DNA of 48,405 nucleotides from an uncultured Bacteroidia bacterium (lineage in GTDB: Bacteria > Bacteroidota > Bacteroidia > Bacteroidales > UBA932): assembly GCA_902762435.1 (NCBI GenBank), contig CACWOH010000015.1, positions 1 to 48,405 of the forward strand. The letters run 5' to 3'. The notes beneath the pieces were generated by a model. That model worked only from the letters and a program-made list of their open reading frames with translations, did not search any database and had not been told where the DNA came from. This document shows positions 1 to 48,405 of the stretch, piece after piece. How positions within the stretch are numbered: position 1 is the stretch's first letter; the number at the start of each line of letters is the position of its first letter. A program made the position numbers and the translations under genes.

Positions 1-1029
1 TATGAAGTGACTGCTGATCAGCGACTTGATGTCCGTTGTGCGGTGGATATGGTCGATCATCAATCGCAAGGCTTCCGTACAAATGCCCTGATTCCAAAAT
101 GGTTTTCCCACCCAGTAGCCCACCAGCGGCTCGCCCTCGCGGGACGGGAGATTGTTGCCCTCACAAGGCAGATAGCCCATGGCACCGATGGCTTCCCCCG
201 ACTCCTTGAGTTCTATTGCCCAGGTGGTGTCATTGTGGAAGATGGTCCGGATCATCTCCAGGCTTTCTTCCACTGATTTATGCGGCGGCCAGCCGGCACG
301 CGGCCCCACATCCGGCTCAGATGCCCATTTATACAGCACAGGCGCATCGCTGTCCTGCCAGGGGCGGAGAATGATCCGACTTGTTTCCATGACTCCGTCA
401 TAGGTCAGCTGTCCAGGAAGATGCAGCTTTTCTTTCGAAGGGAAAGAGTCCTCGTACTGCTGAAATGCCTCCGGATTCTCATCAGCCACGAAATAGCCTT
501 TGGGCGGGCAGTAGGTTGCCTCACTAATGCCGTTGGCCTTCAGCCAGCCGGGGATCAGTTCCTGGGCCAGGAAGAAGGGTACTTCCTCGTCGCGCGGCAT
601 ATCGTGATAGTGGATGCCCAGGCGGCTGGCTAGTCCAAAACCTGCGTGCTTGTAAAAGTCGATGTTGCCCTCCATGCAGAGGAAGCCGACGCCCATCTCG
701 CGGGCCTGCTCCAGTGAATAGTTCAGCAGTCTGAGCCCGTAGCCCTTGCGCTTATAGTCCGGATGGATGCTGATGGGACCGAAGGTCCAGGAAGGCTTGC
801 GGGTGCCGTCCGGCAGCACCAGTTCGGCCTTGGAGAACATTACGTGGCCGATAAGCTGGCCGTCCTCTTCCATTACGAAATCCAGCTCCGGGATGAAGTC
901 CAAACTCTTCCGGTACCGGTTCAGCACATAGTGCTCCGTGCAGCCGGGGCGATATACATTCCAAAATGCCTCCCGCGTGAGGTTTTCCACCTCGCGGTAG
1001 TCGGCAGGGGTTTCAAGTCTGATAGTCAT
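1..1029 (-). CDS. Tandem GNAT N-acetyltransferase fusion (YhbS-like + RimJ/RimL-like), C-terminus cut by window edge
   Basis: Reads without a stop from ATG at 1029 to the window edge (343 codons). Residues 1 to about 205 look like a YhbS-type (COG3153) acetyltransferase: a start resembling TREAFWNVYRPGC, then the acetyl-CoA loop region SIHPDYKRKGYG and a C-terminal FPSKEKLHLPGQL, which is normally close to the stop in this family. Here translation runs on in the same frame through an internal Met (codon at 388-390) into a second GNAT domain of the RimJ/RimL type (SRIILRPWQDSDA, then GYWVGKPFWNQGICTEAL). The second half closely resembles the separate GNAT gene at 11257-11790. The substrate cannot be told; such enzymes transfer acetyl from acetyl-CoA to amines, in the cytoplasm. 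The fusion is seen in the sequence. Translation could also restart at the internal Met. A TAnnTTTG element ends 5 bases before the start. Confidence 0.8.
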   Translation of the reverse strand, partial: MTIRLETPADYREVENLTREAFWNVYRPGCTEHYVLNRYRKSLDFIPELDFVMEEDGQLIGHVMFSKAELVLPDGTRKPSWTFGPISIHPDYKRKGYGLRLLNYSLEQAREMGVGFLCMEGNIDFYKHAGFGLASRLGIHYHDMPRDEEVPFFLAQELIPGWLKANGISEATYCPPKGYFVADENPEAFQQYEDSFPSKEKLHLPGQLTYDGVMETSRIILRPWQDSDAPVLYKWASEPDVGPRAGWPPHKSVEESLEMIRTIFHNDTTWAIELKESGEAIGAMGYLPCEGNNLPSREGEPLVGYWVGKPFWNQGICTEALRLMIDHIHRTTDIKSLISSHFI

Positions 1030-1034
1030 AAAGT

Positions 1035-1042
1035 CAAAATTA
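1035..1042 (-). promoter_or_regulatory. Candidate -7 element (TAATTTTG) for the double GNAT gene
   Basis: Perfect TAnnTTTG match on the minus strand, ending 5 bases before the ATG and squeezed into the 21-base gap behind the outer-membrane barrel gene. Its closeness to the start codon suggests a leaderless transcript. Confidence 0.5.
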
Positions 1043-1050
1043 CGAAGTTT

Positions 1051-3441
1051 TCACATTCTAGCCTTGCTGTCGGCGCCGGCGCCGGTGCCACGGTACTTGC
1101 TCTGGGCGGCGTTGAAGTTGTAGCGGATGGAGATCTTCACCTTCTGCGTGTCTATCAAGTTGGTCTGCATGATGGTGTGGCTGCCGAAATCGGAATCCAC
1201 GTTCATGTGGGCGGTGCCCAGGAGGTCGTTCCCCTCCAGACGCAACACCAGGGATCCATTTTCCAGAAGTGTCTTCTGTATGGCAGCAGTGACGTTCGCA
1301 TAGGTGTTCCGGATCCGCAGGTTCCCCGAATACCCGGGAGACTGAACCAGCCCGCCCAGTTCGAACTGCCATCCGCCCTTTACCGTCAAGGTATTCAGCA
1401 GTTGCGCGAAGTAGATGGGCTTGCCGTTGAACTGGGTTACGCGGATGCCGGAGGCCTCGCGTGGATCCGCAACGTTGATCGTAAGCCACTGCGGCTGAAG
1501 GCCGACGGTGTAATTCATCGTCCAGGGGCCGACGGTGGGCGTCAGGTTCACAAAGGCCGACAGCTGCCGGAATGGCGTCTCGATATTCCGGGGCTTTACC
1601 AGTACCACGCCTTCGTCTCCAATGGGGGAAGACCAGGTCATAATGGCATCGTCCGTACGGGTATAGTTGACCATAAATGTCACCCACTTCCATACGGCCG
1701 TGGCGCCCACATTGTGGGACAGTTCCGGCTGCAGGCCCGCATTGCCGCTCTGCCAGATGTAGCGGCTGTTGTAGCGGACAGCGCTGGAAAGGTTGGCGTA
1801 ATTGGGCCGGCGCGTCTTGGCACTGTAATTCAGCATCACCTGGACCGGATTTTTGGACTGGGCGCAGATAACCCCGGCGTACGACACATTGGGGAACCAG
1901 TTGCCATAGTCGCGGGTAAGGTTGTTGGCGGGCGCAACCGCATCCCCGTAGGCGTAATGCACCCATTCATAGCGCACCCCGGCGCTCAACTGCCCCACCT
2001 TCGGCAAATAAAAGCCATAAGAGGCGAAAGCCGCGATATTATCCTCGGCTACCGTGGCATCCGACGCCGGTATGGCAATGCCGGAGATGGTGTATTTGTC
2101 CGTCCTGCGGGAGAAGGTCTCCTCCGTTCCGGCCTGCAACTGTCCTTTCCAGACCGGATAGGAAAGCACTGCTTTGGCGGCATACAATCGCCCGGCATTG
2201 GTGCTGCCGCTCTCTATGGCGGCATTGTGGGTCATATCGCTCGTCTCCATAGAGACTGACTTGGAACTGTCGTCCGTCCCGTAATAGTCCAAGTTTACAT
2301 CAATGCCCAACTTTCCCGCAACGAGACCGTTGTAATACAGGTTGGCGCCCAGGTTGTACGGTGTCCGCTGCCCCATCGTGTCATCCGACACCGTGGTGAG
2401 TTTATCCACCAGCGTCCCGTTGTCAAAAACATTATCTTTCACCTCGGTATGTACGTTGTAGGTGAGGTGACGGCCCCATTCTACCTTGCCGCCCAGAAAG
2501 TGATTGTCGGTCATCTGCCAGTTCACGCCTGCGTTTCCGTAAAGAGTGCTGCCGAGGTATTCGTTCAGGAGCGTTCCCTTGTTCTCAAAGAGCCAGTCGC
2601 TGCCATCGGCCTTGATACCGAAGGTCTGTTTTTCCAGCTCGCTCTGCTGCCGGGAAGTATTGCGGGCATAGTTGATCCCGCCAAAGATATCCACTCCGCC
2701 GGCACGGTAGTTTACGTTGAGGGCGCCGAAAGGGTCATTTCCCTTTGTCCAACGCAGGGACTGGGCATCGGAGGCATTCAGGTCGAAGCCGAAGCCGTCG
2801 CCCTGGCGCCGGATGGTGCGGATGCGCACCACCGCCCGCACTGTGGCATCGTACTGGGCGCCTGGGTTGGTGATAACCTCGACATTCTGTATTTCGTTGC
2901 TTTGCAGGCGGTCCAGTTCGGAGGCGTCGCTCACGCGGCGTCCGTTGATATACACCGTCGGCGAGCCTTTACCGATTACCTCCAGGCCGTTCTGACCCTT
3001 GATAAGGCCGGGCGTTTTGGCCAGGACGTCATTAGCGCTGCCGGCGTTTTCCAGCACGGAGCCGCGTACATTCGTTTGCAGTCCCTCGCCCGTAAGTTTT
3101 GTCTTAGGCATTACGGCGCTCGCCACGGCACCTTCCAGCATTTGCGTATCATCGGACAGGGTAATTACCGCACCGTCAACGGGCGCCAGGTACACCGTCT
3201 TGTAGCCCAGTATAGCCACCATCATGATGCCGTCCGGCTCGTTGGTTACAATATTGAATGTGCCGTCCTCCTGCGTCACCACGCCGCATACCACGGTAGA
3301 ATCGGCCTTGGAGAGCACGGCCACGTTGGCGTAAGGGACCGGCTCGCCCTTCTCATCCACTACTTTTCCCTTCCAGTCGCCTTTCGCCAGTGATGGAATC
3401 GCAAGCCCTGTGAGCATTAACAAAACAATCAGTCGTTTCAT
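1051..3441 (-). CDS. Outer-membrane beta-barrel protein, TonB-receptor-like
   Basis: A 796-residue protein counted from ATG at 3441, chosen because a Sec signal peptide (MKRLIVLLMLTGLAIPSLA) starts there; an upstream in-frame start would put 25 hydrophilic residues before it. Order: signal, a carboxypeptidase-regulatory-like beta domain (GKVVDEKGEPVPYANV, about residues 23-105), a plug-like domain (VLAKTPGLIKG, then PTVYINGRRV, about 130-215), and a long barrel rich in aromatic strands. This matches the Bacteroidota 'outer membrane beta-barrel' family (OMP_b-brl_3 type) rather than a true SusC: it is shorter, has no SusD neighbour and no obvious TonB box. The ligand is unknown. It is divergent from the regulator at 3606, with direct repeats in the shared upstream region, so local control is likely. 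It ends with a poor aromatic C-terminus (SKARM), unlike most barrels. Confidence 0.85.
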   Translation of the reverse strand: MKRLIVLLMLTGLAIPSLAKGDWKGKVVDEKGEPVPYANVAVLSKADSTVVCGVVTQEDGTFNIVTNEPDGIMMVAILGYKTVYLAPVDGAVITLSDDTQMLEGAVASAVMPKTKLTGEGLQTNVRGSVLENAGSANDVLAKTPGLIKGQNGLEVIGKGSPTVYINGRRVSDASELDRLQSNEIQNVEVITNPGAQYDATVRAVVRIRTIRRQGDGFGFDLNASDAQSLRWTKGNDPFGALNVNYRAGGVDIFGGINYARNTSRQQSELEKQTFGIKADGSDWLFENKGTLLNEYLGSTLYGNAGVNWQMTDNHFLGGKVEWGRHLTYNVHTEVKDNVFDNGTLVDKLTTVSDDTMGQRTPYNLGANLYYNGLVAGKLGIDVNLDYYGTDDSSKSVSMETSDMTHNAAIESGSTNAGRLYAAKAVLSYPVWKGQLQAGTEETFSRRTDKYTISGIAIPASDATVAEDNIAAFASYGFYLPKVGQLSAGVRYEWVHYAYGDAVAPANNLTRDYGNWFPNVSYAGVICAQSKNPVQVMLNYSAKTRRPNYANLSSAVRYNSRYIWQSGNAGLQPELSHNVGATAVWKWVTFMVNYTRTDDAIMTWSSPIGDEGVVLVKPRNIETPFRQLSAFVNLTPTVGPWTMNYTVGLQPQWLTINVADPREASGIRVTQFNGKPIYFAQLLNTLTVKGGWQFELGGLVQSPGYSGNLRIRNTYANVTAAIQKTLLENGSLVLRLEGNDLLGTAHMNVDSDFGSHTIMQTNLIDTQKVKISIRYNFNAAQSKYRGTGAGADSKARM

Positions 3442-3465
3442 CGTTTGTCCATGTATTTTCGGCTG

Positions 3466-3473
3466 CAAAGTTA
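3466..3473 (-). promoter_or_regulatory. Candidate -7 element (TAACTTTG) for the outer-membrane barrel gene
   Basis: Perfect TAnnTTTG on the minus strand, 24 bases before the ATG at 3441. No convincing -33 element was seen. Confidence 0.5.
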
Positions 3474-3502
3474 ACGTATCCCGCGTTCCGAAATGAAAAT
3501 CA

Positions 3503-3526
3503 ATATGGACAATCATGTGGACAATT
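3503..3526. repeat. Two adjacent 12-bp direct repeats, possible operator
   Basis: ATATGGACAATC is followed directly by ATGTGGACAATT (10 of 12 bases the same), with a third GGACATT at 3551-3557. They lie between the divergent barrel gene and regulator, 30 bases upstream of the barrel -7 element and upstream of the regulator promoter. A tandem site would suit the regulator encoded next door; this link is inferred. Confidence 0.4.
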
Positions 3527-3548
3527 GCGCATATTTTCCAAAATCCGG

Positions 3549-3579
3549 TTGGACATTCCCGCCCTTTTTTTTATTTTTG
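3549..3579 (+). promoter_or_regulatory. Candidate Bacteroidota promoter for the regulator gene
   Basis: TTG at 3549-3551, 20 bases, then TATTTTTG at 3572-3579, matching the known TTTG/19-21/TAnnTTTG layout. The ATG follows 26 bases later. Confidence 0.55.
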
Positions 3580-3605
3580 TATAAAACTGATTCGGAACAT
3601 CGATT

Positions 3606-4556
3606 ATGGCAAGACCGGTTACTGTCACAAAAGAAAGGATCCTTTCCGCAGCCCTTGACCTGGTGCGCTCCGGAGGGCCCTCGGCCCTTACGGTCCGCAG
3701 CCTCTGCACCCGCCTTGACTGCGGCGCCAATGCCATCTTCTCTTCTTTCGGATCCATTCAAGGAGTCAGGGACGCTGTCCGGGAGGAAGCCCGGAAGCTG
3801 TATAGGAAACGGGTGGGCGATGGCTTTGCGCTCAATCCTCCTTTCAAAGGCTTTGGCATAGCCTTTATTTGGTTCGCCATGGACGAGCCGTATCTATTCT
3901 CCATGATTATGGAATCGCAGTCGCAACCCGTTTCTTACAAGGATTACATTGATTCCCACGTAGGTTTCAAGGCGGAGAGCCTTTCTGCGATAGCGGGCAC
4001 CTTCGGCCTGCCTGGCAAAGATGCAGAAACGCTCTATTATCAACTCATTTTGGTGGCTTTGGGCCTTGCATCAACCTGCACCGACGGAAAAAGTCCGCTT
4101 ACCATCCCGCAAGCCAGCGAAATCCTCGGCAAGAATGTCAGGGCTTTCCTGATGGTCATCCGCGCCGGGAACGATGAGCGGGAGGGATTCGTTCCGAACG
4201 CCGGCGGAGGCCCTGGCGGCGAAGTCGATTCCTATGTGCTGATGCGTACGCTCATAGGGCAGAATCACCTGCTGCAGGAACTCCGCGACCGTCCCCGCTA
4301 TATTCTGGATGAAGAATGGACCGAATTGGAACGGATGCTCCGGAATTCATGCGACCTTACGCCCGAATCTCTCCGGGAAGCGCACACCGACCTGACAAAG
4401 GGCGATATCCGCACCTATATCCTCTCACACCTGCAATTCTCCGTATCTGAGCAAGCCATCCTGCTGGGAATCTCCCCTGCCTCTGTTACCAAAGCACGAC
4501 AGCGGCTTAAAGCAAAACTGCACTCATTTCTTCCCAACCAGCAAAGCCGACCCTGA
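3606..4556 (+). CDS. Transcriptional regulator with N-terminal TetR-type HTH and C-terminal LuxR/sigma-4-like HTH
   Basis: A 316-residue protein. Residues about 8-55 are a TetR-type DNA-binding domain (ERILSAALDLVRSGG, then LTVRSLCTRLDCGANAIFSSFGS). The middle is a helical ligand-type domain ending near residue 195. After a glycine-rich linker (NAGGGPGGE) there is a second helical unit whose last 55 residues look like a LuxR or sigma region 4 HTH: LTKGDIRTYILSHLQFSVSEQ, then ILLGISPASVTKARQRLKAKL. A classic TetR protein ends at about 200 residues, so this is an extended or fused form. It is divergent from the outer-membrane barrel gene and probably controls it and itself; the tandem GGACAAT repeats are candidate sites. 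The last 11 codons overlap, tail to tail, the remnant on the other strand. Confidence 0.75.
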   Translation: MARPVTVTKERILSAALDLVRSGGPSALTVRSLCTRLDCGANAIFSSFGSIQGVRDAVREEARKLYRKRVGDGFALNPPFKGFGIAFIWFAMDEPYLFSMIMESQSQPVSYKDYIDSHVGFKAESLSAIAGTFGLPGKDAETLYYQLILVALGLASTCTDGKSPLTIPQASEILGKNVRAFLMVIRAGNDEREGFVPNAGGGPGGEVDSYVLMRTLIGQNHLLQELRDRPRYILDEEWTELERMLRNSCDLTPESLREAHTDLTKGDIRTYILSHLQFSVSEQAILLGISPASVTKARQRLKAKLHSFLPNQQSRP

Positions 4557-4846
4557 CAGGGCCATCCACCTGGCCTCCCACGAGGACATGAACTGTTCCC
4601 TCCCTTCTTCAGCACGCGCAGGGTTTCGAGCAGAATCGCCTGACGGTCACGGCTGGGAAAGTTGTGATAAACATAGTTGGACGTGACGGCATCGAAGGCT
4701 CCGTCCGGAAAATCGAGCTTCTGTCCCAGTCTCCGGCCACGTGCCAACAGCGAGACGTCCTCGCCGGCGGCGGCAAAGAGCGTCGCGTAATAACTGCCGA
4801 TAACTCCGGCACCATACACCAGGATCCTATGTTGGCCGCCAGGCAT
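4524..4846 (-). pseudogene. Chimeric remnant: ketopantoate-reductase-like N-terminus joined to methyltransferase fragments
   Basis: From ATG at 4846, the first 40 residues are a Rossmann start typical of ketopantoate reductase (ILVYGAGVIGSYYA, then LLARGRRL). At about 4726 the reading switches, still in frame, to the middle of a class I SAM-dependent methyltransferase (LDFPDGAFDAVTSNYVYHNF, then ETLRVLKKGG). After GG at about 4603 the frame no longer makes sense, while another frame gives a methyltransferase-like ending (SGSALLVGKK, stop at 4524-4526), so a second deletion with frameshift is likely. Neither enzyme could be active: the reductase has lost its substrate domain and the methyltransferase its SAM-binding start. 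The two parent genes may once have been neighbours. The tail overlaps the end of the regulator gene by 33 bases. Confidence 0.7.
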
Positions 4847-4956
4847 AAGGAATAACTGTTTATCGATACAAAGTTCGGTTATTCACGGTGGTATGTCAAT
4901 CCTTATTTGTAGGTAAATAGATACTATAGGTTCTCTCCAATTTGCTGAAAAATGAG

Positions 4957-4964
4957 TAAATTTG
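4957..4964 (+). promoter_or_regulatory. Candidate -7 element (TAAATTTG) for the Gre factor gene
   Basis: Perfect TAnnTTTG ending 4 bases before the ATG at 4969, so the transcript would start at or next to the start codon. Confidence 0.5.
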
Positions 4965-4968
4965 AGCC

Positions 4969-5436
4969 ATGGAATACCTGTCAAAGCAACGATACGACGA
5001 GATTGCGGCCGAGTTGAAGCACCTTATCAGCGAGGTTTACCCCAAGGTGAAGGATGACCTCGCGGAGGCCAGCGCCCAGGGAGACCGTAGCGACAATGCG
5101 GGCTACCGCGAAGCAAGGCGCAACCAGGCGAAGACCATCAGCCGCATCCGCTTCCTGCAGAAGGTCCTGGAGCATTCCCGTGTAATCGACCCCGATGCCC
5201 TCCCCAAGGACCGGGTCAGCCTTCTGAGCCGGGTCGAATTCACGAACCTCGCGACAAATGCCCGCATGAAATTCGAGATAGTCAGCCCCCACGAGATGGA
5301 TCTCGAGGCTGGCAAGATTTCGCTGAAATCCCCGATCGGCGCCGCCCTGATGGGCAAGAAGGTCGGCGAAATCGCTGAGGCCCGGGTCCCCGCCGGAACC
5401 CTGCGCCTGAGAATCGAAAGCATTACGTTCGACTGA
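4969..5436 (+). CDS. greA: Transcription elongation factor, GreA/GreB family
   Basis: A 155-residue protein, normal length for the family. Residues 1-75 form the N-terminal coiled coil that enters the RNA polymerase secondary channel, and about 80-155 the C-terminal FKBP-like domain (KISLKSPIGAALMGKKVGE). Gre factors stimulate transcript cleavage by backtracked RNA polymerase. The coiled-coil tip reads GDRSDNAGY: the acidic pair is D39 and D42, whereas most Gre proteins have Asp and Glu (D41/E44 in E. coli GreA); the GDRS part is closer to GreB. Monocistronic, with its own -7 element just before the start. The family call is firm; GreA versus GreB is not. Confidence 0.88.
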   Translation: MEYLSKQRYDEIAAELKHLISEVYPKVKDDLAEASAQGDRSDNAGYREARRNQAKTISRIRFLQKVLEHSRVIDPDALPKDRVSLLSRVEFTNLATNARMKFEIVSPHEMDLEAGKISLKSPIGAALMGKKVGEIAEARVPAGTLRLRIESITFD

Positions 5437-5471
5437 CACGCGGGGCGACTGGGAACATACCATGGAATAGC

Positions 5472-5639
5472 ATGAAACGAATCATACACGACTTTTGTTT
5501 GCTTCTCTCCCTGCTGGCGGTCCTCTCGGGATGCGGCAAGGAGCAGTTGTCCGCCACGGCACTTGCCGGCCTATGCGACGGAACGCTTTATCTGATCGAG
5601 CCGGAAACGCCCTACGGCAGAGAGAACAGCAATTATTAA
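5472..5639 (+). CDS. Small lipoprotein-like peptide, 55 residues
   Basis: A short reading frame with a Lys/Arg start, a hydrophobic stretch (CLLLSLLAVLSGC) and a lipobox-like LSGC with Cys21. The remaining 34 residues have no recognisable fold and include a second Cys. It lies 35 bases after the Gre gene and 41 bases before the amidohydrolase gene, on the same strand. It could be a genuine small lipoprotein or the leftover 5' end of a larger one: this stretch of the chromosome holds several shortened genes. The function is unknown. Confidence 0.45.
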   Translation: MKRIIHDFCLLLSLLAVLSGCGKEQLSATALAGLCDGTLYLIEPETPYGRENSNY

Positions 5640-5680
5640 GTCCTGGCTGGAATCGCTGGGAATTAAAGTCAAAGGATAGC

Positions 5681-6679
5681 ATGAAGCGATTACTTTCTGG
5701 AGCAGTTCTTATGGTACTTTCATTACAAACGGCCCCGGCGCAGACGGATCTGCACTGCCATATGATCCCGGCGTCCTACCTGGAGGCCGTAACAGCCCAC
5801 GGGATGGAAATGGACGAGGGTTTTCCCATCCCCTCCTGGAGCGTCGATGCACACCTGAAGTTCATGGATGATGCCGGCATCCGGACGTCCGTCCTCACCA
5901 TGCCGGCACCGCAGCCGTATTTCGGCGACGGAGAGGAATCCGCCAGGATTTGCCGCAGTTTCAACGAAGAGGCCGCAGCGCTGAAGGCCCTCCATCCGGG
6001 GAGGTTCCTTTTCTGCGCCGCACTCCCCCTCCCGGATGTGGACAAAGCCATTGAAGAGGCAAAGTACGCGCTTGAAGTGCTCGGAGCGGACGGGATCAAG
6101 CTGGCATCCAACTGCTATGGCCAGTACCTGGGAGACCCGGAGCTGGATCCGCTGATGGATTATCTGAACAGCCGCAAAGCCGTCATAATCACCCATCCGC
6201 ACAAACCGTCCGCCGTGAACGACAAGCTCATCGCTTCCGTCCCGCTGGCTTCTTATGAGTATCTGGCCGAGACCACCCGGGCCATCCTGAATATGGTTGC
6301 GCACGATGTCATGGTCCGCTATCCGGACCTGAAATTTGTAGTTCCGCACTGCGGCTCTTTCCTTCCCAACGCGTTGCCCCGTTTCAAGGGCCTGCTGCCG
6401 GTCATGACAGCCCAGGGCTATATGCGGCAGGTGGACGTGGATGCAAACCTCTCCCACGTATACTTCGACCTGGCCGGCGCGGCGACTGACGAGGTTATCG
6501 AATCTCTCCTGACCATCACGGAACCGTCTAATATCCTGTATGGATCCGACTATCCATACGTTGCCGCGCCCGCACTCGTGGGTGCCAAAAATAGTTTGGA
6601 ATCACGTCTGGATGCGCATGGCCTGAACCCGGAAGACGTCCTGTCGAACAATGCCGACCATCTCTTCAACACCCAATAA
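5681..6679 (+). CDS. Secreted amidohydrolase-2 family metal-dependent hydrolase or decarboxylase (ACMSD-like)
   Basis: A 332-residue protein from ATG at 5681, chosen because a Sec signal peptide (MKRLLSGAVLMVLSLQTAPAQ) begins there. The mature part is a metal-dependent TIM barrel of the amidohydrolase-2 group, which includes aminocarboxymuconate-semialdehyde decarboxylase: an HxH metal motif right after the signal (DLHCHMIP), a His in the centre (ITHPHKP), another in VPHCGSFLP, and the late Asp in YGSDYPY. The substrate is unknown. One base separates its stop from the next gene, a secreted ABM-CMD-cupin protein, so the two are surely co-transcribed and probably act on the same small molecule outside the cytoplasm. 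That carboxymuconolactone-type and ACMSD-type folds occur together hints at an aromatic or lactone compound; this is inference. Confidence 0.8.
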   Translation: MKRLLSGAVLMVLSLQTAPAQTDLHCHMIPASYLEAVTAHGMEMDEGFPIPSWSVDAHLKFMDDAGIRTSVLTMPAPQPYFGDGEESARICRSFNEEAAALKALHPGRFLFCAALPLPDVDKAIEEAKYALEVLGADGIKLASNCYGQYLGDPELDPLMDYLNSRKAVIITHPHKPSAVNDKLIASVPLASYEYLAETTRAILNMVAHDVMVRYPDLKFVVPHCGSFLPNALPRFKGLLPVMTAQGYMRQVDVDANLSHVYFDLAGAATDEVIESLLTITEPSNILYGSDYPYVAAPALVGAKNSLESRLDAHGLNPEDVLSNNADHLFNTQ

Positions 6680-6680
6680 G

Positions 6681-8126
6681 ATGAAACTCATTAAATCCTT
6701 AACCACTATCGCCTTACTCATTATGGCAATCCCCAGTAACGCCCAAATCACCATCAACATCCGGTACAGCGGAGCCAACGGTTCTGCAAAAGAATATGTG
6801 AAAGAAATGGAGGAAAGCGGCATCGCTGCCCGTATCCGCGCCGTAGAAGGCTGTATCCGCTACGACTACTTCTTCCCCGCCGATGACCCGGAGGGCCTTC
6901 TTCTTATAGATGAATGGGCAGACCAGGCGGCTCTCGACCGTTACCACGCTTCTCCCATGATGCAGGAAGCGGCCGCTCTTCGCGAGAAATACAAACTGGG
7001 CGGTCGTACCATCCGCCGTTATCAGCCGATCAGCGACCCGGCGCCCCAACCCGTTCAGCAGAGAATCAGCAGAAACGAAAGCAATATGAATCAAACACTC
7101 TCCCCCCGTCGGCAGGGACTTGCCGTCATTGCCGCTTTTGAGGCCAAAGGAGACCAGGACGGTCTGGAAACGGCGCTTGGCCGTGCGCTGGACAATGGCT
7201 TGACTGTAAGCGAAGCCAAGGAAGCCTTGTCCCAGTTATATGCATATACGGGATTCCCGCGTTCACTCAATGCGCTGGGCACTTTGCAAAAGGTCCTTTC
7301 CTCCCGCCTGGCGGCAGGAATCCACGATGATCCGGGGAAGGACGCCGAACCGCTTCCCGCAGGATATAACGCCTTGAAACAAGGTACCGAGGTACAGACC
7401 CGCCTGACGGGCAAGCCGTTCGACTACAGCTTTGTCCCGGCCACGGACTACTACCTCAAGGCACATCTTTTCGGTGACATCTTTGCCCGCAACAATCTGA
7501 GCCATGCCGACCGGGAAATCGTGACCGTAAGCGCCATATCGGCCCTGCCCGGCTGCGGGCCCCAGCTCGTGGCCCATGTCTCCGGGGCCAGGAACATGGG
7601 AGTATCGGATGCCGAACTCCGGGAACTCCCTGCGCTGTTGGAAAACAACGTCGGCCTTGCCGAAGCGGAGCGCCTGAGAGAGGCGCTGGGGGCGGTCCTG
7701 GGCGATACGCACATCCCTGTGGAGACGGTGGACTTCTCCGTCTGGCCCAAAGGACAGCCCAATACCGCTTATGCACAGTACTTCACCGGCAACAGCTACC
7801 TCGCCCAGATGGAAGGAGGGATGGCCAATGTCACCTTCGAGCCCGGATGCCGGAACAACTGGCACATCCATCACGGGCAGGTGCAGGTGCTGGTCTGTGT
7901 GGCCGGCCGTGGCTGGTATCAGGAATGGGGAAAACCGGCCGTACAGCTTGTTCCGGGCACCGTCATTGCAATTCCGGAAGGAGCCAAGCACTGGCACGGC
8001 GCCGCTGCCGACAGCTGGATGCAGCACCTGACTTACCACAAAGACGTCCAGAAGGGAGCATCCAACGAGTGGCTGGAGCCGGTATCCGACGAACAATACG
8101 CCCGGGTGGGGTTGAACGCCCAATAG
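6681..8126 (+). CDS. Secreted three-domain protein: ABM monooxygenase-like, carboxymuconolactone decarboxylase-like, cupin
   Basis: A 481-residue protein from ATG at 6681. A signal peptide (MKLIKSLTTIALLIMAIPSNA) is followed by a YgiN/ABM-like ferredoxin-fold domain (about residues 23-112; EGCIRYDYFFPADDP, then LLIDEWADQAALDRYHASP). Next come two carboxymuconolactone-decarboxylase-like repeats (about 130-205 and 235-320; LSHADREIVTVSAISAL), which lack the AhpD CxxC pair. Last is a cupin (about 365-450) with metal ligands in NNWHIHHGQVQVLV and a later His in EGAKHWHG. CMD-cupin fusions are known in this phylum; the added ABM unit gives three small-molecule modules in one exported chain. It follows the amidohydrolase gene after one base. 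The reaction is unknown; lactone or quinone handling is a guess. Confidence 0.8.
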   Translation: MKLIKSLTTIALLIMAIPSNAQITINIRYSGANGSAKEYVKEMEESGIAARIRAVEGCIRYDYFFPADDPEGLLLIDEWADQAALDRYHASPMMQEAAALREKYKLGGRTIRRYQPISDPAPQPVQQRISRNESNMNQTLSPRRQGLAVIAAFEAKGDQDGLETALGRALDNGLTVSEAKEALSQLYAYTGFPRSLNALGTLQKVLSSRLAAGIHDDPGKDAEPLPAGYNALKQGTEVQTRLTGKPFDYSFVPATDYYLKAHLFGDIFARNNLSHADREIVTVSAISALPGCGPQLVAHVSGARNMGVSDAELRELPALLENNVGLAEAERLREALGAVLGDTHIPVETVDFSVWPKGQPNTAYAQYFTGNSYLAQMEGGMANVTFEPGCRNNWHIHHGQVQVLVCVAGRGWYQEWGKPAVQLVPGTVIAIPEGAKHWHGAAADSWMQHLTYHKDVQKGASNEWLEPVSDEQYARVGLNAQ

Positions 8127-8186
8127 TGTTTTCGAGTTTCCTGGGACATCCGCTTGAGACTGCCTGATTTTGGCAATTATTCTTCT

Positions 8187-8194
8187 TATCTTTG
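8187..8194 (+). promoter_or_regulatory. Candidate -7 element (TATCTTTG) for the WYL regulator remnant
   Basis: Perfect TAnnTTTG 33 bases upstream of the ATG at 8228. A TTTTGG lies upstream but at a shorter spacing than usual. Confidence 0.4.
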
Positions 8195-8227
8195 CCATCA
8201 GAAGTATAGAATTATCGCATTCGGGAC

Positions 8228-8994
8228 ATGGCAAAGAACTATTTCAACAGATACGTCTGGCTGATTGACACCATCAACCGGCACGGACATATTTCCCGGG
8301 AGGAGATCAGCCGGCTCTGGGAGCGCTCCCGGCTTAACGAGACCGGCGAGGAACTATACGAACGCACCTTCCACAACCACCGGGCGGCGATCCTGGAGAC
8401 ATTCGGCATCGAGATCAAGTGCGACCGTTCGCTTGGCTATTACATTGCCAACAGCGACGACCTGGAGGGCAACGGACTCCGGCAGTGGCTGCTGGAATCC
8501 CTCTCCCTGAACAATCTGATGAACGAGAGTTCCGACATGCGCGACCGGATCCTGTTCGAGAAGATCCCCTCCAGCCGGAGATGGCTACCGGTCTTCGTGA
8601 ATGCCATGCGGGACGGAAAGGCCGTCGAGATCACCTACCAGAGCTTCCGGCGCGATGCGCCGAACACCTTTACCATCCACCCCTATTGCCTGAAACTTTT
8701 CAAACAGCGCTGGTTTTCGGAGTTGTTCTCGACGACAGGAAGCCCTTACCGATCAGGATCAAGGTCGCGGCCAGCCAGGTCAGGTACCTCGAGTCCCTTC
8801 CGCTCCACGACTCGCAGACAATCGTCGAACGGACAGCGGAATACAGCATCTTCGACTATTACCTCGTCCCGACCTATGACTTCCGTCAGGAAATCCTCAG
8901 CCACGGGCCGGATATGGAGGTCCTTGAGCCTGAAGGCTTCAGGGACGAGATCAAGGCGGACATCGCCCGGATGTATAAAAACTACGGACTATGA
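8228..8994 (+). pseudogene. WYL-domain transcriptional regulator broken by an internal deletion and frameshift
   Basis: The first frame (8228 to about 8712) gives a winged-helix start (YVWLIDTINRHGHISREEIS) and the first half of a WYL domain, up to HPYCLKLFKQRW. The remainder of the domain continues in another frame from about 8713 (VFGVVLDDRKPLPIRIKVA, then YLESLPLHDSQ and FDFRQEIL-like text) to the stop at 8994. Intact Bacteroidota homologues have roughly fifty more residues between KQRW and FGV, so a deletion removed that piece and shifted the frame. WYL proteins sense nucleic-acid or metabolite ligands and control DNA-damage or defence genes. The stop overlaps the start of the exonuclease gene in an ATGA, so the two were translationally coupled. 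As it stands, the product would be a truncated protein of 261 residues with a foreign tail. Confidence 0.75.
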
Positions 8995-9485
8995 CGGATT
9001 TCGCGGCAATTGATTTCGAGACGGCCAACGAATGCCCGAGCAGCGTCTGCAGCGTCGGGATCGTGGTCGTGCGTGACGGAGAGATCGTGGACCGCTTCTA
9101 CAGCCTGATCCACCCGGAGCCGGAGTATTACCAATGGTTCTGCCGGCAGGTACACGGGCTGGGCCCGGAGGATACGGATGAAGCCCCCGTCTTTCCGTAT
9201 GTCTGGGAAAAGGTGGAGCCGCTTATCGAGGGATTGCCGCTGGTCGCCCACAACAGCCGCTTCGATGAAGAGTGTCTCAAGCAGGTGTTCCGGGTCTACC
9301 AGATGGACTATCCGGACTATGCGTTCCTTGACACGCTGTCTGCATCACGGCGGTACTACGGCAGCACGCTCCCGAACCATCAGCTCCAGACCGTCGCCGC
9401 AGCCTGCGGGTACGACCTGACACACCATCACCACGCCCTCGCGGACGCAGAGGCTTGTGCCCGCATTGCCATCGAAATACTCTGA
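8991..9485 (+). CDS. DnaQ-like 3'-5' exonuclease (DEDDh)
   Basis: A 164-residue single-domain exonuclease. Visible motifs: AIDFETAN with the first Asp and Glu (ExoI), AHNSRFDEECL (ExoII Asp), and HHALADAEACA with the His and last Asp (ExoIII, DEDDh type). Such proteins remove nucleotides from DNA or RNA 3' ends using two metal ions; stand-alone short forms like this are usually repair or nucleic-acid clean-up enzymes rather than the polymerase III proofreading subunit. Its ATG overlaps the stop of the WYL regulator gene by four bases, so expression was probably coupled to it, and the frameshift upstream may lower translation of this gene. It ends 16 bases before the convergent acetyltransferase gene. 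Confidence 0.85.
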   Translation: MTDFAAIDFETANECPSSVCSVGIVVVRDGEIVDRFYSLIHPEPEYYQWFCRQVHGLGPEDTDEAPVFPYVWEKVEPLIEGLPLVAHNSRFDEECLKQVFRVYQMDYPDYAFLDTLSASRRYYGSTLPNHQLQTVAAACGYDLTHHHHALADAEACARIAIEIL

Positions 9486-9501
9486 TTCCGGCGGGAACAG
9501 G

Positions 9502-10083
9502 TTACGCTCCGATCTTTTTGATCAGTTTGGCCGGCACGCCGCCCACAACCGTATTCGGTTCAACGTCTTTGGTAACCACGGCCCCGGCTGCAACAACAGC
9601 TCCGTCGCCGATACTCACTCCGGCAAGTACCGTCGCATTGGCGCCGATCCAGACGTTCTTCCCGATATGGATAGGAGCATAACTCATACTCTGCCGCCTG
9701 GCCGGGTCAAGGTCGTGGTTGAGCGTGGCCAGCACGACATTGTGGCCGATGAGCGCACCCTCATCGATGGTGATACCACCCTGATCCTGGAACTTGCAGC
9801 CCATGTTGATGAAAACGTTTTCGCCCACGACGGTGTTCTTTCCGCAGTCCGTATGGAATGGAGGGAACAAGCCTACCGACTTGGGCACCTCACGTCCCCA
9901 AAGTTGTTCCAATAAACCGTGCAATTGTTCCGGCGTATGATAACTGCCATTGATTTCGGCGGTTACCTTGAGTGCTTCCTGCGACAGCAGATGGAACATC
10001 ATGTGGACATCGGATCCGCCGGTGACGGGCTTGCCGGAAGCCATGTACTCACGAAACTCCTGAATTGTCATCGTCTTTTTCAT
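9502..10083 (-). CDS. Hexapeptide-repeat sugar O-acetyltransferase (maltose/galactoside type)
   Basis: A 193-residue left-handed beta-helix acetyltransferase. Hexapeptide repeats run from about residue 75 to the end ([22 protein letters not shown], read in two parts; [22 protein letters not shown]), with the usual ending [23 protein letters not shown]. The catalytic His is probably in ATLNHDLDP. It acetylates sugars or related hydroxyl compounds from acetyl-CoA in the cytoplasm; the substrate is unknown. The N-terminus carries a longer helical cap than E. coli Maa. A TATATTTA element (10102-10109 on the minus strand) lies upstream. The next gene along is the divergent, decayed relative at 10237. 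Confidence 0.85.
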
Positions 10084-10204
10084 AATTAAGGTTCAACGAC
10101 CTAAATATACTGAAAAAAATACGAAAAAGGACGGCCGCCGCGAATCACGCTCGCGCCCGGATACGAATCATCTTGCAATCAATCTGTAGAAATGCGAAAA
10201 GTAT

Positions 10205-10212
10205 TAACTTTG
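10205..10212 (+). promoter_or_regulatory. Candidate -7 element (TAACTTTG) upstream of the decayed acetyltransferase
   Basis: Perfect TAnnTTTG ending 3 bases before an in-frame ATG at 10216. A second ATG at 10237 has an AAGGA-like ribosome site 8 bases upstream and fits the family's start better. Confidence 0.4.
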
Positions 10213-10236
10213 TGAATGATGCAAAAAGGACTATCT

Positions 10237-10450
10237 ATGACGGAATTTGAAAAGATGCGCAATGGGAAGTTCTATGACTTCACGAGTGAGGAATGCCTGG
10301 CAAGTTACTATAGAGCCAGAAGATTGCTGGCTGGGCGGCGGCGTAACGGTCGACCGCTGCATCATCGGAGCAGGAAGCGTGGTGGTCAAGGATATTCCAT
10401 CCGATTCCCTGGCCGTTGGCAATCCGTGCAAAGTCATCCGCAAATTATGA
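10237..10450 (+). pseudogene. Decayed maltose O-acetyltransferase-like gene
   Basis: The start ([19 protein letters not shown]) is the usual N-terminus of the maltose acetyltransferase family. After about residue 25 the frame is lost. In another frame the C-terminal end follows from about 10320 ([12 protein letters not shown], then [20 protein letters not shown]), reaching the stop at 10448-10450. Over 100 residues of the middle are gone, and even within the C-terminal piece one hexapeptide turn between VTV and DRC appears to be missing. No catalytic His remains. It sits four bases before the lactonase-like gene, so its promoter may still serve that gene and the GNAT behind it. Confidence 0.75.
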
Positions 10451-10454
10451 TCCT

Positions 10455-11267
10455 ATGAATAAGAAGATGCAAGCTATCCTTGACACCAAGGTGGAAAGGG
10501 GCTCCGCAGCCTTGTGGTGGCTGGGCCAGATGGGGCTGGTCGTCAAGTCCGCGGGCACCCTGATCGTCATTGACTATTTCGCCGCACCGTTCCCGACAAG
10601 GCAGGTTGCACCTCCCGTCCCGGCAGAAGAGATGGTGGGTGTCGACGCCTTCCTGGGAACGCACAACCATATCGACCATATCGACCATCCCTCCTGGAGA
10701 ATATGGGCGAAGAACAACCCGGAGGCCAAGTTCGTTTTCCCGCGGGCGCACCGGAGAACTGTTTCCAATGATGGAATCGCGGACCGGAATGCGCTTGGTA
10801 TGAATGCGGGGGAATCCGTCCGGATCGGTGATATGACCATCCATGCCATCGCCGCCTCGCATGAGTTCCTGGACCGGGATCAGGAAACGGGACTGTTCCC
10901 CCATCTGCAGTATATCGTCGAATGTGATGGCATCCGCATCCACCATGCAGGCGATACGGTCCGGTATGAGGGGATGATGCCGGCCCTGAAGGCCTTCGGG
11001 GCCTTGGATGTCGAACTCCTTCCCATCAACGGCCGGGACGCCAGGCGCTTGTTGCGCAATTGCATCGGGAATATGACCTATCAGGAAGCGGCGGACCTTG
11101 CGGGGGACGTCCGGCCAGGACTGGTCATCCCGGGGCACTGGGATATGTTTGCGGACAACAGTGCGGATCCGGCTCTCTTCGAGGACTACATCGAAGCCAA
11201 ATACAAGGGCAAACTGGTTTGCCGGATCCCGAAAGTAATGGAAAAGATCGTGATTCATGGAAAGTGA
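10455..11267 (+). CDS. UlaG-like metallo-beta-lactamase-fold hydrolase
   Basis: A 270-residue protein from ATG at 10455 (MNKKMQAILDTKVERGSAAL). The metal motif THNHIDHIDH is clear at about residues 75-84, followed by HAGDTVRYEGM with the bridging Asp and by IPGHWDMF near the end, both typical of UlaG (L-ascorbate-6-phosphate lactonase) and its relatives. No ascorbate transport or kinase genes are nearby, so the true substrate is open; a phosphorylated lactone is a fair guess. It is cytoplasmic, with no signal peptide. Its last 11 bases overlap the GNAT gene that follows. Confidence 0.82.
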   Translation: MNKKMQAILDTKVERGSAALWWLGQMGLVVKSAGTLIVIDYFAAPFPTRQVAPPVPAEEMVGVDAFLGTHNHIDHIDHPSWRIWAKNNPEAKFVFPRAHRRTVSNDGIADRNALGMNAGESVRIGDMTIHAIAASHEFLDRDQETGLFPHLQYIVECDGIRIHHAGDTVRYEGMMPALKAFGALDVELLPINGRDARRLLRNCIGNMTYQEAADLAGDVRPGLVIPGHWDMFADNSADPALFEDYIEAKYKGKLVCRIPKVMEKIVIHGK

Positions 11268-11790
11268 AGTATTCCTGGAGACACGTCGGCTGCTGTTCCG
11301 GCCCTGGGCCGAAACGGACGCCGAAGTGCTGTTCAAGTATGCCTCCGACCCGGACGTCGGGCCGCGTGCCGGATGGCCGCCGCATCAAAGCATTGAAGGG
11401 AGTCTGACGGTGATCCGGGATATTTTCTCCAACGGACACACCTGGGCGCTGGTCTTGAAGGAAACCGGCGAACCGATCGGCTGCATGGGCTACTATGCAT
11501 TCGGCGAGAGCAATATCAACATCGGCGAGGAAGACGCCGAACTTGGATACTGGATCGCAAAACCCTACTGGAACCAGGGGCTGTGCACGGAGGCGCTGCA
11601 TGCCATGATTGACTGGTGCTTCAACAGAAAGGGCTTCCGGACGCTCTGGTGCGATTTCTTCGAGGACAATCCGGCATCCGGGCGCGTTATGGTGAAATGC
11701 GGATTCCGGGAGACGGGACAGACCAATTACCTGAGCCATCTGTACCGGGGAGATGAACGCCAGGTAAAAATCATGCGGCTTGATTCCTGA
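11257..11790 (+). CDS. GNAT acetyltransferase, RimJ/RimL type
   Basis: A 177-residue single GNAT domain: RRLLFRPWAETDAEVLF at the start, GYWIAKPYWNQGLCTEAL as the acetyl-CoA site, then DNPASGRVMVKCGFRETG. It is cytoplasmic and transfers acetyl from acetyl-CoA to an amino group, often of a protein N-terminus or an antibiotic; the substrate is unknown. The sequence is strikingly close to the second domain of the double GNAT at the start of the window (both have PDVGPRAGWPPH), so the two are paralogues. It overlaps the lactonase-like gene by 11 bases and is probably translated from the same mRNA. Confidence 0.85.
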   Translation: MESEVFLETRRLLFRPWAETDAEVLFKYASDPDVGPRAGWPPHQSIEGSLTVIRDIFSNGHTWALVLKETGEPIGCMGYYAFGESNINIGEEDAELGYWIAKPYWNQGLCTEALHAMIDWCFNRKGFRTLWCDFFEDNPASGRVMVKCGFRETGQTNYLSHLYRGDERQVKIMRLDS

Positions 11791-11824
11791 AAAATTGCTA
11801 ACTTAGCACCAAACAACAATTCTT

Positions 11825-12547
11825 ATGGACAGGAGAGATTTCTTGGAGAAATCGGCTTTGGCCGCAGGCGGTGCCTTGCTTTCGGCCACCGGAATTGATG
11901 CACTGGCAAACAATAATCAAGGGAAGACGATGAAGGTACTGATGATCAATGGAAGCCCGCACCAGAAGGGCAATACGGCCATCGCCCTGGGCGAAATAGC
12001 CAAACAGTTGGAGAAGAACGGCATAGACAGTGAGATTGTCTGGATCGGCAACCAGCCCGTCCGGGGCTGCATCGCCTGCGGACATTGCTCCCTGCATCCC
12101 GGCAAATGCGTTTTCGACGATGATATCTGCAACCGCATCAGCGAGAAGTTCGCCGTTTCCGATGCGCTGGTCGTGGGGTCCCCCGTCTATTATGGCCAGC
12201 CGAACGGCGCTGTCCAAAGCATCATCCAACGGGCTTTCTATTCCAACGGAGCGAGCATTTCGGGCAAACCGGCCGCGGCGGTCGCCGTCTGCCGCAGAGG
12301 AGGTGCCACGGCCTCTTTCGAGGCGCTGACCATGCCCTTCCAGATGATGAACATGCCCATCGTGACTTCCCAGTACTGGAACATCGTCTATGGAGGCGCC
12401 CCCGGGCAGGCTTCCCTGGACACCGAGGGGCTCCAGACCATGCGCGCCCTGGCGAACAATATGGCGTGGCTGCTCAAGGCAACCGGCGGCGAGCCTGCGC
12501 CGGGGCGTGCCGGAGAGCCTTGGGAGGGGATGAATTTCATCCGATAG
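11825..12547 (+). CDS. Flavodoxin-fold NAD(P)H-dependent oxidoreductase with Tat-like leader
   Basis: A 240-residue protein. It starts with RRDFLEKSALAAGGALLSATG, a twin-arginine-type leader, then an FMN-binding flavodoxin domain (MINGSPHQKGNTAIAL at about 38-53, GSPVYYGQP at about 119-127). The Cys cluster GCIACGHC, followed by a lone Cys, is typical of iron-sulfur flavoprotein and FMN reductase relatives. It probably passes electrons from NAD(P)H to a small acceptor. An exported, cofactor-loaded reductase would need the Tat route; whether the leader works is not shown. A near-match -7 element (TAACTTAG, 11799-11806) lies upstream, so it may head the operon with the lyase and the two glycosyltransferases; the lyase starts four bases after its stop. 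Confidence 0.78.
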   Translation: MDRRDFLEKSALAAGGALLSATGIDALANNNQGKTMKVLMINGSPHQKGNTAIALGEIAKQLEKNGIDSEIVWIGNQPVRGCIACGHCSLHPGKCVFDDDICNRISEKFAVSDALVVGSPVYYGQPNGAVQSIIQRAFYSNGASISGKPAAAVAVCRRGGATASFEALTMPFQMMNMPIVTSQYWNIVYGGAPGQASLDTEGLQTMRALANNMAWLLKATGGEPAPGRAGEPWEGMNFIR

Positions 12548-12551
12548 GGAA

Positions 12552-14450
12552 ATGCGGTTTGAAAGCCTGGACCGCGGCCTGGTGGCGATGAAGGTGGCCG
12601 GTGGCGTGTTCCTGTCCTGGCGTCTTTCCGCCTGGGAGGATCCGCTTTTCGGCACGGCTGACAAACCCCTGAAATTCACTTTGTTCCGAGACGGGAAGGC
12701 CATCGCCGAATTGGACGGGAAAACAAACTTCCTCGATCCCGGCGGAGTCTTGGAGTCCGAGTATATGGTCAGGACGGAAAACGGCGATGCATCGGCGGTC
12801 GTACGCCCCTTCCCTTCCGGCGGGAATTGGTTCGACATCCCTTTGGAAAGACCGGCAGACAGCCCCTTCGGGCCTTACACGATCAGCGACGTGTCGGTCG
12901 GGGATCTTGACGGGGACGGCTCCTACGAGCTGGTGGTCAAATGGGACAGCGCAGGCAAGGACAACAGCGTTCCCGGCCTGACCGGGAATGTGTTGCTGGA
13001 CGCCTACAAACTCGACGGGAGGCGCCTGTGGGCCCGTCCGATCGATCTGGGCGTCAATATCCGGGCCGGGGCGCATTACACGCAGTGCCTGGTTTACGAT
13101 TTCGACGGTGACGGAAAAAGCGAACTGCTCCTGAAAACGGCGCCAGGCTCGAAAGACGGACGCGGGTGCTTCGTGAATCTGGCCAGCGGATCTCCCGCCG
13201 TCAGGGCGGTGGACAATTCACAGGATTTCCGGGATTCCCAGGGAATGGTCCTCGATGGGGACGAGTTCCTGACGGTATTCAGCGGCGGGGACGGACGGGC
13301 CCTCGATACGATCTATTATCCCAATCAACGCATCGATTCGAAACTCTGGGGCGATGATGAAGGCAACCGGTCCGAACGGTACACGGCCGCGGTGGCGTGG
13401 TTGGACGGGGAAAGGCCGTACGGCTTCTTCATGCGGGGGTATTATTGGGGCAAAAAGGACTATCGCCGTGGCCGTCAATGTGCCTGCGCCGTTTCATTCG
13501 AGGACGGTCATCTCAAGTGCCTCCACAGTTTCGATACGCTCAATGTAAAGGAATTGGCAGGAATTTACAAAGGGGTTGACGGATACCGCCGCGGGAATGA
13601 GAAATACATCGGCGAAGGCAACCACAACTGCGCCGTCGCCGATGTGGACGGCGATGGCCGGGAAGAAGTGCTTACAGGAGCCCTCTGCTACAAGTTGGAC
13701 AGGCGTAACCGCCTGAGAGTCAAATGGTGCACCTTCCTCGGTCACGGCGATGCCCTGCACCTGGGAGCTTACCGCCCCAGGCGCCGCGGATACGATTTCT
13801 TCACGGTCCACGAATGCGGGAAACGACACCCGCTCCGGAAGTGCGTCAAACTGGACTATGGTTTCTCTGTCCTGGACGCCGCCACCGGCCGCCGGTTGTT
13901 CCATCGGCCTTCCCCGGGAGATATGGGACGCGGGATGATGGCGGACACCGGTGCAGGAGGCTGGTATCAGGTCTGGGGCGTATCGGAAGTCGAAGGCAGT
14001 GACGAACGGGTAAGGATCGGGCCGTTCGCCAGGACAAAAAAAGGATTCGAGCGGATAGAGCTTCCGGGAGCGTCGACGAATTTCCGGATATTCTGGGACG
14101 GGGACCTGTATGACGAGCTGCTTGACGGCGAGGCCGGCGGTCCGCTGGAAGTGACATCCTGGAACGGAGAAAGGATGGAAAGGATTTTCTGGACCGAAGG
14201 CTGCATCTCGATCAACGGAACGAAGGCCAATCCCTGCCTCCAGGCCGACATCCTCGGGGATTGGCGGGAAGAGATCATTATGGCTCGGGAAGACAACCTG
14301 GCCCTCCGGGTGTTCGTTTCCGATATCCCCACGGATCATTCCTTTAAGACGCTGATGCACGACCCGGTTTACAGGGCCGGCGTTGCCGCCGAGCAAACGG
14401 CATACAACCAACCACCCCATATAGGTTTTTACCTGAAAAAAGAACTATGA
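12552..14450 (+). CDS. PL11 rhamnogalacturonan lyase (YesW/YesX-like), no signal peptide
   Basis: A 632-residue protein with the PL11 layout: a small N-terminal beta domain (YLDRGLVA-like text: SLDRGLVAMKVAGGVFLSWR) and then an eight-bladed propeller with calcium loops DLDGDGSYE, DFDGDGKSE and DVDGDGREE. PL11 enzymes cut the rhamnosyl-galacturonate bond of pectin rhamnogalacturonan I by beta-elimination. Family members that act outside have signal peptides; here the conserved start is at residue 3-4 and no upstream in-frame extension exists, so the enzyme is either cytoplasmic, like B. subtilis YesX is thought to be, or has lost its leader. It follows the flavoprotein after four bases and overlaps the next gene in an ATGA. 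The GH106 rhamnosidase at 21.8-25.1 kb would act on the same polymer. Confidence 0.85.
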   Translation: MRFESLDRGLVAMKVAGGVFLSWRLSAWEDPLFGTADKPLKFTLFRDGKAIAELDGKTNFLDPGGVLESEYMVRTENGDASAVVRPFPSGGNWFDIPLERPADSPFGPYTISDVSVGDLDGDGSYELVVKWDSAGKDNSVPGLTGNVLLDAYKLDGRRLWARPIDLGVNIRAGAHYTQCLVYDFDGDGKSELLLKTAPGSKDGRGCFVNLASGSPAVRAVDNSQDFRDSQGMVLDGDEFLTVFSGGDGRALDTIYYPNQRIDSKLWGDDEGNRSERYTAAVAWLDGERPYGFFMRGYYWGKKDYRRGRQCACAVSFEDGHLKCLHSFDTLNVKELAGIYKGVDGYRRGNEKYIGEGNHNCAVADVDGDGREEVLTGALCYKLDRRNRLRVKWCTFLGHGDALHLGAYRPRRRGYDFFTVHECGKRHPLRKCVKLDYGFSVLDAATGRRLFHRPSPGDMGRGMMADTGAGGWYQVWGVSEVEGSDERVRIGPFARTKKGFERIELPGASTNFRIFWDGDLYDELLDGEAGGPLEVTSWNGERMERIFWTEGCISINGTKANPCLQADILGDWREEIIMAREDNLALRVFVSDIPTDHSFKTLMHDPVYRAGVAAEQTAYNQPPHIGFYLKKEL

Positions 14451-15337
14451 TATATTATTTCGACCTGCACAAGACCAAGGTATTCGGTCCCATGTTCAAG
14501 GCAAGCGGGGTTATCCACAGGAATCCCTTCCGGGGCATCGCCAGCATGTACGCCCTGAACACCAGATTCGCCTATAAACTGCCTGGGTCTTTTTTCTATC
14601 CCAGGCCGGTTTTCAAGGGAGATGATGACAAGATCATTGTCTTCGACACCTATTCCAGCCCGCATCTGTTCGACTGGCTCAGCGAGACCTACAAAGACAA
14701 ACGCATCATTCTCTGGTATTGGAACACCGTGGAAACCAACGGATTGAAGAAGCAGCTCCCGGCAAGGGTAGAGACCTGGTCCTTCTCGAAGGCCGACTGC
14801 GCCGAATATGGGATGCGGTATAACACCCAGTTTTATTTCGACTGTCTCGCCCGGGATGCGGCGGAAAGCCGGAAGCAGGGCCTTTCCCAGCATCCCAGGG
14901 CTTTTTTCTTCGGAAGGGACAAAGGCCGTTCGGAGATTCTTGAAGATTTGAAAGGACGGCTTGAGAAAGAAGGCGTAGAAGTGGACCTGGAGATTGCGGC
15001 GCCTTTCCTGGGCAGGATGCATTTTTATCGGGAACCGCTCCTTCCCTACCGGAAGGTGGTCGATCTGGTGAAGAAGTCCGACATCCTGCTGGATTATTCC
15101 AACGATCCGGACAACGGCCTGACCCTCCGCGTAATGGAAGCGCTCTTTTTCGGGAAAAAGCTGATTACAAACAATTTGGAAATCCTTGATGCGGACTTCT
15201 ACGATCCCGCCAACATTTATGTGCTGGGGCGCGACAAGAGATCCTTCCGGGAGTTCGTGAACTGCCCGCCGGAACCTGTGGATCCGGAAATCCGGGACAA
15301 CTATCTTCTTTCCAACTGGCTCAAACGTTTTGACTGA
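14447..15337 (+). CDS. GT-B-like glycosyltransferase, family not certain
   Basis: A 296-residue cytoplasmic protein. The second half looks like the nucleotide-sugar half of a GT-B transferase: a spacer PRAFFFGRDKGR, then LPYRKVVDLVKKSDILLDYS, DNGLTLRVMEALFFGKKLIT and a final YLLSNWLKRF. The GxTxRxxEAL stretch with its Glu is the usual sugar-nucleotide site. The N-terminal half is short. Similar proteins are found in capsule and LPS loci and in the CgeB group. It overlaps the lyase gene by four bases and abuts the next glycosyltransferase with no gap, so translation is coupled across all three. Which glycan it builds is unknown. Confidence 0.65.
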   Translation: MIYYFDLHKTKVFGPMFKASGVIHRNPFRGIASMYALNTRFAYKLPGSFFYPRPVFKGDDDKIIVFDTYSSPHLFDWLSETYKDKRIILWYWNTVETNGLKKQLPARVETWSFSKADCAEYGMRYNTQFYFDCLARDAAESRKQGLSQHPRAFFFGRDKGRSEILEDLKGRLEKEGVEVDLEIAAPFLGRMHFYREPLLPYRKVVDLVKKSDILLDYSNDPDNGLTLRVMEALFFGKKLITNNLEILDADFYDPANIYVLGRDKRSFREFVNCPPEPVDPEIRDNYLLSNWLKRFD

Positions 15338-16267
15338 ATGACCGGAACGGGAATCAAAGCCGAAGGTGCCTTCGAGGAAATCTGCCGGATGGAAGCTCTG
15401 GCGGAGAGTTTCAAAAACCCGTCAAGCATAGACGGGCAGTCCAGCACGTACGTGCTTCCTTGGTGGAAAAAGATGATCTCCGACACCATCACGCGGTGGA
15501 AGCAGAAATCCTGGCACGCGCAGGATGGGGACCTGGCTCTCGACAGGCATACGGCATCCGAGCGGAAGTCTTTATATGTCCGGGAGCAACGCATCGCCGT
15601 GTACACCGCCCTGTTCGGTCCGTACGACAGTCTGAGGGATCCCCGGTTCCAGCCCGACAATATCGACTATTATGTGCTTACGGACCAGGAGCTCCCGGAA
15701 GGGAGCGTCTGGAGGCGCATCGGCGCTTCCGATGTCATTCCTCCGGACTGTCAGGACGACCCGGTCCTGTGCAACCGCTGGTGCAAGATGCACCCCCATC
15801 TGTTATTCAAGGATTACCCGTACAGCATCTATCTGGATGCCAACATCTGGGTGTTCTCCGACCTTACTCCGCTGACCGCCGGGTTGGATGCCTATCCCGT
15901 CGCGATGTTCCGTCACAAAAAAAGGGATTGCGTGTATGACGAGGTCCAGGCTTGTCTGGATCAGAAGAAAGACAAGGAGGATTCCCTGCAGGCTCACCTG
16001 GAAGTGATCCGCGCGCACGGCATCCCCAGGAACTGGGGGTTGCTGGAGGCGAGCGTGATTGCGAGGAAACACGCCGACCCCCGATGCGTGGAGCTTATGG
16101 AAGCCTGGTGGGAGGCGTTTATCCGGAACTCCAGGAGGGATCAGATCCCGCTGATCGACTGCCTGTGGCTAAAAGGAATCAATCCCGCCGTGATAGGCAC
16201 CCTGGGGGGCAATCTCAGAAGGTGCAGCCTGTTTGTCCAGATGCCCCATACAGATACTTCCCGGTAA
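15338..16267 (+). CDS. TOD1/MUCI70-type glycosyltransferase domain protein (DUF616)
   Basis: A 309-residue protein. After about 85 poorly conserved residues it carries the DUF616-type domain: IAVYTALFGPYDSLRDP, YYVLTDQELPEGSVW, a YSIYLDANIWVFSDL stretch with a DxN in place of the DxD metal site, then MFRHKKRDCVYDEVQACL and GLLEASVIARKH. This family is linked to sugar transfer in polysaccharide or LPS synthesis. It starts on the base after the previous stop. Its 3' end overlaps the UvrA-like gene on the opposite strand by 53 bases. Confidence 0.75.
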   Translation: MTGTGIKAEGAFEEICRMEALAESFKNPSSIDGQSSTYVLPWWKKMISDTITRWKQKSWHAQDGDLALDRHTASERKSLYVREQRIAVYTALFGPYDSLRDPRFQPDNIDYYVLTDQELPEGSVWRRIGASDVIPPDCQDDPVLCNRWCKMHPHLLFKDYPYSIYLDANIWVFSDLTPLTAGLDAYPVAMFRHKKRDCVYDEVQACLDQKKDKEDSLQAHLEVIRAHGIPRNWGLLEASVIARKHADPRCVELMEAWWEAFIRNSRRDQIPLIDCLWLKGINPAVIGTLGGNLRRCSLFVQMPHTDTSR

Positions 16268-18701
16268 CGCTCTCCCGACACAAGGCGATTTCCGCGGGAG
16301 CGCCCGAAGCAACGATCCTTCCCCCCTGCTCTCCCCCGCCAGGCCCCATATCTACGACATAGTCGGCCTGGCGGATGACATCCAGGTCGTGCTCGATGAC
16401 GATGACGGTGGCCCCGTTGTCGATCAGATGCCGGAACACGTTCATCAACACCTTCACATCCAGCGGATGCAGGCCGATGGTGGGTTCGTCAAAGACGAAG
16501 ACAGAATCCCCCTGCCCCCGCCCCATCTCGCTGGCCAGTTTCAGGCGCTGGGCTTCTCCGCCGGAGAGGCTGGGCGTCGCTTCGCCCAGGGTGAGATAGC
16601 CGAGCCCGAGGTCGTGAAGGACCTGCAGCCTGCCGCTTATCAGAGAGAGGTCCCGGCAGGCCTCCAGCGCCTCGTCGACGCTCATGGCCATCAGTTCGGG
16701 CAACGTATGCCCGCCCTTCCGGTGTATTTCCGAAGCCGCCCTCGCATAGCGGGAGCCGTGGCAGTCCGGACACGGGATATCCACGTCGGGAAGGAACTGT
16801 ACGTCCAGGCTGATGCTGCCCGTACCGTCGCAGGTGGGGCAGCGGAGTTTCCCGGTATTATAGGAGAAGTCCCCTGCCTTCCAGCCGCCTGCCCGGGCAT
16901 CCTCGCTGCGGGCAAAGACTTTCCGCAGTTCGTCATGGATATTGGCATAGGTGGCTACCGTCGACCGGACATTGATGCCGATGGGCGTCGCGTCGATCAG
17001 CTTGACCTGACGGATGCCCTCCGCCTCGATGCGGTCGATATGCGAAGGCAGCTTATGACCTTCCAGCTTAGCCTTCAGCCCGGGGACCAGGCTCTCCAGG
17101 ATCATGGTCGTCTTGCCGGAACCGGACACGCCGGTCACGACGGACAGACGTCCCTTGGGGAATGAAACCTCCAGCGGTTTCACGGTATGGATGGCCCCCG
17201 TAGTCATCCGGATAGCGCCAAGGTCAAAAAGATCCGCCCTGCGGGCGGCCGGTTTCAAACGGCTTTTCAAGTAAGGGCCGATCCGGGAAGCCGGGTTCGC
17301 CTCCAGTTGCGATACCGTCCCCTGCGCGATGATGCTTCCGCCCTTCGCACCCGCTTCCGGCCCAAGTTCAATCACCCAGTCCGAATGGGCCAGGACCTGG
17401 GTATCGTGGTCCACCAACACCACCGAATTGCCGTCGGCGACCAGGTCGTCCATCACGCCCGTGAGTCCTTCCAGATTGGAAGGATGCAGGCCGATGGAGG
17501 GTTCGTCCAGCACATAAAGGACGCCGGTCGTACAGTTGCGGACGGCCCGGGCCAGCTGCACCCGCTGGCGCTCACCAGTAGAGAGGGTGGACGCGGCGCG
17601 GTCCAGCGACAGGTAGGACAGGCCCAGATCCACCAGCCTGCGGGCCGTGTCATGGAAAGATTCGCAGATACGCTCCGCCATCGGCCGCATCGGCTCCGGG
17701 AGCGAAACCGGTACGCCTTTGACCCATTCGATGAGTTCGGCGAGCGTCATCTTGCAGGCTTCGGCCAGGTTGATTCCGCGCAGGAGGGGCGCTCTGGCGG
17801 CTTCCGACAGCCGGGTTCCGCCGCATTCCGGGCAGACATCCTCTTTCAGGAACTTCTCTACGCGCTTCATGCCGGCTTCGTCCTTGACCTTGGACAGGGC
17901 GTTTTCCACGCTGTAAACGGCGCTGTAGTAGGTGAAGTCCATCTCGGCGAAACCGTTGGTCTTCTCGTTCTTGTAGATGATGTGACGCTTTTCGGCCGGG
18001 CCGTGATAGACGATTTCCTTTTCCTGCGGCGTGAGGTCTTTGAAGGGGACGTCGGTCCTGACACCCATCTCGCGGGCGATATCCTTCATCAGCGACCACA
18101 TCAGCGAGCCCCACGGGGCGACGGCGCCTTCGTCGATGGTCAGCGATTCGTCCGGAACCAGGGTGGATTCATCCACGGTACGGACGATCCCCGTGCCGCT
18201 GCAGCAGCGGCAGGCGCCTTCGCTGTTGAAAGCCAGCTGTTCGGCGCCGGGCGCATAGACCCGCTCTCCGCAGATCGGGCAGAAAATCGGCTGTTCGGCA
18301 GCCACGTCCAGCGTGGGCTCCAGGTAATGGCCGTTGGGACATCGATGGCTCGCGAGGCGGGAAAACATCAGCCGCAGGCTGTTCAGCAGCTCGGAAAGGG
18401 TCCCGAACGTGCTCCGGATTCCCGGTACGCCGGGGCGCTGATGCAAGGCCAGCGCCGCGGGCACATAACGCACGTCATCTGCCAGGGCACGCGTGGCCTG
18501 GGTCATCCTGCGGCGGGTATACGTGGAAAGGGACTCGAGATAGCGGCGGGACCCTTCCGCATACAGCACCCCCAGGGCCAGGGAAGATTTCCCGGATCCG
18601 GATACCCCGGCAATCCCGACAATCTTTCCGAGCGGGATATCTACGTCAAGATTCTTGAGGTTATGGGCTTTCGCGCCACGTATTTCTATGTTTCGGGGCA
18701 T
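16215..18701 (-). CDS. UvrA2-type excinuclease ABC ATPase
   Basis: An 828-residue protein with two ABC modules. Walker A motifs: GVSGSGKSSLA near residue 34 and GVSGSGKTTM near 520. Signature motifs: LSTGERQRVQLA and LSGGEAQRLKLA. Zinc clusters: CPECGGTRL, and CPTCDGTG with CPDCHGSRY. Full-length UvrA is about 940 residues; the shortfall and layout fit UvrA2/class II proteins, which lack the UvrB-binding region and are tied to DNA-damage or drug tolerance (for example self-resistance to DNA-binding antibiotics). It acts on DNA in the cytoplasm. A -7 element lies upstream. The 3' end overlaps the converging glycosyltransferase gene by 53 bases, so the two transcripts are antisense to each other there. 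Confidence 0.85.
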   Translation of the reverse strand: MPRNIEIRGAKAHNLKNLDVDIPLGKIVGIAGVSGSGKSSLALGVLYAEGSRRYLESLSTYTRRRMTQATRALADDVRYVPAALALHQRPGVPGIRSTFGTLSELLNSLRLMFSRLASHRCPNGHYLEPTLDVAAEQPIFCPICGERVYAPGAEQLAFNSEGACRCCSGTGIVRTVDESTLVPDESLTIDEGAVAPWGSLMWSLMKDIAREMGVRTDVPFKDLTPQEKEIVYHGPAEKRHIIYKNEKTNGFAEMDFTYYSAVYSVENALSKVKDEAGMKRVEKFLKEDVCPECGGTRLSEAARAPLLRGINLAEACKMTLAELIEWVKGVPVSLPEPMRPMAERICESFHDTARRLVDLGLSYLSLDRAASTLSTGERQRVQLARAVRNCTTGVLYVLDEPSIGLHPSNLEGLTGVMDDLVADGNSVVLVDHDTQVLAHSDWVIELGPEAGAKGGSIIAQGTVSQLEANPASRIGPYLKSRLKPAARRADLFDLGAIRMTTGAIHTVKPLEVSFPKGRLSVVTGVSGSGKTTMILESLVPGLKAKLEGHKLPSHIDRIEAEGIRQVKLIDATPIGINVRSTVATYANIHDELRKVFARSEDARAGGWKAGDFSYNTGKLRCPTCDGTGSISLDVQFLPDVDIPCPDCHGSRYARAASEIHRKGGHTLPELMAMSVDEALEACRDLSLISGRLQVLHDLGLGYLTLGEATPSLSGGEAQRLKLASEMGRGQGDSVFVFDEPTIGLHPLDVKVLMNVFRHLIDNGATVIVIEHDLDVIRQADYVVDMGPGGGEQGGRIVASGAPAEIALCRESVTGKYLYGASGQTGCTF

Positions 18702-18728
18702 TTGGTTTCTTAGTCATGTTATTGATTA

Positions 18729-18736
18729 CAAAGGTA
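18729..18736 (-). promoter_or_regulatory. Candidate -7 element (TACCTTTG) for the UvrA2-like gene
   Basis: Perfect TAnnTTTG on the minus strand, 27 bases before the ATG at 18701. No clear -33 element. Confidence 0.45.
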
Positions 18737-18778
18737 CGGATTCTTTGCCATTATGTATAAAGTTTTGGGCGGACCCCA

Positions 18779-18807
18779 TTGTTAATTCAGCGCTATTCGT
18801 ATCTTTG
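18779..18807 (+). promoter_or_regulatory. Candidate promoter for the DUF2490 gene
   Basis: TTG at 18779-18781 and TATCTTTG at 18800-18807, 18 bases apart, followed 20 bases later by the ATG. The layout is close to the Bacteroidota consensus. Confidence 0.5.
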
Positions 18808-18827
18808 CCCCTGTAGTTCAGTAGTGT

Positions 18828-19472
18828 ATGAAAAAAGCATTTGTCACCATCCTGTCCGTCCTCGCGCTGTGTGCCGCACAGGCCTCCGCGCAGAGCACTT
18901 CCGATTTCGGAACCTGGAGCAGCATCCAGCTCATCAAGTCTTTCGGCGCGCCCTACGCCATGGCCCGCCTGGAACATCGTTCCTTCAACCACGTGGGCAG
19001 CACGGAATGCTGGTTCGCCATGGCCGGCGGCGGATACAGTTTCAACAGCTGGTTCAAGGGCGACCTGAGCTATGAGTACTGGAGCATCCCATCCGCGGGG
19101 AACATGGTCCAGCACAAAGCGGTCCTGACCCTTACCGAGACCCTCAAGCGCGAAGGCCTGTCCCTCAGTCTCAGGGAAAAGTACGAGTTGGCATACAACC
19201 CGGGGACAGACTCGTTCAGCAACACCCTCCGGACCCGGATCCGCGGGCAATACAAGGCGTCGGAGAGCATCTTCACGCCCTATCTGGCGTATGAATTGTT
19301 CGGGGGCCTCGACAGCGGGAAATGGGTGCGCTCACTGCATTATGCCGGCACCGAGATCAGCCTCGGAGGCGGCCATTCGCTGGATTTCTATTACCTGTAC
19401 CACCTTTATGACAAAGGCGGCCCGACGGCCGCCTGTCACCTTCTGGGTTTCGGTTACATTTTCGTCTTCTAG
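18828..19472 (+). CDS. DUF2490 family outer-membrane protein
   Basis: A 214-residue protein with a Sec signal peptide (MKKAFVTILSVLALCAAQASA). The mature part is a run of short amphipathic strands rich in Trp, Tyr and Phe (DFGTWSSIQLIKSF, FKGDLSYEYWSIPS, TRIRGQYK) ending in the aromatic GYIFVF, as expected for a small outer-membrane barrel. This is the DUF2490 pattern, a family without an assigned role. Single gene with its own promoter; its stop overlaps the stop of the converging symporter gene by four bases. Confidence 0.8.
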   Translation: MKKAFVTILSVLALCAAQASAQSTSDFGTWSSIQLIKSFGAPYAMARLEHRSFNHVGSTECWFAMAGGGYSFNSWFKGDLSYEYWSIPSAGNMVQHKAVLTLTETLKREGLSLSLREKYELAYNPGTDSFSNTLRTRIRGQYKASESIFTPYLAYELFGGLDSGKWVRSLHYAGTEISLGGGHSLDFYYLYHLYDKGGPTAACHLLGFGYIFVF

Positions 19473-21049
19473 GCTTCCTCAGAGAGGGCGTCCGTAGCAC
19501 GGACCTTGACGGTACTGTCGTAGCAGTCGAACATTCCGTCCACCTCCTCTTTCCGGTTCACCCTGGAAAGAAGGCTTACCACGGGCACGACCACCAGTCC
19601 CAGCAGCATCGCCAGCACGCCGGCGTTGATCGGCGAGGTGAAATACGGGCTGATGAAAGTCTTGCCCGTGAAGGTGCAGTACATGCAGCCGCACATGACG
19701 CCCACGCCCGTGATGAAGGAAGCCCAGACCGATGCCGCCGTGGTGCGCTTCCAATAGAGACCGTACAGGAACGGGGCCAGGAAAGCACCGGCCAGCGCGC
19801 CCCAGGAAATGCCCATCAGCTGGGCGATGAAGGTCACGGAACTCTTGGCCTGGACGATGGCGAGAACGGAAGAAACGACAATGAAGAAGAGCACGAGCAG
19901 GCGGATGCAGAGCAGCTGCCTGCGGTCATCCATACGGGCGCCTTTGCGGAGCTTGGCCAGCGCCGGATCGATGATGTCCAGCGTCAGCGTGGACCCGGAG
20001 GTGAGCACCAGCGAGGACAGGGTGGACATGGAGGCCGACAGGACCAGGATGATCACCACGCCGATCATCATGTCCGGCAGGGTGGCCAGCATGGACGGAA
20101 CGATGCTGTCGTAGACCGGCGTACCGGCCGCCGTATACTCGATGCTCTGGCCGTAAAGCCGGCCGAATCCGCCCAGGAAATAGCATCCTCCCGCCACGAT
20201 GATGGCAAAGAAAGTGGAGATGAACGTACCCTTGCGGATGGCCGCCTCGTTGCGGATGGCGTAGAACTTCCCTACCATCTGCGGCAGGCCCCAGGTGCCC
20301 AGGGAAGTCAGCAGCACGACGCCCAGCAGATAGATGGGCTGGGGCCCCAGGAAAGAAACGAACGCGCCGTTCAGGGCGGGCGCGGACTCGGACGGAATCT
20401 GCGACAGGCTCTCCACCGCAGCGCTGAATCCCCCGTTGCCGTTCAGCACGGACGCGATCACGGCGCAGATACCCACCAGCATGATCAGTCCCTGGATGAA
20501 GTCGTTCACGGCCGTCGCCATATAACCGCCGACCAGCACGTAGATGCCGGTCAGGACGGCCATGCCCAGCACGCACCACACGTAATCCACGTTGAAGGCC
20601 ATGCTGAAAAGCCGCGACAGGCCGTTATAAAGCGAGGCGGTATACGGGATGAGGAAAATGAATACGATGACGGAAGCGGCCACCTTGAGCGCACCGCTGA
20701 AGAAGCGTTTCCCGAAAAAGTCGGGCATCGTGGCGCTCTGGAGATGATGCGTCATGAGGCGCGTCCGACGGCCCAGGATCCGCCAGGCCAGCAACGAGCC
20801 GATGAGGGCGTTGCCGATACCGATCCAGGTGGCGGCAAGTCCGTACTTCCAGCCGAACTGGCCGGCGTATCCGACAAAGATGACCGCCGAGAAATAAGAG
20901 GTGCCGAAAGCGAAAGCCGTGAGCCAGGAGCCGACATTGCGGCCTCCCAGGACGAATCCCTGAACGTCAGATGCGGTCCGGCGGCAATAGACGCCGACCC
21001 CGATCATTACGGCAAAGAACAGGATAAGGAGAATACACTTGACTAACAT
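19469..21049 (-). CDS. Sodium:solute symporter (SSS family)
   Basis: A 526-residue inner-membrane protein with about 13 hydrophobic segments. Family marks include VLGGRNVGSWLTAFAFGTSYFSA near the start (read in two parts), the VLVGGYMATAVNDFIQG segment and TFIAQLMGISWGALAGAFLAP. SSS carriers take up sugars, amino acids or other solutes with sodium; the substrate is unknown. In Bacteroidota, relatives are often beside glycoside hydrolases. It is divergent from an alpha/beta hydrolase gene 37 bases away, and both have a -7 element ending exactly four bases before the ATG. The C-terminus (about 30 residues) is cytoplasmic and acidic. Confidence 0.87.
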   Translation of the reverse strand: MLVKCILLILFFAVMIGVGVYCRRTASDVQGFVLGGRNVGSWLTAFAFGTSYFSAVIFVGYAGQFGWKYGLAATWIGIGNALIGSLLAWRILGRRTRLMTHHLQSATMPDFFGKRFFSGALKVAASVIVFIFLIPYTASLYNGLSRLFSMAFNVDYVWCVLGMAVLTGIYVLVGGYMATAVNDFIQGLIMLVGICAVIASVLNGNGGFSAAVESLSQIPSESAPALNGAFVSFLGPQPIYLLGVVLLTSLGTWGLPQMVGKFYAIRNEAAIRKGTFISTFFAIIVAGGCYFLGGFGRLYGQSIEYTAAGTPVYDSIVPSMLATLPDMMIGVVIILVLSASMSTLSSLVLTSGSTLTLDIIDPALAKLRKGARMDDRRQLLCIRLLVLFFIVVSSVLAIVQAKSSVTFIAQLMGISWGALAGAFLAPFLYGLYWKRTTAASVWASFITGVGVMCGCMYCTFTGKTFISPYFTSPINAGVLAMLLGLVVVPVVSLLSRVNRKEEVDGMFDCYDSTVKVRATDALSEEA

Positions 21050-21053
21050 GTTC

Positions 21054-21061
21054 CAAATGTA
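21054..21061 (-). promoter_or_regulatory. Candidate -7 element (TACATTTG) for the symporter gene
   Basis: Perfect TAnnTTTG on the minus strand, ending 4 bases before the ATG at 21049. Leaderless arrangement. Confidence 0.5.
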
Positions 21062-21074
21062 GTAAAAAAAAGAT

Positions 21075-21082
21075 TAGATTTG
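21075..21082 (+). promoter_or_regulatory. Candidate -7 element (TAGATTTG) for the alpha/beta hydrolase gene
   Basis: Perfect TAnnTTTG ending 4 bases before the ATG at 21087. Only 13 bases separate it from the opposing symporter element, so the two promoters overlap physically. Confidence 0.5.
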
Positions 21083-21086
21083 TGTC

Positions 21087-21776
21087 ATGATAACGGACAT
21101 TGAGCATTATTTCGTGGAAAAAGGCCAGGGGGATCCGCTGATCCTCCTGCACGGCAACGGCGAGGACTGCGGGTATTTCGCAGGGCAGACCGACGCATTC
21201 GCCCGGCACTTTCACGTGTACGCCCCGGACACGCGGGGGCACGGCAAAACGCCCCGGGGAAAGGCCCCTTTCACCATCCGCCAGTTTGCCGATGACCTGC
21301 TGGCCTTCATGGATGCACAAAACATCGGCCGCGCGAACCTGCTCGGGTTCTCCGACGGCGGGAACATCGCCATGGTCTTCGCGATGAAGTACCCCGAACG
21401 GGTGGACCGCCTCATCCTGGACGGCGCCAACCTGGATGCGAAAGGCGTGAAACGCTCCGTCCAGATCCCGATCGAGATCGGCTACCGCTTCGCGCGCCTG
21501 TTTGCCGGCAGGAGCGAGGAAGCGAAACGGCATGCCGAACTGCTCGGGCTGATGGTGAATGACCCGGCTGTAGCGCCGGAGGAACTGGCGAAGATCCGGG
21601 CGAAGACGCTGGTCATCGCCGGCACCCGGGACATGATCAAAGAAGCGCATACCCGGCTCATCGCAGCGCGCATTCCGGACGCACGCCTGGTATTCCTGGA
21701 GGGCGACCACTTCGTCGCAAACAAATGCCCGGATACGTTCAACCGGGCTGTCCTGGACTTTCTGGGGAATCCTTAA
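21087..21776 (+). CDS. Alpha/beta hydrolase
   Basis: A 229-residue cytoplasmic alpha/beta hydrolase. Seen: the oxyanion stretch LILLHGNGEDCGYF, the nucleophile elbow GFSDGGN (Ser in GxSxG), the Asp in VIAGTRDMI and the His in LEGDHFVANK. It lacks a large lid, as in small esterases and BioH- or MhpC-like enzymes. The substrate is unknown. It is divergent from the symporter gene, with promoters back to back, so the hydrolase may act on what the symporter brings in; this is inference from position only. Confidence 0.85.
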   Translation: MITDIEHYFVEKGQGDPLILLHGNGEDCGYFAGQTDAFARHFHVYAPDTRGHGKTPRGKAPFTIRQFADDLLAFMDAQNIGRANLLGFSDGGNIAMVFAMKYPERVDRLILDGANLDAKGVKRSVQIPIEIGYRFARLFAGRSEEAKRHAELLGLMVNDPAVAPEELAKIRAKTLVIAGTRDMIKEAHTRLIAARIPDARLVFLEGDHFVANKCPDTFNRAVLDFLGNP

Positions 21777-21791
21777 AGCAACGCCTTTACT

Positions 21792-24700
21792 TCATCGCGA
21801 AATCTTTTCCAGAACCACCGGGCCCATCAGCCCGGCGGGAGTCAGCGGCATCCCGGCCCGGTAGAACGGCATGTTGGTAAACGTCACTTTCTCCGTTTCG
21901 GACCCGGCATCCCCGATGAGACGGTTGGGCCAGGTGTTCACCACCTTTACCGTAATGGTGTTCCTGCCGGGTAGCAGCGGGCCCGTCCACGTGACCCTGT
22001 AAGGAGCCTTCCACAGGAAACGGACATGTTCTCCGTTCACAAAGACGTCCGCCATCTGGCCTACGGCGCCGAGATCGATGACGAGGCCGTCCGCCTGCTC
22101 CTTTTTCCCGATGGTAAAGGTATTCGTATAGGTAGCGATACCTGAGAAGTACTTCACGGCCGGATCATCGGACTCCGTAAAAGATACAAGTTCCGAAAAG
22201 ACACGGGGCCCCTCGGGTGCGGCCAGCCCGTCGAACGTGACCGTCCACGGACCGTCCGTCGATAGCGTTCCGGTACGGACCGGAAGATCCTCGCCCGCTT
22301 CGGGCATCCCCTTCCGGTCAGACACGACGAAGAGGGCCTGATTGGCCTCCAGGTCCAACGTGTTGCCCTTCAATACTCCACGGAGAATCTCACCGGTCTC
22401 CGGATCATACACCCGCATAGCCCCTTCGGCATCGCGGAGCGTCAGTTGCGCCGACACGGCCGAGTCGCTGAAATTGCGGATCCAATAGATTTCCCGGTCC
22501 CCGTCGTGACGGTGGGCGAATTTCAGTTCTGCCGGTGCCACATAGCGGAAATCCGGTTCCACACCCACTGCCTTCAGGACATTGGCAAGCTGCCCGGTAA
22601 AGACATTCGGACGCCCTGCGCGCCAGATGTCGGCGACCAGCCGGTCGAACTCGGCCGGGTCGTCGGAGCGTCCGGCAGGCCTTTCCGGGGCGTTGCCGCA
22701 GATGACGGCACCGGCACGGGCCAGTGAATCCAGCTTTGCAAGAACTTCCAGGGACATCACGCTGCAATGCTCCCCGAGTACGAGTACCCTGTATGCCATA
22801 CCGGACGGCGTAACAATGGAACCGTCCTTGACCGAGAGCAGATTCTTCAAGCCATACGGATTGATGAAATCAAAGGAATAGCCCTCCGGGATGCCGGGCA
22901 GTTCGTGCCCGTAGATGCCGGTGATGTTCGTGTCTTCGCCATAGTACCAGAGCACGTCGGCAACATACCGGCCCTGCTGGAGCAGATAGCAGCTGCGTGC
23001 CAGGTAATCCGTCCAGTAGCGGGCATAAGGGGCCCAGGTGTCGTGGCGGTTGAACCACTGGCCATATATCATCAGCCCGAGCCCCGGCTTGTGCGCGTCG
23101 GAAGGCTGATGGGCGCTTTCGTGGATCACAAAGCGGGTGATGCCGCTGTAGAGGGCCATGTCAGCCATATACTTCAACGATCCGGGGTAATAGCTCCAGG
23201 CATTGCCGGCCAGTCCGGCGGCCGTAAAGGATTCCGCCGCGGCCAGGTTCTGCCCGTACACATGGGCGACGGATGCCGACTCCCGGATATCGGCAAGCGC
23301 CATTTCCAGGGCGGAACCGCCGCCGGTTCCGGGAATCCAGAAGGCGCTCATGGGCACGTCCGCCGTCATCTTGAGATCCATTCCATCCCCCACGTACACA
23401 CGGCCGTTCTCGTGAGATTCCGTATACCGGCCCTTCATCCCGTATTCCCGGACAATGTCGTTGATCCTGTCATAATTCTCCGCGAAGAGCTCGCCGAGGG
23501 TCTCGCGCCAGTCGAAAAGGAATTTCTCGCTGTCCTCGCTGCTCCGGACAATCTCGCCTGTCAGGACAGGGAGCCAGGGAATCAAATCGTAGCCGCGACG
23601 GGCCTTGAACTCCTCCGCCAGGGTGGGTGTCCAGGTCATCTGCTCCGCCTCGTAGCTGTCCGTAAGGAGATACTGGATGCCACGCTGCCCCACAAGTCCC
23701 CCGGCCGCATCCTTGTACATGTCCAGATATCGGCGGAAATAATCCATCCAGGCAGCCCGGTCCAGTTTATCGACCTCCAGGCCCGTGGCTTCCGGCGGGG
23801 CCGGATGGTTCTGTTTGCCTGTCAAGGAGGCACCGAACCGGTAGATGCGCCAGCGCCCGGCCGGGACCTGCCAGGTCAGGATGCCGTCCAGGACCCGGGA
23901 GGAGAGGTCAATGGTCTCGGGTACCGGAGCGTCGGTCACCGGCGTAGGATAATCCGCCAGGTCATGCGGAGCGGCAAAGCCCGCCTTCTCTTCGGCGTGG
24001 TTCACCTTGATTACGGTGTGAAGCACCCATTCGAGGACCGGGGTGCTCTCGGGTACGGCGCCCCCGAAACCCAGGGCTGCGTATTGCTGATTTCCCAGTG
24101 GATTGGCAACCTGCAGGCGGAAGAAACGGGCGGTCGTCTCGGGGATGTCGATCGTCTGCTGAACCACGGCACCTGAAGGAATCCGGCAGACTTCCCGCCA
24201 GACAATCCCGTCGTCACTGCACTCGAGCCAGTTATGATAGGTCGGAGGCAGGGCCGCCCACTGGCCCCGGACGTCACCGCCCGCCAGGGTCATCGCACGG
24301 ACAGTCACAGTTTCCGGGAAAGTGTATTGGATCCAGGAATGCGTTCCGGAAGGATTCTTCGGAAGGGCAGCACCGCTCGCCAGGTCGCCGTCGGAAAGCA
24401 TTTCCACTGTGAACACTCCTCCGCTGGAACTGACCGCTGCCCCCAGATCCGTCAAGGACCTCTCCGCATCCGGAAGACGGACGGCCACGACGGCCACATC
24501 CCGGCACCAGGGAGCGATGTCCGCCCCGGTCTCACCGGAAGGGGCGTTCTGGAACTTGCCGACCGTCCTGAAAAGATCGGGAAGGACGATGGATTGCGGT
24601 TTTTTCGCCCTGGGGTTCCCGGCAACTTCCACCGTCCGCCAGGTAAGCTTTTTCATCGCGTTCTCCGGCTTCACCCAGGGCCCGCCGGTGGAGCTCCAGC

Positions 24701-25064
24701 CCGGCGCCGAAGCAATGGCGATCTCCATCCCGAGGGAATCGGCGTATCGGACAGCATACCGGAAGGCGTCCTTCCATCCGTCCTGCATATAGGGTTTCCG
24801 CTCCACGATGGGCTGCATGCCCATCATCATGCTTCCGCCCGCGTCGAACTGCTGCACACCGGCTATACCGGCGGCGTGCATCCAGTCAAGGTCGGCCTTG
24901 ATGCCTTCCCGGGTAATGTTTCCGTCCATCCAGTGCCACCAGACCCGGACCCGGGCTTCGGCGGGCGGATTGCGGAATTCCTCGGAATAAGGCTGTCCGG
25001 ATGCTGTACCCGGACACTGCAGCAGCCCGGACAGGAGACCGGCGGCAATCATGAATCTTTTCAT
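21792..25064 (-). CDS. GH106 alpha-L-rhamnosidase-like enzyme
   Basis: A 1090-residue secreted enzyme from ATG at 25064, chosen because the signal peptide (MKRFMIAAGLLSGLLQCPGTA) starts there. The mature N-terminus FRNPPAEARVRVWWHWMDG, then ITREGIKADLDWMHAAGIAG, is the hallmark of the GH106 TIM barrel. A beta-sandwich insert follows at about residues 270-345, and a GH2-like sugar-binding domain lies near the C-terminus (NTFTIGKKEQ, VFVNGEHVRFLWKAPYRV). The length fits the family. GH106 enzymes remove terminal alpha-L-rhamnose from rhamnogalacturonan and other plant polymers in the periplasm. The gene is divergent from the GH3 gene. Together with the PL11 lyase it suggests pectin RG-I use, though no SusC/SusD pair is in the window. 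Confidence 0.83.
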   Translation of the reverse strand: MKRFMIAAGLLSGLLQCPGTASGQPYSEEFRNPPAEARVRVWWHWMDGNITREGIKADLDWMHAAGIAGVQQFDAGGSMMMGMQPIVERKPYMQDGWKDAFRYAVRYADSLGMEIAIASAPGWSSTGGPWVKPENAMKKLTWRTVEVAGNPRAKKPQSIVLPDLFRTVGKFQNAPSGETGADIAPWCRDVAVVAVRLPDAERSLTDLGAAVSSSGGVFTVEMLSDGDLASGAALPKNPSGTHSWIQYTFPETVTVRAMTLAGGDVRGQWAALPPTYHNWLECSDDGIVWREVCRIPSGAVVQQTIDIPETTARFFRLQVANPLGNQQYAALGFGGAVPESTPVLEWVLHTVIKVNHAEEKAGFAAPHDLADYPTPVTDAPVPETIDLSSRVLDGILTWQVPAGRWRIYRFGASLTGKQNHPAPPEATGLEVDKLDRAAWMDYFRRYLDMYKDAAGGLVGQRGIQYLLTDSYEAEQMTWTPTLAEEFKARRGYDLIPWLPVLTGEIVRSSEDSEKFLFDWRETLGELFAENYDRINDIVREYGMKGRYTESHENGRVYVGDGMDLKMTADVPMSAFWIPGTGGGSALEMALADIRESASVAHVYGQNLAAAESFTAAGLAGNAWSYYPGSLKYMADMALYSGITRFVIHESAHQPSDAHKPGLGLMIYGQWFNRHDTWAPYARYWTDYLARSCYLLQQGRYVADVLWYYGEDTNITGIYGHELPGIPEGYSFDFINPYGLKNLLSVKDGSIVTPSGMAYRVLVLGEHCSVMSLEVLAKLDSLARAGAVICGNAPERPAGRSDDPAEFDRLVADIWRAGRPNVFTGQLANVLKAVGVEPDFRYVAPAELKFAHRHDGDREIYWIRNFSDSAVSAQLTLRDAEGAMRVYDPETGEILRGVLKGNTLDLEANQALFVVSDRKGMPEAGEDLPVRTGTLSTDGPWTVTFDGLAAPEGPRVFSELVSFTESDDPAVKYFSGIATYTNTFTIGKKEQADGLVIDLGAVGQMADVFVNGEHVRFLWKAPYRVTWTGPLLPGRNTITVKVVNTWPNRLIGDAGSETEKVTFTNMPFYRAGMPLTPAGLMGPVVLEKISR

Positions 25065-25084
25065 CGATGAACGGTTATTTCTCC

Positions 25085-25092
25085 TAAAGATA
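25085..25092 (-). promoter_or_regulatory. Candidate -7 element (TATCTTTA) for the GH106 gene
   Basis: Seven of eight bases match TAnnTTTG, on the minus strand, 20 bases before the ATG at 25064. Confidence 0.35.
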
Positions 25093-25128
25093 CGAATAAT
25101 CGTCATTTCATCGATTCTTTAATTGAAT

Positions 25129-25136
25129 TATCTTTG
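25129..25136 (+). promoter_or_regulatory. Candidate -7 element (TATCTTTG) for the GH3 gene
   Basis: Perfect TAnnTTTG ending 4 bases before the ATG at 25141, so the transcript is predicted to be leaderless or nearly so. Confidence 0.5.
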
Positions 25137-25140
25137 TATT

Positions 25141-27432
25141 ATGAACGTCAAAAGCACTGCCCTCGCCCTTGCGGCCACGCTTCTGCTGGCCGCCTGCGCC
25201 CCCAGGTCCGACATGGACCGCTATATCGACGACCTGATGTCCCGGATGACGCTGGAACAGAAGATCGGACAGTTGAACCTGCACTCCGCACCGGGCTTCG
25301 TCTCCGCAGCCCGGGTGACAGAAGAAGACGAGAACGTGAAACTCCTGCGGGCCGGCCGGCTCGGCGGCCTGTACGGGACCGGCAACCTGGAATACATCCG
25401 CCGGATGCAGGAGATCGCCCTGGAGTCCGGGGCGGGAATTCCGCTGATCACGGGCATGGACGTCATCCACGGCTATCAGACGGTATTCCCGGTTCCGCTC
25501 GCCCTGTCCACGTCGTGGAACACGGAACTCGTCGAGCAGACGGCCCGGATTGCGGCCACGGAAGCTTCCGCCAGCGGCATCAACTGGGTGTTCAGCCCGA
25601 TGGTGGATATCTGCCGTGACGCCCGCTGGGGCCGGATTGTGGAAGGCGGCGGCGAGGACCCGTACCTGGGCGGCGAACTTGCCAAGGCCTATGTCCGCGG
25701 TTACCAGGGCACCGACGGCATCTATGACGACCACGACGTAATGGTGTGCGTCAAGCATTATGCGCTTTATGGCGGCGCCGAGGCCGGCCGGGACTATAAT
25801 TCCGTGTTCCTGAGCCGCCAGGAGGCGTTGAACGGGTATATGCGGCCGTATCAGCAGGCCGCCTGTGCAGGAGCCGCCAGTTATATGTCCTCGTTCAATG
25901 AGTTCGAAGGGATTCCCGCTTCGATGAACAAATACCTGATGGACGACCTGCTGCGGAAAGCGTGGGGGTTCGGCGGTTTCATCGTTTCGGACGCCACGGC
26001 CATTGCCGAGGAAGTGAACCACGGGATCGGCGACCTGCAGGAAGTGTCGGCCCGTTCCCTCCAGGCCGGGCTGGACATGGACATGAACTCCGACGGCTTT
26101 GTAGGCACGCTCCAGAAGTCTTTAGCCGAAGGCCGCGTGACCGAGGCCGATATCGACAGGGCCTGTCGCCGCATCCTGGAGGCGAAATACAAGCTGGGCT
26201 TGTTTGAGAACCCGTTCAAGTACTTGGATGCAACTCGCTCAGTAAAAGAAATCTATACTCCAGAGCACCTCGCTTTCGCCCGGAAGGCGGCGCAGGAGTC
26301 CATGGTACTCCTCAAGAACAACGGCGTGCTGCCATTACGCAAAGATGCCCGCATCGCTGTCGTAGGCCCGCTGGCCAAGGACGGCAGCGCCATGGCCGGG
26401 ACCTGGTCCATGAGCGACCACAACGACGAGAGCGTCACCCCATATGAGGGCATCGCCGAAGTCGCCAAGGCATCTTATGCCGAGGGAAGTTGGCTGTTCA
26501 AGGACAAGGAACTGGAGGAATCCGTCCGGTTCGGCCTGTTCAAGATCTTCCGGCCGGGATACACGGCACCCGCCATCCATACCGTGCCGCAGGAACGGCT
26601 GATTGCCGAAGCCGTCGCCAAAGCCAGGCAGGCCGATGTGGTCGTCGCCTGCGTGGGCGAAATCGCCAACCTGAATGGGGAAGGCGCTTCTCGCACCGAT
26701 ATCTCCGTTCCCGATGCCCAGGAGGAGCTTCTGAAGGCCCTGAAAGCCACCGGGAAGCCCGTCGTGATGGTCCTTGTCACCGGCCGCCCGTTGACGCTCG
26801 GCTGGGAGGACGCCGAAATGGATGCTATCCTGAATGTCTGGAGTCCCGGATCCGAAGGCGGGCATGCCATCGCCGACGTCCTCTTCGGCGACGTGAACCC
26901 GTCGGCAAAACTGACGACTTCCTTCCCCCGCAACGTGGGCCAGTTGCCGCTCTACTACAATCACAAGAACACCGGCCGGCCGCATCCGGACGACGAGCCC
27001 TACCGGAAATTCGTCAGCTGTTATATCGACGAGATCAATGCACCGCTGTATCCGTTCGGGTATGGGCTGAGCTATACCACCTTCGCATACTCCCCCATTA
27101 CGCTGAGCGCCCCGGAAATGCCGGTGGACGGTTCCGTGACGGCATCCGTAACGGTAACCAACACCGGCTCACGTGCCGGCGACGAAATCGTCCAGCTGTA
27201 TATCCACGACGTCTTTGCTACCTCCACCCGACCGGTAAAGGAACTCAAGGGGTTCCGGAAAGTGCATCTGGACCCCGGTGCATCGGTCCGGGTGGACTTT
27301 ACCCTCACCAAGGAGGAACTGTCCTACTATAACCACGGATTGCAGTGGGTCTGCGAGCCCGGCGATTTCGAGATCATGATCGGCCCTAACTCCCGTGATA
27401 CGGACGGCACCGTCCTCCGTGTAATCGGCTAA
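25141..27432 (+). CDS. GH3 family beta-glycosidase lipoprotein (BglX-like)
   Basis: A 763-residue protein with a lipoprotein signal (LAATLLLAAC, Cys19). N-terminal GH3 TIM barrel (SRMTLEQKIGQLN, LITGMDVIHGYQTVFPVPL, KHYALYGGAEAGRDYN), with the nucleophile Asp284 in FIVSDATA; most family members have SDW here. The second alpha/beta sandwich domain follows from about 380 (QESMVLLKNNGVLPL), then the fibronectin-III-like domain at the end (VTVTNTGSRAGDEIVQLYI). The layout fits BglX-type beta-glucosidase or beta-xylosidase, which trims exo-linked sugars at the cell surface or in the periplasm. It is divergent from the GH106 gene across 76 bases. The likely start is set by the signal peptide and the -7 element. 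Confidence 0.88.
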   Translation: MNVKSTALALAATLLLAACAPRSDMDRYIDDLMSRMTLEQKIGQLNLHSAPGFVSAARVTEEDENVKLLRAGRLGGLYGTGNLEYIRRMQEIALESGAGIPLITGMDVIHGYQTVFPVPLALSTSWNTELVEQTARIAATEASASGINWVFSPMVDICRDARWGRIVEGGGEDPYLGGELAKAYVRGYQGTDGIYDDHDVMVCVKHYALYGGAEAGRDYNSVFLSRQEALNGYMRPYQQAACAGAASYMSSFNEFEGIPASMNKYLMDDLLRKAWGFGGFIVSDATAIAEEVNHGIGDLQEVSARSLQAGLDMDMNSDGFVGTLQKSLAEGRVTEADIDRACRRILEAKYKLGLFENPFKYLDATRSVKEIYTPEHLAFARKAAQESMVLLKNNGVLPLRKDARIAVVGPLAKDGSAMAGTWSMSDHNDESVTPYEGIAEVAKASYAEGSWLFKDKELEESVRFGLFKIFRPGYTAPAIHTVPQERLIAEAVAKARQADVVVACVGEIANLNGEGASRTDISVPDAQEELLKALKATGKPVVMVLVTGRPLTLGWEDAEMDAILNVWSPGSEGGHAIADVLFGDVNPSAKLTTSFPRNVGQLPLYYNHKNTGRPHPDDEPYRKFVSCYIDEINAPLYPFGYGLSYTTFAYSPITLSAPEMPVDGSVTASVTVTNTGSRAGDEIVQLYIHDVFATSTRPVKELKGFRKVHLDPGASVRVDFTLTKEELSYYNHGLQWVCEPGDFEIMIGPNSRDTDGTVLRVIG

Positions 27433-27490
27433 CCGGTCAAGGACAGGGTCATTTTGCGATAAAACCCGTTATCAGTACGAAAAATAAACC

Positions 27491-27498
27491 TACATTTG
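27491..27498 (+). promoter_or_regulatory. Candidate -7 element (TACATTTG) for the TonB-dependent receptor gene
   Basis: Perfect TAnnTTTG, 27 bases before the ATG at 27526. The 93-base gap is too short for a full cobalamin riboswitch plus promoter. Confidence 0.45.
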
Positions 27499-27525
27499 CA
27501 CCCGTAAACTGAGATTATCCGTATC

Positions 27526-29439
27526 ATGAAAACTTCCGTCGTCCTGGCGCTGGCCCTTTCCGCTTCATTCTTTGCGGCGCCGGCCGCTTCAGCACAGACT
27601 TATTACATGCTGGACAGCGTTTCGGTCACTGCATCGAAACTGCCCGTTCCCCTTCATAAGAACACGCGCACGGTCACGCTGATCGACAGCCTTTCCATCG
27701 CCTCCGCCCCGGCCGAGAACGTCAACGACCTGCTCAAATACGCCCTGGGCGTGGACGTACGTCAGCGCGGGGCCATGGGTATGCAGACCGACATCAGCAT
27801 GCGCGGCGGCACGTACAACCAGATCGCGGTGCTGCTGAACGGCATCGACATCTCCGATCCCCAGACCGGGCACAACTCGGCCGATTTCCCGGTCAGTCTC
27901 AGCGACATAGACCATATCGAGGTCCTGGAAGGCCCTTCGGCCCGGGGTCACGGGGCGACATCGATGATCGGTGCCATCAACATTGTCACGAAGGACCGCG
28001 AGGCAAACGCGGCTTCCCTCAATCTCGAGGGCGGCTCCTTCGGTTACGCCAACGCCAATGCGTCCGCGTCCCTGAAAAGCGGAAGCGTCTCCCAGCGGCT
28101 TTCCGCCGGTTACCAGCGCTCCGACGGCTTCAACCGGAATGCCGCAGGCGGGCTGAACAACGATTTCCGCGCCTTCAAGGCCTTCTATCACGGCAGTGCC
28201 GACCTTCCGGCCACCACCCTGCAATGGCAGGCGGGCGGCAGTCTGAAGGACTTCGGCTCGAGCACCTTCTACAGCGCCCGCTTCGACGACCAGTTCGAGC
28301 ACACGTTCAAGACCTTCGCCGCGGTCAAGGCCGAAGGGAAAGGCACCTTGCACTTTACGCCTTCACTCTATTGGAACCACGGAGAAGACCGTTTCGAACT
28401 CTTCCGATCCAAGCCGGATCTGTATCCTTTCAACTACCACAGGACCAATACGATAGGCGGAGACTTCCATTTCAGCATCGATAGCCGCCTGGGCCGCAGC
28501 GCCTTCGGAGCAGGAGCCCGTCACGAGGCCATCCGGAGCACCAACCTCGGCGAGGCACTCCCCCATCCCGACGGCGTGTACGTCCGCGGACTGCGCAGGA
28601 CGGCCTTCACGGCATTCGCCGAGCACAGCGTCGTGCTGGAACGCCTTACCGCCTCGGCCGGGATCACGGCCGCCTACAACACGGGCAATCCGGAGGGCGT
28701 CCGCTTCTACCCGGGCGTGGAAATGAATCTCCGGCTGACCGAAGCCCTGCGCATCTACGGCTCCTACAACGCTTCCTACCGGATGCCCACCTTCACCGAA
28801 CTATACTACTCCGTGGGCGGACATCTGGCGGATCCAGAGCTGAAATCCGAGAAACTCCACGCGTTCGAAGGCGGCCTGAAATATCTCGCCGCCGGCGTCC
28901 GGGCCGTCGTGACGGTCTATTACAACAACGGCCGCGACATCATCGACTGGATCCAGGACATCCGGGCGGGAGAAGACGCGCCGTGGATGTCCGTCAACCA
29001 TACCGAAGTGAACAGCTTCGGGCAGGAAGCGACACTGCAGCTGTCTTTCCCGGAACTGCTCGGGCGCAGCCGGTTCCCGCTGCGTTCCGTGATTCTCGGG
29101 TACAGCCACATTTCACAGGACAAAGATACGAAGGAAGGTTTCCGCAGCCTCTATTCAATGGAATACATCCGACACCGCGTCACGGCCCAGGCCGACCTGC
29201 GCCTCGGACGCGGCTTCAGCGCGAACCTCTCCTACCGCTATGTGGACAGGGCCACCGGCTCGGAGCTCATCAAGCCCTATTCGCTGCTGGATGCAAAGAT
29301 TTCCTATGGCAGGCCCGCATTCGAAGCTTACATCCGGGTCAACAACCTGCTGAACCGGGAATACTACGACTTCGGCGACATCCCGCAACCCGGCCTCTGG
29401 TTCATGGCCGGCATTACGCTGAAAACCTGCCTGCGCTAA
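27526..29439 (+). CDS. TonB-dependent outer-membrane receptor (BtuB/siderophore-receptor type)
   Basis: A 637-residue protein with a signal peptide (VLALALSASFFAAPAASA). A TonB-box-like LDSVSVTASK is followed by a plug domain (about 45-165; VNDLLKYALGVDVRQRGA, MRGGTYNQIAVLLNGI, IEVLEGPSARGHGATSM) and a 22-strand-type barrel ending in LWFMAGITLKTCLR. Its length is that of classic BtuB or siderophore receptors, clearly shorter than SusC. Such receptors import a scarce ligand such as cobalamin, a heme or a metal chelate using the proton motive force through TonB. The true ligand is not readable. It has no SusD-like partner. Position next to a peroxide and metal gene group fits a metal-chelate role, but this is inference. 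Its stop overlaps the MarR-type gene's stop by four bases. Confidence 0.85.
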   Translation: MKTSVVLALALSASFFAAPAASAQTYYMLDSVSVTASKLPVPLHKNTRTVTLIDSLSIASAPAENVNDLLKYALGVDVRQRGAMGMQTDISMRGGTYNQIAVLLNGIDISDPQTGHNSADFPVSLSDIDHIEVLEGPSARGHGATSMIGAINIVTKDREANAASLNLEGGSFGYANANASASLKSGSVSQRLSAGYQRSDGFNRNAAGGLNNDFRAFKAFYHGSADLPATTLQWQAGGSLKDFGSSTFYSARFDDQFEHTFKTFAAVKAEGKGTLHFTPSLYWNHGEDRFELFRSKPDLYPFNYHRTNTIGGDFHFSIDSRLGRSAFGAGARHEAIRSTNLGEALPHPDGVYVRGLRRTAFTAFAEHSVVLERLTASAGITAAYNTGNPEGVRFYPGVEMNLRLTEALRIYGSYNASYRMPTFTELYYSVGGHLADPELKSEKLHAFEGGLKYLAAGVRAVVTVYYNNGRDIIDWIQDIRAGEDAPWMSVNHTEVNSFGQEATLQLSFPELLGRSRFPLRSVILGYSHISQDKDTKEGFRSLYSMEYIRHRVTAQADLRLGRGFSANLSYRYVDRATGSELIKPYSLLDAKISYGRPAFEAYIRVNNLLNREYYDFGDIPQPGLWFMAGITLKTCLR

Positions 29440-29876
29440 TCCCCTTTCAGTTTTCCGATGATGTCGTCCAGCATGCCGTAGAGGCCGGGGATGGTTTCCG
29501 GGGTCACGCGATCGCAGAGGATGCCGCGCGCGACGGTTTCCGGAACGTTCAGCAGTTTTTCCTGCAGCCCGCGCCCCTTGCGCGTGAGTTTCACGATTAT
29601 CTGGCGGGCGTCTTCACGGCCCTTGCTGCGCGTCACGATGCCCTCCGCTTCCATCCTTTTCAGAAGCGGGGTTACCGTGTTCGTCTCGAGCAGCAGGCGC
29701 TTGGCTATGTCGTTCACCGGCTGCCCGTCTTTCTCCCACAGGACCAGCAAGACCAGATACTGCGGATAGGTCAGCCCATATTCCGACAGCAGCGGGTGAT
29801 ACGCCTGCGTGATCAGACGGGAAGCGGTGTAGAGCCTGAAACAGAGCTGGTTGTCCAGCCTGAACCTTTCGTCCAT
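29436..29876 (-). CDS. ohrR: OhrR-like MarR family regulator (organic peroxide sensor)
   Basis: A 146-residue winged-helix protein. The start LDNQLCFRLYTASR matches OhrR, with the redox-sensing Cys here at residue 12 (Cys15 in B. subtilis). The DNA-binding region reads VNDIAKRLLLETNTVTPLLK, then GIVTRSKGREDARQIIVKLT with the wing. OhrR leaves its operator when the Cys is oxidised by organic peroxides. The gene is second in an operon with a glutathione peroxidase: the peroxidase TAA and this ATG share one base. Two palindromes lie around the operon promoter (30432-30447, 30468-30483), so self-control is likely. No ohr gene is in the window; the peroxidase seems to take its place. Confidence 0.83.
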   Translation of the reverse strand: MDERFRLDNQLCFRLYTASRLITQAYHPLLSEYGLTYPQYLVLLVLWEKDGQPVNDIAKRLLLETNTVTPLLKRMEAEGIVTRSKGREDARQIIVKLTRKGRGLQEKLLNVPETVARGILCDRVTPETIPGLYGMLDDIIGKLKGD

Positions 29877-30418
29877 TACAGCATTGCCTCAATGTCCTGC
29901 TCGAAAGAAGCCGGCTCGGCGACGGGAGCGAAACGCTTGACCACCGTACCGTCGCGGTTGATCAGGAACTTGGTGAAATTCCAAAGGATGTCGCTGTCTT
30001 TCTGAACGCTCTTGCTGATTCCTTTCAGCAGCTTCTGTGTAGCCTTCGCCTTGAGTCCCTTGTATTCTTCCGACGGGGCGGCTGCCTTCAGGTACGTGAA
30101 AACCGGATTCTCATCGGGGCCGTTCACGTCGATCTTCTTCATCAGGGGGAAGGTAACGCCGTGGTTGAGGCGGCAGAACTCGGCAATCTCCTCGTCGCTG
30201 CCCGGTTCCTGGTGGGCAAACTGGTCGCAAGGGAAGCCCACGATGACAAGACCCTGGTCCTTATATCGCTGATAAAGGGCCTCCAAACCGTCGTACTGTG
30301 GGGTGAAACCGCACTTGGACGCGGTGTTGACAATCAGAAGCACCTTGCCTTCGCACTGTGCAAAATCAAACTCCAATCCTTTGTTGTTCAGGACTTTGAA
30401 ATCATAAATCTTTTCCAT
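29876..30418 (-). CDS. Glutathione peroxidase-like thiol peroxidase (BsaA type)
   Basis: A 180-residue protein from ATG at 30418 (MEKIYDFKVLNNKG); an in-frame GTG at 30442 would add eight residues but lies in the operator region. Active-site motifs of the family: [12 protein letters not shown] with the peroxidatic Cys, GFPCDQFAHQEPG, and [11 protein letters not shown] with the Trp and Asn. It is a Cys, not a selenocysteine, enzyme, and bacterial forms usually take electrons from thioredoxin. It reduces hydrogen peroxide and organic peroxides in the cytoplasm. First gene of the operon with the OhrR-like regulator. A shortened paralogue lies at 31761. Confidence 0.87.
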   Translation of the reverse strand: MEKIYDFKVLNNKGLEFDFAQCEGKVLLIVNTASKCGFTPQYDGLEALYQRYKDQGLVIVGFPCDQFAHQEPGSDEEIAEFCRLNHGVTFPLMKKIDVNGPDENPVFTYLKAAAPSEEYKGLKAKATQKLLKGISKSVQKDSDILWNFTKFLINRDGTVVKRFAPVAEPASFEQDIEAML

Positions 30419-30431
30419 ATCGCTTGTGTTT

Positions 30432-30447
30432 ATATCGTTCACGATGC
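30432..30447. promoter_or_regulatory. Candidate operator 2 (ATATCGTTCACGATGC)
   Basis: ATCGT and ACGAT arms pair around TC. Shares the layout nATCGnnnnCGATnT with operator 1, and its centre is 36 bases away. It lies just downstream of the -7 element, in the 5' leader of the peroxidase mRNA. A third, imperfect copy starts at 30417 (ATATCGCTTG). Confidence 0.45.
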
Positions 30448-30476
30448 AAATTTAACACAAATATATTATATCGCAA
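30447..30476 (-). promoter_or_regulatory. Promoter of the peroxidase-ohrR operon
   Basis: On the minus strand: TTG at 30474-30476, 19 bases, then TAAATTTG at 30447-30454, an excellent match to the Bacteroidota consensus. The -33 part lies inside the palindrome at 30468-30483. Confidence 0.65.
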
Positions 30477-30483
30477 GCGATAT
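30468..30483. promoter_or_regulatory. Candidate MarR/OhrR operator 1 (ATATCGCAAGCGATAT)
   Basis: A perfect palindrome with 7-base arms (ATATCGC and GCGATAT) around AA. It covers the -33 element of the peroxidase-ohrR promoter, so a bound dimer would block transcription. It ends one base before the permease gene. Confidence 0.6.
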
Positions 30484-30484
30484 T

Positions 30485-31714
30485 TCAAGAAATCTTACCT
30501 TTGAAGGTGTAACCGGCCCTCTCTACCGCGGCTTTGATCTCACCTTCCGCCGCCGTTCCGCGGACGGAAAGCGTCTTGCCCGGCGCACTGGCCTCCGCGG
30601 ATTCGACGCCGGGAACTGACTCCACGGCACGTCGGACAGCCGCCTCGCAATGGCTGCAGTGCATCCCTTCCACGGCATAGACGGCCGTACCCGCTTCTGT
30701 GACCTTACGGGTAAAACGGGCGGACAATTTCATCGCAAGGGCGAACAGGAGCAGGAGCGTAAGGATAATGGCACAAATGAGTTTGAACGTTGCCGGCGGG
30801 GCGGTTTCGGCCGCGCAGCAGGCATCGCCGCCGGCCCGCACGGGAACGCTGATACCGATGGCATTGACCAGCAGGCCGAAAAGGAGGGAAAAGCCGACCA
30901 CGGTCAGCAGGTAGATCCAGGTGAAACGGCGGCCCAGGCTCTTTCGGACCACCAGGATGGAGGCCAGGTTCACGGCCGGTCCGGCCATCAGCATCACCAA
31001 TGCGGCACCCGGCGACAGGCCCTTCATCATCAAGGCCGCCGCCACGGGGATGCTGCCCGTCGAACAGATATACATCGGAACGGCGATCAGGAGGATTACC
31101 AGCATCTGAAGCAGGGGCTGTTTGCCGAAATGCAGGAAGAACTCGTCCGGCACGGCCACCTGGATGAGCGCGGCCACCAGCAGGCCGATAAGCAGGCGTC
31201 CGCCGATGTTCTGCATCATTTCAAAATAGGCGTATTTCAACACCCGCCAGATGCGGTTGCCGCTCTCGACGCGGCAGTATTCCGAAGCGGGTCCGCCGGT
31301 CTCCTCCCCTTCCGGGACCAGCCGGCTGACCAGCAGGCCGCCGCAGACTCCGGTAACCAGCGCCGCCACGGGGCGGATGACGGCAAAACCGAGCCCCAGC
31401 AGCGAGTAGGTCGCCAGGATGGAGTCGATGCCCGTCTGGGGCGTCGCGATAAGGAAGGACGCCACGGCCCCCTTGGACGCCTTTTCGTTCCGCAGACCGA
31501 TGGCGGTGGGGATCACGCCGCAGGAACACAGCGGCAGCGGAACGCCCAGCAGCGCCGCCCAGAATACCGCCCAGCGGTTGTCCCGCGACAGATACCGCTG
31601 ATAAAAAGTGCGCGGGACGAAAACGTGCAGGATACCGGCGATGAGGAATCCCAGCAGCAAGTAGGGACTCATCTCGCAGACGACATTCAACAAAGACAGC
31701 AGATATTCACGCAT
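30485..31714 (-). CDS. Metal-efflux permease (SO_0444/ArsP-like, COG0701) with C-terminal HMA domain
   Basis: A 409-residue inner-membrane protein from ATG at 31714 ([20 protein letters not shown]). It has eight to ten hydrophobic segments with the PLCSCGVIP motif of the COG0701 permeases and a second half with [17 protein letters not shown] cytoplasmic loop (about 150-180) and a Cys pair (DACCAAE, about 304-308) follow. The last 65 residues form a heavy-metal-associated domain ([19 protein letters not shown]). Relatives export copper, zinc or arsenicals; the fused HMA suggests handover of a soft metal such as copper. A -7 element (TAACTTTG) lies 17 bases before the ATG. The stop is one base from the peroxidase operator, so read-through could link the two. 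Confidence 0.82.
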
Positions 31715-31731
31715 ACGTATCGGATATAATG

Positions 31732-31739
31732 CAAAGTTA
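31732..31739 (-). promoter_or_regulatory. Candidate -7 element (TAACTTTG) for the metal permease gene
   Basis: Perfect TAnnTTTG on the minus strand, 17 bases before the ATG at 31714. It supports that start over an upstream in-frame one at 31762. Confidence 0.5.
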
Positions 31740-31760
31740 CAATTATTCTTTGACAGAATC

Positions 31761-32189
31761 ATGCCCGATTTGGCATTTTACGATTTCACCGCGGAGACCA
31801 ACGAAGGCGGGGAAATCAGTTTTGCCCAGTACAAGGGCAAGGTTCTCCTGATTGTCAACACCGCCTCCAAGTGTGGTTTCACCCCGCAGTACGACGGCCT
31901 GGAAGCGCTCTATAAGAAATACGGCCCCGAAGGCCTGGTCGTCGGCTTTCCCTGCGACCAGTTCGGTCATCAGGAGCCTGGTTCCGACGAGGAGATCGAG
32001 GCCTTCTGCCGCCTCAATTACGGTGTTACTTTCCCGCTGATGGCCAAGTCCGACGTGAACGGCGAGAACGCCAACATCAAATGGAACTTCACCAAGTTCC
32101 TCATCGACCGGAAAGGGCGCGTGGTGGCACGCTTCGAGCCCGTCGTGACCCCGGAGCAGCTGGAATCCGAGATTGAAGCGCTGCTGTAG
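31761..32189 (+). CDS. Second glutathione peroxidase-like protein, internally shortened
   Basis: A 142-residue protein with the usual start ([14 protein letters not shown]) and active-site Cys ([12 protein letters not shown]), the [13 protein letters not shown] motif and [12 protein letters not shown]. Compared with the paralogue at 29876 it lacks, in frame, a block of about 36 residues between DVNG and KWNF, which in the family forms a helix and loop near the active site and substrate groove; one further residue is missing before GFPCDQF. Family members are normally about 158-185 residues. It keeps Cys, Gln and Trp motifs, so weak activity is possible, but it may be a decaying copy. It is divergent from the metal permease gene and ends three bases before the converging CDF gene. 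Confidence 0.7.
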
Positions 32190-32192
32190 CGC

Positions 32193-33296
32193 CTACTCGC
32201 TGTAATTGTGGTCGATGACGACCACCACCTGCAGACCCGGGGCCAGGGCCTGGATTTCTTCCGTAAGCTGACGGACCAGGGTTGCATCGTCGCGGACCGT
32301 AATGTCGGGAACGACATCGACGGAAACCATACGGTCTTTCTCCGAAAAATAGAATCCGTGCACCTGGACGATCTCCGGATGCGCGGCCATGGCCCGCACC
32401 ACCTTGTCCTGCAGGTCGGCGCCGGGGTGGTTTCCCGTGGCGACGGAATAGATACCGACGGTCAGGATGATTCCGTGGCGTTCGAACATCTGCGTGGTGA
32501 TCCTGCGGGTCAGGCCGTGGATGTCGTGCGCCGAAAACGTATCGGGCACGCTGACGTGCAGCGAGCCGATCATCACGTCGGGTCCGTAGTTGTGCAGGAT
32601 GATGTCGAACACGCCCAGGACGCCCTCCTGCCCCATGACCTCCTGCCGGATTTCCCGGACCAGTTCCGGCGAGACCCGGGCCCCCAGCAGTTCGTTGACG
32701 GGAGAAGCGAGCATCTCGATGCCGGCCTTGATGATGATCACGGAAATCAGGGCGCCGAGGATGCCGTCCAGCGAGAAATGCCAGACCATCATAACGACCG
32801 CCGACACCAGCGTGGCCGTGGTGATGACGGCGTCGAACAGGGCGTCCGAACCGGACGCCGTCAGGGCGTCGCTCTTGAGCTGCCGTCCCTTCCCCCTTAC
32901 GTAGAATCCCAGCGCCAGTTTGACGGCGATGGCCACGATGATGATGATGAGCGTCGCCGTCGTATAGCTCGGCTCCGTGGGATGGAAGATCTTCTTTACC
33001 GATTCGATGAGCGACGTGATGCCCGCCGACAGCACGATCACGGAGATGATGATGGCACTGAAATACTCGATGCGCCCGAAACCGAAGGGATGTTTGCGGT
33101 CGGCCGGCCGCTGGGAAAGCTTCGTGCCGACGATGGTAATCACGCTGGAGAGCGCGTCGCTGAGGTTGTTGACGGCATCCATCACGATCGCCACGCTGTG
33201 GGCGATGGCGCCCACGACGGCCTTGAAAGCCGCCAGCAGCACATTGGCGACGATTCCGACGACGCTCGTCCGTATGATCTGGGAACTCCGGTCCAT
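32193..33296 (-). CDS. Cation diffusion facilitator (CDF) metal exporter
   Basis: A 367-residue inner-membrane protein. Six helices with the metal sites of the family: AIVMDAVNNLSDALSS (helix 2, with N and D ligands), HPFGFGRIEYFSAII, and GSDALFDAVITTATL (helix 5, D and D). The cytoplasmic C-terminal domain runs from about 210 to the end (GVFDIILHNYGPDVMIGSLH) and is longer than usual. It exports zinc, iron, manganese or a similar divalent ion in exchange for protons. Last gene of the operon CDF-SGNH-C45-CDF; four bases separate it from the C45 gene. It differs clearly from the first CDF of the operon: helix 2 ligand Asn here, and a longer C-terminal part. Confidence 0.87.
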   Translation of the reverse strand: MDRSSQIIRTSVVGIVANVLLAAFKAVVGAIAHSVAIVMDAVNNLSDALSSVITIVGTKLSQRPADRKHPFGFGRIEYFSAIIISVIVLSAGITSLIESVKKIFHPTEPSYTTATLIIIIVAIAVKLALGFYVRGKGRQLKSDALTASGSDALFDAVITTATLVSAVVMMVWHFSLDGILGALISVIIIKAGIEMLASPVNELLGARVSPELVREIRQEVMGQEGVLGVFDIILHNYGPDVMIGSLHVSVPDTFSAHDIHGLTRRITTQMFERHGIILTVGIYSVATGNHPGADLQDKVVRAMAAHPEIVQVHGFYFSEKDRMVSVDVVPDITVRDDATLVRQLTEEIQALAPGLQVVVVIDHNYSE

Positions 33297-33300
33297 ATGA

Positions 33301-34434
33301 CTACAAGGCGAAATGGACGGTCGTTCCGTAGTCGTTCCAGTTGCGCAGGTCCAGGGTCATGGCCTTCTGGTCGTACACATTGCTGAACTGGGTATCTTCC
33401 ACCGTACCGGTATCCCAGACGAAATCCTTCCAGTGGACCTGTGACAGACATTCCTGCGCCTGTTCCAGAGTCAGGACGCCGTCGTGCGCGTCCAGATAGG
33501 CCTTGGCGGTATCGTAACGCCACCAGCTCCTGCTGTGGGGATTTCCCACCGCCTCGTCCGGCTCGTCGGTGCGGTATTTCGGAGACAGGAGGTGATTGGT
33601 CACCAGCATGCTGTTCGCACCGGCTTCCTTGCGGACGACCATCGTCTTCCAGCCGTCTTCCTTGTCGAACTCCACCACGGCGCAGTCGCCGGATGCATCC
33701 GCAACCATATAATGATATCCGGAACCGACGGTCGCGTCGTGGAGTACGTCCACGGTCGACAGCAGCGCCAGCGCTTCGTCCACGGTAGCGCAGCGGTCCA
33801 GCCACAGGCGCATGATGACGGTGGTCCCCACGTCGTGTTTGGGCGTATCCTGCTGCGAAGCCTGCTTCGGCAAGGCCATGATGGAGGTGCAGAGTCCCTT
33901 TTCATTGATGCCGTCCACGGGAGCATAGATGGCAGCCAGGCAGCTGAGCTTCTTGACGAAGGACGTGGGCAGTTTCTCCAGGGAATAGCCGAAATGGGAC
34001 ATATCGCTGCAGGCGACGGACGCGTACCCCTTCCGGGGACGGGAAACCGTGACCATCGTGGGATTCTTGAAATAGTCATAGTTGCGGCCGTACCAGAAGC
34101 CGCTCCCGTCGGCCTTGGCCGCCTGGAAGGAGGTGCAGTTGAAGGTGCCGAGTTCCCCGTTCTCGTCGGCCACCTGGGCGCTTTTCATCTTGATGGGAAG
34201 CCCTTTGCCGATCCGGCCCGTGATATAGTCGAGCAGTTCGGAGTTCTGGTCGATGTCGTGGGCGATCACGTCGTCCAGGTCGTATGCGGCCTTGTACTCC
34301 ATGCAGTACAGATACTCGTTGCCGCCGACGGATTTGACGGTGGAAAGGGTGCGGATCTCTCCGCCCCAGATGCAAAGGACAGCGGCGAGCAGGGCAATCA
34401 GGATGCCGGCGAGCCAGATTAGCAACTTCTTCAT
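33301..34434 (-). CDS. Membrane-anchored C45/choloylglycine-type amidase (Ntn hydrolase fold)
   Basis: A 377-residue protein. An N-terminal hydrophobic helix (LLIWLAGILIALLAAVLCIWG) can act as anchor or uncleaved signal. The likely catalytic Cys is Cys100 in GTFNCTSFQA, followed by FWYGRNYDYF, as in the acyl-CoA:6-APA acyltransferase (C45) and linear-amide C-N hydrolase group; it would need cleavage before Cys100 to expose the nucleophile. Other marks: GINEKGLCTSIMALP and a late region with SRSWWRYDTA. Known relatives cut bile-salt, penicillin-V or N-acyl amide bonds. The substrate is unknown. It lies inside an operon with two metal exporters and an SGNH hydrolase, an unexpected setting. Confidence 0.72.
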   Translation of the reverse strand: MKKLLIWLAGILIALLAAVLCIWGGEIRTLSTVKSVGGNEYLYCMEYKAAYDLDDVIAHDIDQNSELLDYITGRIGKGLPIKMKSAQVADENGELGTFNCTSFQAAKADGSGFWYGRNYDYFKNPTMVTVSRPRKGYASVACSDMSHFGYSLEKLPTSFVKKLSCLAAIYAPVDGINEKGLCTSIMALPKQASQQDTPKHDVGTTVIMRLWLDRCATVDEALALLSTVDVLHDATVGSGYHYMVADASGDCAVVEFDKEDGWKTMVVRKEAGANSMLVTNHLLSPKYRTDEPDEAVGNPHSRSWWRYDTAKAYLDAHDGVLTLEQAQECLSQVHWKDFVWDTGTVEDTQFSNVYDQKAMTLDLRNWNDYGTTVHFAL

Positions 34435-34449
34435 ATCAAATCTTTTACA

Positions 34450-35034
34450 TTATTTCCAATCAATTCCGGACCAGATGGCGTCCGCGAGCATCTGCGTACC
34501 GGCCCGTTGCGGATGGACCCCGTCCCGGCAATACCGTCTGTCGGTGAACAGGTCCTGCAGGTCCACCAGTTCCAATTCCATTTCCGCCGCCAGTGCGCGG
34601 ATGGCCGGACGCACGCCGTTTTCCATATTCTCCGGAAGGACACCCAGGATGGGAATCCCCCCGACGGGGAAAACGCGGATGGGGGCGATCAGGATGACGC
34701 GCGGCGCGGACGGGAGCGCCCGATAGGATTCGACGATGCGGCGGTAGTCCCTGCGGAAGATTTCTGGGTCCCAGTTGCGGGATTTGGTATCGTTGGTCCC
34801 GAGCATCAGCAGGACGATGTCCGGATTCCACGCCAGGCTCTCCCGGTAAGCCCGTTTGCTGACATAGGGCGTATCGGCATCGAACCGGGCCGCGGCGTCG
34901 TTGTAGCCGAAATTCCGCACCTCATATCCAGGCCCAAGTTTCTCCTGGAGAAGCGCCGGATAACTCTGCCGCCAGGGATTCAGCAGCGTGAAACCCCAGG
35001 TGATACTGTCCCCTATGCATGCGACGCGTATCAT
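34450..35034 (-). CDS. SGNH/GDSL hydrolase
   Basis: A 194-residue cytoplasmic esterase-type protein: block I CIGDSITWGF with the Ser, block II NFGYNDAAAR with Gly, block III LLMLGTNDTKS with Asn, and block V DGVHPQRAG with Asp and His. It lacks a signal peptide. SGNH enzymes deacylate sugars or lipids; a sialate or carbohydrate esterase is possible. Its start overlaps the stop of the first CDF gene by four bases (ATGA), and the C45 gene starts 15 bases after its stop, so all are on one mRNA. Confidence 0.83.
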   Translation of the reverse strand: MIRVACIGDSITWGFTLLNPWRQSYPALLQEKLGPGYEVRNFGYNDAAARFDADTPYVSKRAYRESLAWNPDIVLLMLGTNDTKSRNWDPEIFRRDYRRIVESYRALPSAPRVILIAPIRVFPVGGIPILGVLPENMENGVRPAIRALAAEMELELVDLQDLFTDRRYCRDGVHPQRAGTQMLADAIWSGIDWK

Positions 35035-35927
35035 TCCATATCCTGTTTTTGCGGCTCCATGTGGATGATGATATGGGAGCCCTTCCCGAAACGCTCTTCG
35101 AAAAGCCGCTCGATCGAAGAGGCTTTTTCGTGTGCCTCGCTCAGCGGCATCCGGCCGTCCAGGCGGATGTGAACCTCGGCGGCGATGTGGCTGCCGATGC
35201 GCCGCGTACGGAGGTTATGGGGCTCCGAGACGCCGCCGACGGACCCGACGATGTCCAGGATCTCCTTTTCGGTATCTTCGGGCAGCGACTGCTCCGTCAG
35301 TTCCCCGAGGCTGGGTCCCAGCAGATCCCAGGCCACCTTTACCAGCATCGCGCCCACGACGATGGAGGCGACGGGATCCAGCACCGTCCAGCGCTCGCCC
35401 AGGAAGATGGCTCCGGCGATACCGATGGCCGCACCGATGGACGAAAGGGCGTCGGAACGGTGATGCCAGGCGTTGGCGACGACGGCCGGCGACTGGAGTT
35501 TCTTTCCCCGGCGGGACGTATATTGATACAGGATTTCCTTGACGGCGATGGAGACCAGGGCGCCCCAGAGGGCGATCTTTCCGGGCGAAGGGAGTGCCTC
35601 TCCCTGCAGCCAGGCGGCGAGTTTTCCGGCGCCGGAAACGACGATGCCCACGGCGGCGGCAGCCAGCGCCAGGCCGATGAACATCGTGGCGACGGTCTCG
35701 AACTTGCCGTGGCCGAAATCGTGCGAACGGTCCTGCGGGCGCGCGCTGACGCCGACGAAAGCCAGCACCACCAGGTCCGTGATGAAATCGGACAGGGAAT
35801 GGACGGCGTCGGCGAGCATGGCGCCGGAGCGGCCCACGGTGCCGGCGACGAACTTGAATCCCACCAGCAGCAGGTTGGCCACGCTTCCCACGAGGGTCAC
35901 CTTGTATATTTCCTTTTCCCGCGTCAT
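35031..35927 (-). CDS. Cation diffusion facilitator (CDF, FieF-like) metal exporter
   Basis: A 298-residue inner-membrane protein from ATG at 35927; an in-frame start at 35948 lies upstream of the -7 element and is unlikely. Metal-site helices: AMLADAVHSLSDFITD (helix 2, with His and Asp) and NAWHHRSDALSSIGA (helix 5, with His and Asp), the HD/HD pattern of FieF- and MamB-like exporters that carry zinc, iron and related ions. HDFGHGKFETVATM follows helix 2. The C-terminal domain includes HNLRTRRIGSHIAAEVHIRL. First gene of the four-gene operon. A second, different CDF ends the same operon. Confidence 0.87.
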   Translation of the reverse strand: MTREKEIYKVTLVGSVANLLLVGFKFVAGTVGRSGAMLADAVHSLSDFITDLVVLAFVGVSARPQDRSHDFGHGKFETVATMFIGLALAAAAVGIVVSGAGKLAAWLQGEALPSPGKIALWGALVSIAVKEILYQYTSRRGKKLQSPAVVANAWHHRSDALSSIGAAIGIAGAIFLGERWTVLDPVASIVVGAMLVKVAWDLLGPSLGELTEQSLPEDTEKEILDIVGSVGGVSEPHNLRTRRIGSHIAAEVHIRLDGRMPLSEAHEKASSIERLFEERFGKGSHIIIHMEPQKQDME

Positions 35928-35936
35928 TTCAAAGGG

Positions 35937-35944
35937 TAAAGATA
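35937..35944 (-). promoter_or_regulatory. Candidate -7 element (TATCTTTA) for the CDF operon
   Basis: Seven of eight bases match TAnnTTTG on the minus strand, 9 bases before the ATG at 35927. Confidence 0.35.
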
Positions 35945-35965
35945 GCATTTTTCCGCTATCAACAG

Positions 35966-35999
35966 AAAAAAGGGAGCAGGCTTTCTGTCGCCTGCTCCC
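35966..35999 (-). terminator. Intrinsic terminator of the hypB-hypA operon
   Basis: A perfect 10-base stem (35972-35981 with 35990-35999, GGGAGCAGGC) around an 8-base loop, followed on the minus strand by six T residues (complement of 35966-35971). It lies 20 bases after the stop of the DUF5692-like gene and separates that operon from the CDF operon. Confidence 0.8.
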
Positions 36000-36019
36000 C
36001 TTTCGGGCCGGAGGTCCGT

Positions 36020-37114
36020 TTAAACGTCGGCGCGGGCCATCGCGTCCTTGTAGTATTTCTGGTTCACGAACACATCCTCCTTGTACGGGTTGATGTGGCG
36101 CTTCCGGGACACGGAAATGATGTAGCAGATGGCGATGACGTTGGTGACGAGCGCCAGGGCGCTGATGACGGTCATCATCGTGGGATTGGCCGCCACCACG
36201 GAAGGATCGACGGTCGTACCCACGGCAGCGGCTTCTCCGCCGGCCGCCTCATAGAGCTTGCTGATGGTATCCACGCCCTCGGGATACAGGACGGGCAGCG
36301 TGGCCCAGGAGAACCACTGGCGGCCATCCTTGAAGGTTTCCTGGAAGAGCGGGAACACCTGGGCGAACATGCACCAGATGGCCAGGGTGTTGGCGCGGTT
36401 CTGGATCCAGCCGCCACGGTTCCAGCAGAGGGCCGCCACGGTCGGGGCGAGCAGCAGCGCGATGCCGCAGTACCAGGAGTGCGTAGGCAGGCAGTTGTAG
36501 GTATAGGCGAAGTTCCAGATGTCGTAGATGACGATATAGACCCAGGTCATGTCCGCCCAGATCATATCCTTCCTGTCCTTGGAGGGATAGACGTTCCACC
36601 AAGCGGTCATACACATGATGTTGATCAGGCCGGCCACGCCGTTCATCACGTTGTGCCAGCCGCCGTACTGCCATACGCCTTCGGAAGTGAGCCACCACTT
36701 GTTCCAGCCCATCACGGCGGATTCGAAGTCGGACACGCAGGCGATGAGGATGTTGATGCCGACGATAATGAAGGGGAACGGCTTGAACCAGTGCTTGGCG
36801 CCGATGCCCCATTCGTACTTGATCATCATGAAACCGATGCACCCGGCCGTAGCCGCATACAGTTTGGCATAGTGGAACCAGCCCTGCATATAGATATGGG
36901 TCTGGTTTTCCAGGGCCCACTGCGCACCGGAACGGACGCCCAGCCAGATGGCGATGAAGTAGGCGGTGAGCGCCACGGGGATGGCGAAGAAGGTGATGAT
37001 GCCGCCCAACTTGGTACGGCGGGCGAATTCATTGAGCAGGATCAGGCCCAGCAGGACCACGATCAGCATGCCCCATTGAGCGAGGGCGTGCTCTCCATAG
37101 ACTTGGAAAAACAT
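36020..37114 (-). CDS. Polytopic inner-membrane protein, DUF5692-like
   Basis: A 364-residue protein with about nine to ten hydrophobic segments (WGMLIVVLLGLILLNEFA, IITFFAIPVALTAYFIAIWL, FPFIIVGINILIACVSDF, and others) and very many Trp and aromatic residues (WNKWWLTSEGVWQYGGWHNV, WADMTWVYIVIYDIWNFAYT). It looks like the DUF5692 family, to which I know no assigned role; the family name is from memory and not searched. A His-containing stretch (GGWHNVMNG; CLPTHSWYC) could bind a cofactor or metal. Last gene of the hypB operon, ending 20 bases before its terminator. In this setting it may be the membrane partner of the iron-sulfur flavoprotein; that is inference. Confidence 0.65.
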   Translation of the reverse strand: MFFQVYGEHALAQWGMLIVVLLGLILLNEFARRTKLGGIITFFAIPVALTAYFIAIWLGVRSGAQWALENQTHIYMQGWFHYAKLYAATAGCIGFMMIKYEWGIGAKHWFKPFPFIIVGINILIACVSDFESAVMGWNKWWLTSEGVWQYGGWHNVMNGVAGLINIMCMTAWWNVYPSKDRKDMIWADMTWVYIVIYDIWNFAYTYNCLPTHSWYCGIALLLAPTVAALCWNRGGWIQNRANTLAIWCMFAQVFPLFQETFKDGRQWFSWATLPVLYPEGVDTISKLYEAAGGEAAAVGTTVDPSVVAANPTMMTVISALALVTNVIAICYIISVSRKRHINPYKEDVFVNQKYYKDAMARADV

Positions 37115-37139
37115 AGATCAGGTTTTTAGTTGGTATATA

Positions 37140-37490
37140 CTATTTGGTTGACAATCGAAGGGTCCGCCGCTCCTTGAGAACGGCATAGAGCGCCCAGGAG
37201 GCGGTCAGCACCAGCGACATGGGAACGCCCACCGTGAGCATTTCGCGGAGCATCACGCCGAAGCCGCCTTCCACGCCCAGCGCGGTGAAGAACGGGAAAC
37301 GCCAACTGAGTTCGCCGTTGATCACGTGGTCCACGACCAGCATCAGGGTGCCGCCCCAGAGCATCTTCTCCAAAGCGGGAAGATGACGCTTGAATACGGA
37401 GGAATCCGGGTTCTTCCGGTACCCGGCACTGTGCCGGCGGTACGCCGTCGTAGCGATCGCCTGCACCAGGGGAACAACAAAACAAGACAT
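37140..37490 (-). CDS. Small inner-membrane protein of unknown function
   Basis: A 116-residue protein, not recognised. A hydrophobic start (FVVPLVQAIATTAYRR), then a soluble stretch with several basic residues (HSAGYRKNPDSSVFKRHLP) and two hydrophobic segments (MLWGGTLMLVVDHVI; GVPMSLVLTASWALYAVL), so two to three membrane passes. It lies between hypA (15-base gap) and the DUF5692-like gene (25-base gap), all on the same strand, and is most likely a small subunit or assembly partner of the large membrane protein that follows. Confidence 0.6.
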   Translation of the reverse strand: MSCFVVPLVQAIATTAYRRHSAGYRKNPDSSVFKRHLPALEKMLWGGTLMLVVDHVINGELSWRFPFFTALGVEGGFGVMLREMLTVGVPMSLVLTASWALYAVLKERRTLRLSTK

Positions 37491-37505
37491 GGTTATTCTT
37501 TCTGT

Positions 37506-37847
37506 TTAAACGATTATTTCTTTGATTTCCACCTCGTTGCCGCGAAGCAGCCAGGTATCCGGGCTGCCGCAGTGCGGGCAGGTCTTCCCGTATCGGACCG
37601 TCTCGAATTCCTGCTGGCAGCCGTCACAGAAACTGACCGCCGGAATGGTATTGACCCGCAGTTCGCAGTCCTTCAGCAGTTCCTCTTTGTCCGCGGCCCA
37701 GCGCCAGCAGTCCGTGAGGTATTCCGGCACCACCATGGATACTTCACCGATGTTCATCACCACGGCGGAGACGTGTTCCACATCATGCTCCCGGGCCGCC
37801 TCCTTGACGTCCCGGATGATGTAGAATACGATTCCGAGTTCGTGCAT
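37506..37847 (-). CDS. hypA: Nickel metallochaperone HypA
   Basis: A 113-residue protein, normal for HypA. The N-terminal MHE nickel site (MHELGIVFYII) fixes the start at 37847. The zinc site has two CxxC pairs, Cys74/Cys77 and Cys90/Cys93 (SFCDGCQQEFE; GKTCPHCGS). HypA hands nickel to [NiFe]-hydrogenase large subunits or urease together with HypB. The ATG shares one base with the TAA of the large iron-sulfur flavoprotein gene, so translation is coupled. No hydrogenase, urease, hypC, hypD, hypE or hypF gene is in the window; its client is open. Confidence 0.9.
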   Translation of the reverse strand: MHELGIVFYIIRDVKEAAREHDVEHVSAVVMNIGEVSMVVPEYLTDCWRWAADKEELLKDCELRVNTIPAVSFCDGCQQEFETVRYGKTCPHCGSPDTWLLRGNEVEIKEIIV

Positions 37848-40669
37848 TATTTCTTGAACAGGATCCGGCCGGTACGCTTGAGCATATACGGGAGGATGGC
37901 GCTGAACTTGTCTTCGGAGGTGATGACGTGGCTGGCTTCGGGATGCTCGCGCTTCAGGTGGATGGCGTCGAACCCGCACTTGGTCGTACAGATGCCGCAG
38001 CCGATACACTTGTTCGGATCCACCACGGACGCACCGCAGCCCAGGCAGCGGGCAGTTTCCCGGCGGACCTGCTCCTCGGTCAGGGTGCCGTGATACTCGC
38101 GGAAGGCATTCTCCGCGGGCTTTTCGCCCGGATCCTGGCGGGAGGAATTGTCGTAGGACGGCACCCGGATGTCGCCTTTGTCCAGCTCGATGAAATCGCG
38201 CCGGTTGCGTCCGATGGTCATATGGCCGTGCTGCACGAACCGGTGCAGCGACTCGGCGGCCTCCTTGCCGGCCGCAATCGCGTCGATGGCGAACTTGGGG
38301 CCGGTAAACACGTCGCCGCCCACGAAGATGTCCGGCTCCGCCGTCTGGTAGGTCAGCTTGTCAGCGACCGGATACACGCCGCGGAAGAATTCCACCTTCG
38401 TATCTTTCAGCAGGTTCTTCAGCAGCACCGTCTGGCCGATGGCGAAGATGACCAGGTCCGCTTCGAGGGTAATCAGCTCGCTCTCATCGTATTGCGGGGC
38501 GAAACGCTTATCCGCGTCATACACGGAGGTGCATTTCTTGAAGACGATGCCGCTCACCTTCCCTTCGCCCAGGACCTCCTTCGGCCCCCAGCCGGGGTTG
38601 ATCACGACGCCGTCCGCGCGTGCCTCGGTGCGCTCCTCGAGCGAGGCCGGCATGATGTCTTCCGTCTCCAGCGAGAGCATCGTCACGGAGGATGCGCCGC
38701 TGCGCTTCGCCACGCGGGCCGCATCGATGGCTACGTTGCCGCCGCCTACCACGACCACCTTGCCGCTCACGGGGACCTTGCCTGTGTTGGCCTCGTGCAG
38801 GAAATCGATGGCCGTCACGGTGCCGGGAAGCGTCTCGCCGGGGATGCCCGGCAGGCGGCCGCCCTGGCAGCCGATGGCCACGTAGAAGCCCTTGTATCCC
38901 TGTTCGCGGAGCTGGGCGATGGTGACGTCCTCCCCCACTTCCACGCCGGTGCGGATCTCCACGCCGATCTCCTTCATCACGTCGATCTCGGCCGCAACGA
39001 CATCCTTCTCCAGCTTGTAGGAAGGGATGCCGTAACGCAGCATGCCGCCCGGCTCTTCATCCTTCTCGAACACCGTGGGCTTGTAACCCATCGTGGCCAG
39101 GTAGTAGGCGCAGCTCAGGCCGGCGGGGCCACCGCCGATGACGGCGATCTTCTCTTCCCAGCGGTCCTGCACGTTGGAACAGGTGTTCACTTCCGGCACG
39201 AAACGGGTTTCGGCGTTCAGGTCCTGCTCCGCGATGAATTTCTTGACGGCGTCGATGGCGACGGGCTGGTCGATGGTGCCGCGGGTGCAGGCATCCTCGC
39301 AGCGGCGGTTGCACACGCGCCCGCACACGGCCGGGAACGGATTCTCCCGCTTGATGAGTTCCAGCGCTTCGCGGTATTTTCCCTCGGCCGCCTTCTTGAG
39401 ATAGCCCTGGACGGCGATGTGCGCCGGGCAGGCGGTCTTGCAGGGCGAAGTGCCGGTGGGATAGCAGTTGATGCGGTTGCGGTCGCGGTAGTCCTCCGTC
39501 CACTTCTCCGGACCCCATTTGGCCGCATCCGGAAGTTCCTGGCGGGGATATTCGATCTCGCCGTGCGAGGTACACAGCTTCTGGCCCAGGCGCACGGCGC
39601 CGGCCGGGCAGTATTCCACGCAGCGGCCGCAGGCCACGCAGTTCTCCTTCTTTACCTCGGCCACGTACGCGCTGCGGGAAAGGTTCGGGGTATTGAACAG
39701 CTGAGAGGTACGCAATGCGTTGCAGATCTTGACGTTGCAGTTGCAGATAGCGAAGATCTTGCCCTCTCCGTCGATGTTGGTGACCTGGTGGACGAAGCCG
39801 TGGTCCTCGGCCTTCTTCAGGATGGCCATGGCCTCGTCGTAGGTAATGTCGTGGCCGCGGCCGGTTTCCCGCAGGTAGTCCGCCATGTCGCCTACGCCGA
39901 TGCACCAGTCGCGGTAATCGTCGGCACAGCCCTCGTCCAGTTTCTTGCGCCCGTAGCGGCAGGAGCAGATGCCCACGCCGATGTGGCCCTCGTATTTCTT
40001 GAGCCAGTAGGAGATATGCTCGATGTCGATGGACTGGTTCTCCATCGAGATGGCCTTCTCTACGGGAATCACGTGCATGCCGATGCCGGCACCGCCCATG
40101 GGCACCATCGGCGTGACCTTCTCCAGCGGGAGGAAGGTCATACGCTCGAAGAACATCGCCAGCTCGGGGTACTTGTCCATCAGGTCCGTGTTCATGTTGG
40201 TGTACTCGGCAGAGCCGGGCACGAACATCGGCACCCAGTAGATGCGGTCCTCCCGGTTGTAGGTGGTACCGGGCACGGGGCCGTCCTTGGTGTATTTGTC
40301 GCCGTAGTCGTATTCCAGCATCCCGTAATAGGCCAGCTTGTCCAGCAGGGCGTCGAAGGAAGTGTCGTCCGGGGTATAGTGCTTCTCCGCATTCCATTGA
40401 TGCAGAAGCGCATACGGACGGTGCTCGCGAACCTTGAGCAGCTTCTTCGGAAGCATGTCCAGCAGCAGGTCCAGGGCGGTTTCCCGCGTTGCGGCATCCA
40501 TCTCGTCCTCGAAGATGCAGGCGAGGCCCCAGTATTCCGGGGCGTCCGTGGTCATCTTGATCTTGCCGGGAACACGGTCCGTGACGTGGCGGACGAACTT
40601 GATCAGTTTCGGGTTCGGATTCTTGTCTCCCTTGTGCCTGGGGACAAATTTGGTGGACATTTCAGGCAT
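37847..40669 (-). CDS. Large iron-sulfur flavoprotein: Fe-S sensor-like N-terminus, GltD-like reductase, ferredoxin domains
   Basis: A 940-residue cytoplasmic protein without signal peptide. Order: a helical unit with winged-helix-like text (FDALLDKLAYYGMLEYDY, about 105-122); a Cys-rich region with GICSCRYGRKK (233-243) and ICNCNVKICN (308-317); a ferredoxin-type cluster CVACGRCVEYCP (344-355); a GltD-type Fe-S domain (about 400-480; CPTGTSPCKTACP-like, CGRVCNRRCEDAC); FAD site IAVIGGGPAGLSCAYY (508-523); NAD(P)H site VVVVGGGNVAIDAA (638-651); FAD end VGGDVFTGPKFAIDAI; and a C-terminal CLGCG plus CIGCGICTTKC (875-898). It looks like an NAD(P)H:acceptor oxidoreductase or electron bifurcation module related to glutamate synthase small subunits. 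Between hypB and hypA, both within one base or a few bases of it. An alternative Met is at residue 4. Confidence 0.78.
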   Translation of the reverse strand: MPEMSTKFVPRHKGDKNPNPKLIKFVRHVTDRVPGKIKMTTDAPEYWGLACIFEDEMDAATRETALDLLLDMLPKKLLKVREHRPYALLHQWNAEKHYTPDDTSFDALLDKLAYYGMLEYDYGDKYTKDGPVPGTTYNREDRIYWVPMFVPGSAEYTNMNTDLMDKYPELAMFFERMTFLPLEKVTPMVPMGGAGIGMHVIPVEKAISMENQSIDIEHISYWLKKYEGHIGVGICSCRYGRKKLDEGCADDYRDWCIGVGDMADYLRETGRGHDITYDEAMAILKKAEDHGFVHQVTNIDGEGKIFAICNCNVKICNALRTSQLFNTPNLSRSAYVAEVKKENCVACGRCVEYCPAGAVRLGQKLCTSHGEIEYPRQELPDAAKWGPEKWTEDYRDRNRINCYPTGTSPCKTACPAHIAVQGYLKKAAEGKYREALELIKRENPFPAVCGRVCNRRCEDACTRGTIDQPVAIDAVKKFIAEQDLNAETRFVPEVNTCSNVQDRWEEKIAVIGGGPAGLSCAYYLATMGYKPTVFEKDEEPGGMLRYGIPSYKLEKDVVAAEIDVMKEIGVEIRTGVEVGEDVTIAQLREQGYKGFYVAIGCQGGRLPGIPGETLPGTVTAIDFLHEANTGKVPVSGKVVVVGGGNVAIDAARVAKRSGASSVTMLSLETEDIMPASLEERTEARADGVVINPGWGPKEVLGEGKVSGIVFKKCTSVYDADKRFAPQYDESELITLEADLVIFAIGQTVLLKNLLKDTKVEFFRGVYPVADKLTYQTAEPDIFVGGDVFTGPKFAIDAIAAGKEAAESLHRFVQHGHMTIGRNRRDFIELDKGDIRVPSYDNSSRQDPGEKPAENAFREYHGTLTEEQVRRETARCLGCGASVVDPNKCIGCGICTTKCGFDAIHLKREHPEASHVITSEDKFSAILPYMLKRTGRILFKK

Positions 40670-40683
40670 ATGATTCTGTGGTT

Positions 40684-41358
40684 TTATTTCTGTTTCCAGT
40701 CCCGGACTTCAGCGAGCAGCCAGTCGGCAAGGTCTTCCACCCCCTCGCCGGTACGGGCGCAGATGGGAATCACTTTCGCACGGGGATTGCGCATCCGCAC
40801 GTTTTCCCGGCACTTGTCCAGGTCGAAGTCGAAATACGGGAGTACGTCCGTCTTGTTGATGACAACGAGGTCGCAGACGGAGAACATCAGCGGGTACTTG
40901 AGCGGCTTGTCGTCCCCTTCCGGAACGGAGAGGATCATCGCATTGCGGACGGCGCCGGTATCGAACTCGGCCGGGCAGACGAGGTTGCCCACGTTCTCCA
41001 GCACGACGAGGTCCACGCCTTCCAGGGGCAGGTTATCCAGGCCCTGGCGGGTCATTTCCGCGTCCAGGTGGCACATGCCGCCAGTGTGGAGTTGGATGGA
41101 TTCTACGCCCGTCTCCTGACGGATTTTGACGGCATCGACGTCGCTGTCGATGTCCGCCTCCATCACTGCGATGCGGAGCCGGTCTTTCAACAGGTTGATC
41201 AGGCGGATCAGTGTCGTGGTCTTCCCGCTGCCGGGCGAAGACATCAGGTTCAGCAGATAGATCCCCTTCCCCTTCAGTTCCCTGCGGAGGTCGGCGGCAT
41301 CCTTCTCATTCTCGGCGAAAACGCTCTTCTTGATTTCAATCACTTTCACTTCATCCAT
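40684..41358 (-). CDS. hypB: Nickel-insertion GTPase HypB
   Basis: A 224-residue GTPase. P-loop SSPGSGKTTTL (40-50), Cys97-His98 in GGMCHLDAEM, which is the metal site of the G domain, ENVGNLVCPAEFDTG (switch region, with the conserved Cys) and NKTDVLPYF (base recognition). No His-rich N-terminus, so it is not a nickel store. HypB drives nickel transfer with HypA. First gene of the operon; 14 bases to the large flavoprotein. A candidate promoter lies upstream. See the finding on the missing hydrogenase. Confidence 0.9.
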   Translation of the reverse strand: MDEVKVIEIKKSVFAENEKDAADLRRELKGKGIYLLNLMSSPGSGKTTTLIRLINLLKDRLRIAVMEADIDSDVDAVKIRQETGVESIQLHTGGMCHLDAEMTRQGLDNLPLEGVDLVVLENVGNLVCPAEFDTGAVRNAMILSVPEGDDKPLKYPLMFSVCDLVVINKTDVLPYFDFDLDKCRENVRMRNPRAKVIPICARTGEGVEDLADWLLAEVRDWKQK

Positions 41359-41413
41359 AGAGGCAGGAAAGGATATACTTATTGGTTATTTTTTGTGGTT
41401 ATATAAAATCTCT

Positions 41414-41443
41414 GCAAGTTACATTTTTTTCGCGGACCTGCAA
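41414..41443 (-). promoter_or_regulatory. Candidate promoter of the hypB operon
   Basis: On the minus strand, TTG (41441-41443), 19 bases, then TAACTTGC (41414-41421), which matches six of eight bases of TAnnTTTG. The leader to the ATG at 41358 is about 50 bases. Confidence 0.35.
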
Positions 41444-41462
41444 ACAGTAAGGCAATAATTCC

Positions 41463-41470
41463 TATATTTG
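41463..41470 (+). promoter_or_regulatory. Candidate -7 element (TATATTTG) for the GH5-like gene
   Basis: Perfect TAnnTTTG 30 bases before the ATG at 41501. No clear -33 element. Confidence 0.45.
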
Positions 41471-41500
41471 AAGAAATTAACACTAAAATCCCAGTATCCG

Positions 41501-42727
41501 ATGAAAACTGTCAAAATCCTTCTCCTGTCATTTTTCGGAGCGGCACTGCTGGCCGCCTGCTCCACCCCGGTGCAAAAAGCGGACAAATATGCCATCGACT
41601 GCACGCAGATCCGCGGCTTCAACTACACCCCGGCCACCACGGCCGAGCCCAGGCACCACATCGACACCTGGGTACAGTACGACCCCGATGTCACCGCATT
41701 CAACCTTGACCTGGCAAAAGGCCTGAAACTGAATATGGTCCGCGTCTTCGTCCCCTGGCAGTGCTATGACGAACTGGGAGACGGGCTGGCCCCGCGCCTG
41801 CAGGACTTCGCCCGGAAATGCAACGAGCGCGGCATCGGTATGGTGCCTGTAGTCGGCGGCGGCCGCTGGATGTGGAACCTGGAAGACACGACCCGCGTCA
41901 CGAAGGCCCGGGAGTGGGCCGAATACCTCGTCGCCGCCCTGAAGGACGAACCGAACCTGATGATGTGGGACCTGATGAACGAGCCCGACCTGAACCGGCG
42001 CATGAAAGAAACCAACTTCGAGAACTGCAAGCTGATGTACAGCCTGTTCAAGGAACTCGATCCCGACACGCCGCTCACCATCGGCATGGAAAAGGTCTCC
42101 TGCATGATCGAGATGGCGGAATACGCCGATATCCTCCAGTTCCACAATTACTCCGAAACACGCGACATGGTGCGCGACACCATCGCCAAGGCACAGGCCT
42201 TCGCCGCGCAGGTGGGCAAGCAGGTGTTCAATGGTGAGATGGGCTGCGTGGCCCGCGCCAACCCCTATGACGTCACGCTCGAAGAGCACATGAAGGCCGG
42301 CATGGGCTGGTGCATCTGGGAGCTGATGATTGTGGAGAAAGGCTGGGGCACCGTGCACGGCGTCTTCTACAAGGACGGCACGGTCCGTGACCCGTCCATC
42401 CCCGCCGCTATCCTCGGATATTTCCGCAACCGGGAGAATCCCTTCCCCGAGGTGCCCGACCGGGAAGACAAGATCGGCAGCGTACTCAGCCGCACCGAAG
42501 CCTGGAAGAAGGATGGTGCGAAAGACTGGGAGACCGGCATCCACATCGCCGAAGTGGGCGCCAACATGCTCGAGTCCGCCCAGCTCGCCCCGATGCACGA
42601 CGCCCCGAACGCGCAGGTGAACCGCATCCGCGAAAGCCACGACCTGGCAGCGCTCAAGGCCCTGCTGGACAAGCAGTACGCCCTGCTGAAGCCCTACCGC
42701 AAACCTGCCGAGGCGCCCAGGAGATAA
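41501..42727 (+). CDS. GH5-like (clan GH-A) glycoside hydrolase lipoprotein
   Basis: A 408-residue protein from ATG at 41501 with a lipoprotein signal (LLLSFFGAALLAAC, Cys20). The mature part is a TIM barrel of the GH-A clan: GFNYTPATTAEPR, MVRVFVPWQCYDELG, WDLMNEPDLN with the acid/base Glu161, LQFHNYSETRD and FNGEMGCV with the likely nucleophile Glu246. It is close to the cellulase/mannanase GH5 fold; the family within the clan is not certain. It would act at the cell surface or in the periplasm on beta-linked plant glycans. Single gene, divergent from hypB, facing a GH9 gene across a strong terminator hairpin. Confidence 0.78.
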   Translation: MKTVKILLLSFFGAALLAACSTPVQKADKYAIDCTQIRGFNYTPATTAEPRHHIDTWVQYDPDVTAFNLDLAKGLKLNMVRVFVPWQCYDELGDGLAPRLQDFARKCNERGIGMVPVVGGGRWMWNLEDTTRVTKAREWAEYLVAALKDEPNLMMWDLMNEPDLNRRMKETNFENCKLMYSLFKELDPDTPLTIGMEKVSCMIEMAEYADILQFHNYSETRDMVRDTIAKAQAFAAQVGKQVFNGEMGCVARANPYDVTLEEHMKAGMGWCIWELMIVEKGWGTVHGVFYKDGTVRDPSIPAAILGYFRNRENPFPEVPDREDKIGSVLSRTEAWKKDGAKDWETGIHIAEVGANMLESAQLAPMHDAPNAQVNRIRESHDLAALKALLDKQYALLKPYRKPAEAPRR

Positions 42728-42745
42728 CCCCATCCCCGGCAGAAA

Positions 42746-42780
42746 CGAAGAGCCCGGTCCTCGATGGACCGGGCTCTTCG
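42746..42780. terminator. Bidirectional terminator hairpin
   Basis: A perfect 15-base stem (42746-42760 with 42766-42780) around a 5-base loop, between the converging GH5-like and GH9 genes. There is no long T run on either side, so termination strength is uncertain. Confidence 0.75.
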
Positions 42781-42796
42781 CATGTCTGCGCTGCGT

Positions 42797-45331
42797 TTAC
42801 TGTTTGATGGTGTTCTGCAGGGCGGCGCCAAAGATCAGGTAAGAGGTGTTACCCGCGATGGTACCCTCGTTCTGGCCCCAGAGGAACGGCCAGTCGTCGT
42901 AGTTCTCGAAGTGGTCCGGATGGCGGAACAGCACGCCCGGGGCGACGTTGCCCGGAATGAACGAGAAGTCCGCACGGTTGTTGCCGTAGAACACCTCTTT
43001 CGGGCGCGTGGCGCCGACGGCGGCCACCAGCGAGTAATTGTGGTACGGGTGGCAGCCGAACAGGTAACCCGCGGCCTTCAGCGCGTATTCCGGGCTGACG
43101 ATCTCCGGGAAATACTGGCTGGCGAAGCTGGCCGTGGTGCCATAGCTGACCACGCTGCCGCTGGAAGCCCAGTTGCCCAGGCCGATGGGCACGCCATACG
43201 GGTTCTCCGTCTCCAGGCTGTCGAGATAGTGCTTGTACTCCTCGACATAAGGACGCAGGCGCTCCTTGTAGGCGGCGTCCAGGTAAGGGATGGCGTCCAG
43301 GGCGGGCTGGATGGCGGAATTGACCATTCGGTCGAGTGCCGGCCAGATCTGCTCCTGGAAGTCGTCCAGGTAGTGCTGCTCGCCGGTGGAGACGTACAGC
43401 TGCAGGTTCGTGGACATGTTGCCGAAGCCGCGGCCGCGCATGCGGGCGGCCATCGGGTTGTTCTGCATCAGCTCGGTCCCCTCCTTCATCAGGCGCTTGG
43501 ACTGGGCGAGGGCGCGGCGGGACAGGTCGTCGTTGTAGCCGGCGAGGGCGCGGCTGGCCGCCGCGAACATCGTCGCCGCCTGGAGGTCCAGGCCGGGGTT
43601 GCGGGTGGTGAAGGCCCACATGTCGTCCGGCGTGCCGCTGGACTTGCCGTCCGCGGATGTCTCGTAAGGTTTCAGGCGCGGGTCGTAGTGCAGGCCGTCC
43701 GTGATCGTCGCGGCGTCGCCGAGGTGGTGGTAGTTGTCCAGCACGGAGTTGGAAAGGGTCTGGGACATGTGGCCGATGTTCTCGGCCTGGGCCACCAGGT
43801 TCAGCACGCCGTGCTCGATGTACTGCAGCACGTCAGGCACGCCGTCCGGACGGTGCAGGTCCACGTAGCGCTGCTTCTCGCTCACGAAGGTTTCGTCGCG
43901 CATCGGGTAGAAGCGTTCCCAGTCGGACACGAGGTTCTGCACCACGCTGATGTTGGAGCCCGTCTCGATGTCGAAGTCGCCTGCGTCGAAGTAGCCGCCC
44001 ACGTTCAGGCCGGGAATCAGCTGGAGCGCCTTGTACTTGGTGTCGATGGGACCCTGGCTGTGCAGGTCGAAGTGGTTGGTGTTGGCGGGCGCCTGGAGGT
44101 AGCCCTCCTTGAAAGGCTCGCCGTGCCAGACCCGGTAACCCTCGTTCACCATCATGTGGTTCATATGGATCGGGATCCAGACGTCGCTGGTGGCGTCCGT
44201 GATGCGGTCATAGACATCATTCCCGATGATGAAGTCGTTGGTCTTCACATCGCCGTATTTCAGGAAATACACGCCCGGCTCCTGCACGGAAGAGAAGTCG
44301 AACTTCGCGTAGTGATACTTGTAGTAGTCGCCCCAGGACTTGACCGGGCCGGAGAAGGCGCGGACGGTGGAGCCGTCTTCCTTCACCCGCCACAGCTCGG
44401 CCGTCGGACGGACCTTGTCCTTCTTGTCCAGCTCGATCACGGCGACCTTCTGCTGGGAAGGGATGTAGCCCACCTGCGAGAAGCCCACGTTCGGTTCGCG
44501 GATCCAGCCGGGAACCGCGTTCGGCTCCACCGTCCAGGTAAGTACCTTGCCGGTCTTGCCGGCAGGCAGGAGGCTGCGCAGGACATACCAGCCGTTCTGG
44601 GCCAGCAGACGGCCGTCGAAGAGCATCAGTTCAGCATCCTCGGATGTAACCTTGACCAGGCGCTGCGGATCGTCCGGTGCGGCCACGAGTTCGTGACCGG
44701 TGCAAAGCGGAAGCGGATCCACGAAGCGGCCGGTACCCCGGTCGTCATAGGTCCGGTAGCCCTTGTACTGATAGACCTTCTCCTCGTTGGGGCGCGTGGT
44801 GGTAAGGCTGGCGGAATAGCGCGGGAAGCGGTTCGCCTTGCCGTCCATCAGATAGGCCTTGTTCCAGTACTGCGAAGGCAGGAACTCCAGGTTGAAACCG
44901 GCGTCGCCTTCCAGCTCGGCGGGAATGGGCTTGTCCAGATACACGTCGATCTGCACGGCCGGTCCCTTCGCGGTCACGACGATCCGGGAATCGAAATCAT
45001 AGTGCGGATAACGCAGTCCGACTTCGATGGATCCGTCGTCGGGGTTGACGTTGCGCGCCGTCATCTCCGGAACGAGGTCCCACTGCTCCGGGGTGTTGGA
45101 CAGACGGACGGCGCCGCCCTGGAGGGTACGCACGCCGTGGTGGATCACCTCGATACCGGAGTTCTTCTCGTCGTTGAAACCTCCGGAGAAGGCGTTGCTG
45201 TACACCAGTACGTTCACGCCCTGACGCTCAAAATACTCAAGGTCATTGAGCTTGAGATCGGGCGAAGAGGCAGGCTTGCTGCACGCTGCCAGACAAAGCA
45301 GCGCGACTACAGGTAAGAATGCTTTCTTCAT
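42797..45331 (-). CDS. GH9 family glycoside hydrolase lipoprotein
   Basis: An 844-residue protein with a lipoprotein signal (VVALLCLAAC, Cys17). Residues about 25-275 form an extra N-terminal beta domain of a kind I do not recognise. An Ig-like cellulase N-terminal domain is at about 283-375 (VGFSQVGYIPSQQKVAVIEL) and the (alpha/alpha)6 GH9 domain follows: GGYFDAGDFDIETG with Asp449 and Asp452, LFGCHPYHNYSLVAAVG, and the acid Glu in WGQNEGTIAGN close to the end. GH9 enzymes cut beta-1,4-glucans, or in some cases glucosamine-containing glycans. Single gene with its own -7 element. Located at the outer membrane by its lipid anchor. Confidence 0.85.
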   Translation of the reverse strand: MKKAFLPVVALLCLAACSKPASSPDLKLNDLEYFERQGVNVLVYSNAFSGGFNDEKNSGIEVIHHGVRTLQGGAVRLSNTPEQWDLVPEMTARNVNPDDGSIEVGLRYPHYDFDSRIVVTAKGPAVQIDVYLDKPIPAELEGDAGFNLEFLPSQYWNKAYLMDGKANRFPRYSASLTTTRPNEEKVYQYKGYRTYDDRGTGRFVDPLPLCTGHELVAAPDDPQRLVKVTSEDAELMLFDGRLLAQNGWYVLRSLLPAGKTGKVLTWTVEPNAVPGWIREPNVGFSQVGYIPSQQKVAVIELDKKDKVRPTAELWRVKEDGSTVRAFSGPVKSWGDYYKYHYAKFDFSSVQEPGVYFLKYGDVKTNDFIIGNDVYDRITDATSDVWIPIHMNHMMVNEGYRVWHGEPFKEGYLQAPANTNHFDLHSQGPIDTKYKALQLIPGLNVGGYFDAGDFDIETGSNISVVQNLVSDWERFYPMRDETFVSEKQRYVDLHRPDGVPDVLQYIEHGVLNLVAQAENIGHMSQTLSNSVLDNYHHLGDAATITDGLHYDPRLKPYETSADGKSSGTPDDMWAFTTRNPGLDLQAATMFAAASRALAGYNDDLSRRALAQSKRLMKEGTELMQNNPMAARMRGRGFGNMSTNLQLYVSTGEQHYLDDFQEQIWPALDRMVNSAIQPALDAIPYLDAAYKERLRPYVEEYKHYLDSLETENPYGVPIGLGNWASSGSVVSYGTTASFASQYFPEIVSPEYALKAAGYLFGCHPYHNYSLVAAVGATRPKEVFYGNNRADFSFIPGNVAPGVLFRHPDHFENYDDWPFLWGQNEGTIAGNTSYLIFGAALQNTIKQ

Positions 45332-45372
45332 AAGTGATAACTGAATATAACGAAATTGGTATGGTCCTTTTA

Positions 45373-45380
45373 CAAAGATA
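45373..45380 (-). promoter_or_regulatory. Candidate -7 element (TATCTTTG) for the GH9 gene
   Basis: Perfect TAnnTTTG on the minus strand, 41 bases before the ATG at 45331. Confidence 0.45.
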
Positions 45381-45427
45381 CGGAATCTTTTCCGGATAGG
45401 ACAGCCTTCATAAAAAAAACACAGCGG

Positions 45428-46132
45428 CTATTTCTGGAAATGCTGGTAATCCTTCGAACGGCTCCAGGCTCCGCCCCAGCTGAACCCATGTTCCCGGAAC
45501 AGCTTGTAGCAGAGATCCCCGCGGTCGATCTTGTGCGGGAAATCCCGCGTCCGGTCCGCATAGGATGCCCCTTCCGCCGGGTGGATGCCGCCCCGCGGGT
45601 CGATATAGGGATTCTCCAACGGATTGATGTCTATCGCCATCCCCAGCGCATGCCGGGAGAGCTTTTTCTGGCCGGTCATCGTGCGGTAATTGAAGCAGGA
45701 GGTGTTGTCCGCGCGCATCGACGCTTCGTCCGAGCCGCCGTAATCATCCACCAGACGGATGCTGTGGATGGGATACTTCGCCTCATACAACGCGCGGAAA
45801 ATCTCCAGGAGATCCTCCGCGATGGCCACGTTGCAGACCAGTTCGCCCATATGCTGCACCCCGTAGAAGTCGTAATAGGCCACCCGCAGGTAACGAAGTT
45901 CCGAAAAAGGAATCGTCGCGTCTTCCGGATAGGAATTGCCGCGCATCCGTGCCTCCACGACCGGGGGGATGGTGTAGCAGAGGAACGCCGGCCGGAAGAC
46001 CGGCCGGATCTCTTCGACGCCGCGTCCGACGGACGCGGCGAGGGCCTCCGCCTCTTCGGATGCCGGCGCCCCCGACCCGCAGCCACAAAACAGCAGGACG
46101 GGCAGCAGCAGGTTGAGCGGCGAACGTTTCAT
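45428..46132 (-). CDS. M15 family peptidase (D-Ala-D-Ala carboxypeptidase-like), lipoprotein
   Basis: A 234-residue protein. The start is a lipoprotein signal (LLLPVLLFCGCGSG, lipobox FCGC). The M15 zinc site is clear: SRHALGMAIDIN (HxxxxxxD) and, near the end, KDYQHFQ with the third ligand. Such enzymes cut peptidoglycan cross-link peptides, as in the M15C (VanY/L-Ala-D-Glu) group, in the periplasm. It follows the Gfo/Idh/MocA gene after three bases and is on its mRNA. No link in function between the two is known to me. Confidence 0.85.
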   Translation of the reverse strand: MKRSPLNLLLPVLLFCGCGSGAPASEEAEALAASVGRGVEEIRPVFRPAFLCYTIPPVVEARMRGNSYPEDATIPFSELRYLRVAYYDFYGVQHMGELVCNVAIAEDLLEIFRALYEAKYPIHSIRLVDDYGGSDEASMRADNTSCFNYRTMTGQKKLSRHALGMAIDINPLENPYIDPRGGIHPAEGASYADRTRDFPHKIDRGDLCYKLFREHGFSWGGAWSRSKDYQHFQK

Positions 46133-46135
46133 TCC

Positions 46136-47098
46136 CTAACGGTTCTGGGACTGCTCCAGCCGGACCAGCGTCTCCATGATCAGCATCGTCCGCGCTTCCA
46201 GCGCTTCGGCCGCCGCCCGGTCGCGCCGGGCAAAGATGTCCCGGTAGTCCTCCAACTGGTGGCAGAGCCGGTGCTCGTAGCGGTTCAGCTCGAACACCTG
46301 CGTTTCCTCTCCGGGCCGGATCAGCTCCACCTTCGTGAAGAAGTTCGGCAGGCCGTGCACGCGGATGGAACCCTTCTCGCCCTGGAAGTAGAAGCCGTGG
46401 GGGCCGTCGGAGTCCATCGAGGCGGTGCATACCGCCACCATCCCGTTCCCGTAGCTCAGCGTGGCCGCACCCGCCGTGCCGATCCCGTTGCGCCCGAGGG
46501 ACGTGGCGGCATAGAACACGCGGTCCGGGCGGCCGTACAAGGCCAGGATGATGTGCAGGCAGTAGATGTTGATGTCGCGCAGCGCACCGCCCTCATACTC
46601 CTGCGTGAACACGGGGATGTCCGCACCGGCCATATACGCATCATAGCGGTCGAAATGCTCGTCATAGTCCGCGTGGACCAGGTGCACGGGACCGATCTGC
46701 GGAAGCAGCTCCCGGACCTTGTAGAAATTCGGCAGGTGGATGTTGGAGATGGCCTCGAAAATGAAGAGGTCCCGCTCCTTCGCCAGGGCGAAGAGTTCGG
46801 CAGCCTCCTCCACCGTGGAGGTGAAAGGCTTCTCGCAGAGGACGTTGTGCCCGGCCAGCAGGGCCTGCTTAGCCGGTCCGTAGTGGAGTGTGTTGGGCAG
46901 CGCGATATAGACGAAATCAATGTCCGTACGCTTAAGCATCTCCGCATAGTCGGTATAGACGTCCGGGATGCCGAAACGACCGGCTTTCTCGCGGCTGCGG
47001 CCGCAGATGGCGACGACTTCGTAGCCCGGGACGGTCTGCATCGCATCCAGCATCTGGGGGACGATCATACCGGTTCCGACAATGGCGATTCTGATCAT
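46136..47098 (-). CDS. Gfo/Idh/MocA family NAD(P)-dependent oxidoreductase
   Basis: A 320-residue protein. Rossmann start IAIVGTGMIVPQML (3-16), YIALPNTLHYGPAKQALLAG, and the family signature LCEKPFTSTVEEA with the catalytic Lys. The C-terminal alpha/beta domain follows (DINIYCLHIILALYG). It oxidises or reduces a sugar or cyclitol; the substrate is unknown. Cytoplasmic. It leads the operon with the M15 gene. The TATATTTG element on the minus strand at 47121 lies 22 bases before the start, back to back with the esterase promoter. Confidence 0.87.
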   Translation of the reverse strand: MIRIAIVGTGMIVPQMLDAMQTVPGYEVVAICGRSREKAGRFGIPDVYTDYAEMLKRTDIDFVYIALPNTLHYGPAKQALLAGHNVLCEKPFTSTVEEAAELFALAKERDLFIFEAISNIHLPNFYKVRELLPQIGPVHLVHADYDEHFDRYDAYMAGADIPVFTQEYEGGALRDINIYCLHIILALYGRPDRVFYAATSLGRNGIGTAGAATLSYGNGMVAVCTASMDSDGPHGFYFQGEKGSIRVHGLPNFFTKVELIRPGEETQVFELNRYEHRLCHQLEDYRDIFARRDRAAAEALEARTMLIMETLVRLEQSQNR

Positions 47099-47120
47099 AA
47101 CGGTATCAATTGTTTTTCTA

Positions 47121-47128
47121 CAAATATA
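47121..47128 (-). promoter_or_regulatory. Candidate -7 element (TATATTTG) for the oxidoreductase operon
   Basis: Perfect TAnnTTTG on the minus strand, 22 bases before the ATG at 47098. Confidence 0.45.
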
Positions 47129-47149
47129 TCAAAATATCCGGGGAAATGC

Positions 47150-47157
47150 TATTTTTG
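47150..47157 (+). promoter_or_regulatory. Candidate -7 element (TATTTTTG) for the esterase gene
   Basis: Perfect TAnnTTTG ending 5 bases before the ATG at 47163. Leaderless-type spacing. Confidence 0.5.
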
Positions 47158-47162
47158 TAAGT

Positions 47163-48405
47163 ATGAGACCACATAGATTCCTCCTTACGGCGTTTGCCGC
47201 CCTCTCCTGCCTGTCCGCCGCGGCACAGCCCGGCCGGCAGCCCGTCAACCCCGACGGTCCCTTCCGCGTCAAAATCGGCGAATGCGCGCACGGCTGCATC
47301 ACCGTCACCCCGGGTATCGACCCCGAAACGGGCACGGAGTTCCCGAAAGGCACCGTCCTGCACGTCCACGCTACGCCCGAGGTAGGCTACGCGTTCGAGT
47401 GCGGCTACAAGGCGCAGCGCGGGATGTTCGCCTTCTACACCGAATACCCCGATGCCTCGTTCGACGTCGTCGTGGACGGGGACATCTCCGTGGGCGCCTC
47501 GTTCGTGGATCCCGTCGAGCTGGAGGGTTACCGCTGCATCCCTGACATCGTGTATGCCAAGCCGGGCGTGAAGCCGCTCAAATACGACGCCTTCATCCCG
47601 GACGGCGCGAAGAAGCTTCCCGGCATCGTGATCATCCACGGAGGCGGCTGGCAGATGAACTGCGAGGACGTGATGAAAGGTCTCGCCCGTGCCCTGGTGC
47701 GTGACGGGAAATACGTCGCGTTCTGCATCGACTATCGTTGGATCGGCACGCGCGACGGCGACGCAACACCCAACACGATGAACCAGCTGATCGAAGACTG
47801 CTACGGCGCCATCCTGCACATCCGGGAGCACGCCGCCGAGTACGGCCTCGACCCGAACCGTCTGGCCGTCACCGGCGACAGCGCCGGCGGTCACCTGTGC
47901 GCCAGTGTCGCCACGATGGTCGAACGCATCGGCGACGGCGGCTTCGGCCTGCGCCCGGGCGTCTTCGAATACAGGCCCACTTACCTGCCGGCCGGCATGA
48001 GCGCGAAAAAGGCCTGGAGGGTCCTGCGCCGCAGCATCCGCGCCTGCGCGCCGAACTACGGCATCTTCTCCGCAAAGAGCATCGACCGCTTCGTGCGCGA
48101 CCTGGACGGTGACGAAGCCCGCGCTGCCGTCTCGCCGCTGGACAATATCCCCCAATCGTCCAAGCGCAAAATTCCGCACTGGCTGAACCGCGGCACGGAA
48201 GACCGGACGGTGGACGACGCGTCCAACCGCGAATACACCGAGGCCCTGCAGGCAGCCGGACAGCGCGCCGAATACGTGCTCGTGCCCGGCGCCTCCCACG
48301 CCTACTACGACTGGAAGCCCGACAGCGCCACGAAAGAAACCTTCGAGCGTTTCGGCCGCCCCTACGCCCGGCAGATGGAGGACTTCTTCAACTCCGTGTT
48401 CTACA
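47163..48405 (+). CDS. Secreted alpha/beta hydrolase (esterase/acetylxylan-esterase-like), 3' end cut by window
   Basis: Open from ATG at 47163 to the window end (414 codons). Signal peptide FLLTAFAALSCLSAAAQ. Residues about 35-105 form a beta domain with text like bacterial surface repeats (GTVLHVHATPEVGYAFECGY, then VVDGDISVGASFVDP). The alpha/beta hydrolase follows: IVIIHGGGWQMN (oxyanion), VTGDSAGGHL with Ser240 as nucleophile, and GASHAYYDW with the His. The HGGGW and GDSAGG motifs place it with the BD-FAE/hormone-sensitive lipase-like esterases that deacetylate plant glycans. The Asp is probably in RGTEDRTV. It is divergent from the Gfo/Idh/MocA gene. Confidence 0.82.
   Translation, partial: MRPHRFLLTAFAALSCLSAAAQPGRQPVNPDGPFRVKIGECAHGCITVTPGIDPETGTEFPKGTVLHVHATPEVGYAFECGYKAQRGMFAFYTEYPDASFDVVVDGDISVGASFVDPVELEGYRCIPDIVYAKPGVKPLKYDAFIPDGAKKLPGIVIIHGGGWQMNCEDVMKGLARALVRDGKYVAFCIDYRWIGTRDGDATPNTMNQLIEDCYGAILHIREHAAEYGLDPNRLAVTGDSAGGHLCASVATMVERIGDGGFGLRPGVFEYRPTYLPAGMSAKKAWRVLRRSIRACAPNYGIFSAKSIDRFVRDLDGDEARAAVSPLDNIPQSSKRKIPHWLNRGTEDRTVDDASNREYTEALQAAGQRAEYVLVPGASHAYYDWKPDSATKETFERFGRPYARQMEDFFNSVFY

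Follow-up and report, generated by a model that had tools for sequence, protein, structure and literature searches.

HypA and HypB are known from the maturation of [NiFe]-hydrogenase and urease, and the operon described here, from an uncultured bacterium of the Bacteroidales, raises the question of which protein they serve when their genes lie on either side of a gene for a large iron-sulfur flavoprotein. The operon is part of the window, by which we mean the whole stretch of DNA analysed (48,405 nucleotides). Judging from its nearest relatives, the source organism probably lives in the ruminant gut.

Operon layout and conservation

All five genes, which the initial annotation had described as a same-strand set closed by a strong terminator, are found where it placed them (Table 1), with gaps from hypB to the DUF5692 gene of 14, -1, 15 and 25 bases. 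The coupling of hypA to the flavoprotein gene is likewise borne out, the stop codon and the hypA ATG having one base in common in TAATG. The terminator is formed by the hairpin GGGAGCAGGC-8 nt-GCCTGCTCCC followed by a T run, and a 48-base stretch folds with -28.1 kcal/mol, compared with -11.9 ± 2.8 kcal/mol in shuffles. A simple terminator scan missed it.

Table 1. Features of the operon, in window coordinates.
Feature	Position	Strand	Length	Basis
hypB	40684..41358	-	224 aa	TIGR00073
isrA-like Fe-S flavoprotein gene	37847..40669	-	940 aa	IsrA-like domain plan
hypA	37506..37847	-	113 aa	PF01155
Small hydrophobic protein gene	37140..37490	-	116 aa	Open reading frame
DUF5692 membrane protein gene	36020..37114	-	364 aa	PF18948
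Intrinsic terminator, operon end	35966..36000	-		Folding against shuffles, z = -5.8
Codons of C235, C237, C256, C309, C311 and C316 (putative metal site)	39722..39967	-		Conservation and published spacing

The flavoprotein gene is called isrA-like for its resemblance to IsrA of Acetobacterium wieringae, a putative isoprene reductase (PMC10134865). Its product consists of an N-domain (residues 1–331), a Fer4 motif (344–354), a GltD-like FAD/NAD(P) module (approximately 400–815) and a further Fer4 motif (888–898). The Pfam matches are to Fer4_20 and Pyr_redox_2, plus the Fer4 motifs, while residues 1–330 have no Pfam match among the best 25 of 30 listed. Residues ≈390–880 match solved chains of GltD, Nfn, dihydropyrimidine dehydrogenase and related proteins strongly; for residues 1–340 the same comparison found designed repeat proteins only, in three short matches with E 4e-4 at best, which are chance-like and were discarded.

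Conservation of the gene order, which had been proposed as a check, was found in the best 80 relatives, each gene being scored only where enough flanking DNA was available. There, hypB lies upstream of the isrA-like gene in 73 of 74 relatives, and downstream of it are hypA (76/76), DUF5692 (59/62) and the small hydrophobic protein (56/62); of the 58 loci with sufficient DNA to either side, 55 have hypB, hypA and DUF5692 together. The gene set crosses phyla, reaching Subdoligranulum variabile at 62% identity. Apart from frames antisense to operon genes, no flanking family recurs in more than three of 18 stretches from relatives.

Across 299 family genomes, each pair among the IsrA N-domain, HypA and DUF5692 is found in 41 genomes, and all three in 40. 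HypA is present in 41 of the 45 genomes with the N-domain and in 1 of the 254 without it; the four genomes that have the N-domain and no HypA over the cut-off possibly owe the gap to fragmentation. Viral contigs, scanned with the N-domain and DUF5692 alignments, hold no relative, and a plasmid collection holds the N-domain in one record and DUF5692 in two. Matches labelled “Bacteriophage sp.” are human-faecal scaffolds, which we took to be bacterial and used only as extra sequences.

DUF5692 and the search for a client

The DUF5692 protein (PF18948, 427 bits) is predicted to be a multi-helix membrane protein, its model (mean pLDDT 75.2, pTM 0.74) having nine helices of at least 18 residues. 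Compared with PDB folds, the model finds nothing better than E 1.4, and a single match by sequence to solved chains (E 1.6) is chance-like and was set aside. The small protein has a hydrophobic stretch at residues 76–106 and no match in Pfam or NCBIfam.

The initial annotation raised the possibility of a single NAD(P)H-linked redox complex in the membrane, made up of these two proteins and the flavoprotein, and the sharing of one operon here and in many relatives, together with an IsrA N-domain in 41 of the 46 DUF5692-bearing family genomes, would fit such an assembly. DUF5692 is, however, separable from isrA: the two are on different contigs in at least three genomes (G522, G531, G574) and on opposite strands in two more (G483, G593), and DUF5692 occurs without the N-domain in the nearly complete genomes G309 and G586 as well as in G361 and G374. 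No N-domain was found along a 7.8-kb stretch from human faeces (L158) or on a Latilactobacillus plasmid (L154) that both carry DUF5692, and DUF5692 was not seen beside isrA in four gut scaffolds (L160, L161, L162, L164). In G520, DUF5692 is found without an N-domain match, yet an isrA fragment is kept in L021. This separability weakens the idea of a complex, which we now regard as quite improbable.

Both maturation proteins are recognisable members of their families. HypB matches TIGR00073 with 239 bits (cut-off 121) and keeps C96-H97...C128, the metal motif of the G-domain, and its N-terminus is without a His-rich or Cys-rich extension. HypA, of which the whole source genome has one copy, matches PF01155 with 107 bits (cut-off 28.9) and contains Met1-His2-Glu3 and two CxxC motifs; its 70.1 bits to TIGR00100 are under the equivalog cut-off of 88.1.

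We searched for other clients in 29 DUF5692-bearing genomes, the source genome included, 27 of which have IsrA. The check for hydrogenase and urease, which covered the large subunit, HypD and urease alpha, found neither the [NiFe]-hydrogenase large subunit nor HypD in any of the 29, and no urease alpha over the cut-off; three weak stretches of 38–50 residues, one of them in the source genome, match urease alpha below it. CODH/prismane was found in none of the 27 IsrA-bearing genomes.

HypA and HypB could instead merely adjoin isrA and serve an unlinked nickel enzyme, for which a protein resembling lactate racemase (LarA) is the candidate: with a threshold of E ≤ 0.001, 12 of the 27 genomes that have IsrA contain a LarA-like stretch. 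In 8 of them, the source genome included (34.6 bits), it is over the family cut-off, and these matches are weak except in G545. LarA has its own maturation factors, LarBCE, and hypA is coupled to isrA. As HypA follows the IsrA N-domain across the family genomes, and not LarA, we rejected LarA as the client, and an unlinked client in general appears most improbable.

The six-cysteine site and a proposed reaction

The suggestion that a metal is delivered to one of the operon's own proteins stands as the best explanation, with hypA coupled to the flavoprotein gene and no hydrogenase or urease client found. Within the flavoprotein, six N-domain cysteines (C235, C237, C256, C309, C311 and C316) are unchanged in 12 full-length rows representing 11 distinct proteins, at identities down to 46%, while C248 is replaced in one distinct full-length protein (read twice, L157 and L163). 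The two CxC motifs, C235/C237 and C309/C311, are 74 residues apart, precisely the spacing published for C180/C182 and C254/C256 of IsrA, with a constant offset of 55; C256 and C316 are equated with IsrA “cluster V” by conservation only. We propose that the six form a metal (Ni/Fe-S) site, presumably equivalent to that cluster. A model of residues 1–400, built with 64 close relatives, has a mean pLDDT of 52, with approximately the first 120 residues mostly confident, and finds no PDB fold at E ≤ 0.001 (best E 0.22); winged-helix proteins are frequent among the matches listed. Given the low confidence of the model and the lack of a significant match, we claim no fold for the N-domain.

Which part of the flavoprotein HypA and HypB would serve is suggested by one further locus (G339/L130), a contig of 5 kb, from a genome that is 76% complete, in which hypA and hypB are followed by an N-domain ferredoxin without the FAD module. 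This gene set points to the N-domain as their client. The genome has no DUF5692 match, and the plasmid collection contains no relative of the ferredoxin at 1e-10.

On this basis we believe, with a probability of roughly 0.6, that the flavoprotein uses NAD(P)H to reduce conjugated C=C bonds and that its six-cysteine site receives a metal, probably nickel, from HypA and HypB. In the scheme that we infer, from the nickel and its location to the electron path, the type of reaction, the substrate and the role of DUF5692, the GTPase HypB and HypA would gather the metal, most likely Ni(II), and insert it into the six-cysteine site of the N-domain. Electrons would pass from NAD(P)H to FAD in the GltD/NfnB-like module, and from there, by way of the [4Fe-4S] clusters, to the site in the N-domain. 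This site may reduce a C=C bond, by analogy with A. wieringae that of a conjugated diene. Neither DUF5692 nor the small hydrophobic protein would be an obligatory subunit; as accessory proteins they would perhaps act in substrate entry, membrane docking or export.

A different reading concerns the metal: there would be no nickel enzyme, and HypA and HypB would serve the flavoprotein with zinc, cobalt or iron, or assemble an all-iron cluster of the double-cubane kind. Nickel is indicated by HypA/HypB homology only, with HypA under the equivalog cut-off, and the same cysteine set occurs at 16 loci of stand-alone N-domain ferredoxins in other Bacteroidales, beside which no HypA or HypB was found within the short stretches examined, so the cysteines alone do not imply nickel. 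In addition, PMC10134865 likens cluster V not only to cluster A of ACS but also to P-type and double-cubane clusters. Against this, the C-H...C residues of HypB and Met-His-Glu of HypA, which the same paper ties to nickel, are kept here, and why an all-iron cluster should need HypA and HypB is not obvious. We consider a metal other than nickel, or an all-iron cluster, rather unlikely.

A narrower and more speculative version of the nickel reading, unlikely in our view, makes the operon a Ni-Fe-S reductase of conjugated dienoic or trienoic fatty acids in ruminal biohydrogenation by uncultured Bacteroidales. The metal loaded into the six-cysteine site would hydrogenate unactivated C=C bonds, and DUF5692 or the small protein would aid access to a membrane-bound lipid substrate. 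This version gains no help from the oleate hydratase/linoleate isomerase family (PF06100), since it is absent from all 50 genomes searched, the source genome and 28 with the IsrA N-domain among them. If HypA and HypB do load nickel here, they would serve a class of nickel enzymes beyond hydrogenase and urease, one acting on conjugated C=C bonds that are not activated, and such a reduction has been suggested before in acetogens; given the likely rumen setting, the operon supplies a candidate gene for the biohydrogenation question.

Relation to IsrA and other known systems

HypA and HypB of the operon belong to the same sequence families as those of [NiFe]-hydrogenase and urease maturation, with the same metal motifs; unlike in those pathways, HypD, the large subunit and an over-cut-off urease alpha are missing from the 29 genomes. 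With NfnB/GltD-type flavoproteins the likeness is confined to residues ≈390–880, to which the protein described here adds the six-cysteine N-domain, a second Fer4 region and the HypA/HypB partners.

The closest likeness is to the isr operon of A. wieringae ISORED-2 and strain Y (PMC10134865, PMC9765523, PMC12509576), which also includes HypA and HypB. As far as the published description of IsrA allows comparison, both flavoproteins have an N-domain, Fer4 motifs on both sides and a GltD/NfnB-like FAD-NAD(P) module, at 940 residues in the Bacteroidales and 901 in A. wieringae. IsrA was assigned from induction and comparative genomics: on isoprene, IsrA, one HypA and HypB rise in abundance (LFC 6.2 to 10.7). 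Strain ISORED-2 is described as lacking a [NiFe]-hydrogenase and hypCDEF; the source genome likewise has no [NiFe]-hydrogenase or HypD matches. The substrate is not transferable, because other Acetobacterium strains with IsrA homologues are described as not reducing isoprene.

In gene content, the isr operon is isrA-hypA-hypB-4Fe4S protein-hypA, with no DUF5692, whereas here hypB comes first, hypA is single, and there are additional genes for DUF5692 and a small hydrophobic protein; the second hypA and the 4Fe-4S N-domain protein are absent from 36020–41358. PMC10134865 reports no association between HypA and HypB and the ferredoxin of that study, a point against the reading of the G339 locus given above.

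Since homologues of IsrA with HypA, HypB and DUF5692 as neighbours, and the idea that nickel is inserted into IsrA, are both in PMC10134865, calling this a candidate new system, as the initial annotation did, is too strong. What we add is the absence of hydrogenase, HypD and over-cut-off urease from the 29 genomes, the co-occurrence across 299 genomes, the invariance of the six cysteines, the G339 locus and the separability of DUF5692. In a network of 988 homologues, the neighbours of clade 9 IsrA are HypA (0.73), HypB (0.56), DUF5692 (0.40) and TetR (0.21), and Bacteroidetes are among the named hosts (PMC10134865). The operon described here, although TetR is missing from it, shares features of clade 9: the full-length domain plan, six cysteines with CxC motifs 74 apart, and hypA and hypB as neighbours.

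The operon and its conservation

The HypA/HypB operon described in the initial annotation is confirmed as five genes, encoding HypB, an Fe-S flavoprotein of 940 residues (gene isrA, after the putative isoprene reductase IsrA), HypA, a hydrophobic protein of 116 residues and a DUF5692 protein, with intergenic gaps of, in order, 14, −1, 15 and 25 bases; the terminator was missed by a simple scan. HypB and the DUF5692 protein have clear family matches. HypA, the only HypA match in the source assembly (2.3 Mb, 46 contigs, 95.9% complete), passes the Pfam cut-off and fails the NCBIfam hypA equivalog cut-off (70.1 vs 88.1 bits), and we therefore regard it as a divergent HypA. It retains Met1-His2-Glu3 and two CxxC motifs, and HypB retains C96-H97 and C128, the roles of these motifs being taken from PMC10134865. 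Directly past the terminator lies a gene for a CDF cation-efflux transporter, which could bear on metal balance; among the best 80 of 406 relatives, only two CDF matches were found, both distant, on the opposite strand and at 26–28% identity.

Coordinates of the operon and associated features
Feature	Location	Strand	Remark
Five-gene operon	window, 36020–41358	−	hypB to DUF5692 gene
Intrinsic terminator	window, 35966–36000		folding z = −5.8
CDF transporter	window, 35031–35948	−	same strand as operon
hypA, hypB, N-domain ferredoxin	L130, 2443–4555		consecutive; ferredoxin 360 aa, no FAD module
N-domain match	G530, contig C50, 175269–176258		open frame of just 340 aa

Gene order is kept in these best 80 of the 406 relatives found in named genomes: hypB lies upstream of isrA in 73 of 74 testable loci, and downstream lie hypA in 76 of 76, DUF5692 in 59 of 62 (exceptions L086, L096 and L107) and the small hydrophobic protein gene in 56 of 62. 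Their record titles give Bacteroidales, Bacteroidia, Bacteroidetes or Paludibacteraceae, all animals named are ruminants, and the gut organ, named for 22, is the rumen, reticulum, omasum or abomasum in 21 and the cecum in one. From these titles we infer a Bacteroidales host and a ruminal habitat; the skew may simply reflect the habitat of the lineage and sampling. A Subdoligranulum variabile plasmid record, from another phylum, has hypB-isrA-hypA-DUF5692 at 62% identity, the small protein not being found there. Unverified human-faecal scaffolds add other arrangements: isrA-hypA-DUF5692-hypB in L157/L163 (two handles for a single record), isrA-hypA-hypB-hypB in L164, hypB-isrA-hypA-hypA in L161, and isrA-hypA without a match to hypB or DUF5692 in L160 and L162. 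In all six distinct records with isrA, hypA follows it. These scaffolds (L157–L164, MT83xxxx), labelled “Bacteriophage sp.”, are probably bacterial DNA.

Co-inheritance and the client of HypA and HypB

The proposal that HypA and HypB serve a protein encoded beside them is well supported, though not proven, by conserved gene order, co-inheritance and a search of 29 genomes that found no [NiFe]-hydrogenase and no urease alpha above cut-off. In 299 genomes of the family, the flavoprotein N-domain (residues 1–331, carrying a six-cysteine candidate metal site) is matched in 45 at E ≤ 0.001, HypA in 42 above cut-off (49 at E ≤ 0.001) and DUF5692 in 46 above cut-off; each pair shares 41 genomes and all three share 40 (Fisher p from 1e-44 to 3.5e-40, uncorrected for kinship). 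N-domain carriers are confined to three genera, with the exception of G339. The N-domain occurs with no HypA above cut-off in G488, G526, G530 and G536, and without DUF5692 in G339, G488, G530 and G536; G520, with HypA and no N-domain, is probably a broken assembly, since an isrA fragment remains there (L021). The short G530 frame, in a genome with no HypA match, could be either a disrupted gene or an N-domain that stands by itself.

DUF5692 is a membrane protein of several helices in which many polar residues are invariant. It mostly co-occurs with IsrA yet is separable from it, and was therefore treated as accessory; its structure model (pLDDT 75) has no fold match in the PDB. Five family genomes (G309, G361, G374, G520, G586) have DUF5692 without the N-domain, and two faecal scaffolds (L158, L159) carry it with no isrA, hypA or hypB match across 7.8 and 6.9 kb. 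G309 and G586 are nearly complete, and no recurrent neighbour of their DUF5692 genes (L116, L122, L123) was found; a Latilactobacillus curvatus plasmid (L154, CP117684.1) also has a DUF5692 gene, the N-domain not being found on the plasmid. In a phylum sample of 296 genomes DUF5692 matched the source assembly and one other, the latter under cut-off.

A hydrogenase or urease elsewhere in the genome, the alternative client, was looked for in the 29 high-quality genomes of the 46 with DUF5692 (N-domain in 27, not in G309 or G586). [NiFe]-hydrogenase and HypD, the one member of the HypC–F set covered by these searches, were found in none, and urease alpha in none above cut-off, with three weak matches, one in the source assembly. 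CODH/prismane was absent from the 27 genomes with the N-domain, of which 12 have a LarA-like match at E ≤ 0.001 and eight above cut-off, the source assembly among them with a weak one. Positive controls matched known genomes in every client search.

Within the flavoprotein, C235, C237, C256, C309, C311 and C316 show no variation across 12 aligned full-length sequences of IsrA type, which represent 11 distinct proteins with identities as low as 46%; C248 is replaced by Thr in L157/L163. Of 344 genomes of the order, 17 were matched in a profile search. Long IsrA accounts for two of these (G000, G790), a stand-alone N-domain ferredoxin for 14 and a weak N-terminal match for the last (G696). All six cysteines and C248 are kept in a 19-sequence alignment (the window flavoprotein, L134, L130 and 16 stand-alone loci). 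The L130 unit, on a 5-kb contig of G339 (76% complete, no DUF5692 match), supports, without proving, the N-domain as client of HypAB, and is a possible minimal client. It is the sole locus pointing this way, since the other 16 stand-alone loci have no HypA or HypB within the 2.1 to 3.6 kb examined and, according to PMC10134865, HypAB showed no link to the ferredoxin. The stand-alone ferredoxins of 14 other genomes of the order (L137–L150, L152, L153; frames of 347–436 codons) have cysteines beyond the seven.

Candidate reaction

Conjugated forms of linoleic and linolenic acid are among the conjugated dienes that occur in the rumen. Reduction of such conjugated fatty acids (CLA-type) is a putative and, in our estimation, unlikely function of the operon. 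The gene set is named a “putative diene reductase cluster” in PMC12509576, and PMC10134865 notes that in A. woodii and in A. fimetarium the homologue has an oleate hydratase gene nearby; PMC9626764 cites a 2011 study whose title proposes a predominant role of uncultured bacteria, unclassified Bacteroidales included. Counting against the fatty-acid reading, a PF06100 (oleate hydratase family) protein was found in none of 50 genomes. Terpenes have been suggested as natural substrates (PMC10134865). For the butyrivibrio CLA oxidoreductase, excerpts of PMC4478896 (2015) give NADH and rumenate in a 1:1 ratio with no reduced ferredoxin formed, and describe the enzyme as unsearchable and absent from databases, though its sequence had been reported; CLA reductase is mentioned in two reviews (PMC12254105, PMC13365329), whose available passages name no gene like the window isrA. 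In the paper library searched, isoprene reduction and linoleic acid occurred together in no paper, and biohydrogenation with HypA and HypB in PMC10134865 alone.

Comparison with IsrA

The system, put forward initially as a candidate new one, is already described: PMC10134865, the one paper on DUF5692 in the library searched, deals with the putative isoprene reductase IsrA of Acetobacterium wieringae, reports HypA (0.73), HypB (0.56), DUF5692 (0.40) and TetR (0.21) as neighbours of 988 IsrA homologues, notes that ISORED-2 is without hypCDEF and [NiFe]-hydrogenase, and considers that HypAB probably insert nickel into IsrA, possibly at six cysteines including two CxC motifs (C180/C182 and C254/C256). 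In the window flavoprotein the CxC motifs sit at 235 and 309, 74 residues apart as in IsrA, and the offset of 55 also fits the first Fer4 motif (289 in IsrA, 344 in the window). Residues ~390–880 match solved GltD, Nfn, dihydropyrimidine dehydrogenase and related chains, and no convincing solved relative was found for residues 1–340. The operon, carried by a Bacteroidales and including an accessory pair, belongs to a type of system described before.
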